Below, in pieces: positions 1 to 48,414 of a stretch of 48,414 nt of DNA. The stretch lies in the NCBI GenBank assembly GCA_019115665.1, contig DXDD01000145.1:1-48414 (forward strand). Direction: 5' to 3'. This DNA comes from Candidatus Eisenbergiella pullistercoris. Lineage in GTDB: Bacteria; Bacillota; Clostridia; Lachnospirales; Lachnospiraceae. The translations under genes and the position numbers were made by a program. Positions within the stretch are counted from its first letter, which is position 1; every line of letters begins with the position of its first letter. The notes under the pieces were generated by a model. It was not told where the DNA came from. It did not search any database and worked only from the letters and a program-made list of their open reading frames with translations.

Positions 1-10
1 TGTTCAGACA

Positions 11-165
11 GGTCTGCGCATTTACTGCGCAGACCGTACAAAAACGTACAGGAAGGAAGCATCCGGCCCATCGCGAAGCGATTGGAATGGCCGGATGCCG
101 TTACTGTTCTGCCGAAGGCTGAACAGTAACCCAGTATGGGGGATACACGTTTCGAGATGCGTGTT
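11..165. repeat. Chain of adjacent inverted repeats/hairpins (11-35, 60-97, 100-130, 146-165)
   Basis: GGTCTGCGCA-TTTAC-TGCGCAGACC; CATCCGGCC...GGCCGGATG with inner ATCGC-GAA-GCGAT; GTTACTGTTC-T-GCC-GAA-GGC-T-GAACAGTAAC; ACACG-N10-CGTGT. Confidence 0.8.
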
Positions 166-170
166 TCGGC

Positions 171-199
171 TTGAATCCAGGAAATAATTTCTTTATAAT
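171..199 (+). promoter_or_regulatory. Candidate sigma-A promoter of the AAA-ATPase-like pseudogene
   Basis: TTGAAT - 17 bp - TATAAT, 37 bp upstream of the ATG at 236. Confidence 0.65.
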
Positions 200-235
200 G
201 GAAACAGCGAACGGATCTCAGAAAGAAATCAGCTG

Positions 236-1492
236 ATGGGAAATTATTTGAATCCGGGAAATGATAAATTTCAGGAAACTCTGAATTCCGCCATTTATGT
301 GGATAAAACGGAGCTTATTGCCTATACCAATTCCGTCATCCACACCAATCAGAAGTATATCTGCGCCAGCCGCCCCAGACGCTTCGGAAAGTCCATGACC
401 GCAAATATGCTGGCCGCTTATTACAGCCGGGGCTGCCATTCTGAAGCTCTGTTTTCCGGACTGAAGATTTCCTCTCACAGAAGTTTTCACGACTGCCTGA
501 ACCAGTATGACACTCTTTTCTGGAATATGCAGGAATTTCTCAGCCACAGCGGTAACGTGGCAGAACTGATTCAGCGTCTGAAACGCCTCAGCATTCGTGA
601 ACTGAAAAAGAATACCCTGACGTGGATTATTTTGACGATGCGGACCTGATCGAATGCCTGCAGGACATCTATCAGGAGACACGCAGACCCTTTATTATCA
701 TCATCATCGATGAGTGGGACTGTATTTTCAGAGAATTTCGGGAGGATAAGGACGCGCAGGCACAGTACCTGGACTTTCTGCGGGATATTCTGAAGGATAA
801 AGGCTATGTTCATCTGGTGTATATGACGGGCATCCTTCCCATAAAAAAGTATGGAACGCATTCCGCCCTGAATATGTTTGATGAATTTTCCATGACAGAT
901 CCCGGTCCGCTGGCGGAATTTGTCGGTTTCACAGAGAATGAAGTCCATACCTTGTGCGAAAAATATCAGATGGATATGTAGGAAGTGAAAAGCTGGTATG
1001 ACGGCTATTCCTTTGAAGATGTTCCTTCTGTCTACAGTCCCCGTCCCGTAGTAAGCTGTATGCAGTTTGGCAAAATAGGAAACTACTGGAATCGGACGGA
1101 AACCTTTGAGGCTCTGCGCATGTATATCGACATGAATTTTGAGGGGCTCAGAGATGATGTGCTGACCCTGCTGATTCACCTTGGCTATCTCGCCTATGAT
1201 TCCATCAGCCAATGCGTCTTTCTTCCCAACAACGAAATCCGGTCCGAATATGTAAATGCGGTTACCGTTCCCGGATGGGGTGAGGTGTCCAAAGCGCTGA
1301 AGAATTCTGCCGATACCCTGAACACAATCTGGAATCGTCAGCCGGAGCAGGTTGCAGAAGCCATCGATTCAGGAAATGCCGTATTTCCAGGGACTTTCCG
1401 GCTATGCAGGAAAAGTACTTCTTGTCGGAATCAGCTATGATAGAAAGACCAAAGTCCACAGCTGTGAAATAGACGAAATTTCACTGGAATGA
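236..1492 (+). pseudogene. Degraded AAA-ATPase-like / PD-(D/E)XK nuclease family protein (PF09820/PF08011 type)
   Basis: Fragments YVDKTELI...SRPRRFGKSM, PFIIIIIDEWDCIFREF, KSWYDGYSF, and the out-of-frame C-terminus GLSGYAGKVLLVGISYDRKTKVHSCEIDEISLE*. Frameshift near 610, in-frame TAG at 979-981, apparent internal deletions near 1149 and 1380. Confidence 0.85.
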
Positions 1493-1516
1493 CTCTACCA
1501 GAGAAAGGAGTTCCCC

Positions 1517-1741
1517 ATGATCTTATCCGACCGAACCATTCGCCAGATGCTTTCCGACCATTCTCTGGTGATCTCCCCTCTTACAGAAGATCAGATCCAG
1601 CCGGCCAGTGTGGATGTCCGCCTTGGGAAGCTGGTCTTCGCGCGTATGGATCAGGCCGCCGGGCATCCTTACCGCGGGAAATACCAGGGGCAGAAAGGCG
1701 CTACCGGTTCCCGCGTCTTTCTGGACAAAGAGCTTTCATAA
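1517..1741 (+). pseudogene. dcd: dCTP deaminase with internal deletion (74 aa remnant)
   Basis: N-term [12 protein letters not shown]...[13 protein letters not shown] fused directly to C-term [33 protein letters not shown]; catalytic core absent; RBS GAAAGGAG upstream. Confidence 0.8.
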
Positions 1742-1917
1742 ACGCCGATAAAGGAACAGGACACACTGACCGGTCTTTGAAAGGAGATGCGGATCTGCGC
1801 GGAGCGGATTTCGTCCTCCGTTTTACAGTACGCGTCATATCCGTTTCGGAACGGGCTGTTTGCCGCTATATGCCTGGTTTATCAGGTCAATTCCTTTCAT
1901 CCATTCCTCCCCAAAGT

Positions 1918-2916
1918 CTACGCGATCCCTCTCGCCCGCATGCTGAACCGGTGCAGGGCGCGCACCGGCCGGGGCGCGATGGAAAGAAGCAGAAGATACA
2001 GCTTCTGCCGTCCGGTCAGGTAAGGATTCGATACCATCCCGCGCACAGAGCGGCGGCAGCAGCGAATCACCTCCCGGTAAAAGGCGTTCTGGCGCGTCAT
2101 CTGTTCCACGGGGATGTGAAGCAGGTAATCCAGCCGCTGATACAGGCCGAAGCGCTCCGCCTCCTTTTCATACTGCGGGAAATACTCCTCCGTCAGCCGC
2201 CGGGCGTAATCCGCGTTTTTCACGATATCCGCAAACACCCGCGAAAACTCGCTGCGGCTCTTCTTTCTGGTGTTGCTCCCCGTCCGGTAGTAGACGTGAT
2301 AGAGCTGTTCGGGCAGGATGCGCACGCCGTCGGCTTCCGTGAGAAGCTGCAGGAGCAGATAAAAGTCCTCGTTCAGCTCCCCTTCCGGAAAACGTCTGTC
2401 CCTAAGGAGCGGCGCGTCGATCAGCTTGGTGCAGAAGGAGCAGTCTCCTTCGTGCAGGAGCAGGGTGCGAAAGAACGTCCCGCTGTCTCTGAAAACCGGT
2501 TCCTCTGGCGGCACGCACACGTCCGGCCTGCGTTTCCCGTCCTCTCCGATCTCATCCCGGGAGATCTGGACGATTCGGTATCCGCCGGAAAGCGCCTCCC
2601 GCAGCATGGTTTCGTACATCTGCGGCTCGATGAAATCATCACTGTCCACAAAGCCGTAGTAGTCCCCCCTCGCGTGCTCCAGTCCCAGGTTCCTGGCAGA
2701 GGAAGAACCTCCGTTTTCCTTGTGAAAAACACGGATGCGCCCGTCCTCCTGCGCCAGCCGGTCGCAAAGCGCGCCGCTTCCGTCCGTGGAGCCGTCGTCC
2801 ACCAGAAGGATCTCCAGATGTTTCCAGGTCTGGGCGCAGACGGAACGCACGCAGCGTTCCAGACAGTCCATAATATTATAAACCGGTATGATCACCGTGA
2901 CTAACGGCTGCTCCAT
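1918..2916 (-). CDS. Glycosyltransferase family 2
   Basis: PLVTVIIPVYNIMDCLERCVRSVCAQTWKHLEILLVDDGSTDGSG ... DSDD. Confidence 0.9.
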   Translation of the reverse strand: MEQPLVTVIIPVYNIMDCLERCVRSVCAQTWKHLEILLVDDGSTDGSGALCDRLAQEDGRIRVFHKENGGSSSARNLGLEHARGDYYGFVDSDDFIEPQMYETMLREALSGGYRIVQISRDEIGEDGKRRPDVCVPPEEPVFRDSGTFFRTLLLHEGDCSFCTKLIDAPLLRDRRFPEGELNEDFYLLLQLLTEADGVRILPEQLYHVYYRTGSNTRKKSRSEFSRVFADIVKNADYARRLTEEYFPQYEKEAERFGLYQRLDYLLHIPVEQMTRQNAFYREVIRCCRRSVRGMVSNPYLTGRQKLYLLLLSIAPRPVRALHRFSMRARGIA

Positions 2917-2967
2917 AAGCGCTCCTGTTCTGCCGCCCCGGGCGGCGTTTTGGCCTCTCCTCTTTCT

Positions 2968-3021
2968 TCGGGCCCGATCTGTTTCCGGGCCCTGATCTGT
3001 TTCCGGACCCCATCTTTTTTC
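2968..3021. repeat. 18-bp tandem repeat, about 3 copies
   Basis: TCGGGCCCGATCTGTTTC / CGGGCCCTGATCTGTTTC / CGGACCCCATCTTTTTTC. Confidence 0.75.
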
Positions 3022-4159
3022 AGGGACGGATCATCGGCGCGGGGGACAGGGGGCCGGATTCCGGAAAGACCATCCGTCCCTTTTCCCAGCCCTCATACAG
3101 GGAAAGGCAGCGGGCCGCAGCCGTATCCGCGTTCCATTCCTTCAGGATCGTTTCGCAGGCCTTGCGGCCCATCCGCTCCCGGTCCTTTTTGTTTTCGAGC
3201 AGATGGCGCACCGCCCCGGCGAAGTCCTCGTAGCGGTTCCGGTAATAGACCATGCCGTTTTCTCCGTGCCGGATGAGGAAGGGGACGGCTCCCGCTTCCC
3301 GGCTCGCCACCACGGCGCATCTGCTGTTCATCGCTTCGTTTACCACCGCTCCCCAGCCCTCCAGATGGTTGCTGGTAAACAGGAAGACATGGCTTTCCTC
3401 CATGGCCCTTCTCACCTCCGGCGGGGGCAGGAAGCCCGTCATCGTCACCAGGCCGGAAAGCTCCTTCTCCCGGATCTGCGCCTGCAGCTTTTCCTCCAGT
3501 TCCCCTCCGCCGATCAGCTTCAGCCGGAAATCATAGCCCGCTCCGCGCAGCTCCTCCGCCAGTCGGACGGCATACTCCGGATGCTTCAGGGGCATCAGCC
3601 TGCCCGCCCACAGAAGCTGTACCGGACCCTCCTGCGGCTTTTCCGCCTGCAGGGACGGATCCTTCGTCTCCGGAAAATAGCCGAAGCGGAGCATTTTTCC
3701 GGGATAGGCGTGGATCAGGGTAAAATCGGATGCCACATATCCTCCCGCGCACAACAGGTACACCGGCCGGTTCCGGTAGCGGATATGCTCCTTGTATTTG
3801 GACGCAAGGCCCCAGGGAGAAACCGCCTTCCACTGTCCCTCCCGGTAGATGCGCTCGCTGATCCGGAAGGCCGGCTTTCCGCTTTCCAGCCGGTCAAAGA
3901 TCAGCTCCGGGTCCTCCATCCATCCCGCCAGCAGCAGATCGCAGCCGTTGATCCTCTCCCGGCAGAGCGCCTCCTCTTCATAAAGAAGCTTCACATAGGG
4001 AAGCGCCTTCAGGTCCGCTTCCCAGCCCATCCGCACCCGTTCCTCCTCCATCGGCTCCGTCTGGACGAAGGTGAAGTCCTCCCCCAGCCGCTGGTACATG
4101 GCGTCGCAGAAGGGAATCTGGTGGTGATTGATATAATTGGATACAAAAACTGCCTTCAT
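3020..4159 (-). CDS. Glycosyltransferase family 4
   Basis: QLLWAGRLMPLKHPEYAVRLAEEL...LIGGGELEEKLQ...GFLPPPEVRRAMEESHVFLFTSNHLEGWGAVVNEAMNSRCAVVAS. Confidence 0.9.
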   Translation of the reverse strand: MKAVFVSNYINHHQIPFCDAMYQRLGEDFTFVQTEPMEEERVRMGWEADLKALPYVKLLYEEEALCRERINGCDLLLAGWMEDPELIFDRLESGKPAFRISERIYREGQWKAVSPWGLASKYKEHIRYRNRPVYLLCAGGYVASDFTLIHAYPGKMLRFGYFPETKDPSLQAEKPQEGPVQLLWAGRLMPLKHPEYAVRLAEELRGAGYDFRLKLIGGGELEEKLQAQIREKELSGLVTMTGFLPPPEVRRAMEESHVFLFTSNHLEGWGAVVNEAMNSRCAVVASREAGAVPFLIRHGENGMVYYRNRYEDFAGAVRHLLENKKDRERMGRKACETILKEWNADTAAARCLSLYEGWEKGRMVFPESGPLSPAPMIRP

Positions 4160-4189
4160 CGTTACCTCCCCTCCAGGCTCCTGCCGCCG

Positions 4190-5590
4190 TCAGCCCAGGA
4201 TCTCCCGGTATATCTCCATCATCCTTCTGTAATTGGCGTCTCCGTTGTGATTCTGTCTGCCCCGGATCCTCGCCTGCCGCGACAGTTCTTCCGCCAGCCC
4301 GTCGTCCCGGAAGATCCGCCGGATGCAGCCGGCCAGCGCATGCACGTTTCCTTTTTCAAAAAGCAGCGCGCTTTTCTGATCCTCCGCCATGTCCGGAATG
4401 CCTCCCGTTCGGGACGCCGCGCAGGGAACGCCGAGCAGCATGGCCTCTCCCAGGGAATTGGGCGAATTTTCCAGGGAAGAGGGGCAGACGAATACATGGC
4501 TGTTCAGATAGGCCTCCTTCATCTGCAGGTCCGTCAGATTTCCCAGCACGCTCACCCGCTCCGCAAGCCCCTTCTTTCGCATCAGCTTCCTCAGATAGTT
4601 TCCGTATCCGGAAATCTTCAGCTTTTCCTTCAGGGTATCGTACCCGGTGATACGGATCCCCGCCACGCTGATGTGGGCCTGCGGAAACTCCTGCAGGATC
4701 TCTTCCATCGCCAGAAGCAGGTAGTGAAAGCCCTTCAGGGGATAATCTCCCTGGCTTGCGAAGATCTCATAGCTCCGGCAGTTCTTCCGGCTCCAGCTTC
4801 CTTCATAGAAGCAGGCGCGCATGGTCTCATTCAGCCTGTGCCAGGTCAGAGACGGATTGACCGCCAGCGTCCCTTCCCGGTCGAACCGGGTGCGCCCCGC
4901 CACATGGGCGCAGCCGGAGAGGATCTCCCTTTCCCGTTCCCCGCGGAGCCGGAACTTTTCCTGCTGCTGCCGGAGGCTGTCTTTCCGGAGCAGATCCCGC
5001 AGCGTCACGCTTTTCTGCACCGCCGGAGGAAGGTCCGCCATATAGCTCTTCGCGCATTCCCCCACCAGGCCCTGGATCCCCACCAGCGTCCGCTCCGGAT
5101 ACCGGAAGGCCCGCTCCATGGCCAGGGCGTGAGGGAACTCCGTTCCGAAGATGTGGACCAGATCCGGCCTGAAATCCGCAAGGATCTGCGCAAACCGCTT
5201 CTCCAGCATCGGATCATACCTTTCCGGGCGCTTCAGATCCTCCCGAAAGCCATAAAGCCAGACCTCTCTGCCCGCCTCCGGAGCCTGCCCCGCCGGCTGC
5301 AGGCCTGCTGCTGTCTGCCGCTTTCCCGCCGGCTCCTGCCCTTCCGCCGGCCGGCTCTGCCCGGCCGTCAGCGGATACAGCCGCCGCTTTTCGGAGATCT
5401 CCGTCCCGGAAAGCGGATCCACGGGAAAACAGATGCCAAGCTCCATCTCCTCCGCTCCCTTTCCGTCCCCGTCTTCCGCCAGAAAACGGTTCAGCGCGCC
5501 GGTGATCCAGCCTTCCCGCACGCTGCATTCCAGCCCAAGCGCCTTTCCCACGGCAGGCGGACAGATATTCAGAAGCCACAGAATCCTCAT
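4190..5590 (-). CDS. Glycosyltransferase family 4
   Basis: HISVAGIRI...LGNLTDLQMKEAYLNSHVFVCPSSLENSPNSLGEAMLLGVPCAASRTGGIPDMAED. Confidence 0.88.
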   Translation of the reverse strand: MRILWLLNICPPAVGKALGLECSVREGWITGALNRFLAEDGDGKGAEEMELGICFPVDPLSGTEISEKRRLYPLTAGQSRPAEGQEPAGKRQTAAGLQPAGQAPEAGREVWLYGFREDLKRPERYDPMLEKRFAQILADFRPDLVHIFGTEFPHALAMERAFRYPERTLVGIQGLVGECAKSYMADLPPAVQKSVTLRDLLRKDSLRQQQEKFRLRGEREREILSGCAHVAGRTRFDREGTLAVNPSLTWHRLNETMRACFYEGSWSRKNCRSYEIFASQGDYPLKGFHYLLLAMEEILQEFPQAHISVAGIRITGYDTLKEKLKISGYGNYLRKLMRKKGLAERVSVLGNLTDLQMKEAYLNSHVFVCPSSLENSPNSLGEAMLLGVPCAASRTGGIPDMAEDQKSALLFEKGNVHALAGCIRRIFRDDGLAEELSRQARIRGRQNHNGDANYRRMMEIYREILG

Positions 5591-6456
5591 TTCCTTTTCC
5601 CCTTCCGTCTTCCCAGCGTATAAACCACCGTCTTCACCGCGTTATAGCCCTTTGCCATGGAAGGACTCTCCGCCATCCGCGTCCGCAGGGGCGCGAGCGT
5701 GGCCAGAAGGATCCCCCGATAGCAGGCGCTCTTTACCCGTCCCATGTAAAACCGCGTGATCACCCGATGCTCCAGCGCCGAACGTCTCCGGCTCTCTTTC
5801 GTCTCCGAATAGCCGCCGCCCTCGTAGGAGCAGACGACGAGGGGCAGATGCACCGGCTCCGCGTCCCTTTCATAGAGGCAGTACAGAAAATGCTCATAAT
5901 CTCCTCTCACGCGGAAATCCGTGTCGTATCCTCTTTCCCAGAAAAGAGAAGCGTCGTAAAAGCAGACCTGATGACAGGGAAGGTTGCGATAGCAGGCAAA
6001 ATCCGTCAGCTTCGGCGCGGAGCAGACGCGGCTCTGCTGCTTTTCATTGTACTGATCCCCATAGAAAAGGAACGGTCTGGCCCGCAGCCTGCTGTCCCGT
6101 CCCGCCTCCGTCTCTCCGATCAGCTCCGCCGTCCGGGCCAGCACCAAAGGATCATACAGACTGTCTCCGCAGTTCAGAAAAAGCACATAATCTCCATTGA
6201 TCTCCGGCAGAGCCTGATTCATGCCGTCGTAAATTCCCCGGTCCGGGCCGCGGAAAATACGCACCCTGCTGTCCGCCGCCAGGCAGGCTCCTTCCGCAGG
6301 CACGTCCTCCGGCAGGGAGCCGTCCGTGGAGCCGCCGTCCTTGATGATGATTTCAAAATTCCCATATTCCTGGCGGAGCACGCTTTTTACGGTTTTGGCC
6401 AGTTTTTTCCCGGGATTGAGGGATACGATCACGATACTAAAAAATATATGAGCCAT
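5587..6456 (-). CDS. Glycosyltransferase family 2
   Basis: FFSIVIVSLNPGKKLAKTVKSVLRQEYGNFEIIIKDGGSTDGS...GPDRGIYDGMNQAL. Confidence 0.9.
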   Translation of the reverse strand: MAHIFFSIVIVSLNPGKKLAKTVKSVLRQEYGNFEIIIKDGGSTDGSLPEDVPAEGACLAADSRVRIFRGPDRGIYDGMNQALPEINGDYVLFLNCGDSLYDPLVLARTAELIGETEAGRDSRLRARPFLFYGDQYNEKQQSRVCSAPKLTDFACYRNLPCHQVCFYDASLFWERGYDTDFRVRGDYEHFLYCLYERDAEPVHLPLVVCSYEGGGYSETKESRRRSALEHRVITRFYMGRVKSACYRGILLATLAPLRTRMAESPSMAKGYNAVKTVVYTLGRRKGKRK

Positions 6457-7657
6457 TCAGCCACTCCCTTTCCGTAAAGACCCAGGTATGATAGGGCAGC
6501 ACCCGCACCCCCACCTGGTCCGCTGTCAGAAGAAACACGCCGAAATACAGGGCGGAAAGAATCAGCACCGCCCCATACAGAAGCGTCCTTCTGTCCCATC
6601 CTTTTTCTCCCCTTTTCATGGCGCACAGCACGCCCGGCACCAGCAGAAGCTGGGGCGTGATCAGGTAATATCCCAGCCGGGAGATCAGCGGGAGAAAGGA
6701 GGCGCAGGTGTACAGCGCCAGTCCCAGCAGGTTCAGCTTAAAATAAAACAGGTTCGCCGGGCTTTCCTTCACCGTCCTCCAGCCCGCAAGACAGAATGCC
6801 AGCACGGCCGCGCAGCGCACGATCCCCATCAGGCTTCCTTCCAGCCCGGTTCCCTGCTCCAGATAAACCGTGTTCTGATAGGAGGGATACAGCTTCAGAA
6901 GGATCTCCATCCAGAAATCCTGAAACAGCGGAAGGCTTGCCGCAAAAACCGCTCCTATGGCCACCTGCCATTTCTTCCAGGGAAGAAGAGCGATGAGGTA
7001 CAGAGGGATCACCACCAGCACCGACTTGTGAAAAAGAGCCGCCCCCAGGATCAGCAGCACAAATTTTCCATATTCCCGCTTCAGCACGTATCGGAGACTG
7101 TAGAGCGTGACGGCCAGCACAAAATAATAGCGCACCGTGTTGAAGGTCCGAAAATACAGTCCCAGCAGCATGAACAGGGCGAAGGACAGGGAAAAATCCA
7201 GGCTCTGGTCGTACATGGCCTTCAGGAAAAGAAAGGTGGTGGCCGCCGCGAACACGCCGAAGACCAGAAGATAATTTTCTCCGCCGGACAGCGTATACAG
7301 AACCCGTACCAGCAGATTGAAGCCCGGCTCCGTCACCACATACCCGCCCACGAAGATTTCGTGGAAGGTATTCACATAATTCCCGTAGTCGTTCCCCACG
7401 TCGATGCGCAGCGCCGCAAGGCCCGTGAGCACCATGAACAGGAACAAAAGGACGGAAGCGTTCATGGCGCGGCGTCTGGTCATGCGCCTTCCGGCCATCC
7501 TCCCTCCGGCCATCTCCCCTCCGGCCGCGCTCCTTCCGGCCTCGTTTCTTCCGGTCCTGCCGTTTTCCCATGCCGGACCGCCGTATTCTGTTTTCACCAG
7601 CCAGGCGGCCCCGACCGTCAGGACGCCGACGCATCCATAAAACAGTATTCCCTTCAT
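6437..7657 (-). CDS. EpsG family polysaccharide polymerase-like membrane protein
   Basis: Polytopic; IDVGNDYGNYVNTFHEIF...FRTFNTVRYYFVLAVTLYSLRYVLKREYGKFVLLILGAALFHKSVLVVIPLYL. Confidence 0.8.
   Translation of the reverse strand: MKGILFYGCVGVLTVGAAWLVKTEYGGPAWENGRTGRNEAGRSAAGGEMAGGRMAGRRMTRRRAMNASVLLFLFMVLTGLAALRIDVGNDYGNYVNTFHEIFVGGYVVTEPGFNLLVRVLYTLSGGENYLLVFGVFAAATTFLFLKAMYDQSLDFSLSFALFMLLGLYFRTFNTVRYYFVLAVTLYSLRYVLKREYGKFVLLILGAALFHKSVLVVIPLYLIALLPWKKWQVAIGAVFAASLPLFQDFWMEILLKLYPSYQNTVYLEQGTGLEGSLMGIVRCAAVLAFCLAGWRTVKESPANLFYFKLNLLGLALYTCASFLPLISRLGYYLITPQLLLVPGVLCAMKRGEKGWDRRTLLYGAVLILSALYFGVFLLTADQVGVRVLPYHTWVFTEREWLNGSYIF
7487..7561. repeat. 15-bp coding tandem repeat (about 5 units) in the EpsG-like gene
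   Basis: CCTTCCGGCCATCCT / CCCTCCGGCCATCTC / CCCTCCGGCCGCGCT / CCTTCCGGCCTCGTT / TCTTCCGGTCCTGCC; encodes a GRTGRNEAGRSAAGGEMAGGRMAGRRM linker. Confidence 0.85.
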
Positions 7658-8475
7658 TCCTTCATCCCGATCCCTTTTCTCATCAGGGAAAACGCCTGTC
7701 CCATGGAAAGACCGGCTTCCCGGGACGCCGTCTCATCGTTTTCTTTCTCCTTCTGCCCGCCGAACATTTCCGCCCGGTTCTTCAGAAGGAAGCGCAGGGC
7801 CATGGGGAGGGCCGCGCGGCCGTACAGGAAGCGGTAAAGCACGCCTCTGTCATAGAAAAACTTCTCGTTGTATCCGCGGAACCAGGTGGACGGCCTGCCG
7901 TTCTCCCTTCCGATGGTGACGGGGGCCCGAAACACCTTCAGCCCCTTCCGGATGCACTGCGCCAGAAACAGGCTGTCTTCTCCGTTGCTGTATCTCGCTC
8001 CGCCGCCGAAAAGAAGGGAAAAGGTCACGCCTGCCTCATGAAGCTTTTGCGTCCTTGCCGCAAAGCTGAAAGTGGGGTAGCGTCCGCAGTTGTACCAGCG
8101 CACCCGGCCATAGCCGTCGATGTGATAGGTCCTGCGCTCCTTAGGCACATCCACGTTGAACAGGATCATGTCCGCCTCCGGATTTTTCTCAAATTCCCCG
8201 ATCACCGCCTTCACGGCGCCCGGGCGGTAAATGATATCCTCGTCCGCGAACAGGCACAGATCTCCGTCCGCCCGCATCAGGCAGTTATTCCGGGACAGTC
8301 CCACGCCCCGCTCCGCGAAGCTGTAGCAGCGGATCCGGTTTCCCTCGAAGGTATATTCCCGGTATTCGTTCCTGTCGCACTGATTGACCACGATCGCGTC
8401 CGCCTGAAGGTTCATCCGCTCCGCCAGCGTCTCCACGTTCTCATTTACCGCAGAAACCAGAAACTGCAGTCTCAT
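7654..8475 (-). CDS. Glycosyltransferase (GT2/GT-A type)
   Basis: ERGVGLSRNNCLMRADGDLCLFADEDIIYRPGAVKAVIGEFEKNPEADMILFN...GEDSLFLAQCIRKGLKVFRAPVTIG. Confidence 0.8.
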   Translation of the reverse strand: MRLQFLVSAVNENVETLAERMNLQADAIVVNQCDRNEYREYTFEGNRIRCYSFAERGVGLSRNNCLMRADGDLCLFADEDIIYRPGAVKAVIGEFEKNPEADMILFNVDVPKERRTYHIDGYGRVRWYNCGRYPTFSFAARTQKLHEAGVTFSLLFGGGARYSNGEDSLFLAQCIRKGLKVFRAPVTIGRENGRPSTWFRGYNEKFFYDRGVLYRFLYGRAALPMALRFLLKNRAEMFGGQKEKENDETASREAGLSMGQAFSLMRKGIGMKE

Positions 8476-9536
8476 GCGCGGCCTCCCTTTCTTCCGTAAT
8501 AGGCGCCAAGAAAGCTGTCCTTCGCGCCATAGATCACCGCTCCCAGCACGGGGATCTCCAGCTTCCCGAGCAGATCCAGAAGCCGTCCGGCCATCCTGCC
8601 GCTCCCCTTTCCCCAGGGAAGAAGCAGAAGGACGCCGTTCTGCCGCATCCGCTCCGCCGCCTTCCTGTCAAAGGGCCAGACTTCCCCTTCCGCCGGAATG
8701 GGCAGCAGTCCGTCCAGGTCTGCCTGAGCCTCTGCCGGCTCCGTCCGTCCGAAAGCCGACGCGGCACTGGCCGCGTCCAGGACGGATACGCGCTCCCTGC
8801 CCTTCAGGCAGACGGCCAGTCCGGTTTCCAGCTCCCGGATCAGGCCCAGATCCCGCTTTTCCGTCAGGATCCCGAGCACCGGAAGCCCGTACCGGTTCTC
8901 AAAATCCGCCTCCAGATAAATGGAATCGTCCAGGCAGTAGTAAACCAGCCAACCGAAAAAGCCGGCGGCAGCTCCCAGAAGCAGTCCCAGAAGCGCCGCG
9001 TTCGCCGTCTTTGTCCCCCGGGGAACCCGTTTTGCTTCCTCCAGGAGCCAGCAGTCCATGCCGTCCAGCCCCTCGATGGAATGGCCGAAGCGGTCCAGGC
9101 CGTACACATAGGCCTCCGCGATGGTTTCCGAAAGCGCGGGATCCCGCGTGGTAATGTACAGCGGCATGATCTTCACATCGTTCATCGCTCCGACCGAGAC
9201 GGAAGCCTTCACCTGCTCCTTCGTGATCCCTTCCGGAAGCGCTTCAAGGACGAAGTCCAGCACCTCGTCCGTCTTCATGATCTCGCCCCAGGTATAGGCG
9301 TTGTAATAGTCTTCGATCTGACCATATTTTTCACTGTCGAAATAGATGCGGTACTGAGAAAAAACCTGGTATTCCGGCGGTCCTGCAAGGACCACCGCAG
9401 CCAGCAGATACAGACCGGCCGAGGCGGCCGCGCCGAGAAGCCCTGCGGCGGCGATCAGCCGCAGCCTTCTGAAAAGACAGAGAACAAGGCGCTTTCCGTC
9501 CATGCCCTCCTGCCAGAATCGTTCGTCCTTCCTCAT
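8472..9536 (-). CDS. Wzz/YveK-like chain-length determinant with degenerate BY-kinase-like C-terminus
   Basis: N-terminal TM, extracytoplasmic region (SVSVGAMNDVKIMPLYITTRDPALSETIAEAY), second TM, DDSIYLEADFENRYGLPVLGIL, C-term NGVLLLLPWGKGSGRMAGRLLDLLGKLEIPVLGAVIYG; no Walker A. Confidence 0.75.
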   Translation of the reverse strand: MRKDERFWQEGMDGKRLVLCLFRRLRLIAAAGLLGAAASAGLYLLAAVVLAGPPEYQVFSQYRIYFDSEKYGQIEDYYNAYTWGEIMKTDEVLDFVLEALPEGITKEQVKASVSVGAMNDVKIMPLYITTRDPALSETIAEAYVYGLDRFGHSIEGLDGMDCWLLEEAKRVPRGTKTANAALLGLLLGAAAGFFGWLVYYCLDDSIYLEADFENRYGLPVLGILTEKRDLGLIRELETGLAVCLKGRERVSVLDAASAASAFGRTEPAEAQADLDGLLPIPAEGEVWPFDRKAAERMRQNGVLLLLPWGKGSGRMAGRLLDLLGKLEIPVLGAVIYGAKDSFLGAYYGRKGGRA

Positions 9537-10924
9537 TTATTGTCCTCCTGCGCCTCCTGCTTCATCGCCGTGATCTGCTTCTCATCCACGCCCTCCGTGC
9601 TTTCCGGGCGGAACAGGATCTTCAGCGTCAGGAGCATCAGCTTGATATCCAGCCATACGGAATAGTTCTCAATGTAGGTCAGATCCAGCTTCAGCTTGTC
9701 ATAGGGCGTGGTATTGTACTTTCCATACACCTGGGCATAGCCCGCAAGTCCCGCCTTCACCTTGGTTCGGAAGGCAAACTCCGGCATTTCCTCCAGATAC
9801 TGGGAGATGATCTCCGGCCGTTCCGGTCTGGGGCCGATAAAGCTCATCTCTCCCTTCAGGATATTGAACAGCTGAGGCAGCTCGTCGATGCGCACCGCCC
9901 GGATAAAGCGTCCGATGGGCGTGATCCGGGAATCGTGCTTCGCGGCCAGCCTCGCCACGCCGTCCTTTTCCGCGTCCACCCGCATGCTGCGGAATTTGAG
10001 GATGGCAAATTCCCTGCCGCCCCTGGTGCATCGGATCTGCTTATACAGCACCGGGCCGCCGTCGTAAAGCCGGATGGCGATGGCGGTTACAAGCATGAAC
10101 GGGGAAGCGATGACCAGAAGGATCAGGGAGCAGACGATATCGATGCAGCGCTTGACGATCCGCTGCTCCACCGTCAGCGCGTTTTCCCGGGTGAGCAGGA
10201 TGGGCGTATCGAACAGGTGAAGCTGTTCCGAGCCCTTGATGATCACATCCGGGATCTTCGGCATCAGATAGATGCGGATGGAGCGGCTGTAGCAGTATTT
10301 CAGCAGCTTGTTGCGCACCGCCGTGGGGATGTCCCACAGCACCACGCCGCCGTAGCCCTTTTCCATTTCGTTAAAAAGCGCCTCTGCCCCTTCCTCCAGG
10401 CCCATGCACTTTACGATATCGTACTTGTCCTTCCTGCTGGCAAATTTATGCAGGATATCGTCGATGGAACGCTCCCCGTGGATCAGCAGCAGCCTTCTGG
10501 GCGGAAAGATCCTGCGGTAAACCCGGTTGGCCAGAAAGATCCAGACAGCGGACCAGACCAGCTGCAGCCCCATCATTTCCAGAAACGGCGCGGCCGGGAT
10601 CAGCCAGCCGTGGATCAGGGCCAGCTGAAAGTAGGACATGACATTGACACAGATCAGAGAAAAAATCTGCGACAGGAACGTTTCCATCGGTTTCAGATAG
10701 CCGATCCTGAGCCCGCCGTACAGATTGGAAAACAAAAACAGGAGCACCGCATAGATCAGCAGGATCAGAATATGTCCGTTGAAATACAGCTTGATATCAT
10801 AGATCAGGATATAAGGATAATAGAATCCAAACCATTTCCAGGCGTAAAAGCCTACCATGGCAATCATCCCAACAGCGGATATCAGCAGGATCAGCAGTCT
10901 TTTTGCGGTTTCCCTGTCGTTCAT
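9533..10924 (-). CDS. Polyprenyl glycosylphosphotransferase (EPS priming sugar transferase)
   Basis: KRCIDIVCSLILLVIASPFMLVTAIAIRLYDGGPVLYKQIRCTRGGREFAILKFRSM...GRFIRAVRIDELPQLFNILKGEMSFIGPRPERPE. Confidence 0.95.
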   Translation of the reverse strand: MNDRETAKRLLILLISAVGMIAMVGFYAWKWFGFYYPYILIYDIKLYFNGHILILLIYAVLLFLFSNLYGGLRIGYLKPMETFLSQIFSLICVNVMSYFQLALIHGWLIPAAPFLEMMGLQLVWSAVWIFLANRVYRRIFPPRRLLLIHGERSIDDILHKFASRKDKYDIVKCMGLEEGAEALFNEMEKGYGGVVLWDIPTAVRNKLLKYCYSRSIRIYLMPKIPDVIIKGSEQLHLFDTPILLTRENALTVEQRIVKRCIDIVCSLILLVIASPFMLVTAIAIRLYDGGPVLYKQIRCTRGGREFAILKFRSMRVDAEKDGVARLAAKHDSRITPIGRFIRAVRIDELPQLFNILKGEMSFIGPRPERPEIISQYLEEMPEFAFRTKVKAGLAGYAQVYGKYNTTPYDKLKLDLTYIENYSVWLDIKLMLLTLKILFRPESTEGVDEKQITAMKQEAQEDNK

Positions 10925-10974
10925 AGCTCCTCACATTCCGCCGCGTCCGCGGCATCGTTTTTTCTTCCTTCTGT

Positions 10975-11003
10975 AGTTTACCACACCGGCCGGTATCGGA
11001 CAA
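10975..11003 (-). promoter_or_regulatory. Candidate promoter of the EPS operon starting at 10924
   Basis: Minus strand TTGTCC - 17 bp - TAAACT, about 50 bp upstream of the start codon. Confidence 0.5.
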
Positions 11004-11045
11004 GAGCCGCCATTCCGGGCCGGCCCGGCCTGGATCCGCCCGGGG

Positions 11046-11798
11046 TTAGATCCGTCTCGCCGTCGCCCGCAGGGCCCAGAAGAACAGATAGTACGCGCTT
11101 GCCGCCGCGGAGAGCCTCTCCTGATCCCGGTACAGCCTCCAGATGCGCCGCACCGCCTCCGCCTTATTGGAGGAAAGGGAATTCTTCGGCCGCCGGTAGA
11201 CGGCCAGATTCTCATTCAGTCCGTGGGCCGTATAGCCCGCCCGCAGAATCCTCCACCAGGTCGCCGTATCCTCGCTCTTCACATCCGGCATGAGGATCAG
11301 CCTCCGGTCGATCTTTTCCAGATCGAACATCACCGTCGTGGTAAAGATCACCGTACGGGAGAGGGCCTCCCGGTAGGAAAGTGTCCGCGGCACGCGGACA
11401 ATCTTTCCGTTTCCTACCGCGTTTTCATCTCCGAACTCATATGCGGTAAAAGCAAAAGCAGCCTGCCTTTCCTTCAGAAAGGCAAGCTCTTTCTCCAGCT
11501 TTGTTTTTTTCCACAGATCGTCGGAATCCAGAAAGGCCAGATACCTTCCTTCCGCCAGGCGGATCCCTTCGTTGCGCGTCCGCGCCGCGCCGACATTTTC
11601 CGACAGCCGCACCGGACGGATGCGGCTGTCCGCGCGGGCCGCAGCCTGAAGCATGCGGAAGCTTTCATCCGAAGAGCAGTCGTCCACGGCGATCAGCTCC
11701 CAGTCCTGATAGGTCTGTTCCTGTACGGATGCGACCGTCTGCGTAAGCCAGGCCGCCGCATTGAACACAGGCATCACGATACTGATCCGTTCATTCAT
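11046..11798 (-). CDS. Glycosyltransferase family 2
   Basis: ISIVMPVFNAAAWLTQTVASVQEQTYQDWELIAVDDCSSDES...YLAFLDSDDLW. Confidence 0.92.
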   Translation of the reverse strand: MNERISIVMPVFNAAAWLTQTVASVQEQTYQDWELIAVDDCSSDESFRMLQAAARADSRIRPVRLSENVGAARTRNEGIRLAEGRYLAFLDSDDLWKKTKLEKELAFLKERQAAFAFTAYEFGDENAVGNGKIVRVPRTLSYREALSRTVIFTTTVMFDLEKIDRRLILMPDVKSEDTATWWRILRAGYTAHGLNENLAVYRRPKNSLSSNKAEAVRRIWRLYRDQERLSAAASAYYLFFWALRATARRI

Positions 11799-11806
11799 AG
11801 TATTTC

Positions 11807-12736
11807 TCAGATTTCTTCCTTTATCAGATAAATGGGCCTCTTTTTCACTTCCATATAGGTCTTGGACAGGTACTGCCCCACAATGCCGAGACAGAACAGC
11901 TGCACGCCGCTCACCATGCAGATGATGCAGGTCATGGAGGGCCAGCCGCCCACCGGATCCCCGAACAGCAGCGTTTTGATGATGATGACGAAGATCATCA
12001 GAAACGCGATGATGCAGAACAAAACGCCCATGACGGAGGCGAGGGCCAGCGGAGCCGTGGAGAAGGCGGTGATCCCGTCAATGGCATACAGGAACAGCTT
12101 CCAGAAGGACCATTTCGTCTCCCCGTGCACACGTTCAATATTCTCATATTCCATCCATTTGGTTTTAAAGCCGACCCAGCCGAAGATTCCCTTGGTAAAG
12201 CGGTTGTATTCCGTCATCTTCAGAATGGAATCCACCACCTGTCTGCTCATGAGCCGGTAATCCCTGGCTCCGTCCACAATCTCCGTTTTGGAGATGTGGT
12301 TGATCAGCCTGTAAAACATGCGGGCAAAGAGCGACCGGATGGGCGGCTCTCCCTTTCTGGAGACTCTTCTGGTGGCAACGGAATCATAGCCCTCATGGAT
12401 GTAGGAAAACATCTCCGGAAGCAGGGCGGGCGGGTCCTGCAGATCCGCGTCCATCATCACCACATAGTCTCCCTTCGACTTTTCCAGCCCGGCGTAAATG
12501 GCCGCTTCCTTTCCGAAATTCCGGGAAAAGGAAACCAGACGCACGCCCGCGTCCTTTTCCCGCAGCTTCTTCACCTCGGCGACGGTTCCGTCCCTCGACC
12601 CGTCGTCGATGTACAGGATCTCCACCTCCAGCCCTTCCTTTTCAAAAAAAGGCCGGTTCTTCATCAGCTCCTCATAAAAGCAGGCGACATTTTCCTCCTC
12701 ATTGTAGCAGGGGACAATGACACTCAGCAGACTCAT
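11807..12736 (-). CDS. Glycosyltransferase family 2, DPM1/GtrB-like with C-terminal TMs
   Basis: MSLLSVIVPCYNEEENVACFYEEL...DADLQDPPALLPEM...YRLMSRQVVDSIL; start placed at MSLLSV because the longer ORF runs through a repeat/hairpin spacer. Confidence 0.92.
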   Translation of the reverse strand: MSLLSVIVPCYNEEENVACFYEELMKNRPFFEKEGLEVEILYIDDGSRDGTVAEVKKLREKDAGVRLVSFSRNFGKEAAIYAGLEKSKGDYVVMMDADLQDPPALLPEMFSYIHEGYDSVATRRVSRKGEPPIRSLFARMFYRLINHISKTEIVDGARDYRLMSRQVVDSILKMTEYNRFTKGIFGWVGFKTKWMEYENIERVHGETKWSFWKLFLYAIDGITAFSTAPLALASVMGVLFCIIAFLMIFVIIIKTLLFGDPVGGWPSMTCIICMVSGVQLFCLGIVGQYLSKTYMEVKKRPIYLIKEEI

Positions 12737-12740
12737 CTGT

Positions 12741-12861
12741 TCCTCTTTCCCGCGGCCTTTGGCCGCATTTTCATGCGAAGAATTGCCTGCGCAATTCTTC
12801 CAGGAAATCGGCAAAGCCGATTTCCGCTCCTCTTTCCCGCGGCCTTTGGCCGCATTTTCAT
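12741..12861. repeat. Four-hairpin spacer flanked by 34-bp direct repeats (12741-12774 and 12828-12861)
   Basis: TCCTCTTTCCCGCGGCCTTTGGCCGCATTTTCAT appears twice. Hairpins: GCGGCC-TTT-GGCCGC (12752-12766), GAAGAATTGC-CTGC-GCAATTCTTC (12777-12800), GGAAATCGGC-AAA-GCCGATTTCC (12803-12825), GCGGCC-TTT-GGCCGC (12839-12853). Confidence 0.95.
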
Positions 12862-12905
12862 TCATGCAAAGAACGGCGCAGACCGTGTGCGCCCGTCTGA
12901 CCTCT

Positions 12906-13283
12906 TCAGGAAACGGACAGATCCAGCCGGACCCGGTCCGCTATCCTCGCGATATATTCGCTGTTGGTCGGCCGGGGCACGCCCGAAGCGCTGCTGTAGC
13001 CGAACAGCTCCTCGAATACCGCCGGATTCCCTCTCTCCCAGGAAACCTCGATCGCGTTGCGGATCGCGCGTTCCACCCGCTGGATATTGGTGTGCGCGCG
13101 TTTGGCGATCCCCGGATACAGCAGCTTGGTCACGCTTCCCACAAGCTCCATGTCCCGGGCCGTCAGCACGATGGCCTCGCGAAGGTAATAATACCCTCTC
13201 AGATGGGCGGGAACTCCCAGCTCCAGCATCAGAGCGGACACATAGCGTTCCATCTGCGTTTCCGTTGCTTCTATGGTGATCAT
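12906..13283 (-). CDS. Stand-alone Spo0A C-terminal DNA-binding domain protein (no receiver domain)
   Basis: LELGVPAHLRGYYYLREAIVLTARDMELVGSVTKLLYPGIAKRAHTNIQRVERAIRNAIEVSWERGN...LFGYSSASGVPRPTNSEYIARIADRVRLDL resembles the Spo0A effector domain; 125 aa total. Confidence 0.92.
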   Translation of the reverse strand: MITIEATETQMERYVSALMLELGVPAHLRGYYYLREAIVLTARDMELVGSVTKLLYPGIAKRAHTNIQRVERAIRNAIEVSWERGNPAVFEELFGYSSASGVPRPTNSEYIARIADRVRLDLSVS

Positions 13284-13370
13284 CTTCTGCTTCCTCCTGC
13301 GTTTTGATTCCGGAAATTCTTTCCAGAATCTATCTTACCATGTCCGCAGGGAAAAGCAGAACCGGAATCC

Positions 13371-13386
13371 GTCGAGAAATTTCGAC
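13371..13386. promoter_or_regulatory. Palindrome resembling paired Spo0A boxes
   Basis: GTCGA-GAAATT-TCGAC; minus strand GGTCGAAA resembles the 0A box TGTCGAA (6/7). Confidence 0.4.
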
Positions 13387-13439
13387 CGGAAACGCCAGGG
13401 ATACGCCTCTTTTCCGTACAGGCGTCCCCGCCGCCGGCG

Positions 13440-14501
13440 TCACAGATAGGCGTCTTCGCCCTTTTCCGCCAGCGTCTCCACGATCTCCTTCACCCGCTGC
13501 GCCTCAGACGCAGGGCAGACCAGAACCGACTTCCCGGCCTGTACGATGATCAGATCCCGCACTCCCACCGCCGCGATCAGCCTGTCTACAGAATACGCGG
13601 TACAGCCCCGGCTGTCAAGAAGCAGCGTCTTTCCCACGGCGATGTTGCCGTTCTCATCCCTTTCCTTCAGGGCGTCGAAGGCGTCCCAGCCCCCCACGTC
13701 GCTCCAGCCGAAATCTCCCGGGATCATCAGCACATGATCCGCTCTTTCCATAATACCATAATCCACGGAGATTTTGGGAATCTCAGGATAAATTTCCCAT
13801 AAAATCTCTTCCTCCCGTTCTGTCCCGAAGCCCTCCGCCAGCCTTTCCAGACAGGCGTAGATATCGGGAAGCAGCCTTTTAAACCAGGAAAGGATGGTAG
13901 AGGCGCGCCAGATGAACATGCCGCTGTTCCAGGCATAGCCCTCGGCCAGATACCGCTTCGCCGTTTCCTCATCCGGCTTTTCCACAAATTCTTCCACCCT
14001 GTGCCAGGGCTTTCCCTCCACTGCCGCATTTCTGATATATCCGTAGCCCGTGGACGGGAAGGTCGGACGGATTCCGATGGTGACAAGCGCGTCCGTTTCC
14101 TCCGCCGCCGAAACAGCCTGCCGCAGGGTCTGCCGGAATCCTTCTTCGTCGCGGATATAGGGATCGGAAGGGACCACGCACATGATGCCGTCCCCGTATT
14201 TTTTCAGGATGGTCATCGCCGCGTATCCGATGCAGGCCGCCGTATTTCTTGCCGCAGGCTCTCTGAGGATATGATCCTCCGCAACCCGTCCCGCAGTCTG
14301 GGAAAGCATCTCCTGCGCCTGGGCCGCGTTCGTGACGATGAAGGTTTCCCGCGCCACGCCGGCCAGCCGGTCCAGGGCCTCGTTCACCAGCGTCTCCTTC
14401 CCCGAAAGATTCAGAAACTGCTTGGGCTTTTTCCTGGTAGAAAGCGGCCACAGCCTGGTCCCGCCTCCTCCTGCCATTACCACACCATATACGTTCATCA
14501 T
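13440..14501 (-). CDS. manC: Mannose-1-phosphate guanylyltransferase
   Basis: MMNVYGVVMAGGGGTRLWPLSTRKKPKQFLNLSGKETLVNEALDRL...VEEFVEKPDEETAKRYLAEGYAWNSGMFIW. Confidence 0.95.
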   Translation of the reverse strand: MMNVYGVVMAGGGGTRLWPLSTRKKPKQFLNLSGKETLVNEALDRLAGVARETFIVTNAAQAQEMLSQTAGRVAEDHILREPAARNTAACIGYAAMTILKKYGDGIMCVVPSDPYIRDEEGFRQTLRQAVSAAEETDALVTIGIRPTFPSTGYGYIRNAAVEGKPWHRVEEFVEKPDEETAKRYLAEGYAWNSGMFIWRASTILSWFKRLLPDIYACLERLAEGFGTEREEEILWEIYPEIPKISVDYGIMERADHVLMIPGDFGWSDVGGWDAFDALKERDENGNIAVGKTLLLDSRGCTAYSVDRLIAAVGVRDLIIVQAGKSVLVCPASEAQRVKEIVETLAEKGEDAYL

Positions 14502-14554
14502 GATCCCGCCTTTCCTTTCCAATTTGATTTGTTCCTGCCGTGTTTCTGTCCGGA

Positions 14555-16315
14555 TCAGCCGTCCGACGGCCGGAAGCCCGCGCGCAGGTTCCCCTTCTCC
14601 CGAAGCTCGATGTCCTGCACCCGGGGAGCGGAAGGGAACTTGTCATAGCCGATCTTCCCGCCGTCCGCGGGGACATAAACCGTGATCCCGTCCAGCTCCC
14701 AGGCCACCGCCTCATATTCTCCGTAGCCCTGCTGTCTGACATAATACGGCTGCCCCGCTGAGGAGCGCACCGCCGCGGAAAGATCCGCCGCCTTGTACAG
14801 CAGGAAAACGCCCGCGCACAGCAGGAAAACGCTCCTGGCCGCTCCGGTCCCGCGTTCTCTGCCTCCTCCGGCCGTTCCGCCCATCCGCGCGTTCCGCATT
14901 CCGGCCTTTTCTCCGCCGGACGCTGTCAGGAAGCAGAACCAGAAACCCGCGGTTCCCGCCGGAAGGGCGATCACATAAGCGTAGCCGTAACGAACAAGAG
15001 GCGCGGAGAACTGCCAGAACAGGTAGCCGATGAGAAGGACCGCGCCGTACAGAAGCCAGTCCCGGCCCAAAAAGCTGCTTCCTTTCCTTCTCCGTTTCCA
15101 TGCCCCTGCGGCGCAGATAACCAGCGATGCCGCGTCCGCCGCGGCGCACAGGACGCAGGAGACAATCCACAGCTTTTCCATGCCGCGCAGCCGCGAAAAC
15201 CAGTTCCCTGCCCATCCGGCAAACGGCGTGTCATACAGATTCACATCGTACAGCCCTCTGGCGAAGACCTGGATCTCTTTGGCGTCCGAATCCGCATACC
15301 CCTTCTCCATCTTCCAGTCCACAGAAAACAGATCCACGAAGGTAAACGGATAAAACAGCCAGCCGGAGATCAGCACGCCCCGGATCATCCAGGGCAGACA
15401 GATCAAAAGCCCCAGCCCGAGATACAGGCCGATCTGCCTCCATTTTTTCCCGGCCAGCAGCATCGCCGCCGGCTTCAGCGCCAGCGCAAGAAGCACCGCC
15501 GCCGAAAGCTTCACGGTCACCGTAAAGACCAGAAGCAGGGACAGCAGCGCGTAGGGCGCAGCGTTTTTTTCGCCCGCCTCCAGTTCGTCCAGCCAGGCGG
15601 TCAGCACATAAAATACCAGCAGCATGGCGAAATAATCCGTGGCCGGGGAAACGATCTCCCCGAAGAGGACCGTCAGATAATAAACCGCTCCCAGCCGCAT
15701 GAAATCCGAGATCCGGACCCGTCTTCCCGTCCCCAGCGTCAGAAGCCCGCAGACGCACTGGATGGCGACGGCCAGAGCCAAAAAGCCCTGCGCCGCATGC
15801 ACGGGCTGGCCGAACAGCCATTTCATGGAAAAAAGGGCGCAGAGCGCGAAGGCCGCGCTGTTATAGGCAAATCTGCTGTGCAGGTTTCCCAGCCCCGGCG
15901 CCACGCCGTATTCCTCGATCCAGCGGATCGCCTGCGCATGGTACAGATCCGTATCCACATGCAGAAAGCCCCGGGACGTGCCGTATGCCAGAAGCAGCGT
16001 CAGAGCGGCCAGGAGCAGGAGCTTCGGCCGGGACAGTTCTTTCCGCCGCAGCCTCCAGAACTCCGCCAGCCTTTTTCGCAGGAGAACCGCCGATAAAACG
16101 CAGAAAAGGGCAAGAAGCAGATTCGCCCCCGCCCCCACGCCGCCGAACAGGCTGAAAACCTGCGCGTATCCCGTAAGCGCCGCCAGCCCGGCCATCCATA
16201 CGCCGGTTACTCTCTTCGGCCGGTATCCCAGCCTTTCAAAAGGCGCAAGGAAGACAAAGCCCGTCAGGAAAGCCGTTATTGAAAGCCAGCACCAGTTCAG
16301 CAGCACATAAAGCAT
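14555..16315 (-). CDS. Large polytopic membrane protein (possibly LIC_10190-like), EPS-associated
   Basis: Many TM segments; RGFLHVDTDLYHAQAIRWIEEYGVAPGLGNLHSRFAYNSAAF; good RBS (GGAGG) before MLYVLLNWCW. Confidence 0.7.
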   Translation of the reverse strand: MLYVLLNWCWLSITAFLTGFVFLAPFERLGYRPKRVTGVWMAGLAALTGYAQVFSLFGGVGAGANLLLALFCVLSAVLLRKRLAEFWRLRRKELSRPKLLLLAALTLLLAYGTSRGFLHVDTDLYHAQAIRWIEEYGVAPGLGNLHSRFAYNSAAFALCALFSMKWLFGQPVHAAQGFLALAVAIQCVCGLLTLGTGRRVRISDFMRLGAVYYLTVLFGEIVSPATDYFAMLLVFYVLTAWLDELEAGEKNAAPYALLSLLLVFTVTVKLSAAVLLALALKPAAMLLAGKKWRQIGLYLGLGLLICLPWMIRGVLISGWLFYPFTFVDLFSVDWKMEKGYADSDAKEIQVFARGLYDVNLYDTPFAGWAGNWFSRLRGMEKLWIVSCVLCAAADAASLVICAAGAWKRRRKGSSFLGRDWLLYGAVLLIGYLFWQFSAPLVRYGYAYVIALPAGTAGFWFCFLTASGGEKAGMRNARMGGTAGGGRERGTGAARSVFLLCAGVFLLYKAADLSAAVRSSAGQPYYVRQQGYGEYEAVAWELDGITVYVPADGGKIGYDKFPSAPRVQDIELREKGNLRAGFRPSDG

Positions 16316-16386
16316 GTTCCGTTTTTTCCTCCGCGCCGAAGCGCCCGGCGCTGCGGGCATGCAGCGCTCCGGCGGTCCTTCGGCAG

Positions 16387-17457
16387 TTACTTCCGATTTC
16401 TGTTCTTATATTCCTCGCAGCTCATTCCGGCCACCGCCTTCATGTCCGCGTTCATCATCATGGCCACAAGGCCCCTGAAGTCCACCCTGCGCTTCCAGCC
16501 AAGCTCCCGCTCCGCCTTTTCGCAGTTGCCCCAGAGGAATTCCACCTCCGCAGGGCGGTAGAACTCCGGATTCACATCCACCAGAAGACGCCCCGTATCG
16601 GAATCGTAGCCCTTTTCCCATACGCCCTCGCCTTCCCAGCGGACGGTGATCCCCACCTCGGCGAAAGCGGCCTCCACGAATTCCCGCACCGTGTGCGTCT
16701 CGTTGGTGGCGAGCACATAATCTCCGGGCTTCTCATGCTGCAGCATCAGCCACATGCCTTCCACATAATCTCCCGCGAAGCCCCAGTCTCTCTTGGCGTT
16801 CATGTTGCCCAGAGAAAGCTTTTCCTGTCTGCCCGCCAGAATATTCGCGATGGCCAGGGTGATCTTTCTGGTCACGAAATTCTCGCCTCTTCTGGGAGAC
16901 TCATGATTGAACAGGATCCCGTTGCAGGCGAACATGTTATAGGATTCCCGGTAATTTACGGTGATCCAGTAGGAATACAGCTTCGCCACACCGTAAGGGC
17001 TCTTGGGATAGAAGGGCGTCTTCTCGCTCTGAGGCGCGGTCTCCGGCAGTCCGCCGAACAGCTCGGAGGTGGACGCCTGATAGAAACGGCAGGGACCGCC
17101 GTTGATGCGGATCGCCTCCAGCAGCTTGAGGGTGCTGATGCCCGTAGCGTCCGCCGTATATTCCGGCACCTCGAAGGAAATTCCCACATGGGACTGAGCC
17201 GCCAGGTTATAAACCTCCGTCGGCTTGATCTCCGCCATCAGCCGCATCAGGCCGCTGGAATCCGTGGTATCCGCGTAGTGCAGGAAAAACTTGACATTAT
17301 TATAGGGGGAATGGAGCAGATGGTCAATCCTTGCCGTCACGGAAATGCTGTGCCGTCTTACAAGACCGTGCACCTCGTATCCCTTTTCCAGAAGAAATTC
17401 CGCAAGATAGGAACCGTCCTGTCCGTTTACGCCTGTTATCAGAGCCACATTTTTCAT
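16387..17457 (-). CDS. gmd: GDP-mannose 4,6-dehydratase
   Basis: [35 protein letters not shown]...[35 protein letters not shown]...[11 protein letters not shown]...[16 protein letters not shown]. Confidence 0.96.
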
Positions 17458-17509
17458 ATTTTTTATTCTCCTTTCCGAAGCATTTCTCTCTGCCGTTAAG
17501 CCATTGCCC

Positions 17510-17538
17510 ACTATATCATGCCGGATTCCTGCTGACAA
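17510..17538 (-). promoter_or_regulatory. Candidate gmd promoter
   Basis: Minus strand TTGTCA - 17 bp - TATAGT. Confidence 0.6.
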
Positions 17539-17568
17539 TTTATTATATTGCCGACAAATGGGAATATA

Positions 17569-17597
17569 TTGCTATCAGTCTCCTTTTGCAGTATAAT
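17569..17597 (+). promoter_or_regulatory. Candidate promoter of the AraC-family gene (divergent from gmd)
   Basis: TTGCTA - 17 bp - TATAAT. Confidence 0.65.
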
Positions 17598-17656
17598 AGA
17601 AAAAACCGTGCAGAAAGCGGGAAAATGCACGCCCCTTTTCTGCGGAAAGGAACCGG

Positions 17657-18493
17657 ATGGCAAAATCTGTATCGGACCGGGTGCTGGCGACCCCCTCCGC
17701 TCACGCAAGAGCCCGTTACCTTTACGTCCAGGAGATCGGCACCCTGACCTCCATGGAACCCCATATCAGCTCCCGCGAGAACCTGAGCTCCTATCTCTTC
17801 CTGACGGTGCGCCGGGGCGAAGGCTATCTGACCTACCGGGGGAAACGGCATTTCATCAAGACCGGCGACTGCGTCTACATCAACTGCCGCAACCAGTACG
17901 CCCATGAAAGCACGGCGGAGCATCCCTGGACGCTGATGTGGGTGCATTTCAACGGAAACGGGGCGGACGATTTCTATCAGACCTACCAGGAGCAGGAGCG
18001 CGGCTCCATTTTCCATCCGCCGGATCCGGCTCCCTTTACGGACAGTTTGACCGCTCTGTACAGTCTGATGCATGAAAAGCCTTCCCTGATGGAGCTGTAC
18101 GCCCACCGCTATCTGACGGACCTGATCACCCTCTGCTTTACGGGAGGGCGTCCGGAAGCCGGGCAGGAGGATTCCGTCTCTCCCAAGCTGCTTTCCGTCC
18201 GGCAGTATCTGGAAGAGCATTACATGGAAAAAATCACTCTGGAGGAGCTGTCCTCGCGCTTTTTTATCAGCAAATATCACCTCTCCAGAGAATATAAAAA
18301 GCATTACGGCATCACCATCGGAAATGACCTGACCGCGCGAAGGCTGTCCCACGCCAAATCGCTCCTGCGCTTTTCGGACGGCTCCATCGAAGGGATCGCC
18401 GCCGCCTGCGGCTTTTCCGATGCAGGCTACTTCATCAAGGTCTTCCGGAGGTCGGAGGGAATGACCCCTCTGGAATACCGCCGGAAATGGTAA
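17657..18493 (+). CDS. AraC family transcriptional regulator
   Basis: Cupin-like N-term; ITLEELSSRFFISKYHLSREYKKHYGITIGNDLTARRLSHAKSLLRFSDGSIEGIAAACGFSDAGYFIKVFRRSEGMTPLEYRRKW. Confidence 0.95.
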   Translation: MAKSVSDRVLATPSAHARARYLYVQEIGTLTSMEPHISSRENLSSYLFLTVRRGEGYLTYRGKRHFIKTGDCVYINCRNQYAHESTAEHPWTLMWVHFNGNGADDFYQTYQEQERGSIFHPPDPAPFTDSLTALYSLMHEKPSLMELYAHRYLTDLITLCFTGGRPEAGQEDSVSPKLLSVRQYLEEHYMEKITLEELSSRFFISKYHLSREYKKHYGITIGNDLTARRLSHAKSLLRFSDGSIEGIAAACGFSDAGYFIKVFRRSEGMTPLEYRRKW

Positions 18494-18568
18494 ACTGCAG
18501 GAAATGGCAAAACGACGGAAAACGGCGGCCTTCTGCCCGCTAAAGGACCGCCGGGAAAGGAAGCTTTC

Positions 18569-20386
18569 ATGACTGGAAAAAGAAATCTGTGGAAAGTCGC
18601 CGCCGCGCTGGAGGCCTGGTTTTCCTCCTTCGCCCTCATCCGCGTCTGCGGGCTGGAAACGACCGGCATCTTTTCCCTCGTTTTCTTCTTTTTCTGCTTC
18701 CAGATCTTTCTTCTGGGAGCCGGCAGGGAACGGGAGGATCTCCTGACAAGGGACGGACACAGACTGGTGCTCTCCCTTTCCGCCGCAAAACGGCGGAAGG
18801 CTTCCGCAGCCCTCGGTCTGTTCTTTGCGCTCCTCTGCCCTGCATGCGAACGGGAAACGCTTACCGAAGGGCTGACCAGCCCTCTGTTTCAGGCCGTCAG
18901 CCTTCTGTTCTGCGCGGCCGGCTTCTTTTTTCTGTTTTTCCGGGGGCTCAGACTGCTCTTTTTTTATCTGGAAAAGCGGACGAAGCGCATCCTCGGCCTG
19001 AGAAATCCCAGCCTTCAGGATCAGAAGCTTCCCCGGCAGATGAAGCTTCTGATTCCGCTGATCCTGCTGTGCTGCTGGCTTCCCTGGTTTCTCTATCAGT
19101 TTCCCGGCGTCATGACGCCGGACAGCCTCAGCCAGTACAGTCAGGCCATGGGGCTTTCGCCCGGCAGCGATCATCATCCCTTTGCGCATACCCTGCTCAT
19201 CCGGCTGCTCCTTTCTCTGGGAACGGCGCTCTTTCACAATGTCTATGCGGCCATCGCCTGCTATACCGCCTTTCAGATGCTCCTGATGGCGGCGATCCTG
19301 TGCTATTGCCTGTGCATCCTGTACCGGTACGGCGCGGGCAAGAAGCTGTGCTTCCTTTTTCTGCTCTTCTACGCCTGCGTTCCCTATAACGGGAACTTCG
19401 CCGTGACGATGTGGAAGGACGTACTGTTTTCCGGCTTTCTGCTCCTGTTCGGCCTTTTTGTCTATCAGCTGCTCCACCTGTATTCTTCCGGAGAACGGCT
19501 GAAAAGAAAGCCGGGGCTTCTGATCCCGCTCCTGCTTTCCGGCCTGCTGGTCTGCCTTTTCCGTTCCAACGGCCTGTATCTGTTCCTGCTCACCCTTCCC
19601 TTTCTGGTACTCGGCCTGCGGCGGGAATGGAAGCTCCTGCTTCCGGGGCTGCTCCTTACGGCGGCGCTTGCCCTGTGCATCAAGGGGCCTGTCTATGACG
19701 CCCTCGGCGTGGCGAAGCCCGCCTTTTCCGAATCCCTCTCCATCCCCGCCCAGCAGATCGCCCGGGTGGTATATGAAGGGAGGGAGCTTACGCAGGAGCA
19801 GATCGATCTGCTGGATCGGACCGTGGACTACGATTCCATCGCGGCGTATTACCAGCCGGAGCTTTCCGATCCCGTCAAGGCTCTGATCCAGTACGGCGAT
19901 CCGGAATATCTGGACGCCCATAAGGGCGAATATCTGAAGCTGTGGCTCCGGCTCGGCCTGCGCTACCCTGCGGATTACTGGAACGCCTTCGTGGATCAGA
20001 CCCACGGCTACTGGTACCCCGGAAATCCGGGGCTTACCGTCAATGAAAGCATCTCCCCCAACGACCTGGGACTTTCCGGCCAGTCCGTTCTGGCAGGAAC
20101 GCCGGCCTGGAAGATCGCGGAGATCCTGAACAAGCTTTATACCATCTTTCCGCTTTACGGCCTTCTTTACAGCATCGGCTTTTTCACCTGGGCCGCCGTT
20201 TTCTGGTGCGCGAACTGCGCGCTGAACGGCAGGAAGAGAAACTGCCTCCTGTTCGTTCCGTTTTTTGCCCTGATCCTGACCCTCTGCCTGGCTACGCCCG
20301 TGGCCGCGGACCTGCGCTACGGCTACCCGCTGATCCTCTCCATGCCGCTGCTTCTGTGCGCCGGGCTGGAGGTTCCGATCAAATAG
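18569..20386 (+). CDS. Polytopic membrane protein, DUF6020-like
   Basis: Many TMs; LYQFPGVMTPDSLSQYSQAMGLSPGSDHHPFAHTLLIRLLLSLG and VTMWKDVLFSGFLLLFGLFVYQL. Confidence 0.75.
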   Translation: MTGKRNLWKVAAALEAWFSSFALIRVCGLETTGIFSLVFFFFCFQIFLLGAGREREDLLTRDGHRLVLSLSAAKRRKASAALGLFFALLCPACERETLTEGLTSPLFQAVSLLFCAAGFFFLFFRGLRLLFFYLEKRTKRILGLRNPSLQDQKLPRQMKLLIPLILLCCWLPWFLYQFPGVMTPDSLSQYSQAMGLSPGSDHHPFAHTLLIRLLLSLGTALFHNVYAAIACYTAFQMLLMAAILCYCLCILYRYGAGKKLCFLFLLFYACVPYNGNFAVTMWKDVLFSGFLLLFGLFVYQLLHLYSSGERLKRKPGLLIPLLLSGLLVCLFRSNGLYLFLLTLPFLVLGLRREWKLLLPGLLLTAALALCIKGPVYDALGVAKPAFSESLSIPAQQIARVVYEGRELTQEQIDLLDRTVDYDSIAAYYQPELSDPVKALIQYGDPEYLDAHKGEYLKLWLRLGLRYPADYWNAFVDQTHGYWYPGNPGLTVNESISPNDLGLSGQSVLAGTPAWKIAEILNKLYTIFPLYGLLYSIGFFTWAAVFWCANCALNGRKRNCLLFVPFFALILTLCLATPVAADLRYGYPLILSMPLLLCAGLEVPIK

Positions 20387-20420
20387 AAATCTCTCTTCCC
20401 CTGTCCGGCCGCGCGGCGCA

Positions 20421-20465
20421 AAACGGCGGCGTCCGGGAAAAATGCTCCCCCGGACGCCGCCGTTT
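20421..20465. terminator. Bidirectional intrinsic terminator
   Basis: Perfect 17-bp stem AAACGGCGGCGTCCGGG / CCCGGACGCCGCCGTTT, 11-nt loop, between convergent genes. Confidence 0.85.
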
Positions 20466-20507
20466 CTCGGGCCGTTTCTCTCAGAACAATACGCGCAGGC
20501 CGTTTTC

Positions 20508-21359
20508 TCAGCCCAGCTCTTTTTTCATATATTCCGCGATCGCGTCGTGCCAGTCCGCGAACATGAAATCCGTGGTCAGCTTGAACATCCGGTTTTCCAG
20601 AATGCTGTAGGCCGGACGCGGAGCAGGCGCGCCGTATTCTTCGGTGGTCACGTCCACAATCTGCGTTTTCTTTCCCGCCAGCTGCAGCACCTGTCTGGCA
20701 AAGTCCGCCCAGCAGCAGCTTCCCTCGCAGGTGGCGTGGAACAGTCCGTAATTCTCCGTGAACAGCAGCGCGTCGATGGCCTTCGCCAGCTCGGAAGCGC
20801 TGGTCGGAGAACCCACCTGATCGTTCACCACCGTGATTTTGTCATGCGTCTCGGAAAGCCGGAGCATGGTCCTGGCGAAATTCTTTCCATCCCCGTACAG
20901 CCATGCCGTGCGCAGGATGAAATAACGGTCCGCGAAGTCCTTCACGAAATTTTCTCCCGCAAGCTTGGTGCTTCCGTACGCGCTCTGAGGATCCACCGCA
21001 TCCGTCTCCACATAGGGCATTTCCCTGTTTTTCCCGTCAAATACATAATCCGTGGAAATATGCACCAGCTTCGCCCCCGTTTCCCGTGAAGCGATGGCCA
21101 GGTTTCTCGCGCCGATGGCGTTGATCTTAAAAGCGTTGTCATAATCGGTTTCGCATTTATCCACATTCGTATGGGCCGCACAGTTGATGATGGCATAGGG
21201 CTGCACCTGTCTGGCCAGCTCCATCACGCTGTCGATCCTCGTGATGTCCAGCTCTCCCACATCCGTATTCACAAGGCTCAGATCCTCTCTGCCCTGATAA
21301 AGCTGGTTCACCGCCCGTCCCAGCTGTCCGTTGCATCCGGTCACAATGATTTTCTTCAT
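20508..21359 (-). CDS. rfbD: SDR family sugar reductase, dTDP-4-dehydrorhamnose reductase-like
   Basis: MKKIIVTGCNGQLGRAVNQLYQG...CAAHTNVDKCETDYDNAFKINAIGARNLAIASRETGAKLVHISTDYVFDG...PQSAYGSTKLAGE. Confidence 0.9.
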   Translation of the reverse strand: MKKIIVTGCNGQLGRAVNQLYQGREDLSLVNTDVGELDITRIDSVMELARQVQPYAIINCAAHTNVDKCETDYDNAFKINAIGARNLAIASRETGAKLVHISTDYVFDGKNREMPYVETDAVDPQSAYGSTKLAGENFVKDFADRYFILRTAWLYGDGKNFARTMLRLSETHDKITVVNDQVGSPTSASELAKAIDALLFTENYGLFHATCEGSCCWADFARQVLQLAGKKTQIVDVTTEEYGAPAPRPAYSILENRMFKLTTDFMFADWHDAIAEYMKKELG

Positions 21360-21637
21360 GGCTTCCTCCGTCTCACGCTCCTGAAATTTTCCGCGGCAGA
21401 AACAGTTCTCCATCCGCAGGATTTTTGACGTTTCCCCGCCTTCCGGCAGGCTCTGCTTTATTCTATCACACCTTCTGACGCTTTGCCATGAAATTTTCAG
21501 CCCAGGGGGCGGACGGCGTCCGCGTATGATTACGGTTCGCTCCCTGCCATTCGCAAACCCGCGCTTCGCGCTTTCTCCGGCTTCCAAATCTTAATTTTTC
21601 TTAATTTTCTGCAAATCCACATTTTCCATAGTGACAA

Positions 21638-21660
21638 CCGCCCTTTCGGTAGACTATAAT
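21638..21660 (+). promoter_or_regulatory. Candidate promoter (-10 TATAAT) of the DUF3048 lipoprotein gene
   Basis: TGACAA - 17 bp - TATAAT, followed by a leader of about 110 nt; coordinates approximate. Confidence 0.5.
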
Positions 21661-21770
21661 AGAAAACAGCGTCGGCGGCCAGAGCCGCCTTAGCATCTGC
21701 AGCGGTCCGTTTTTCTGCGCTGTTTTTGCCCGCCGGTGCGGACCGATTTTCAGGAAAGAGAGGTATACAG

Positions 21771-22925
21771 ATGAAAAAACTGAGCGTAATGCTTTTGCTT
21801 GGCCTTTCCGCCGTCATGCTCCTTGCCGGCTGCGGGAAAAAGGAAACCGTTCCGGAGGAGGTTCCGTCCATAACCGGCGAGACCATTCCGGAAAGCGTCC
21901 CCGCCGAGACGGAGACGGAAACGGAAACAGCGGCGGAGGACGTTCCGCCCCAGGAGGGCATGGTGCGCAGCACTCTGACCAACGAATGGATCGACGGCGC
22001 GATCGCCGACCAGCGGCCCATCGCGGTCATGGTTCCCAACGATTCTCCCGCCCTTCCCCATTACAGCCTTTCCCGGGCCGATATTCTGTATGAATGCCAG
22101 GTGGAAGGAAACATCACCCGTCTGATGGCGGTGTTCAAGGACTGGGACAGAGAGGATATGACCAGGATCGGGAATGTGAGAAGCCTGCGCGATTATTATG
22201 CCTACTGGTCCTTTGAGTGGGATGCCATTCTTTTCCACTACGGCGGTCCCTATTACATTGAGGACGTGGTGGAGAAGAGCAGCACGGAAAATGTCACCGG
22301 AGCCGGCTACGGCGAATCCGGCAAAAAAGGACTCTTTGACGGCGCCTATTTCCGCTCCAACGACAGAAAGGCTCCCCAGAACGCCTATCTGAGCGCGGAG
22401 GGAGTGAATAAAGCCATCGAGCACTTCGGCTACTCCAAAACCTACCGGGAGGATTATTACAATCCGGACCACTTTAAATTTGCGTCCGAGTCCTCGCCGA
22501 ATACCCTGGAGCAGTACGAGAATTCCTTCGCCGTGAAGAAGATCGATATGTCCGCCTGCTATCCGATCTCCGACACCTATTTTGAATACAATGAAGAGGA
22601 CGGGCTGTTCTACCGCTACGAATACGGCGAGCCTCATGTGGACGCCGCCTTCGACAATCAGCAGCTTGCCTTCAAAAACGTTCTGGTTCAGTTCGCCTAT
22701 TATGAGCAGCGGGACGACAACGGCTACCTGGCCTTCCAGGTACACGACGATACCAAGGACGGCTACTTCTTCACCAACGGCCGCGGCATCCATGTTACCT
22801 GGGAGAAGACCGCGGACTACGAGCCCACCAGATACTATGACGACAATGGAAATGAAATCGAACTCAACACCGGAAAGACCATGATCTGCATCGTGGAGGA
22901 CGGGGACGAGTTCGGGTATGACTGA
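21771..22925 (+). CDS. DUF3048 domain-containing lipoprotein (YerB-like)
   Basis: Lipobox MLLAGCG; RPIAVMVPNDSPALPHYSLSRADILYECQVEGNITRLMAVFKDWDREDMTRIGNVRSLRDYYAYWSFEWDAILFHYGG. Confidence 0.9.
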   Translation: MKKLSVMLLLGLSAVMLLAGCGKKETVPEEVPSITGETIPESVPAETETETETAAEDVPPQEGMVRSTLTNEWIDGAIADQRPIAVMVPNDSPALPHYSLSRADILYECQVEGNITRLMAVFKDWDREDMTRIGNVRSLRDYYAYWSFEWDAILFHYGGPYYIEDVVEKSSTENVTGAGYGESGKKGLFDGAYFRSNDRKAPQNAYLSAEGVNKAIEHFGYSKTYREDYYNPDHFKFASESSPNTLEQYENSFAVKKIDMSACYPISDTYFEYNEEDGLFYRYEYGEPHVDAAFDNQQLAFKNVLVQFAYYEQRDDNGYLAFQVHDDTKDGYFFTNGRGIHVTWEKTADYEPTRYYDDNGNEIELNTGKTMICIVEDGDEFGYD

Positions 22926-22988
22926 ACGGATATGACGGAACAGGGACGACCGGACAGATAATGACCGGCGAAACGCTTTACGCAGAAT

Positions 22989-23030
22989 GGGGCTGTCAGG
23001 CGCCGTATGATCACGGCGCCTGGCAGCCCC
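22989..23030. terminator. Bidirectional intrinsic terminator
   Basis: GGGGCTGTCAGGCGCCGT-ATGATC-ACGGCGCCTGGCAGCCCC between convergent genes. Confidence 0.85.
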
Positions 23031-23111
23031 TCTTTTCTCCGGCCGTGCCGGACAGGCTCCTGCCCATCCGGCTGCCCCACATATATGCCTCAGCATTTTT
23101 CATCCGATCTT

Positions 23112-24794
23112 TCAAGCCTTCCCGCCCAGCTCCAGCCTGTTCACCGCCGAGAAGATCGCTCTGACGGAAGCGCGCGTGATGTTGGAGCTCACGCCTACGC
23201 CGTAGGTCACGCGGCCGGTATCCGCATCCAACAGGTGGATGTAGGCCGCCGCCTGAGAGCCCGCGCCGCTCTGAAGGGCGTGCTCCTCGTAATCGAGGAT
23301 CTTGGTCCGCACGCCAAGCTCCATCTGCAGTCCTCTCTGCACCGCGTCGATGGGACCGTTGCCCACCGCGACAAAGGTCTTTTCCTTTCCGTGATCCGTA
23401 TAAAGGACCGTAACCTTCGTATCGAAATCGGAGCTGGTCTCTCCGGTCAGGTCGTCGATCTTCAGTCTGCGGAAATGGATGGGCTCCTTTTTGTCCAGGT
23501 ATTCCTTCCGGAACGCGTCCATGATCTGATCCGGAGACACCTCTCCCTGCTTTTCGGAAATGGCCTGGATCACATTGGCAAATTCCCGGTGCATGGCCTT
23601 CGGCAGCTTGAAGCCGAAATAGGTATCCATGATGAACGCCACGCCGCCCTTTCCGGACTGAGAGTTGATGCGGACGATGGGCTCGTATTCCCTTCCGATA
23701 TCCGCCGGATCGATGGGCAGATAGGGCACCTGCCAGATCTCCGACTTCCTCTCCTGCATGGCGTGTACGCCCTTGTTGATCGCGTCCTGATGGGAGCCGG
23801 AGAATGCGGTGAACACCAGCTTGCCCGCGTAAGGATGTCTGGCGTCGATGGGCATCTTGCAGCATCTTTCATAAATCTCGATGATATCATTGATATGCTC
23901 GATATTCAGCTGCGGATCGATCCCCTGAGAAAACATATTGTAGGCGATGGTGAGCACATCCACATTTCCGGTACGTTCGCCGTTTCCAAAGAGGGTTCCC
24001 TCCACGCGCTCCGCCCCCGCCAGAAGCGCAAGCTCCGCGCTCGCCACGCCGGTTCCGCGGTCATTATGGGGATGCACGCTCAGGATGATGCTTTCCCGGT
24101 TTTTAAAGTGTCTGTTCATCCATTCGATCTGATCCGCATATACATTGGGGGTATTCATTTCCACCGTGGAAGGAAGGTTAATGATCATGGGATCCTCCTT
24201 CGTCGGCCCCCAGGTCTCCTGGACGGCGGTGCAGATCTCCAGCGCGAAATCCAGCTCCGTTCCCGTGAAGCTCTCCGGCGAATATTCCAGAATGATCTTT
24301 CCGGGGAATTTTGCCGCCCGCTCCTTCACCATCTTCGTTCCGTTCACGGCGATCTCTATGATCTCTTCCTTCGACGCATGGAAGACCACATCCCTCTGCA
24401 GGGTGGAGGTGGAATTATAGATGTGCACAACGGCCTGCTTACAGCCTTCAATCGCCTCAAAGGTGCGGTCGATCAGCTCTTCCCTGCACTGAGTCAGCAC
24501 CTGAACGCACACATCGTCCGGAATCAGCCTTCTGTCCACCAGCTGCCTGAGAAAATCAAACTCAATCTGGCTCGCCGCGGGAAATCCGATCTCGATCTCC
24601 TTAAATCCCAGCTTGACCAGGTACTGGAACATCTCCACCTTCTCTTCCACGATCATGGGATCGATGAGCGCCTGATTTCCGTCCCGCAGATCCACGCTGC
24701 ACCACACGGGCGCCTTCTCGATTTCCTTATTGGGCCATTCTCTCTCCGGATAATCTACCACCGGATTCTTCCGATATCTCCTGTAATTAAGCAT
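23112..24794 (-). CDS. leuA: 2-isopropylmalate synthase
   Basis: WCSVDLRDGNQALIDPM...VQVLTQCREELIDRTFEAIEGCKQAVVHIYNSTS...LSVHPHNDRGTGVASAELALLAGAERVEGTLFGNGERTGNVD. Confidence 0.97.
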   Translation of the reverse strand: MLNYRRYRKNPVVDYPEREWPNKEIEKAPVWCSVDLRDGNQALIDPMIVEEKVEMFQYLVKLGFKEIEIGFPAASQIEFDFLRQLVDRRLIPDDVCVQVLTQCREELIDRTFEAIEGCKQAVVHIYNSTSTLQRDVVFHASKEEIIEIAVNGTKMVKERAAKFPGKIILEYSPESFTGTELDFALEICTAVQETWGPTKEDPMIINLPSTVEMNTPNVYADQIEWMNRHFKNRESIILSVHPHNDRGTGVASAELALLAGAERVEGTLFGNGERTGNVDVLTIAYNMFSQGIDPQLNIEHINDIIEIYERCCKMPIDARHPYAGKLVFTAFSGSHQDAINKGVHAMQERKSEIWQVPYLPIDPADIGREYEPIVRINSQSGKGGVAFIMDTYFGFKLPKAMHREFANVIQAISEKQGEVSPDQIMDAFRKEYLDKKEPIHFRRLKIDDLTGETSSDFDTKVTVLYTDHGKEKTFVAVGNGPIDAVQRGLQMELGVRTKILDYEEHALQSGAGSQAAAYIHLLDADTGRVTYGVGVSSNITRASVRAIFSAVNRLELGGKA

Positions 24795-24824
24795 TTCTTT
24801 TCTTTCCTTTCCAAATAAAGCCTG

Positions 24825-24862
24825 AAAAAACGGGCTGTCCGGCGTTCCCGTCCGGCAGCCCG
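24825..24862 (-). terminator. Intrinsic terminator between HPr and leuA
   Basis: Minus strand CGGGCTGCCGGACGGGAACGCCGGACAGCCCG followed by TTTTTT. Confidence 0.85.
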
Positions 24863-24872
24863 TCGCATCTTC

Positions 24873-25136
24873 CTATTCCCCGAGGCCGCTTTCGATCGCG
24901 CTGACAAGAGCCTTCAGCGCTTCCTCCTCGTCCGCTCCTTCGCAGGTAAGCTCTATCTCGTCTCCGCACTTCACACATGCTCCCAGTACGCTCAGAACGC
25001 TTTTAGCGTTCGCCGTATTATCCCGGAATGTAAATGTGATCAATGATTTAAACTGCATGGCCTCCTTGCAAAGATTGCCCGCCGGCCTTAAATGAAGCCC
25101 GGTCGGGTTCTTGATTACTACCTTCTGGCTTACCAT
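24873..25136 (-). CDS. ptsH: HPr family phosphocarrier protein
   Basis: MVSQKVVIKNPTGLHLRPAGNLCKEAMQFKSLITF...NAKSVLSVLGACVKCGDEIELTCEG. Confidence 0.95.
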   Translation of the reverse strand: MVSQKVVIKNPTGLHLRPAGNLCKEAMQFKSLITFTFRDNTANAKSVLSVLGACVKCGDEIELTCEGADEEEALKALVSAIESGLGE

Positions 25137-25223
25137 GACATCAACCTCCTGTTTTCCTGTGCCCGTTCTCAGTCCGAATCTCCGGCATCTCTTTCTCTCT
25201 GTTCGCCCGTTTTCATTAGAATC

Positions 25224-25252
25224 AGTATACCATTATTCCGTGGATATCTCAA
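25224..25252 (-). promoter_or_regulatory. Candidate HPr promoter
   Basis: Minus strand TTGAGA - 17 bp - TATACT immediately downstream of the glmM stop. Confidence 0.65.
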
Positions 25253-25255
25253 GGC

Positions 25256-26605
25256 TTACAGCATGATATTCTGAATCAGGTCAGCGAGCTTTTTCGCCTC
25301 TTTTTCGATCATCTCCTGATCCTTTCCTTCGATCATGACGCGGACTTTGGGCTCCGTTCCGGAAGGGCGGATCAGCACTCTTCCTTCTCCGTCAAATTTC
25401 CGGTTCAGCTCGTCGATCGCTTTGGCGATCTCCGGATACTCCATGTACCGGTCCTTCTTGTGGTTCGGCACCTTCGCGTTGATCAGCGCCTGCGGCATCA
25501 CCGTCATGATCTTCGCCAGCTCGGAAAGGGGCTTTTTCGTATCCACCATGACCTGAAGCAGGTGAAGCGCGGACAGAAGGCCGTCTCCGGTGGTATTTTC
25601 ATCCAGGAAAATGATGTGGCCGGACTGCTCGCCGCCCAGGCTGGCGCCGATCTCCCGCATGCGCTCCAGCACATACCGGTCTCCCACCTTCGTCTGCTCC
25701 ATGTTCAGGTGCTCGCGCTCTCCCATTTTGAAAAAGCCCAGGTTGCTCATCACCGTAGCGACGATCGTATCCTTCTTCAGCTTTCCCTGATCCCGCATGT
25801 GGACGCCCACAATGCCCATGATCTGGTCGCCGTCCACGATCTCTCCTTTTTCGTCCACGGCGAGAAGACGGTCCGCGTCGCCGTCGAAGGCAAGGCCCAC
25901 ATCCGCCTTTTCATACACCACTCTGGCCTGCAGCTCTTCCATATGGGTGGAGCCGCAGTTCGCATTGATATTGGTGCCGTCCGGCATATTATGGATGGGA
26001 ACCACGGCTGCGCCGAGCTCTCTGAGCGCTTCCACAGAGGTGTAATGAGCGGCTCCTTCCGCGCAGTCCACCACGATCTTCATGCCGGTCAGATCCACAG
26101 GTACCGTCTGGACCGCGTGATTGATGTATTCTTCCTTCGCGTCCGTCCGGTATTTGATCTTTCCCACCATGGTTCCGGTAGGGAATTCCACGCCGTGCAT
26201 GCCGTTTCTGATCAGAGCCTCGATCTCATCCTCCAGGCTGTCCGGCAGCTTATATCCGTTTCCGTCAAAAAACTTGATCCCGTTGAACTCCACCGGATTG
26301 TGGGACGCGGAGATCACGACTCCCGCCTCAACCTTGTACTTCTTCGTCAGATAGGCCACCGCCGGAGTAGGAATGACTCCCACGTAAACCGCGTTCGCTC
26401 CCACGCTGCAGATGCCTGCCATCAGCGCGTTTGCCAGCATATCTCCCGAAATCCGGGTGTCGCAGCCCACCATGATCGTGGGACGATGCTCGTTTTCTCT
26501 GGTCAGCACCGTGGCTCCCGCCTGTCCGAGCTGCATCGCAAGAAGGGGCGTCAGCTCTTCATTCGCAACCCCTCTTACGCCGTCTGTTCCAAATAATCTT
26601 GCCAT
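25256..26605 (-). CDS. glmM: Phosphoglucosamine mutase
   Basis: MARLFGTDGVRGVANEELTPLLAMQLGQAG...VVISASHNPVEFNGIKFF...GLAFDGDADRLLAVDEKGEIVDGDQIM. Confidence 0.97.
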   Translation of the reverse strand: MARLFGTDGVRGVANEELTPLLAMQLGQAGATVLTRENEHRPTIMVGCDTRISGDMLANALMAGICSVGANAVYVGVIPTPAVAYLTKKYKVEAGVVISASHNPVEFNGIKFFDGNGYKLPDSLEDEIEALIRNGMHGVEFPTGTMVGKIKYRTDAKEEYINHAVQTVPVDLTGMKIVVDCAEGAAHYTSVEALRELGAAVVPIHNMPDGTNINANCGSTHMEELQARVVYEKADVGLAFDGDADRLLAVDEKGEIVDGDQIMGIVGVHMRDQGKLKKDTIVATVMSNLGFFKMGEREHLNMEQTKVGDRYVLERMREIGASLGGEQSGHIIFLDENTTGDGLLSALHLLQVMVDTKKPLSELAKIMTVMPQALINAKVPNHKKDRYMEYPEIAKAIDELNRKFDGEGRVLIRPSGTEPKVRVMIEGKDQEMIEKEAKKLADLIQNIML

Positions 26606-26644
26606 ATTTTCAATCCTTTCCTGCTGCCATCAAGATGCAGTATT

Positions 26645-27979
26645 CTATGCCGTACCGGCAGCCGCTTCTCCGGCCGCCCCGTGGACCGCCGACACATCCG
26701 CCATCACAGACACCGACGCCCGGACCGTTCCCACCTGGGATACCGTATCGGGAAAGGCAACGGAAACCTCCATTTCCACATTTCCCTCCGACAGCACGCT
26801 CAGGCCGTTCTCCTGCATCCAGGCTTCCACGTCTATGGTTCCGGAAAGCTGCGACGCGTCAACCGCAGCCAGATTCTGCTCCAGCCCTCTCAGGCGGACA
26901 TATACCGGATCGTCCGGATCCACCGCCACCTGCCAGCCCTGCGGCACGTTCAGGAACTGGATCTGAGCCGGTTCCAGCCGCCTGGTGGCATCCTCCAGAG
27001 GCTCCACAACGGCAGTGACCGTTACCCGCCCGTTAAAGCCGTCGGCGGAGGTATTGGTCAGGCTCACTCCGTCCGGCAGATATTCCCGGATATCGATCAG
27101 CTCCACCACATTCTCCTCAGCGCCCGTCAGATCGACCGCCTCCGGCGGAATGACCACGGACTCCAGGTTCGCCAGAACGCTGCTTCTGCCCGCTACCGTC
27201 ACCCGGTCCGGCGCACAGGTCACCTCTCCGGTCGCCGCATACCCGTCCGCCGGCGTGCCGGACGCGGAAGCCGTCACGGGGATCTCCTTCGTCTGCAGGA
27301 TGGATATGGACACGCTGGATGTGCTCACGCTCTTGGTGATCCTGCTGCTTGTGATCTCATTGCCGTCCGCGTCATACAGCCGGATCGGCTCGCTGATATT
27401 GATGCTTTCCGTCAGGCCTTCCACATTCGCCTCCACGACCGCCCGGTCCACCTGGGAAACCAGGGACTCCGGCCCGGAGATCCGCAGCGCGTTTCCGTCG
27501 GTCGTCAGCACTCCGCTGACGATATAGCCGTCCGCCGGCGTGCCGACCTGATCGATCTCGATCACCAGCTGACGCTCCATGCGCTCCTCCACCTCAAGGC
27601 GGACCATGTCAATATTGCCGCTGATCTCTATCTGGCTCCCATAGGTCCGGCTGACCGACAGCCGGATGGGCACCGTATTGGTAAAGGAAAGCTCGGAAAA
27701 ATCCGCCGTCGCCGCAACGTCGGAGGCATTGATATTTTCCAGCACGGAACGGTTCGCCCGGACTGTCACAGTCACACGGTCCGTATCCTCCAGCACCTCC
27801 CAGGTCATCCCCTCGTCCGTCAGAAGGTTCGTATTTTCCAGCTCCACCGGGATATTCCGGTAAACCTCCGTATCCACGGGATCGTTGATATTTACGGATA
27901 CCAGCCACAGCAGCACGGAAAAAATGACAGCCAGGATCTTCAGACCGATATTATTAAAAAGCTTACCTGTTTTTTTCAT
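26645..27979 (-). CDS. cdaR: YbbR domain protein (CdaR, CdaA regulator)
   Basis: N-terminal TM then repeated YbbR-like domains (IPVELENTN..., RVTVTVRANRSVL); located between cdaA and glmM. Confidence 0.88.
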   Translation of the reverse strand: MKKTGKLFNNIGLKILAVIFSVLLWLVSVNINDPVDTEVYRNIPVELENTNLLTDEGMTWEVLEDTDRVTVTVRANRSVLENINASDVAATADFSELSFTNTVPIRLSVSRTYGSQIEISGNIDMVRLEVEERMERQLVIEIDQVGTPADGYIVSGVLTTDGNALRISGPESLVSQVDRAVVEANVEGLTESINISEPIRLYDADGNEITSSRITKSVSTSSVSISILQTKEIPVTASASGTPADGYAATGEVTCAPDRVTVAGRSSVLANLESVVIPPEAVDLTGAEENVVELIDIREYLPDGVSLTNTSADGFNGRVTVTAVVEPLEDATRRLEPAQIQFLNVPQGWQVAVDPDDPVYVRLRGLEQNLAAVDASQLSGTIDVEAWMQENGLSVLSEGNVEMEVSVAFPDTVSQVGTVRASVSVMADVSAVHGAAGEAAAGTA

Positions 27980-28859
27980 GCTTCGGCCGTCCTTTCCAGA
28001 TCCTGCCCTTCACCCTGCTGACCTTGCCCTTCTTCTCCTTCGTTCCGTCAGGCTTGTTCTGGATCTTTTTCAATTCCTCCTCCAGCTCCGCGCCGGTCAG
28101 GCCGCGGGACAGATTCCCTTCATAGGCGACGCTGATCTGTCCGGTTTCCTCGGATACGATCACCGTCATGGAGTCCGTCGCCTCGGATACGCCCACGCCC
28201 GCCCGGTGCCTGGTCCCCAGCTCCTTGCTCAGGGACATGTTGTCGGACAGAGGCAGGTAACAGGTGGCGGACGTGATCCGGTCTCCCCTTACGATCACCG
28301 CTCCGTCATGAAGCGGCGTATTATGCTCGAAAATATTGATCAGAAGCTGGCTGGTAACGATTCCGTCCACGGCGATGCCGGTCCGCTCGTACTCCGTCAG
28401 CGGTTCGTTCTGTTCCACCACGATCAGGGCGCCCGTCTTCACCTTTCCCATCTCCACGCACGCCTTGGAGATCTCATGGATCGTTTTGTCCGAAAAGCGC
28501 CCGTCCGTTCCCCTGCTCTGCTCAAAGGGGAACAGGGAAGAAAGGAACTCCTTCTTTCCCAGCTGCTCCAACGCTCCCCGCAGCTCCGGCTGCAGAATGA
28601 CCAGAAGGCCGAACGCGCCGTACATCAGAGCGTTCTGCGCGATCCAGAGAATGGTATTCATTTCAAAAATGGCCGCGATGAGAATGAATACCATGATGAA
28701 GATCACGCCTTTTACAAAGACCCACGCCTTGGTATTCCTGATCCACACCATGATGTGATACACCACAAAGGAAATGATGAGGATCTCAACGATATCCGTT
28801 ATTTTCAGCGACGGCACATGTGCCAGATAATTGTCCGCAAAGGATCTGATCAGTTCCAT
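27963..28859 (-). CDS. cdaA: Diadenylate cyclase CdaA
   Basis: DisA_N-type motifs NTPLHDGAVIVRGDRI and LGTRHRAGVGVSEATDSMTVIVSEETGQISVAYEG; N-terminal TMs. Confidence 0.96.
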   Translation of the reverse strand: MELIRSFADNYLAHVPSLKITDIVEILIISFVVYHIMVWIRNTKAWVFVKGVIFIMVFILIAAIFEMNTILWIAQNALMYGAFGLLVILQPELRGALEQLGKKEFLSSLFPFEQSRGTDGRFSDKTIHEISKACVEMGKVKTGALIVVEQNEPLTEYERTGIAVDGIVTSQLLINIFEHNTPLHDGAVIVRGDRITSATCYLPLSDNMSLSKELGTRHRAGVGVSEATDSMTVIVSEETGQISVAYEGNLSRGLTGAELEEELKKIQNKPDGTKEKKGKVSRVKGRIWKGRPKHEKNR

Positions 28860-28865
28860 TTTCCC

Positions 28866-29855
28866 CTATTCCCGCTGTCTGCCTGCAGCGTCCCGCGTGT
28901 TCATGTGCTTCACCCTGCGGTTTCCTCGCTGCGTGGTTATTTTCTTTACCTTCTTTTCAGGCGTGGATACCGTCATCTTCGGCACCGCCTTTACATAATA
29001 ATAATATTCGTCATCCTCAAACTGCACCTTTTCCGTCCGGGTATAATCCAGGTTAAACCGGAAAAACTGTACCAGGAACGCGACGAGCGCGCCGCCGATG
29101 CTTCCCAGCAGCAGTCCCGGAATGGAGAAATCCGCGTCATAGATCAGATCTCCCACCAGGATCACCACGATATCCAGAAGCGCCCCGGAAACGATCGCGA
29201 TCGTCCAGGAATAGTCCACGGAAAGCCGTCTTATCAGGTAGACCAGGATCGTCGTCACGGCAAACGCGGCGGCAACGATCACCATTTCCCGGCTTCCGAA
29301 TACGCCGTCCAGGATCTCCCGGATACGGGCGAGCACGGACTCCGCCGCGGAAGCGCTCAGCAGCGACGCGTTCATGCTCATATAGCTGACCAGATAATAC
29401 ACGATCACCCCGCAGACCACCGTAACGGCGGAAAGCGGATTGCCCAGAAGCCCGGCAAGGATCGGGGCCGCGTAGGGAATCCCCAGAACAAACAGAAGCG
29501 GCGTGATCAGCGCCAGCACCGTCCCCCCCGGAGAAAAACGGAAATACAGGAGAAAGAGCAGCAGAAAGATCACCAGCGCCACTCCCGCGCATTCCAGAGA
29601 CACCTCATACAGATGCAGGGTCACGAAGACCGCCGCTGCAAACAGCGTGAAATTCCTCGGCATGAAGGAGCAGACCAGCGCCACGATCAGCACCGCGGCC
29701 GCCCCGTTGAGCTGTCCCATATAACCCAGCTGCCCGTTGATCACCAGCAGGCTCACCAGCGCGAGAAGGAACTTCAGCGCCGGTATGGCGTATTCCTCAT
29801 ATTTCACATAAAAATTGCGGATATATTCCCGCAGCACAAGCAATGATGTTATCAT
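28866..29855 (-). CDS. Uncharacterised polytopic membrane protein upstream of cdaA
   Basis: About 8 hydrophobic segments; C-terminal FNLDYTRTEKVQFEDDEYYYYVKAVPKMTVSTPEKKVKKITTQR. Confidence 0.85.
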   Translation of the reverse strand: MITSLLVLREYIRNFYVKYEEYAIPALKFLLALVSLLVINGQLGYMGQLNGAAAVLIVALVCSFMPRNFTLFAAAVFVTLHLYEVSLECAGVALVIFLLLFLLYFRFSPGGTVLALITPLLFVLGIPYAAPILAGLLGNPLSAVTVVCGVIVYYLVSYMSMNASLLSASAAESVLARIREILDGVFGSREMVIVAAAFAVTTILVYLIRRLSVDYSWTIAIVSGALLDIVVILVGDLIYDADFSIPGLLLGSIGGALVAFLVQFFRFNLDYTRTEKVQFEDDEYYYYVKAVPKMTVSTPEKKVKKITTQRGNRRVKHMNTRDAAGRQRE

Positions 29856-29890
29856 AAGCGTTCCTCACAGGAATGCAGGCCCAGGCCCCT

Positions 29891-30292
29891 CTATTCCTCT
29901 TCTTCCTCACTCCCGTCGATCTCCGTCAGCATCCGGTCGAAGGCGGCCGACGCCTTATGGGCCTTCGCATAAACAACGTGCGCCGCCAGCCATGTTGTCA
30001 GCAGATATCCTCCGCACAGGATCCCATAGGCAGCCAGCGCATCCTTTCCCAGCTCCAGAAGGGCGTCCACATCCATCGCGTAAAAAATGGCAGTGATCTC
30101 ATCCAGCCTGTAAAGCAGCCAGATCCCGGCAAGGATGCAGAATGCCGCCGTGACCGCGATCCAGGTCTTCAGAAGCTGAAAGCCCACGAAGTCGCTTCTG
30201 AAAAAGCTGCAGACCGCCCGGTCCTTCTTTCCGTTTCCGGCCTCGTATGCCGCCATTCTGGTCATAACCGCCACTTTTTTCTCATTGATCAT
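29891..30292 (-). CDS. Small membrane protein of unknown function with acidic tail
   Basis: MINEKKVAVMTRMAAYEAGNGKKDRAVCSFFRSDFVGFQLLKTWIAVTAAFCILAGI..., 2 TMs, ends EIDGSEEEEE. Confidence 0.8.
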   Translation of the reverse strand: MINEKKVAVMTRMAAYEAGNGKKDRAVCSFFRSDFVGFQLLKTWIAVTAAFCILAGIWLLYRLDEITAIFYAMDVDALLELGKDALAAYGILCGGYLLTTWLAAHVVYAKAHKASAAFDRMLTEIDGSEEEEE

Positions 30293-30296
30293 GCGC

Positions 30297-31088
30297 CTAC
30301 AGCCCCTTTCCAATCGCGAGAGTGATAAAAAACACACGCTGTACTCCCGCTTTCCGGCACTCCAGCGCGGCAGCGTCGATCGTGCTGCCCGTGGTATAGA
30401 TATCGTCAATGATTACAATCGTATTTAATTTTACATCATCCTGCACTATTTTAAAAGCCTTTTTCAAATTATTTTGCCGCGCCGCCCCTTCCAGCTCCTT
30501 CTGCGGACGGGTGTTTTTCACTCTGGCGAGATACCCGGAAAGGACGGGGATGCCAAGCCTTTTTCCAAGCTCCCCCGCCAGAAGCTCCGCCTGATTGTAG
30601 CCTCTTTCCCGTTCCCTTTCCCGGTGCAGCGGAACGGGCACAAGGGCGTCCGGACGCCAGGAAAGAATCAGGCCTCCCAGGTTTTCCGCAAGCGCGCGTC
30701 CCAGGAAGGCGGCGTATTCCCTGCGTCCCTTATACTTGAAGCGATAGATCGTCTGACGGATGCAGGCGTAGGTATACAGGGCGGCTCCCCTGTCATAGAT
30801 ATGTCTGCTGCGGCCGCAGTCATAGCAGTATTCCGCGCCCGCATCCTGCAGCTGCTTCCCGCATTTCAGGCATCTGGGCTCCCGGATCCGCACCAGCGTC
30901 CCTTCGCATTCGCTGCAGACATCCCTTCCGAACGGCTTTACCGGCCTGTCGCAGACCGGACAGCGCAGTGGAAAAAGCAGATCCTTCAGGATCCGGCCGG
31001 CCCGGCGCGCGCCCTCCGTAAGCTCCTTTTCCGCCCCGGCGCGGCTTTTTTTCAGAAAATAAGGATATTTCTTTTCATTCTCTTTCAT
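30297..31088 (-). CDS. comF: ComF family protein (phosphoribosyltransferase-like)
   Basis: CPVCDRPVKPFGRDVCSECE...RGYNQAELLAGELGKRLGIPV...VIIDDIYTTGSTIDAAALECRKAG. Confidence 0.93.
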   Translation of the reverse strand: MKENEKKYPYFLKKSRAGAEKELTEGARRAGRILKDLLFPLRCPVCDRPVKPFGRDVCSECEGTLVRIREPRCLKCGKQLQDAGAEYCYDCGRSRHIYDRGAALYTYACIRQTIYRFKYKGRREYAAFLGRALAENLGGLILSWRPDALVPVPLHRERERERGYNQAELLAGELGKRLGIPVLSGYLARVKNTRPQKELEGAARQNNLKKAFKIVQDDVKLNTIVIIDDIYTTGSTIDAAALECRKAGVQRVFFITLAIGKGL

Positions 31089-33354
31089 CCGGCTCCTTTA
31101 CCGCCATGATTTCCCGGATTCTTTCATTCAGACCCGTAAAGCGCTTCGCCTCGCTTTCGTTTCTGATCATGTCAAGGACCACCTGCCTGCTCCCCAGTAT
31201 CGTCACGCAGTCCCTGGCTCTCGTCACTCCCGTATAGAGGAGATTTCTGTTGAACAGCATCCGCGGTCCGCCCAGAAGGGGCATGATCACCGCCGGATAC
31301 TCGCTTCCCTGCGACTTGTGAATGGTGACCGCATAGGCGAGTTCCAGCTCCGCCGTCTGCTCAAAGGAATAGGTCACCCGGCGCTGTTCGTCGAATTCCA
31401 CCGTCATGGTCCGGGCAAACGGATCGATCTGCCGGACGACGCCCATATCCCCGTTGAAGATCCCCACGCCGTGATCCACCGGGATCCCGTAACGGCTCAC
31501 CACCTCCCATTCCAGCTGGTAATTGTTCTTCGTCTGCATCACCTTGTCGCCTTCGCGGAAAAGCGTATCCGACGACTGATATTCCTTTTTGGAGGCCGCC
31601 CTGGGATTCAGACAGGTCTGGAGGATCCCGTTCAGGGTCTCCGCTCCCAGATTCCCCTTGCGCATGGGCGTGAGCACCTGGATGTCAAAGGGGCCGGCCT
31701 GCACATAGCCGGGCAGCTTTTCCCGGATCAGAAGGATCATATGCTTGTAGATCACCTGCACATTGTCCCGCTGCAGGAAAAAGAAATCCCTGCTTTTGTT
31801 GTCCAGCGCGATCTCCTTTCCCTCGTTGATCCTGTGTGCGTTGACCACGATATCGCTCTCCCCCGCCTGACGGAAGATCTTCTTCAGCTCCACCACGGGA
31901 AAGGCCCGGCTTTCGATCAGATCCCGCAGAACCTGGCCGGGCCCCACGGAGGGCAGCTGGTTCACATCCCCCACCAGCACCAGCCTGGTCCCGGGAGATA
32001 CCGCCTTTAAAAGCGACTGAAACAGCTGGATATCCACCATGGACATTTCGTCCACGATCACCGCATCCGCTTCCAGAGGATTGTCGGCGTTTCGCTCAAA
32101 ATGGGCCCGGCTCATGGAAAGCCCGCCGCTTCCGTTTTCCTCCGGGATCCCGGAAAGCTCCAGCAGCCGGTGGATGGTGCGCGCCTCATACCCCGTGGCC
32201 TCGGTCATACGCTTTGCGGCGCGTCCTGTGGGCGCGGCCAGCAGAAGATCCATTCCCTCCGCTTCAAAATATCGGATGATCGTATTGATGGTGGTGGTCT
32301 TTCCCGTCCCCGGGCCCCCGGTCAGGATCATCACGCCGTTTTTCACGCATTCCAGAACGGCCTGCTGCTGCAGCGCCTCCAGCTCGATCCCCGATTTTCG
32401 GGCCAGCTTCTCAATATCGGCAAGCAGCTTCTCCTCCTCCGACGGCAGCAGTCCGCCCGGTGGGACAAAGCTCATATTCAGGTCCGAAAGCAGCCTGGCG
32501 CAGGACAGCTCCGCATAATACAGGGACGCCGCATAGACGAAGTCCTCTCCGTCCGTCTGCCGGATCACCAGCTTCCGCTCCATCGCCAGGTTCGGAAGCT
32601 GGAGGCTTACATATTCCCCGGAAAGCCCCAGAAGCTGCGCCGCCTTTTCCAGAAGCCGCGCCCTGGGAAGACAGGTATTTCCCTCTGCGGCGGCCAGCTG
32701 CAGGGTATAGAGGATTCCGCTTCTGATGCGGAAATCCGAGTCCGTGTGGATCCCGATCCGGGCCGCAAGTTCATCCGCCCGCCGGAAGCCGATGCCGTCG
32801 ATATCCTCCGCAAGGCGGTAGGGGTTTTCCTCCAGGATATGATAGACCTGCTCTTTATAGGTCTGGTAAATGCGCATGGCCAGCGCGTTGGAGATCCCGT
32901 ACTTCTGCAGGTAGATCATGGCTGCGCGCTGATCCTTTTTTTCCTCCATCTGCGCGCCGATCTCCATGGCCTTCCGCTCGCTGATCCCCTTCACCTCGGC
33001 CAGCCTTTCCGGTTCCTGCTCTACGATGCGGAAGGTATCCTTCCCGAATTTTCTCACGATCCGGGCCGCCAGGGAGGGGCCCACGCCCCGGACGGCGCCG
33101 GAGCCCAGATACCGTTCCATGCTCTGCTCATCCTCCGGCAGGACCTCCTCATAGCTTTCCACCTTAAACTGGCTGCCGTACACGGCATGCTCCACATAGC
33201 CGCCGGAAAGCTCCAGGCCCTCTCCCTCGTCGATGGTCTGAAAGCTTCCGACGCAGGTGATCTCCTCCCCGTCCGCGATCAGCTCGAAAACGGTGTATCC
33301 ATTCTCCGTATTCCTGTATATGATATGCTCCACATATCCGGATACCTTCTCCAT
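31075..33354 (-). CDS. recD2: ATP-dependent RecD2-like DNA helicase
   Basis: MEKVSGYVEHIIYRNTENGYTVFEL...MILTGGPGTGKTTTINTIIRYFEAEGMDLLLAAPTGRAAKRMTEATGYEARTIHRLLE...TIHKSQGSEYPAVIMPL. Confidence 0.95.
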   Translation of the reverse strand: MEKVSGYVEHIIYRNTENGYTVFELIADGEEITCVGSFQTIDEGEGLELSGGYVEHAVYGSQFKVESYEEVLPEDEQSMERYLGSGAVRGVGPSLAARIVRKFGKDTFRIVEQEPERLAEVKGISERKAMEIGAQMEEKKDQRAAMIYLQKYGISNALAMRIYQTYKEQVYHILEENPYRLAEDIDGIGFRRADELAARIGIHTDSDFRIRSGILYTLQLAAAEGNTCLPRARLLEKAAQLLGLSGEYVSLQLPNLAMERKLVIRQTDGEDFVYAASLYYAELSCARLLSDLNMSFVPPGGLLPSEEEKLLADIEKLARKSGIELEALQQQAVLECVKNGVMILTGGPGTGKTTTINTIIRYFEAEGMDLLLAAPTGRAAKRMTEATGYEARTIHRLLELSGIPEENGSGGLSMSRAHFERNADNPLEADAVIVDEMSMVDIQLFQSLLKAVSPGTRLVLVGDVNQLPSVGPGQVLRDLIESRAFPVVELKKIFRQAGESDIVVNAHRINEGKEIALDNKSRDFFFLQRDNVQVIYKHMILLIREKLPGYVQAGPFDIQVLTPMRKGNLGAETLNGILQTCLNPRAASKKEYQSSDTLFREGDKVMQTKNNYQLEWEVVSRYGIPVDHGVGIFNGDMGVVRQIDPFARTMTVEFDEQRRVTYSFEQTAELELAYAVTIHKSQGSEYPAVIMPLLGGPRMLFNRNLLYTGVTRARDCVTILGSRQVVLDMIRNESEAKRFTGLNERIREIMAVKEPDERE

Positions 33355-33412
33355 CTTCACCCCCGGCGTCCTGATACCGGCTGCAGTTTGGCGATCCGCC
33401 CTGATACCGGCA

Positions 33413-33478
33413 GGGGCTGCTCCCACGGAGCAGCCCCAAATCATTCTGTCCTGCCGCGCCTCAGCTAACGGCGCAGCC
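33413..33478. repeat. Two hairpins in the mreB-recD2 spacer
   Basis: GGGGCTGCTCC-CAC-GGAGCAGCCCC (33413-33437) and GCGCC-N9-GGCGC (within 33453-33478); a CCTGATACCGGC 12-bp direct repeat sits just upstream on the plus strand. Confidence 0.8.
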
Positions 33479-33487
33479 TGCATTTTT

Positions 33488-34483
33488 TCAGATCTCGTCC
33501 TTATATCCGCCCAGAAATTCCACATATTTTCCGGTGCCGATGGCGACGGCCGTCATCGGATCCTCCGCGGTCATGGTATTGATCCCGGTCCGCTCGCTGA
33601 TCAGCTCCTCCAGCCCGCGCAGAAGGCTTCCGCCTCCCGTCAGGACGATGCCTCTGTCGGCGATATCCGCCGCGAGCTCCGGAGGCGTCCGCTCCAGAAC
33701 GCCGTGGATGGCTTCCACGATCTGCAGCGTGGGCTCCTTCAGCGCTTCCTCCGTTTCCTCGGAGGACACCTTCACCGTCTTGGGAAGGCCCGTTACCAGA
33801 TTTCTTCCTCTTACGTCCATATAATCCGGCTCCGGCCTCTTATAGGCGGAACCGATCTTGATCTTGATATCCTCGGCCGTCCGTTCGCCGATGAGCAGAT
33901 TGTGCTTCTTTCTCATATAGCGGACCAGGGCTTCGTCAAAGTCGTCTCCCGCGATCTTGATGGAGGCGCTCACGACCGTGCCTCCCAGGGAGATCACCGC
34001 GATATCGGAGGTGCCGCCGCCGATATCCACGATCATGTTGCCGCAGGGGCGGGAAATGTCGATCCCCGCTCCGATGGCCGCCGCGATGGGCTCCTCGATG
34101 ATGGAAACCTCTCTGGCGCCGGCCTGATAGGTGGCGTCCTCAACCGCCTTCTTCTCCACCTCGGTGACGCCGCTGGGAACGCAGACGGCGATCCTGGGCT
34201 TGCGGAAGGTCTTGCGGCCCAGGGCCTTCTGGATGAAATGCTTCAGCATCTTCTCCGTAACGGTATAGTCGGAAATGACGCCCTGGCGCAGAGGTCTGAC
34301 CGCCACAATGTTTCCCGGCGTACGTCCCAGCATCAGTCTGGCGTCCTCGCCGATCGCTTTGATCTTGTTCGTATCCCTGTCGAAGGCGACCACGCTGGGC
34401 TCCTTTAAAACAACGCCTTTTCCTCTGATATATACCAGTATGCTGGCCGTGCCAAGGTCAATTCCAATATCCGTGTACTGCAT
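33488..34483 (-). CDS. mreB: Rod shape-determining protein MreB/Mbl family
   Basis: MQYTDIGIDLGTASILVYIRGKGVVLKEPSVVAFD...NMIVDIGGGTSDIAVISLGG...VLTGGGSLLRGLEELISERTG. Confidence 0.94.
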   Translation of the reverse strand: MQYTDIGIDLGTASILVYIRGKGVVLKEPSVVAFDRDTNKIKAIGEDARLMLGRTPGNIVAVRPLRQGVISDYTVTEKMLKHFIQKALGRKTFRKPRIAVCVPSGVTEVEKKAVEDATYQAGAREVSIIEEPIAAAIGAGIDISRPCGNMIVDIGGGTSDIAVISLGGTVVSASIKIAGDDFDEALVRYMRKKHNLLIGERTAEDIKIKIGSAYKRPEPDYMDVRGRNLVTGLPKTVKVSSEETEEALKEPTLQIVEAIHGVLERTPPELAADIADRGIVLTGGGSLLRGLEELISERTGINTMTAEDPMTAVAIGTGKYVEFLGGYKDEI

Positions 34484-34505
34484 AATTTCCTCCATTCCCA
34501 AACAT

Positions 34506-34548
34506 GGACAGCAAAATGGCGGCCTTCCGCCTCTTTCGCGCGCTGTCC
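34506..34548 (-). other. Structured leader upstream of mreB
   Basis: GGACAGC...GCTGTCC closing stem with nested GGCGG-CCTT-CCGCC. Confidence 0.55.
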
Positions 34549-34724
34549 TCTCTATATTATTATGGACCAGTCCGATATGAATCAGGCAGGAATATTCCGC
34601 ATCCGAAGTGCAATCGAAATAGTGTTGTATTTAAGTCAAAATATTGTTTCTTCTCATCATGCAGAATATACCGTCTGTTATTATAACCCAAAAGCACGGC
34701 CTTGCAAAGCTTTTTCATAAAAAA

Positions 34725-37607
34725 TTAAGAGTTGCCCTTTTCTTCCCTTTCCTTCGCCCGTTCCAGCATTTTCTTCACGTAATATCCCGTATAGGAGTCC
34801 GGATTTTCCGCCACCTCCTCCGGCGTCCCCTGCGTGACCACGGTTCCGCCTCCGTCTCCGCCCTCGGGGCCCATATCGATGATATAGTCCGCCGTCTTGA
34901 TCACGTCCAGATTGTGCTCGATGACGATCACCGTATTCCCGCCGTCCGCCAGACGGTGAAGGATGTCCACCAGCTTGTGCACGTCCGCGAAATGCAGGCC
35001 CGTGGTGGGCTCGTCCAGGATATAGATGGTCTTTCCGGTGCTGCGCCGGCTCAGCTCCGCCGCCAGCTTGATCCGCTGCGCCTCGCCGCCGGACAGGGTG
35101 GTGGAGGGCTGGCCCAGCTTCACATAGGACAGGCCCACGTCATAGAGGGTCTCTATTTTTCTGCGGATGGAGGGCACGTTTTCAAAGAAGGTCACCGCCT
35201 CCTCCACGGTCATGTCCAGCACGTCGAAAATGCTCTTTCCCTTGTATTTCACATCCAGCGTTTCCCGGTTATAGCGTTTGCCGCCGCAGACCTCGCAGGG
35301 CACGTATACGTCCGGCAGGAAGTGCATCTCGATCTTGATGATGCCGTCTCCGCCGCAGGCCTCGCAGCGGCCTCCCTTCACATTGAAGCTGAACCTTCCC
35401 TTTTTATATCCCCTCGCCTTGGCGTCCGGCGTGGAAGCGAACAGATCCCGGATCATATCGAACACGCCGGTATAGGTGGCCGGGTTGGAACGGGGCGTAC
35501 GGCCGATGGGGGACTGGTCGATGTCGATCACCTTATCCAGCTGGCCGATCCCCTCGATCCCTTTATTTTTGCCGGGAATGGTCCTCGCCCGGTTCAAATC
35601 CCTTGCCAGCGTCTTGTAGAGGATCTCGTTTACCAGCGAGCTTTTTCCTGAGCCGGAAACGCCGGTCACGCAGGTCATCACGCCCAGAGGGAAGCTGACG
35701 TCGATGCTTTTCAGGTTGTTTTCCGCCGCTCCCTTTACCCTGATCCATCCCGTTGGCTTCCTGCGGGCCTTCGGAACCGGGATGAACAGCTCCCCGCTCA
35801 GATATTTTCCCGTGACGGAGGCCGGGTTCTTCATCAGCTCCTGCGCCGTGCCGCAGGCCACCACCTCTCCCCCGTGGGAGCCCGCGCCGGGGCCGATATC
35901 CACAATATAGTCCGCGGCCAGCATGGTATCCTCGTCATGCTCCACCACCAGCAGGGTATTTCCCAGATCCCGCAGGCTTTTCAGCGTGTTCAGGAGCTTA
36001 TCGTTGTCCCGCTGATGCAGGCCGATGCTGGGCTCGTCCAGAATATAGCAGACGCCAACCAGGCCGGAGCCGATCTGGGTGGCAAGACGGATCCGCTGCG
36101 CTTCGCCGCCGGAGAGGGTTCCCGTAGCACGGGACAGGGACAGATAGTCCAGACCCACATCCACCAGAAAGCCCACACGGGCCTTAATTTCCTTAATAAT
36201 CTGCTTTCCGATCAGAAGCTGCTGGGGTGTCAGCTCCATCTCATTCAGGAACTCCTGCAGCTTCCGGATGGACAGGGAGGTGATCTCATAAATGTTTTTC
36301 CCGCAGACCGTAACCGCGAGCGCCCCCTTCTTCAGGCGCATCCCCTTACAGGCCGGACAGGGCGTGATGCTCATGAAGGTCTCGTATTCCTGTTTGGAAA
36401 TCTCCGAGGCGGTCTCCCGGTATCTTCTCTCCACGCTTTTCACCAGGCCCTCAAAGGCCACGGGATAGACGCCGGTTCCCCGCTGTCCCTTATAATGGAC
36501 CTGCACCTCTCTGCCGCCCGTTCCGTTGATCAGGATGTTTTTCACTTTGTCGCTGTACTCTTCAAAGGGCGTATCCAGGCTGAAATCATATTCCTTCGCC
36601 AGCGCCCGCAGAATGGCGTTGGTGAAGCTTCCCGGATCGTTGCAGGACTGCCAGCCCATCACCGCGATGGCTCCCTGATTGATGCTCCTGCTCTTGTCCG
36701 GGATCATCAGATCCACGTCAAATTCCATCTTATAGCCCAGGCCGTAGCACTCCGGACAGGCGCCGAAGGGATTGTTGAAGGAAAAGCTCCTGGGTTCGAT
36801 CTCATCGATGCTGATCCCGCAGTCCGGGCAGGCGAAGCTCTGGCTGAAGGTCATGGGCTCCCCGCCGATCACATCCACGAAAAGCAGGCCCTCCGTGAGC
36901 GCCAGCACGCTTTCAATGGAATCCGCAAGCCTTCTGTCGATTCCCGGCTTCACCACCAGGCGGTCCACCACGATCTCGATATTGTGCTTGATATTTTTAT
37001 CCAGCTTAATCTCTTCCGTCAGCTCATACAGGCTGCCGTCCACGCGCACCCGCACGTAGCCGCTGCGCTTCGCCCGCTCCAGGACCTTGGCGTGTTCGCC
37101 CTTCCTTCCACGGACCACCGGGGCCAGGAGCTGGATCCGGGTTCCTTCCGGCAGCGACAGGATCTGATCCACCATCTGATCCACGGACTGTTTTTTGATC
37201 TCCTTGCCGCACTTCGGGCAGTGCGGGATGCCGATGCGGGCATAGAGCAGACGGAAATAATCATAGATCTCCGTCACCGTCCCCACCGTGGAACGGGGAT
37301 TGCGGTTGGTGGATTTCTGGTCGATGGAAATGGCCGGGGACAGCCCCTCGATCTTCTCCACATTGGGCTTTTCCATCTGTCCCAGGAACTGCCTCGCGTA
37401 GGAGGACAGGGATTCCATATATCTCCTCTGCCCTTCCGCATAGATCGTGTCAAAGGCGAGCGAAGACTTTCCCGAGCCGGACAGGCCGGTGAGGACCACC
37501 AGCTCGTTCCGGGGAATATCCACGCTCAGATTTTTCAGATTGTGTTCATTGGCCCCTCTGACTTTGATGTACTCACGGGGCCGCATTTTTATGCTTTCCT
37601 GTTCCAT
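34725..37607 (-). CDS. uvrA: Excinuclease ABC subunit A
   Basis: [81 protein letters not shown]. Confidence 0.99.
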
Positions 37608-37622
37608 GATTCCCTCTTTCCA

Positions 37623-37779
37623 GCCGCCGCAGGCGGCATTTATTCCTAAAAGAATGGCGCGAGCCATTCTTTGGCACGAACCTTCGGTTCGTGCCCCTCT
37701 GCTCTTTCCTTTTGGAAACGCGCGCCGTCAGGCGCAGGCTTCCATCCGCCTTCCTGCCGGAGCATTCATGTCCCGGCAG
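37623..37779. repeat. Five-hairpin spacer between uvrB and uvrA
   Basis: GCCGCC-GCA-GGCGGC (37623-37637); AAAGAATGGC-GCGA-GCCATTCTTT (37649-37672); GGCACGAACC-TTC-GGTTCGTGCC (37673-37695); TGGAA..GCGCC-GTCA-GGCGC..TTCCA (37713-37744); CTGCCGG-N12-CCGGCAG (37754-37779, overlapping the uvrB stop). Confidence 0.95.
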
Positions 37780-37780
37780 C

Positions 37781-39769
37781 TCAGTCCTTTATTTTCTGCA
37801 GCGTCTTCTTCAGCTCCACCATCCTGTCGCGAAGCTCGGCGGCCGCCTCGAAGTTCAGCTCCGAAGCGGCCTTCTTCATCTTCTTTTCCACGTCCGCAAT
37901 GAGCTTCGCAAGCTCCTTTTCGTCCATGGACTCCGGATCCTTCTCAAAGCGCACCTCTTCCTTCGCGATCTCCTTCGAGATGCTGATGAGATCCCGCACG
38001 CTCTTTTTGATGGTCTGGGGCGTGATGCCGTGCTCCTCGTTGTATTTCTGCTGGAGCTCGCGTCTGCGGTTCGTTTCGTCGATGGCCGCGCGCATGGAGT
38101 CCGTTATGGTATCCGCATACATGACCACATGGCCCTCCGCATTTCTCGCGGCGCGGCCGATGGTCTGGATCAGGGAGGTTTCCGAACGCAGGAAGCCCTC
38201 CTTGTCCGCGTCCAGAATGGCCACCAGGGAGATCTCCGGAATGTCCAGCCCCTCTCTCAGCAGGTTGATGCCCACCAGAACGTCGAACACATCCAGACGC
38301 ATGTCCCGGATGATCTGGGAACGCTCCAGCGTATCGATATCGGAATGCAGATATTTGACCCGGATCCCGACCTCTCTCATATAATCGGTCAGGTCCTCCG
38401 CCATCCGCTTGGTCAGCGTGGTCACCAGCACCTTATTGTGCTTCCCGGTTTCCTTTCTGATCTCTCCGATCAGATCGTCGATCTGTCCCTCCACGGGCCG
38501 GACCGATACCTCCGGATCCAGAAGCCCGGTGGGACGGATGATCTGCTCCACCCGGTTCAGCTCATGCGCCGCCTCGTACTCGGAAGGCGTGGCGGACACG
38601 AACAGCATCTGATCGATGTGGGATTCAAACTCTTCAAAATTCAGCGGCCGGTTGTCCAGCGCGGAGGGCAGCCGGAAGCCGTAGTCCACCAGCGTGGTCT
38701 TCCGGGAACGGTCTCCCGCGAACATGCCGCGGATCTGCGGGATCGTCATATGGGACTCGTCCACGATGATCAGAAAATCATCCGGGAAAAAGTCCAGCAG
38801 CGTCATGGGCGGCTCTCCCGGCGCGGTGCCGTTCAGGTGGCGGGAATAGTTCTCGATCCCGGAGCAGAAGCCCGTTTCCCGCAGCATCTCGATGTCAAAA
38901 TTCGTCCGTTCCGAGATCCGCTGCGCCTCGATCAGCTTATCCTCCCCCCTGAAGTAGCGGATCCGCTCCTCCAGCTCCTTTTCTATATTATCACAGGCAA
39001 TGTTGATCTTATCCTGGGAAACCACATAATGCGACGCCGGGAAAATGGCCACATGCTCCAGCGTGGAGACCAGCCGTCCGCTTAACGGATCCACCTCGGC
39101 GATGCGGTCGATCTCATCTCCGAAAAATTCCACCCGGATCAGGCAGTCGCCGCCCTGGGCCGGATTGATCTCCAGCACGTCCCCGCGCACCCGGAAGCAG
39201 CTTCTTCCCAGATCCATATCGTTCCTGTCATACTGAATATCGATCAGCTCCCGGATCACCGCGTCCCGATCCTTCTCCATTCCCGGCCTGAGGGAAACGA
39301 TCTTGTCCTTATATTCGTCCGGACTGCCCAGGCCGTAGATGCAGGATACGCTGGCGACCACCACCACATCCCGCCGCTCCGCCAGGGATGCCGTGGCCGA
39401 AAGGCGCAGCTTGTCGATCTCGTCATTGATGGAGGAATCCTTCGCGATATAGGTATCCGAGGAAGGCACATAGGCCTCCGGCTGATAATAATCATAGTAG
39501 GAGACAAAATACTCCACCGCGTTCTCCGGGAAGAACTCCTTAAACTCCCCGTAAAGCTGTCCCGCCAGCGTTTTATTGTGGGCGATCACCAGCGTGGGCC
39601 GGTTCAGCGCCTGGATGATGTTCGCCATGGTGAAGGTCTTGCCGGACCCGGTCACGCCAAGCAGCGTCTGGAATTGATAGCCTTTTTGAAAGCCGTCCAC
39701 CAGGTTTGCGATGGCGGCGGGCTGATCGCCGGTGGGGGCATATTCGGAATGTAATTCAAAATGGTCCAT
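37781..39769 (-). CDS. uvrB: Excinuclease ABC subunit B
   Basis: [53 protein letters not shown]...[36 protein letters not shown]. Confidence 0.99.
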
Positions 39770-39817
39770 AGAAACTTTTACTCCTTTTCTGCTTCCAGGC
39801 TTCCGATTTCCACCCCG

Positions 39818-39846
39818 ATTATACCAGACCAGATAAAAAAAGTACA
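39818..39846 (-). promoter_or_regulatory. Candidate uvrB promoter
   Basis: Minus strand TGTACT - 17 bp - TATAAT. Confidence 0.5.
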
Positions 39847-39874
39847 GAACAAAATCGAATGTTTGTTCTGTACT
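39835..39874 (-). terminator. Intrinsic terminator of the S41 peptidase gene, containing a LexA/SOS-like box (39856-39869)
   Basis: 13-bp perfect stem AGTACAGAACAAA / TTTGTTCTGTACT then T-run on the minus strand; plus strand CGAATGTTTGTTCT resembles CGAACRNRYGTTYC (11/14). Confidence 0.75.
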
Positions 39875-39904
39875 CTTATTCCTGATCCTGTTCTCCAAAA
39901 GTCC

Positions 39905-41200
39905 CTAAGCCGCAGTCCCGTCAGCCTCTTCCTGTCCGTCAGCCGCTCCCAGCTTCTCATTCATCAGCCGGACCGCCTCTTCCAGCTGGTTATCCACGCC
40001 GTCGTTGTAATAGGCCTCGCCGTCGAAGGGTATCTCCACATCCGGCGCGATCCCAAGCTCATGGATGTTGTTTCCGTCCGGCGTATAATAATGGCTGACG
40101 GTCAGCTTCACCGCAGAGCCGTCCGTGAGGGTAATGATGCGCTGTACGATGCCCTTGCCGAAGGTAGTGGTTCCCACCAGCGTGCCGATACCGTAATCCT
40201 TGATGGCGCCGGCCAGAATCTCGGAAGCGCTGGCGCTGTTCACATCCACCAGAACCACCAGCTCCTCTGTCATCTCATGCTTTCCGTCGCAGCTGTATTC
40301 CGTCCGTTTTCCGTTTTTATCCTCCGTATAAACGATCAGGCCCTCCGGCAGGATCTGTCTGGCGATATCGCAGACCGTGGAAAGATTTCCGCCCGGATTG
40401 CCGCGCAGATCCAGGATCAGCCCTTCCATTCCATGCCCCCTGCAGACGGCAAGCGCTTCCGTGAACTGATCCAGGGTGACGGAGTCGAATTCCGTGATCT
40501 GGATGTAGCCGATCCGTTCATCCAGCATCTCCTGATTGACCGTCGGGCTCTCCACCTTCCGGCGCATCACGTCGATCTCCAGATAATCCGATTCTCCCTC
40601 CCGGATAATGGTCAGGCGCACCGTAGTTCCTTCCTCGCCCTTGACCAGGCTGGTAACCTGCTCCAGCTCCAGTCCCTGCACGTCTTTTCCGTCCACCTGA
40701 TAGATCAGATCCCCGGCCCGAAGCCCGCTTTCCTGGGCGGGAGTTCCGTCGATGATGCTGCTCAGCCGCGGCAGAGAGGTTTCCGTATCGATCCCGATGT
40801 ACGCGCCGATGCCGTAATAGATCCCTTCCGTCTTTTCCTGAATCTGTTCCAGCTCCTCCGGCGCATAGTAGGTGGAGTAGGGATCTCCCAGAGCCTCCAC
40901 CATCCCCTTGTAGATGCCGTCCTCCAGCGTCTGCTCCTTCACATCCTCCAGGTAATATTTTTCTATGGTTTCTTCGATCACGCCCAGCTTGCCCAGCGTA
41001 TTCTGCGTGGCCACGCTGTTTTCGCTCACGCTTTCCGTGCTCTGGCCGCTCTGCGCCGAAGCGTTCCGCGTCCCCGAATACTGCCACAACATCCATGCCG
41101 AATATCCAAGATAAATGCCGCCCGCTACCAAAGCCACGGCGAGCACGCCCGTCAGGACGCCGCCCCAGAAGCCATTTCGGTTTTTCATCTCAATCTCCAT
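39905..41200 (-). CDS. S41 family C-terminal processing peptidase
   Basis: PDZ (PAQESGLRAGDLIYQVDGKDVQGL) and S41 core GLILDLRGNPGGNLSTVCDIARQIL...VLVDVNSASASEILAGAIKDYGIGTLVGTTTFGKGIVQ. Confidence 0.95.
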   Translation of the reverse strand: MEIEMKNRNGFWGGVLTGVLAVALVAGGIYLGYSAWMLWQYSGTRNASAQSGQSTESVSENSVATQNTLGKLGVIEETIEKYYLEDVKEQTLEDGIYKGMVEALGDPYSTYYAPEELEQIQEKTEGIYYGIGAYIGIDTETSLPRLSSIIDGTPAQESGLRAGDLIYQVDGKDVQGLELEQVTSLVKGEEGTTVRLTIIREGESDYLEIDVMRRKVESPTVNQEMLDERIGYIQITEFDSVTLDQFTEALAVCRGHGMEGLILDLRGNPGGNLSTVCDIARQILPEGLIVYTEDKNGKRTEYSCDGKHEMTEELVVLVDVNSASASEILAGAIKDYGIGTLVGTTTFGKGIVQRIITLTDGSAVKLTVSHYYTPDGNNIHELGIAPDVEIPFDGEAYYNDGVDNQLEEAVRLMNEKLGAADGQEEADGTAA

Positions 41201-41331
41201 GCCTTTCTGCCTGAACCGGATCCGGGAGAGCGGCAGCCGCCCCCATCCGTTCAAAGCCGAACGCCGCAGTCAGGTCTCTAAACGGCCCCTCCCCCGGCGT
41301 TCCTTTTCCTCTATATCCATTATATATCCGC

Positions 41332-42570
41332 TTATCTGAGATAATTCCAGGGATTCACGTACTCTCCGTTCAGCCGGACGCTGAAATGCAGATGCGGTCC
41401 CGTGGAACGGCCGGTGGAACCCACCGCCGCGATGGTCTCCCCCTTTGAAACGCTCTGCCCGCTGGAAACATACAGCTCCGAGGCGTGCATATAGATGGTA
41501 AACAGGCCGTCGCCGTGATCGATCATCACATAATTTCCCATGGAGCTGTTGTACGCCGCTCCCACCACTGTCCCGTCGTAGGCCGCCATGATGGGCGTGC
41601 CGGAATTGGCCGCGAAATCCACGCCGTTGTGAAATTTATTCACGCCCAGGGTGGGATGGATGCGGTAACCGTATTCGGAGGAAACCCGCTTATAGGAAGC
41701 AAGAGGCATCTGGAACATGCCGCCGTCGTAGCTCACCTGCGGCTTGTTCAGCTCCTCCAGCTGCTTCTTCGCCTCCGCGGCGGCCGCTTCCAGGGCCGCG
41801 ATCGCCGCGTCCTGCTCCGCCGCGTCCGCTTCATACTCCGCTATGGCGGCTTCCTTGTTGTTGATATCGCTCTGGAAGGAGGTGATCTGCGCTTCCTTTT
41901 CGGCGATCAGCGTTTCCAGTCCCGCTTCCTCCTCTTCCACCTCGGCCTTCGCTTCCTCCAGGACCTGCTCCTCTTCCTCCAGCGCCTCCTTGCAGGCCGC
42001 AACCAGCTCCCTGTTCTTCACGTAGATGGCCAGCTGCTCCTGATCGTAGGTGTTCATCTGCCGGATATAGCCCACACGGTTCAGAAGCTCTCCGAAGCTG
42101 TCCGCCGAAAAAAGCATCTCAAGAAGGCTCTCCGCGCCTTTCTCGTAGGAATACCGGATCCGCACCTTCAGCGCCTCGTACTGCGCCTCCTCCTGCGCCT
42201 GCGCTTCCTCCAGTTCAGCCTGCGTCTGTTCGATCTCCTCCTGCTTCTCTCCGATCAGCGCCTTCAGCTCATTGATCCGGGACTGGACCTGGGCCAGATT
42301 GCCGTCCAGCTGCACCACATAGGCCTGAAGATCGTCCTTCGTATCCTCCAGATCATCCACCATCGCCTGAATATTGGAAATATTCGCCTGAATCTGCTCC
42401 TTCTGCTCCTGCGCCTGGCTGATCGCTTCTTCCTTTTCCCGGATGCTCTGCTCCAGCTCGTCCGCCGTCGCCGCCCTTCCTTCCATTCCGGAAGCGGCCC
42501 AGCCGGCAAGAACAGCCAGGACAGGCAGCAGGCTCAGGACCCTGCGGGCCCTCTTTCCGTATTTTCCCAT
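41332..42570 (-). CDS. M23 family murein hydrolase / EnvC-like activator with coiled coil
   Basis: Signal peptide, long coiled coil, HPTLGVNKFHNGVDFAANSGTPIMAAYDGTVVGAAYNSSMGNYVMIDHGDGLFTIYMHASELYVSSGQSVSKGETIAAVGSTGRSTGPHLHF. Confidence 0.95.
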   Translation of the reverse strand: MGKYGKRARRVLSLLPVLAVLAGWAASGMEGRAATADELEQSIREKEEAISQAQEQKEQIQANISNIQAMVDDLEDTKDDLQAYVVQLDGNLAQVQSRINELKALIGEKQEEIEQTQAELEEAQAQEEAQYEALKVRIRYSYEKGAESLLEMLFSADSFGELLNRVGYIRQMNTYDQEQLAIYVKNRELVAACKEALEEEEQVLEEAKAEVEEEEAGLETLIAEKEAQITSFQSDINNKEAAIAEYEADAAEQDAAIAALEAAAAEAKKQLEELNKPQVSYDGGMFQMPLASYKRVSSEYGYRIHPTLGVNKFHNGVDFAANSGTPIMAAYDGTVVGAAYNSSMGNYVMIDHGDGLFTIYMHASELYVSSGQSVSKGETIAAVGSTGRSTGPHLHFSVRLNGEYVNPWNYLR

Positions 42571-42594
42571 AGGCCTTTCTCCGCCCTTCTTCGC

Positions 42595-43500
42595 TCAGAC
42601 GCGCAGATGCTTGCGCACCGTAAAGAAGCTGCCCAGAAAACCGATTCCCACGCCGATCAGCACCACCACCGGCACCATGGTCCGGTAAACCTCGTTCACC
42701 GGAAGGAACTGCAGCAGACCGGACAGGATGGAAAAGCGGTTATTGATAAATTCCAGAACGTTGTTGTACATCACATAGATCCCGGCCAGCGGCAGGATCG
42801 ATCCGAAAATGCCGATCAGAATGCCCTCGATCACGAAGGGGGCGCGCACGAAGAAATCCGTTGCGCCGATATATTTCATGATCCCGATCTCCTCCTTCCG
42901 GACGGAAATGCCGATCGTGACCGTATTGTTGATCAGGAACATGGAAACCAGCACCAGGATGATGATGATCCCCGCCGAAATATAGGCGACCAGGGCGTTT
43001 ACACCGGTCAGCATGGAGCCGGCGAGCGCGGATTCGTTCACCTCCCGGATCTCGGGAATGGTCTGCAGATATGCGACCAGCTCCTCCTGATGGGAGATAT
43101 CGTCCATAAAGATCTCATAGCTGGCGCAGTTTTCCAGCGGGTTGTCCCCTTCCGGAAAGCCGTCCGAATATTCCTCCGGAATGAAATTTTCCTTATAATA
43201 CTCCCACGCCTCATCCGCCGAGGTGAATTCCACGCGGGTCACATCCTCCCGCGCTTCGATGCGCGCGCCGATTTCCTGCATCATTTCCGGCGTCGTTCCC
43301 TCCTGGAAGAAAATGGTGACGGATACCCCTTCCTCCGCGGAATGGACGATATTCTGGAAATTCAGGATCACGGCATAGAAAAGCCCCAGGATAAACAGAC
43401 TGGCGCTGATCGTCGCAATGGAAGCCAGCGAAAACCATTTATTCCGGAAGATGTTCACAATGCCCTGCTTCAGAGTATAAAAAAACGTACTAATTCTCAT
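42595..43500 (-). CDS. ftsX: Cell division protein FtsX
   Basis: [49 protein letters not shown]...; overlaps the end of ftsE. Confidence 0.95.
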   Translation of the reverse strand: MRISTFFYTLKQGIVNIFRNKWFSLASIATISASLFILGLFYAVILNFQNIVHSAEEGVSVTIFFQEGTTPEMMQEIGARIEAREDVTRVEFTSADEAWEYYKENFIPEEYSDGFPEGDNPLENCASYEIFMDDISHQEELVAYLQTIPEIREVNESALAGSMLTGVNALVAYISAGIIIILVLVSMFLINNTVTIGISVRKEEIGIMKYIGATDFFVRAPFVIEGILIGIFGSILPLAGIYVMYNNVLEFINNRFSILSGLLQFLPVNEVYRTMVPVVVLIGVGIGFLGSFFTVRKHLRV

Positions 43501-44230
43501 CGATATAACCGCCCTGTTCCTCGTCGCTCACGATCACGCCCTTTTTCATCGTGATCACCCGCTTCTTCATCTCATTGACAATTTCCCGGTTATGCGTTAC
43601 CACCAGGATCGTGGTCCCGCCCTCGTTGATCTTCTCCAGAAGCTTCATGATCTCCCAGGAATTCTTCGGATCCAGATTTCCCGTGGGCTCGTCCGCAAGA
43701 AGGATCGGCGGCTTGTTGATCAGCGCTCTCGCCAGCGCCACCCGCTGCTGCTCGCCTCCGGAAAGCTGCTTGGGCTTCGCCTTGTATTTTCCGGCGAGTC
43801 CGACCGTTGCGAGGATGGCGGGCACGTTTCTTTTGATCTCCCTGGTCGGGACCTGGATGACGCGCTGGGCAAAGGCCACGTTTTCATAAACGTTCCTGTC
43901 CTTGAGCAGGCGGAAATCCTGGAATACGATCCCAAGCTTTCTGCGGTATCTGGGGATCTGGCGTCTTTTCAGATGCGCCACGTTCTGACCGTTTACGAGA
44001 ATGGTTCCCGACGTGGGGACAAGCTCTCTCAAAAGCAGCTTGATCAGGGTGGATTTCCCCGAGCCGCTGTCGCCCACGATAAATACGAATTCCCCTCTCT
44101 TCACGCGCAGATTCACGCCGTTTAAGGCGGGCGCCCCGGTTTCATAGCTCTTGCTCACCTTATCCAGCACGATGAGCGAGCCGTCGTCCCGGATTCTCCG
44201 TCTTGTCTTTTTCGCAGTAAAAAGTCCCAA
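43490..44230 (-). CDS. ftsE: Cell division ATP-binding protein FtsE
   Basis: [55 protein letters not shown]...[33 protein letters not shown]. Confidence 0.97.
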
Positions 44231-44313
44231 CTGTGTACCTCTTTCGTCCCGCGCTCCATACGTGTGCCCCGGTACGCATCCGCATCGGGGCCCGCCCGCA
44301 GGAAAGCTGCGGC

Positions 44314-45402
44314 TTAATATTCAAACGTTTCCATGTACTTCATATACTTTACCACCATCAGCGCGATCTTGAAGGTGATCGCATCCTCAAACACCCGCAG
44401 ATCCAGCCCTGTGCTCTTCTGCAGCTTGTCCAGCCGGTACACCAGCGTATTGCGGTGTATGAAGAGCTGGCGGCTTGTCTCCGAAACGTTCAGGCTGTTT
44501 TCAAAAAACTTGTTGATCGTGGTAAGCGTCTCCTCATCGAAATCGTCCGGGCTCTTCCCTCCGAAGATTTCCTTGATGAACATCTTGCACAGCGGAATGG
44601 GAAGCTGATAGATCAGCCTTCCGATGCCTAATTCATTGTATGCGATAATGTCCCGTTCGTCAAAGAAAATTTTTCCCACGTCCAGCGCCATCTTCGCTTC
44701 CTTATAGGATCGGCTGACCTCCTTGATCTCCTTCACGATGGTTCCATAGGCGATCCGTACGCCCTGAATCCCTTCCTTTTTCAGAAATTCGCCGACCGCC
44801 TCCGCCGTCCGGTCCACCTCGCGGGTGCCCTCCTGCTCCGCCAGCTCCTTCACGATGATCACGCTGTTCTCATCCACGGCGGTAACAAAATCCCTGCTGT
44901 TGCTTCCGAAGCCCTCTCTCACCAGCTCCAGCACATTGCCGTCCCGGTTGTCCTCCGCCTCGATCAGAAGCACCGCCCGGTCCACATCCACCGGAATGCG
45001 CAGCTTCTTGGAACGGCTGTAGATATCCACCAGCAGCAGATTGTCCAGAAGCAGGTTTTTGATGAAATTATCCTTGTCGAACCGCTCCTTATAGGCGGTC
45101 AGAAGCGTCTGGATCTGAAAGGCGGCCATCTTTCCGATGGTATAGATATCCTCTCCGGCTCCCCCAGCCACGAGGATATATTCCAGCTGCGTTTCATCGA
45201 ACACCTTGAAGAACTGACAGCCCTGCACCTCCTGGCTGTCCGCCGGAGATTTTGTGAAATCCTTCGCCGCCCCCGCGCAGTTCTCCATCTCTTCCGAAGT
45301 AGACGCCGCAATCTTTCCGTCCACATCCACCACGCACAGCTCCACCCTTGCGATGCTGCGCAGGCCGTCGATCGTACTCTGCAGTATCTGGTTTGAAATC
45401 AT
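44314..45402 (-). CDS. PucR/CdaR-type transcriptional regulator (sugar diacid-like sensor + PucR HTH)
   Basis: MISNQILQSTIDGLRSIARVELCVVDVDGKIAAST...FFENSLNVSETSRQLFIHRNTLVYRLDKLQKSTGLDLRVFEDAITFKIALMV. Confidence 0.92.
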   Translation of the reverse strand: MISNQILQSTIDGLRSIARVELCVVDVDGKIAASTSEEMENCAGAAKDFTKSPADSQEVQGCQFFKVFDETQLEYILVAGGAGEDIYTIGKMAAFQIQTLLTAYKERFDKDNFIKNLLLDNLLLVDIYSRSKKLRIPVDVDRAVLLIEAEDNRDGNVLELVREGFGSNSRDFVTAVDENSVIIVKELAEQEGTREVDRTAEAVGEFLKKEGIQGVRIAYGTIVKEIKEVSRSYKEAKMALDVGKIFFDERDIIAYNELGIGRLIYQLPIPLCKMFIKEIFGGKSPDDFDEETLTTINKFFENSLNVSETSRQLFIHRNTLVYRLDKLQKSTGLDLRVFEDAITFKIALMVVKYMKYMETFEY

Positions 45403-45431
45403 TTTTACCCCTCTCCTTCTCCTGTACAATT

Positions 45432-45448
45432 TTCACAAAAAATTCACA
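45432..45448. promoter_or_regulatory. 11-bp-phased direct repeat upstream of the PucR-type gene
   Basis: TTCACA-N5-TTCACA (minus strand TGTGAA-N5-TGTGAA). Confidence 0.4.
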
Positions 45449-45556
45449 TCTGCAAATTCCCTTTATGTAACACCCATTTTTCATTTTAAAGGAAAACAAC
45501 AAAAAAATCTATAGGAATCTCAAAAAATTTATGCACTTTTCTTTTCCCTTTCCATC

Positions 45557-45593
45557 AAAAAAAGACGGACACCCGATCATTTCGAGCCCGTCT
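45557..45593 (-). terminator. Intrinsic terminator overlapping the 3' end of the WecG/TagA-like gene
   Basis: Minus strand AGACGGGCTCGAAATGATCGGGTGTCCGTCTTTTTTT. Confidence 0.7.
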
Positions 45594-46260
45594 CTTTACT
45601 GTTGTATTCCTGCACCCTTTTTTCAAACAGCCGGGAATGCAGTTTTCTTTTCAGCTTTGCCGGAAAGGATGGATTCTGCATCCAGGAAACCGCCCCGTAG
45701 GGAAGCGAGACCCAGAACCGGGCGTTCACATACTGCCCGTATTCCTTCATCAGATTGATATCCTCCGGCCAAGGCATCCGGGAAAGGACCGCGTCCGGGA
45801 CCACATCGTTCAGCTCGTTTACCAGCCGCTCCGGCTGCCTGCCGAAATCCTCATAGGCGCCCCGTCCCCGGATATACAGATTTCCCTGGTATTCCTGGAG
45901 CAGCTCCTCCAGCACCGCAAGCTCCGCCCGGGTATCCGCAAGGAGATATACGCTGTTCCGGTTCCGGTAAAGCTTTCGCAGAAGCTCCCGCAGATACACC
46001 TTCTCATCGATCTCCCGGACGCGGCTGCGCGCCGCGATCCCGGCGGCCTCCAGAAGATCCGGTTCCGTGCAGACCGTCATATCCAGCTGCTCCACGCTTT
46101 CCTTCAGAGCCTCGTCCCTGGACGCCCGGGCAATCTGCGCGCTGGAAATATAGCCGGCTGTATTCAGCCCGCCGCTTCCCAGGAACCGGTCCGTATTGCG
46201 CAGCGCCTCCCGCGCCGTACAGTCATACAGGGTGATACCCAAAATCGTAAACTTCTGCAT
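45577..46260 (-). CDS. Divergent WecG/TagA/CpsF-like glycosyltransferase
   Basis: MQKFTILGITLYDCTAREALRNTDRFL...YISSAQIARASRDEALKESVEQLDMTVCTEPDLLEAAGI...VVPDAVLSRMPWPEDINLMKEY. Confidence 0.6.
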   Translation of the reverse strand: MQKFTILGITLYDCTAREALRNTDRFLGSGGLNTAGYISSAQIARASRDEALKESVEQLDMTVCTEPDLLEAAGIAARSRVREIDEKVYLRELLRKLYRNRNSVYLLADTRAELAVLEELLQEYQGNLYIRGRGAYEDFGRQPERLVNELNDVVPDAVLSRMPWPEDINLMKEYGQYVNARFWVSLPYGAVSWMQNPSFPAKLKRKLHSRLFEKRVQEYNSKETGSK

Positions 46261-46274
46261 ACCTTCACCAAATC

Positions 46275-47189
46275 TTACAAAAGCGCCAGCAGGATCATAT
46301 AAGCCAGACAGAGCAGGACGCCCGCGATCAGAGAAGGACTGACGAGCCTCCTCCTTCCCGCTTTTCTCTTTTCCTCCTGCCAGAGCCAGCGCAGATACTC
46401 TTCGCGCCCCTCGTTTCTGCCCAGCCAGACCAGCACGCAGCCGGCCACGGCGGTGCACGCCACAGCCAGCACCAGATAAACGCAGATCGTCGGGATCAGC
46501 TCTTCGGGTCCCGCCGTCATCTGCGCCTGTTCCTCCAAAAGCCACGGGAAAAAGCGGCCGTATACATACATCAGAACCACGGACTGCGCATTGAAAATCA
46601 TGTGCATCAGCATGGGCGCAAGCAGACTTCCCGTCGTCTCCATCAGAAGCGCCATGGCCGCGCCCAGCGCGAACGCATAGGGCGCCTGGTTGAAATTCAT
46701 ATGGATCAGCCCGAACAGCAGGGACGAAAGCAGAACGGCTCTCAGCGCGCTTCCGCTTTTCAGATATCCCCGGTAAAGAATCCCCCGGAACGCCAGCTCC
46801 TCGCACGCCGGCCCGAAAACGGCCATCATGAACAGCATGACAGGGAAGGGATATTCCAGGATCTGGCCACTCATGTCCACAACCGCGTTATCGACAAACA
46901 GCATGCTGACCGCGTTGAGCAGGGTGGTCAGCGGCCCCATCAGAAAAGTGAACACGATCACCATCAGGACCGACGTGAGCTTTATTCCATGAAAACACAG
47001 TACCCGGTTCGGCCTTTCCCCGGAAAAAAGAAGCGCAAGGAGCGCAGGGGCCGCCAGCATCATCTCGCTGAGGAAAAGATTCAGCAGAATGCTCATGGAT
47101 GTGACGTTTCCGATGAGAAGCGCCGCCACCACGGCCAGATGCAGAAGCACCATTCCAAAAAAGCCCCGGTTCGCTATTCTGTAATTCAT
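46275..47189 (-). CDS. CPBP family intramembrane metalloprotease
   Basis: FGPACEELAFRGILYRGYLKSGSALRAVLLSSLLFGLIHMNFNQAPYAFALGAAMALLMETTGSLLAPMLMHMIFNAQSV. Confidence 0.94.
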   Translation of the reverse strand: MNYRIANRGFFGMVLLHLAVVAALLIGNVTSMSILLNLFLSEMMLAAPALLALLFSGERPNRVLCFHGIKLTSVLMVIVFTFLMGPLTTLLNAVSMLFVDNAVVDMSGQILEYPFPVMLFMMAVFGPACEELAFRGILYRGYLKSGSALRAVLLSSLLFGLIHMNFNQAPYAFALGAAMALLMETTGSLLAPMLMHMIFNAQSVVLMYVYGRFFPWLLEEQAQMTAGPEELIPTICVYLVLAVACTAVAGCVLVWLGRNEGREEYLRWLWQEEKRKAGRRRLVSPSLIAGVLLCLAYMILLALL

Positions 47190-48043
47190 CTGCCGCCTCC
47201 ATCCTTTTTCCGGATCCCCTTCTGCGTGATTTCCACCCTTCCTTCCTTTAAAAGGTGTCCGACAGCTCTCTTGAACTCGTTCTTGCTCATCTGCATTTTT
47301 GCCCGGATCAGCTCCGGAGCCGCCTTGTCATTGAAGGGAAGCTCTCCTCCCTCCCGCTCGACCGCCTCCATAACGCGCTCCGCGTCCCTTCCGATCATCA
47401 GATAAGCCTTATCCCGCACGCTCAGATCCAGCTTTCCGTCCTCATGGACAGCCGCCACTCTGGCTTCGATCCTCTCTCCCGCCTTCAGCTGCCCGTACAT
47501 CTCCCGCGGCGGAATCAGCGCTGAATACCTGTCGTCCACCGCCACAAAAGCGCCGAACTGCCTGCTGATCTCATACAGATATCCCGTCACCCGGTCGTCC
47601 TTTTTATAGGGGCTGTCCGTTCTGAGGTAATGATAGAGCTTCATGGTTGCGCAGAGCCTGCCGCTCTTATCCACATACAGCGCCACCGGAAAGCTGTCTC
47701 CCACCTTCACCGGCCTGGTCTGCTCCCGGAAGGGAAGGAACAGATCCTTTTCCAGCCCCCAGGAGAGAAAAGCGCCCACCTTTCCCGTCTGCGCCACCGT
47801 GAGCACCGCCACCTCGCCCACGCTCAGCGCAGGCTGCGCCGTGGTGGAAATCAGCCTGTCCTTTGAATCCCGGTAAACGAACACCTCCAGTTCGTCTCCC
47901 GCCGAACAGCCCGCCGGAACCTGCTTTGCGGGAAGCAGCACCCTTTCTTCAGGATTTCCCTCCGGCGCCAGGTACACGCCGAACTCGACCCTCTTCACAA
48001 CCTGAAGCTTCTGTTTTTTCCCAACCTCTATCCGCATGCTCAA
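47186..48043 (-). CDS. CvfB-like S1 RNA-binding domain protein
   Basis: LQVVKRVEFGVYLAPEGNPEERVLLPAKQVPAGCSAGDELEVFVYRDSKDRLISTTAQPALSVGEVAVLTVAQTGKVGAFLSWGLEKDLFLPF. Confidence 0.92.
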   Translation of the reverse strand: MSMRIEVGKKQKLQVVKRVEFGVYLAPEGNPEERVLLPAKQVPAGCSAGDELEVFVYRDSKDRLISTTAQPALSVGEVAVLTVAQTGKVGAFLSWGLEKDLFLPFREQTRPVKVGDSFPVALYVDKSGRLCATMKLYHYLRTDSPYKKDDRVTGYLYEISRQFGAFVAVDDRYSALIPPREMYGQLKAGERIEARVAAVHEDGKLDLSVRDKAYLMIGRDAERVMEAVEREGGELPFNDKAAPELIRAKMQMSKNEFKRAVGHLLKEGRVEITQKGIRKKDGGGR

Positions 48044-48414
48044 CCTCTCGCTTTTCTCCTGAATTCCACGATCGCGTAGGGCTGTCCCGACACATCGCAG
48101 AGGGATACGCCCACCCGGTCCTCCTCCGTGAAGGCCTCCGGCACGATGCAGTCGTTTAACAGCGCCGACTTCTTATACTCCGCCCGCATCTGACCGATCT
48201 CAAAGCCCTCCGGCAGATAGTCCTGCGCCATGTGGATATACTGTCCGTTGTTCACATGATGGTTGCTGTCCAGATGCTGCTTTCCCACATAAAAAGCGGG
48301 ATGCTTCTCCCCTTCACGGTCAAAGCGGATCTTGCGGGGCTCATATTCCATATCCAGCTTTTCTTCCAGCCGATAGGCTTCCAGCATTTCCCGCGTCGGC
48401 TTTGCCGGCCTGCC
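48040..48414 (-). CDS. Acyl-ACP thioesterase, C-terminal part (gene continues past the window end)
   Basis: YVGKQHLDSNHHVNNGQYIHMAQDYLPEGFEIGQMRAEYKKSALLNDCIVPE; frame stays open to 48414. Confidence 0.88.
   Translation of the reverse strand, partial: GRPAKPTREMLEAYRLEEKLDMEYEPRKIRFDREGEKHPAFYVGKQHLDSNHHVNNGQYIHMAQDYLPEGFEIGQMRAEYKKSALLNDCIVPEAFTEEDRVGVSLCDVSGQPYAIVEFRRKARG

Follow-up and report, generated by a model that had tools for sequence, protein, structure and literature searches.

In Bacillus subtilis, Spo0A controls the matrix exopolysaccharide indirectly, through SinI/SinR and eps. Phosphorylation of Spo0A is regarded as the gate through which all endospore formation passes, and spore-formers are classed in genome surveys by the presence of spo0A (PMC8340488). 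Experiments with the isolated DNA-binding domain of Spo0A have shown that it binds its targets without phosphorylation, and that its base contacts are G2, C4 and G5 of TGTCGAA (PMC3485338). The window analysed here, which is the whole stretch of 48,414 nucleotides of DNA, belongs to Eisenbergiella (Lachnospiraceae) and encodes a Spo0A effector-domain-only protein of 125 amino acids (12906-13283, minus strand), with a Shine-Dalgarno sequence GGAGG just 5' of its ATG. This gene and its orthologues are called W.

W is the Spo0A effector domain alone, complete and with nothing else attached. The Spo0A_C profile (PF08769) matches it along its full length (positions 1-103 of 104; 122.9 bits, E 6.7e-36, curated cut-off 25), and among solved structures its closest relatives are 1FC3 and 1LQ1, both Spo0A effector domains, with about 50% identity. 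An AF2 model of W, with a pLDDT of 92, has the same two structures as its Foldseek matches, with a TMt of 0.89-0.92 against 1LQ1. A sequence-only reading had taken the product for an effector domain without an N-terminal receiver, and both points are borne out: the Spo0A equivalog model TIGR02875 aligns only at its positions 144-262 of 262 (143.4 bits, below the 200-bit cut-off), and the phospho-acceptor Asp of the receiver is missing. A receiver encoded upstream in a corrected frame was looked for and none was found; the 156-bp gap between W and manC is too short to hold one in any frame. The gene is present in 12/12 genomes of the same genus, and in comparisons with seven relatives its pN/pS of 0.04-0.12 indicates strong purifying selection. 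It lies in an exopolysaccharide (EPS) locus and not after spoIVB, where a separate Spo0A sits.

The upstream neighbour of W is a manC-like gene for mannose-1-phosphate guanylyltransferase (13440-14522, minus strand; NTP_transferase, ManC beta-helix). Downstream come two GT2 glycosyltransferase genes, GT2a (11807-12865, minus strand; real start probably at 12736, after a good Shine-Dalgarno sequence) and GT2b (11046-11798, minus strand; profile match and synteny). The four genes are co-directional, as had been noted from the sequence. Farther downstream are other glycosyltransferases, a polyprenyl glycosylphosphotransferase (PHPT, Bac_transf; 9533-10924, minus strand), which would start the synthesis of the EPS repeat unit, and an EpsG-family polymerase-like membrane protein (6437-7657, minus strand; profile match and synteny). 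Glycosyltransferases, a priming PHPT and an EpsG-type polymerase are thus found together, as expected of an EPS locus. Between W and GT2a there is a 39-nt direct repeat (95%; 12736-12774 and 12823-12861) that holds a GCGGCC hairpin and a Shine-Dalgarno sequence. Two large proteins of the EPS locus, of 601 and 820 amino acids (14555-16360 and 17543-20005, minus strand), have no Pfam match and evolve fast between species.

The synteny survey covered 80 W loci, with flanks of up to 10 kb, and these loci represent many genera within the Eisenbergiella/Acetatifactor group. The PHPT-GT2-EpsG set adjoins W in most of them, and the EPS context is kept well beyond the genus. In Eisenbergiella the gene order is manC-W-GT2a-GT2b-PHPT, in Acetatifactor-type loci it is mostly GT2a-W-(one or two genes)-GT2b-PHPT, and in a few loci W points the opposite way from the EPS genes (L080, L095, L098, L101, L103, L112). 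Since the set is kept despite these differing orders and inversions, the link between W and EPS outlasts rearrangement. The exceptions, with no PHPT-EpsG set nearby, are L065, L086 and L091; in L065, by our own reading of the sequence, a gene resembling a sialic-acid synthase adjoins W. In E. tayi and E. porci W runs straight into GT2a. Terminator-like hairpins end W in Acetatifactor-type loci, so there W is not simply co-transcribed with the EPS genes.

The true Spo0A of these bacteria is encoded at recN-spoIVB-spo0A-glgA (order read in L195; spoIVB was also read in L194, which is from the genome of the window), and it too is receiver-less. Only the first ~35-45 receiver residues survive; in the genus this headless Spo0A starts like MEQLRMSAGKDNERVVQILTDLMKTNKEFQIMITVPA, continues with a variable linker and ends with the effector domain. 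Receiver positions 1-31 can be aligned to its first 31 residues (hhalign P 2.3e-7, against 0.055 for the reversed control). In all of the Spo0A copies examined from W-bearing genomes (39/39), the receiver HMM matches from position 1 and no farther than position 56 of its 126. The phospho-acceptor Asp is missing here as well. Nothing beyond the remnant stands out in the six frames of 13 spo0A loci (remnant only, 13/13), and a search of the genus for a stand-alone Spo0A receiver gave, among the matches listed, a best receiver-only score of ~86 bits, in other response regulators. Selection on the remnant is likewise purifying (pN/pS 0.05-0.10), and the promoter of spo0A is also conserved. In one genome (G111) there is a stop in spo0A. 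The sequence-only reading had pictured W as a phosphorelay-independent paralogue beside a phosphorylated Spo0A, a premise that fails, given that the 39 copies are all receiver-less. We found no description of a headless Spo0A in the open-access papers searched. Automatic annotation hides the missing receiver, because the headless Spo0A clears the NCBIfam Spo0A cut-off (209 vs 200 bits; L195:4542-5120 and L194:5115-5783, both on the minus strand).

Among 120 Lachnospiraceae genomes the main Spo0A is short in 11, and the same 11 carry W. In 148 genomes of the order there were six short main Spo0A proteins, all in the window's family and all accompanied by a W-type copy; in the other families of the order the main Spo0A frames have at least 259 amino acids. 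A headless Spo0A was therefore accompanied by W in every case of the family and order surveys. W and headless Spo0A may each have arisen once, which would make this co-occurrence close to a single evolutionary event. W is found in many related genera beyond Eisenbergiella, including Acetatifactor, and forms one group in the effector-domain tree (SH-aLRT 94 in a quick tree of 76 rows; 98/80 in a careful tree). Headless Spo0A also forms one group in the careful tree (99/96). The AU test of an origin of W from an already headless Spo0A (p 0.40-0.45) does not discriminate.

Several other copies of the domain were met in these surveys. The genome that the window comes from carries two Spo0A_C copies in addition to W, one of them the headless Spo0A. 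A third paralogue, sister to W (L003:1468-1962; L238:6606-7097; L245), occurs in Eisenbergiella genomes and some close relatives; it keeps a receiver-like N-terminal remnant, carries R214H and in several genomes lies not near EPS genes but near ATP-synthase-like genes and a gene for an FAD-type oxidoreductase. The truncated-receiver architecture recurs in another family, where genome G244 has two tandem Spo0A paralogues with truncated receivers (L251) beside a full-length Spo0A (L252). The complete Lachnospiraceae genome G153 has nine Spo0A_C copies, most with short frames, and in genome G084 (locus L075) W is present and no Spo0A copy was found. Other Spo0A_C-only or truncated proteins of the Lachnospirales (for example L221-L233, L251) resemble W in having Spo0A_C without a full receiver. 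However, the L221-L233 type falls outside the W clade (L251 was left out of the tree), many of these proteins score only 70-117 bits against PF08769, compared with 122.9 for W, and most of them, unlike W, are in genomes with a full-length main Spo0A.

The changes in the effector domain of W follow a pattern. The recognition-helix residues E213, R214 and R217 are invariant in 76 W sequences, and S210Q and H218N, which neighbour these kept residues, are fixed; the fixed or nearly fixed changes are S210Q, H218N, A223S, K246R, F252Y and M255R. At residues 227-245, the region in which activation mutants of Spo0A lie, the entropy is 1.25 bits in W vs 0.21 in headless Spo0A. This pattern suits a DNA binder with altered specificity and weak activation, and the poor conservation of the 227-245 region hints that W may be a repressor or a competitor.

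Upstream of W, 88 bp from its start codon, is GTCGAGAAATTTCGAC (13371-13386), in which the sequence-only reading had seen a palindrome close to the 0A box. The element is 0A-like and conserved. As an inverted repeat it is imperfect, with mismatches in 2/8 pairs, so the perfect palindrome was rejected; it is better described as two direct, head-to-tail 0A-like boxes, GGTCGAA-ATT-TCTCGAC (13371-13387, minus strand), 10 bp apart from start to start. Two direct boxes at this spacing are the geometry known from abrB. Compared with two TGNCGAA boxes 10 bp apart, box 1 has G2, C4 and G5, and box 2 lacks G2. In Eisenbergiella the 10-bp spacing scores 12.05 vs at most 10.35 at other spacings. An extended -10 promoter element, TGGTAAGAT (13332-13340, minus strand), was located by alignment; relative to it, the boxes occupy positions of about -62 to -46. 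Alignment of homologous upstream regions from the eight closest species shows almost no variation in the operator block or in the extended -10 downstream of it. The block occurs at one site per genome, upstream of W, and no wider regulon of it was found.

Related forms of the block are present in 17/24 Eisenbergiella loci, 0/56 other W loci and 0/858 control upstreams, so the conservation expected of the element holds among the closest species and is lost outside the genus. There a different W promoter block is found, with TTCGACA-type boxes next to an extended -10, and W upstreams are enriched in 0A-like boxes of this other kind. A 10-bp 0A tandem motif common to all W loci was also considered and set aside, since only 16/80 reach p<=0.05 and the motif is mainly that of Eisenbergiella. 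In pooled counts from related species, which are not independent, GTCGAAA/TTTCGAC occurs in 16/80 W upstreams, 11/44 spo0A upstreams and 3/858 controls. The extended -10 TGnTAnRAT is found in 54/80 W upstreams vs 51/858 controls, with the same dependence among related species. Upstream of spoIIA, 0A boxes are scattered single matches.

Much of the endospore gene set is present in the clade. SpoIVA is intact in 9/13 Eisenbergiella genomes, including 5/5 of high quality, and was not found in the window's own genome, which is 90% complete. SASP was found in 11/12 genomes, sigF and sigG in 8/8 genomes tested, and the spoIIAA-spoIIAB-sigF operon in six members of the clade. SpoIIE frames of the headless-Spo0A clade have ~400-495 amino acids and match from ~410, compared with ~310 in most other sampled Lachnospiraceae. 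A SpoIIE truncation special to the clade is only partly upheld, given that the other Lachnospiraceae also match only from ~310.

With moderate confidence, we propose that W is a phosphorylation-independent, Spo0A-type local regulator of itself and of EPS. The architecture of W, its clade and context, the conservation of its promoter and the loss of the receiver are observed; DNA binding, targets and direction of control are predicted from sequence. A duplicated Spo0A effector domain would have become W, the dedicated local regulator of the EPS locus. From its fold, the kept E213/R214/R217 and the published work on isolated effector domains, W probably binds 0A-like boxes unphosphorylated. Its probable targets are its own promoter, by way of the conserved boxes at 13371-13387, and the EPS genes of the neighbouring PHPT-EpsG set. 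In the lineage of W (Eisenbergiella, Acetatifactor and relatives), Spo0A itself has lost the phospho-acceptor part of its receiver. Since W and headless Spo0A both lack that part, neither is switchable by receiver phosphorylation, and control must have moved elsewhere: to the level of synthesis, to partners or to competition between W and headless Spo0A. A broader proposal, which we consider about evenly balanced between right and wrong, is that sporulation and matrix control are carried out, in a clade of gut Lachnospiraceae, by Spo0A proteins that all lack a receiver: the master regulator's phosphorylation input would have been deleted once in the common ancestor, control passed to headless Spo0A and W, and the endospore gene set would persist under phosphorylation-free control.

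W could instead act mainly as an antagonist or partner of headless Spo0A, occupying 0A boxes at spo0A and at the promoters of early sporulation genes, and restraining a Spo0A that is no longer switched off by dephosphorylation, its EPS address being secondary. The presence of W in every headless-Spo0A genome of the two surveys, the 0A-type boxes upstream of headless spo0A, and the kept recognition-helix residues beside a diverged 227-245 region are all consistent with such a role. However, W has kept its place among the EPS genes despite rearrangement and inversion, for which a protein acting elsewhere would have no need, and S210Q and H218N may have altered its specificity; we regard this explanation as unlikely, though deserving of attention. 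We give still less weight to a headless Spo0A whose conserved N-terminal remnant (beta1-alpha1-beta2) serves as the entry point of a new input, with W as one downstream effector gene. Purifying selection on the remnant and its conservation in all 39 copies argue for this, and similar remnants on extra paralogues elsewhere (L231, L251) suggest a use, but a 37-residue piece cannot fold as a receiver, it could be a mere helper segment or the original start region, and the candidate partner is only hypothetical.

That the clade is losing sporulation, and that W and headless Spo0A are its decaying leftovers, seems improbable. A published table lists E. tayi as a species that does not form spores (PMC5741734), and the shorter SpoIIE and the G111 stop point the same way. 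Against decay, pN/pS is low, the effector residues are nearly invariant, the promoters of spo0A and W are conserved, and SpoIVA, SASP, sigF, sigG and spoIIA are kept in most genomes tested. As many of the genomes are MAGs, the receiver might also have been lost through an assembly error, a frameshift or a wrong start codon; this is hardly credible, given that the same architecture is found in isolate and complete genomes (L041, L043, L044; Spo0A copies L148, L152, L150), that 39/39 copies are alike and that the six frames of 13 loci hold no receiver beyond the remnant. The local regulator of EPS is the reading we retain.

A whole clade thus combines three things: a Spo0A that passes the annotation cut-off but offers no receiver for phosphorylation, an effector-only copy in an EPS locus, and much of the spore gene set. 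It follows either that sporulation is possible in the absence of phospho-Spo0A or that the Spo0A effector now serves other ends, matrix control for instance. Receiver-deleted or constitutive Spo0A proteins from the laboratory (the isolated DNA-binding domain; sad67) are active without phosphorylation and carry the same kind of lesion as headless Spo0A; they are, however, constructs or mutants, whereas headless Spo0A is natural and fixed across the clade. Because sporulation is not set off by inducing sad67 in B. subtilis (PMC6629627), the clade would need a different control of timing. W has the effector fold, E213/R214/R217 and 0A-like boxes in common with Spo0A of B. subtilis and C. difficile, but it lacks receiver and hinge, lies away from the spo0A locus and inside an EPS locus, and differs in its six fixed or nearly fixed changes and its relaxed 227-245 region. 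The Spo0A-SinI/SinR-eps pathway of B. subtilis is likewise a Spo0A-type control of EPS, but an indirect one, whereas the W gene is physically inside the EPS locus.
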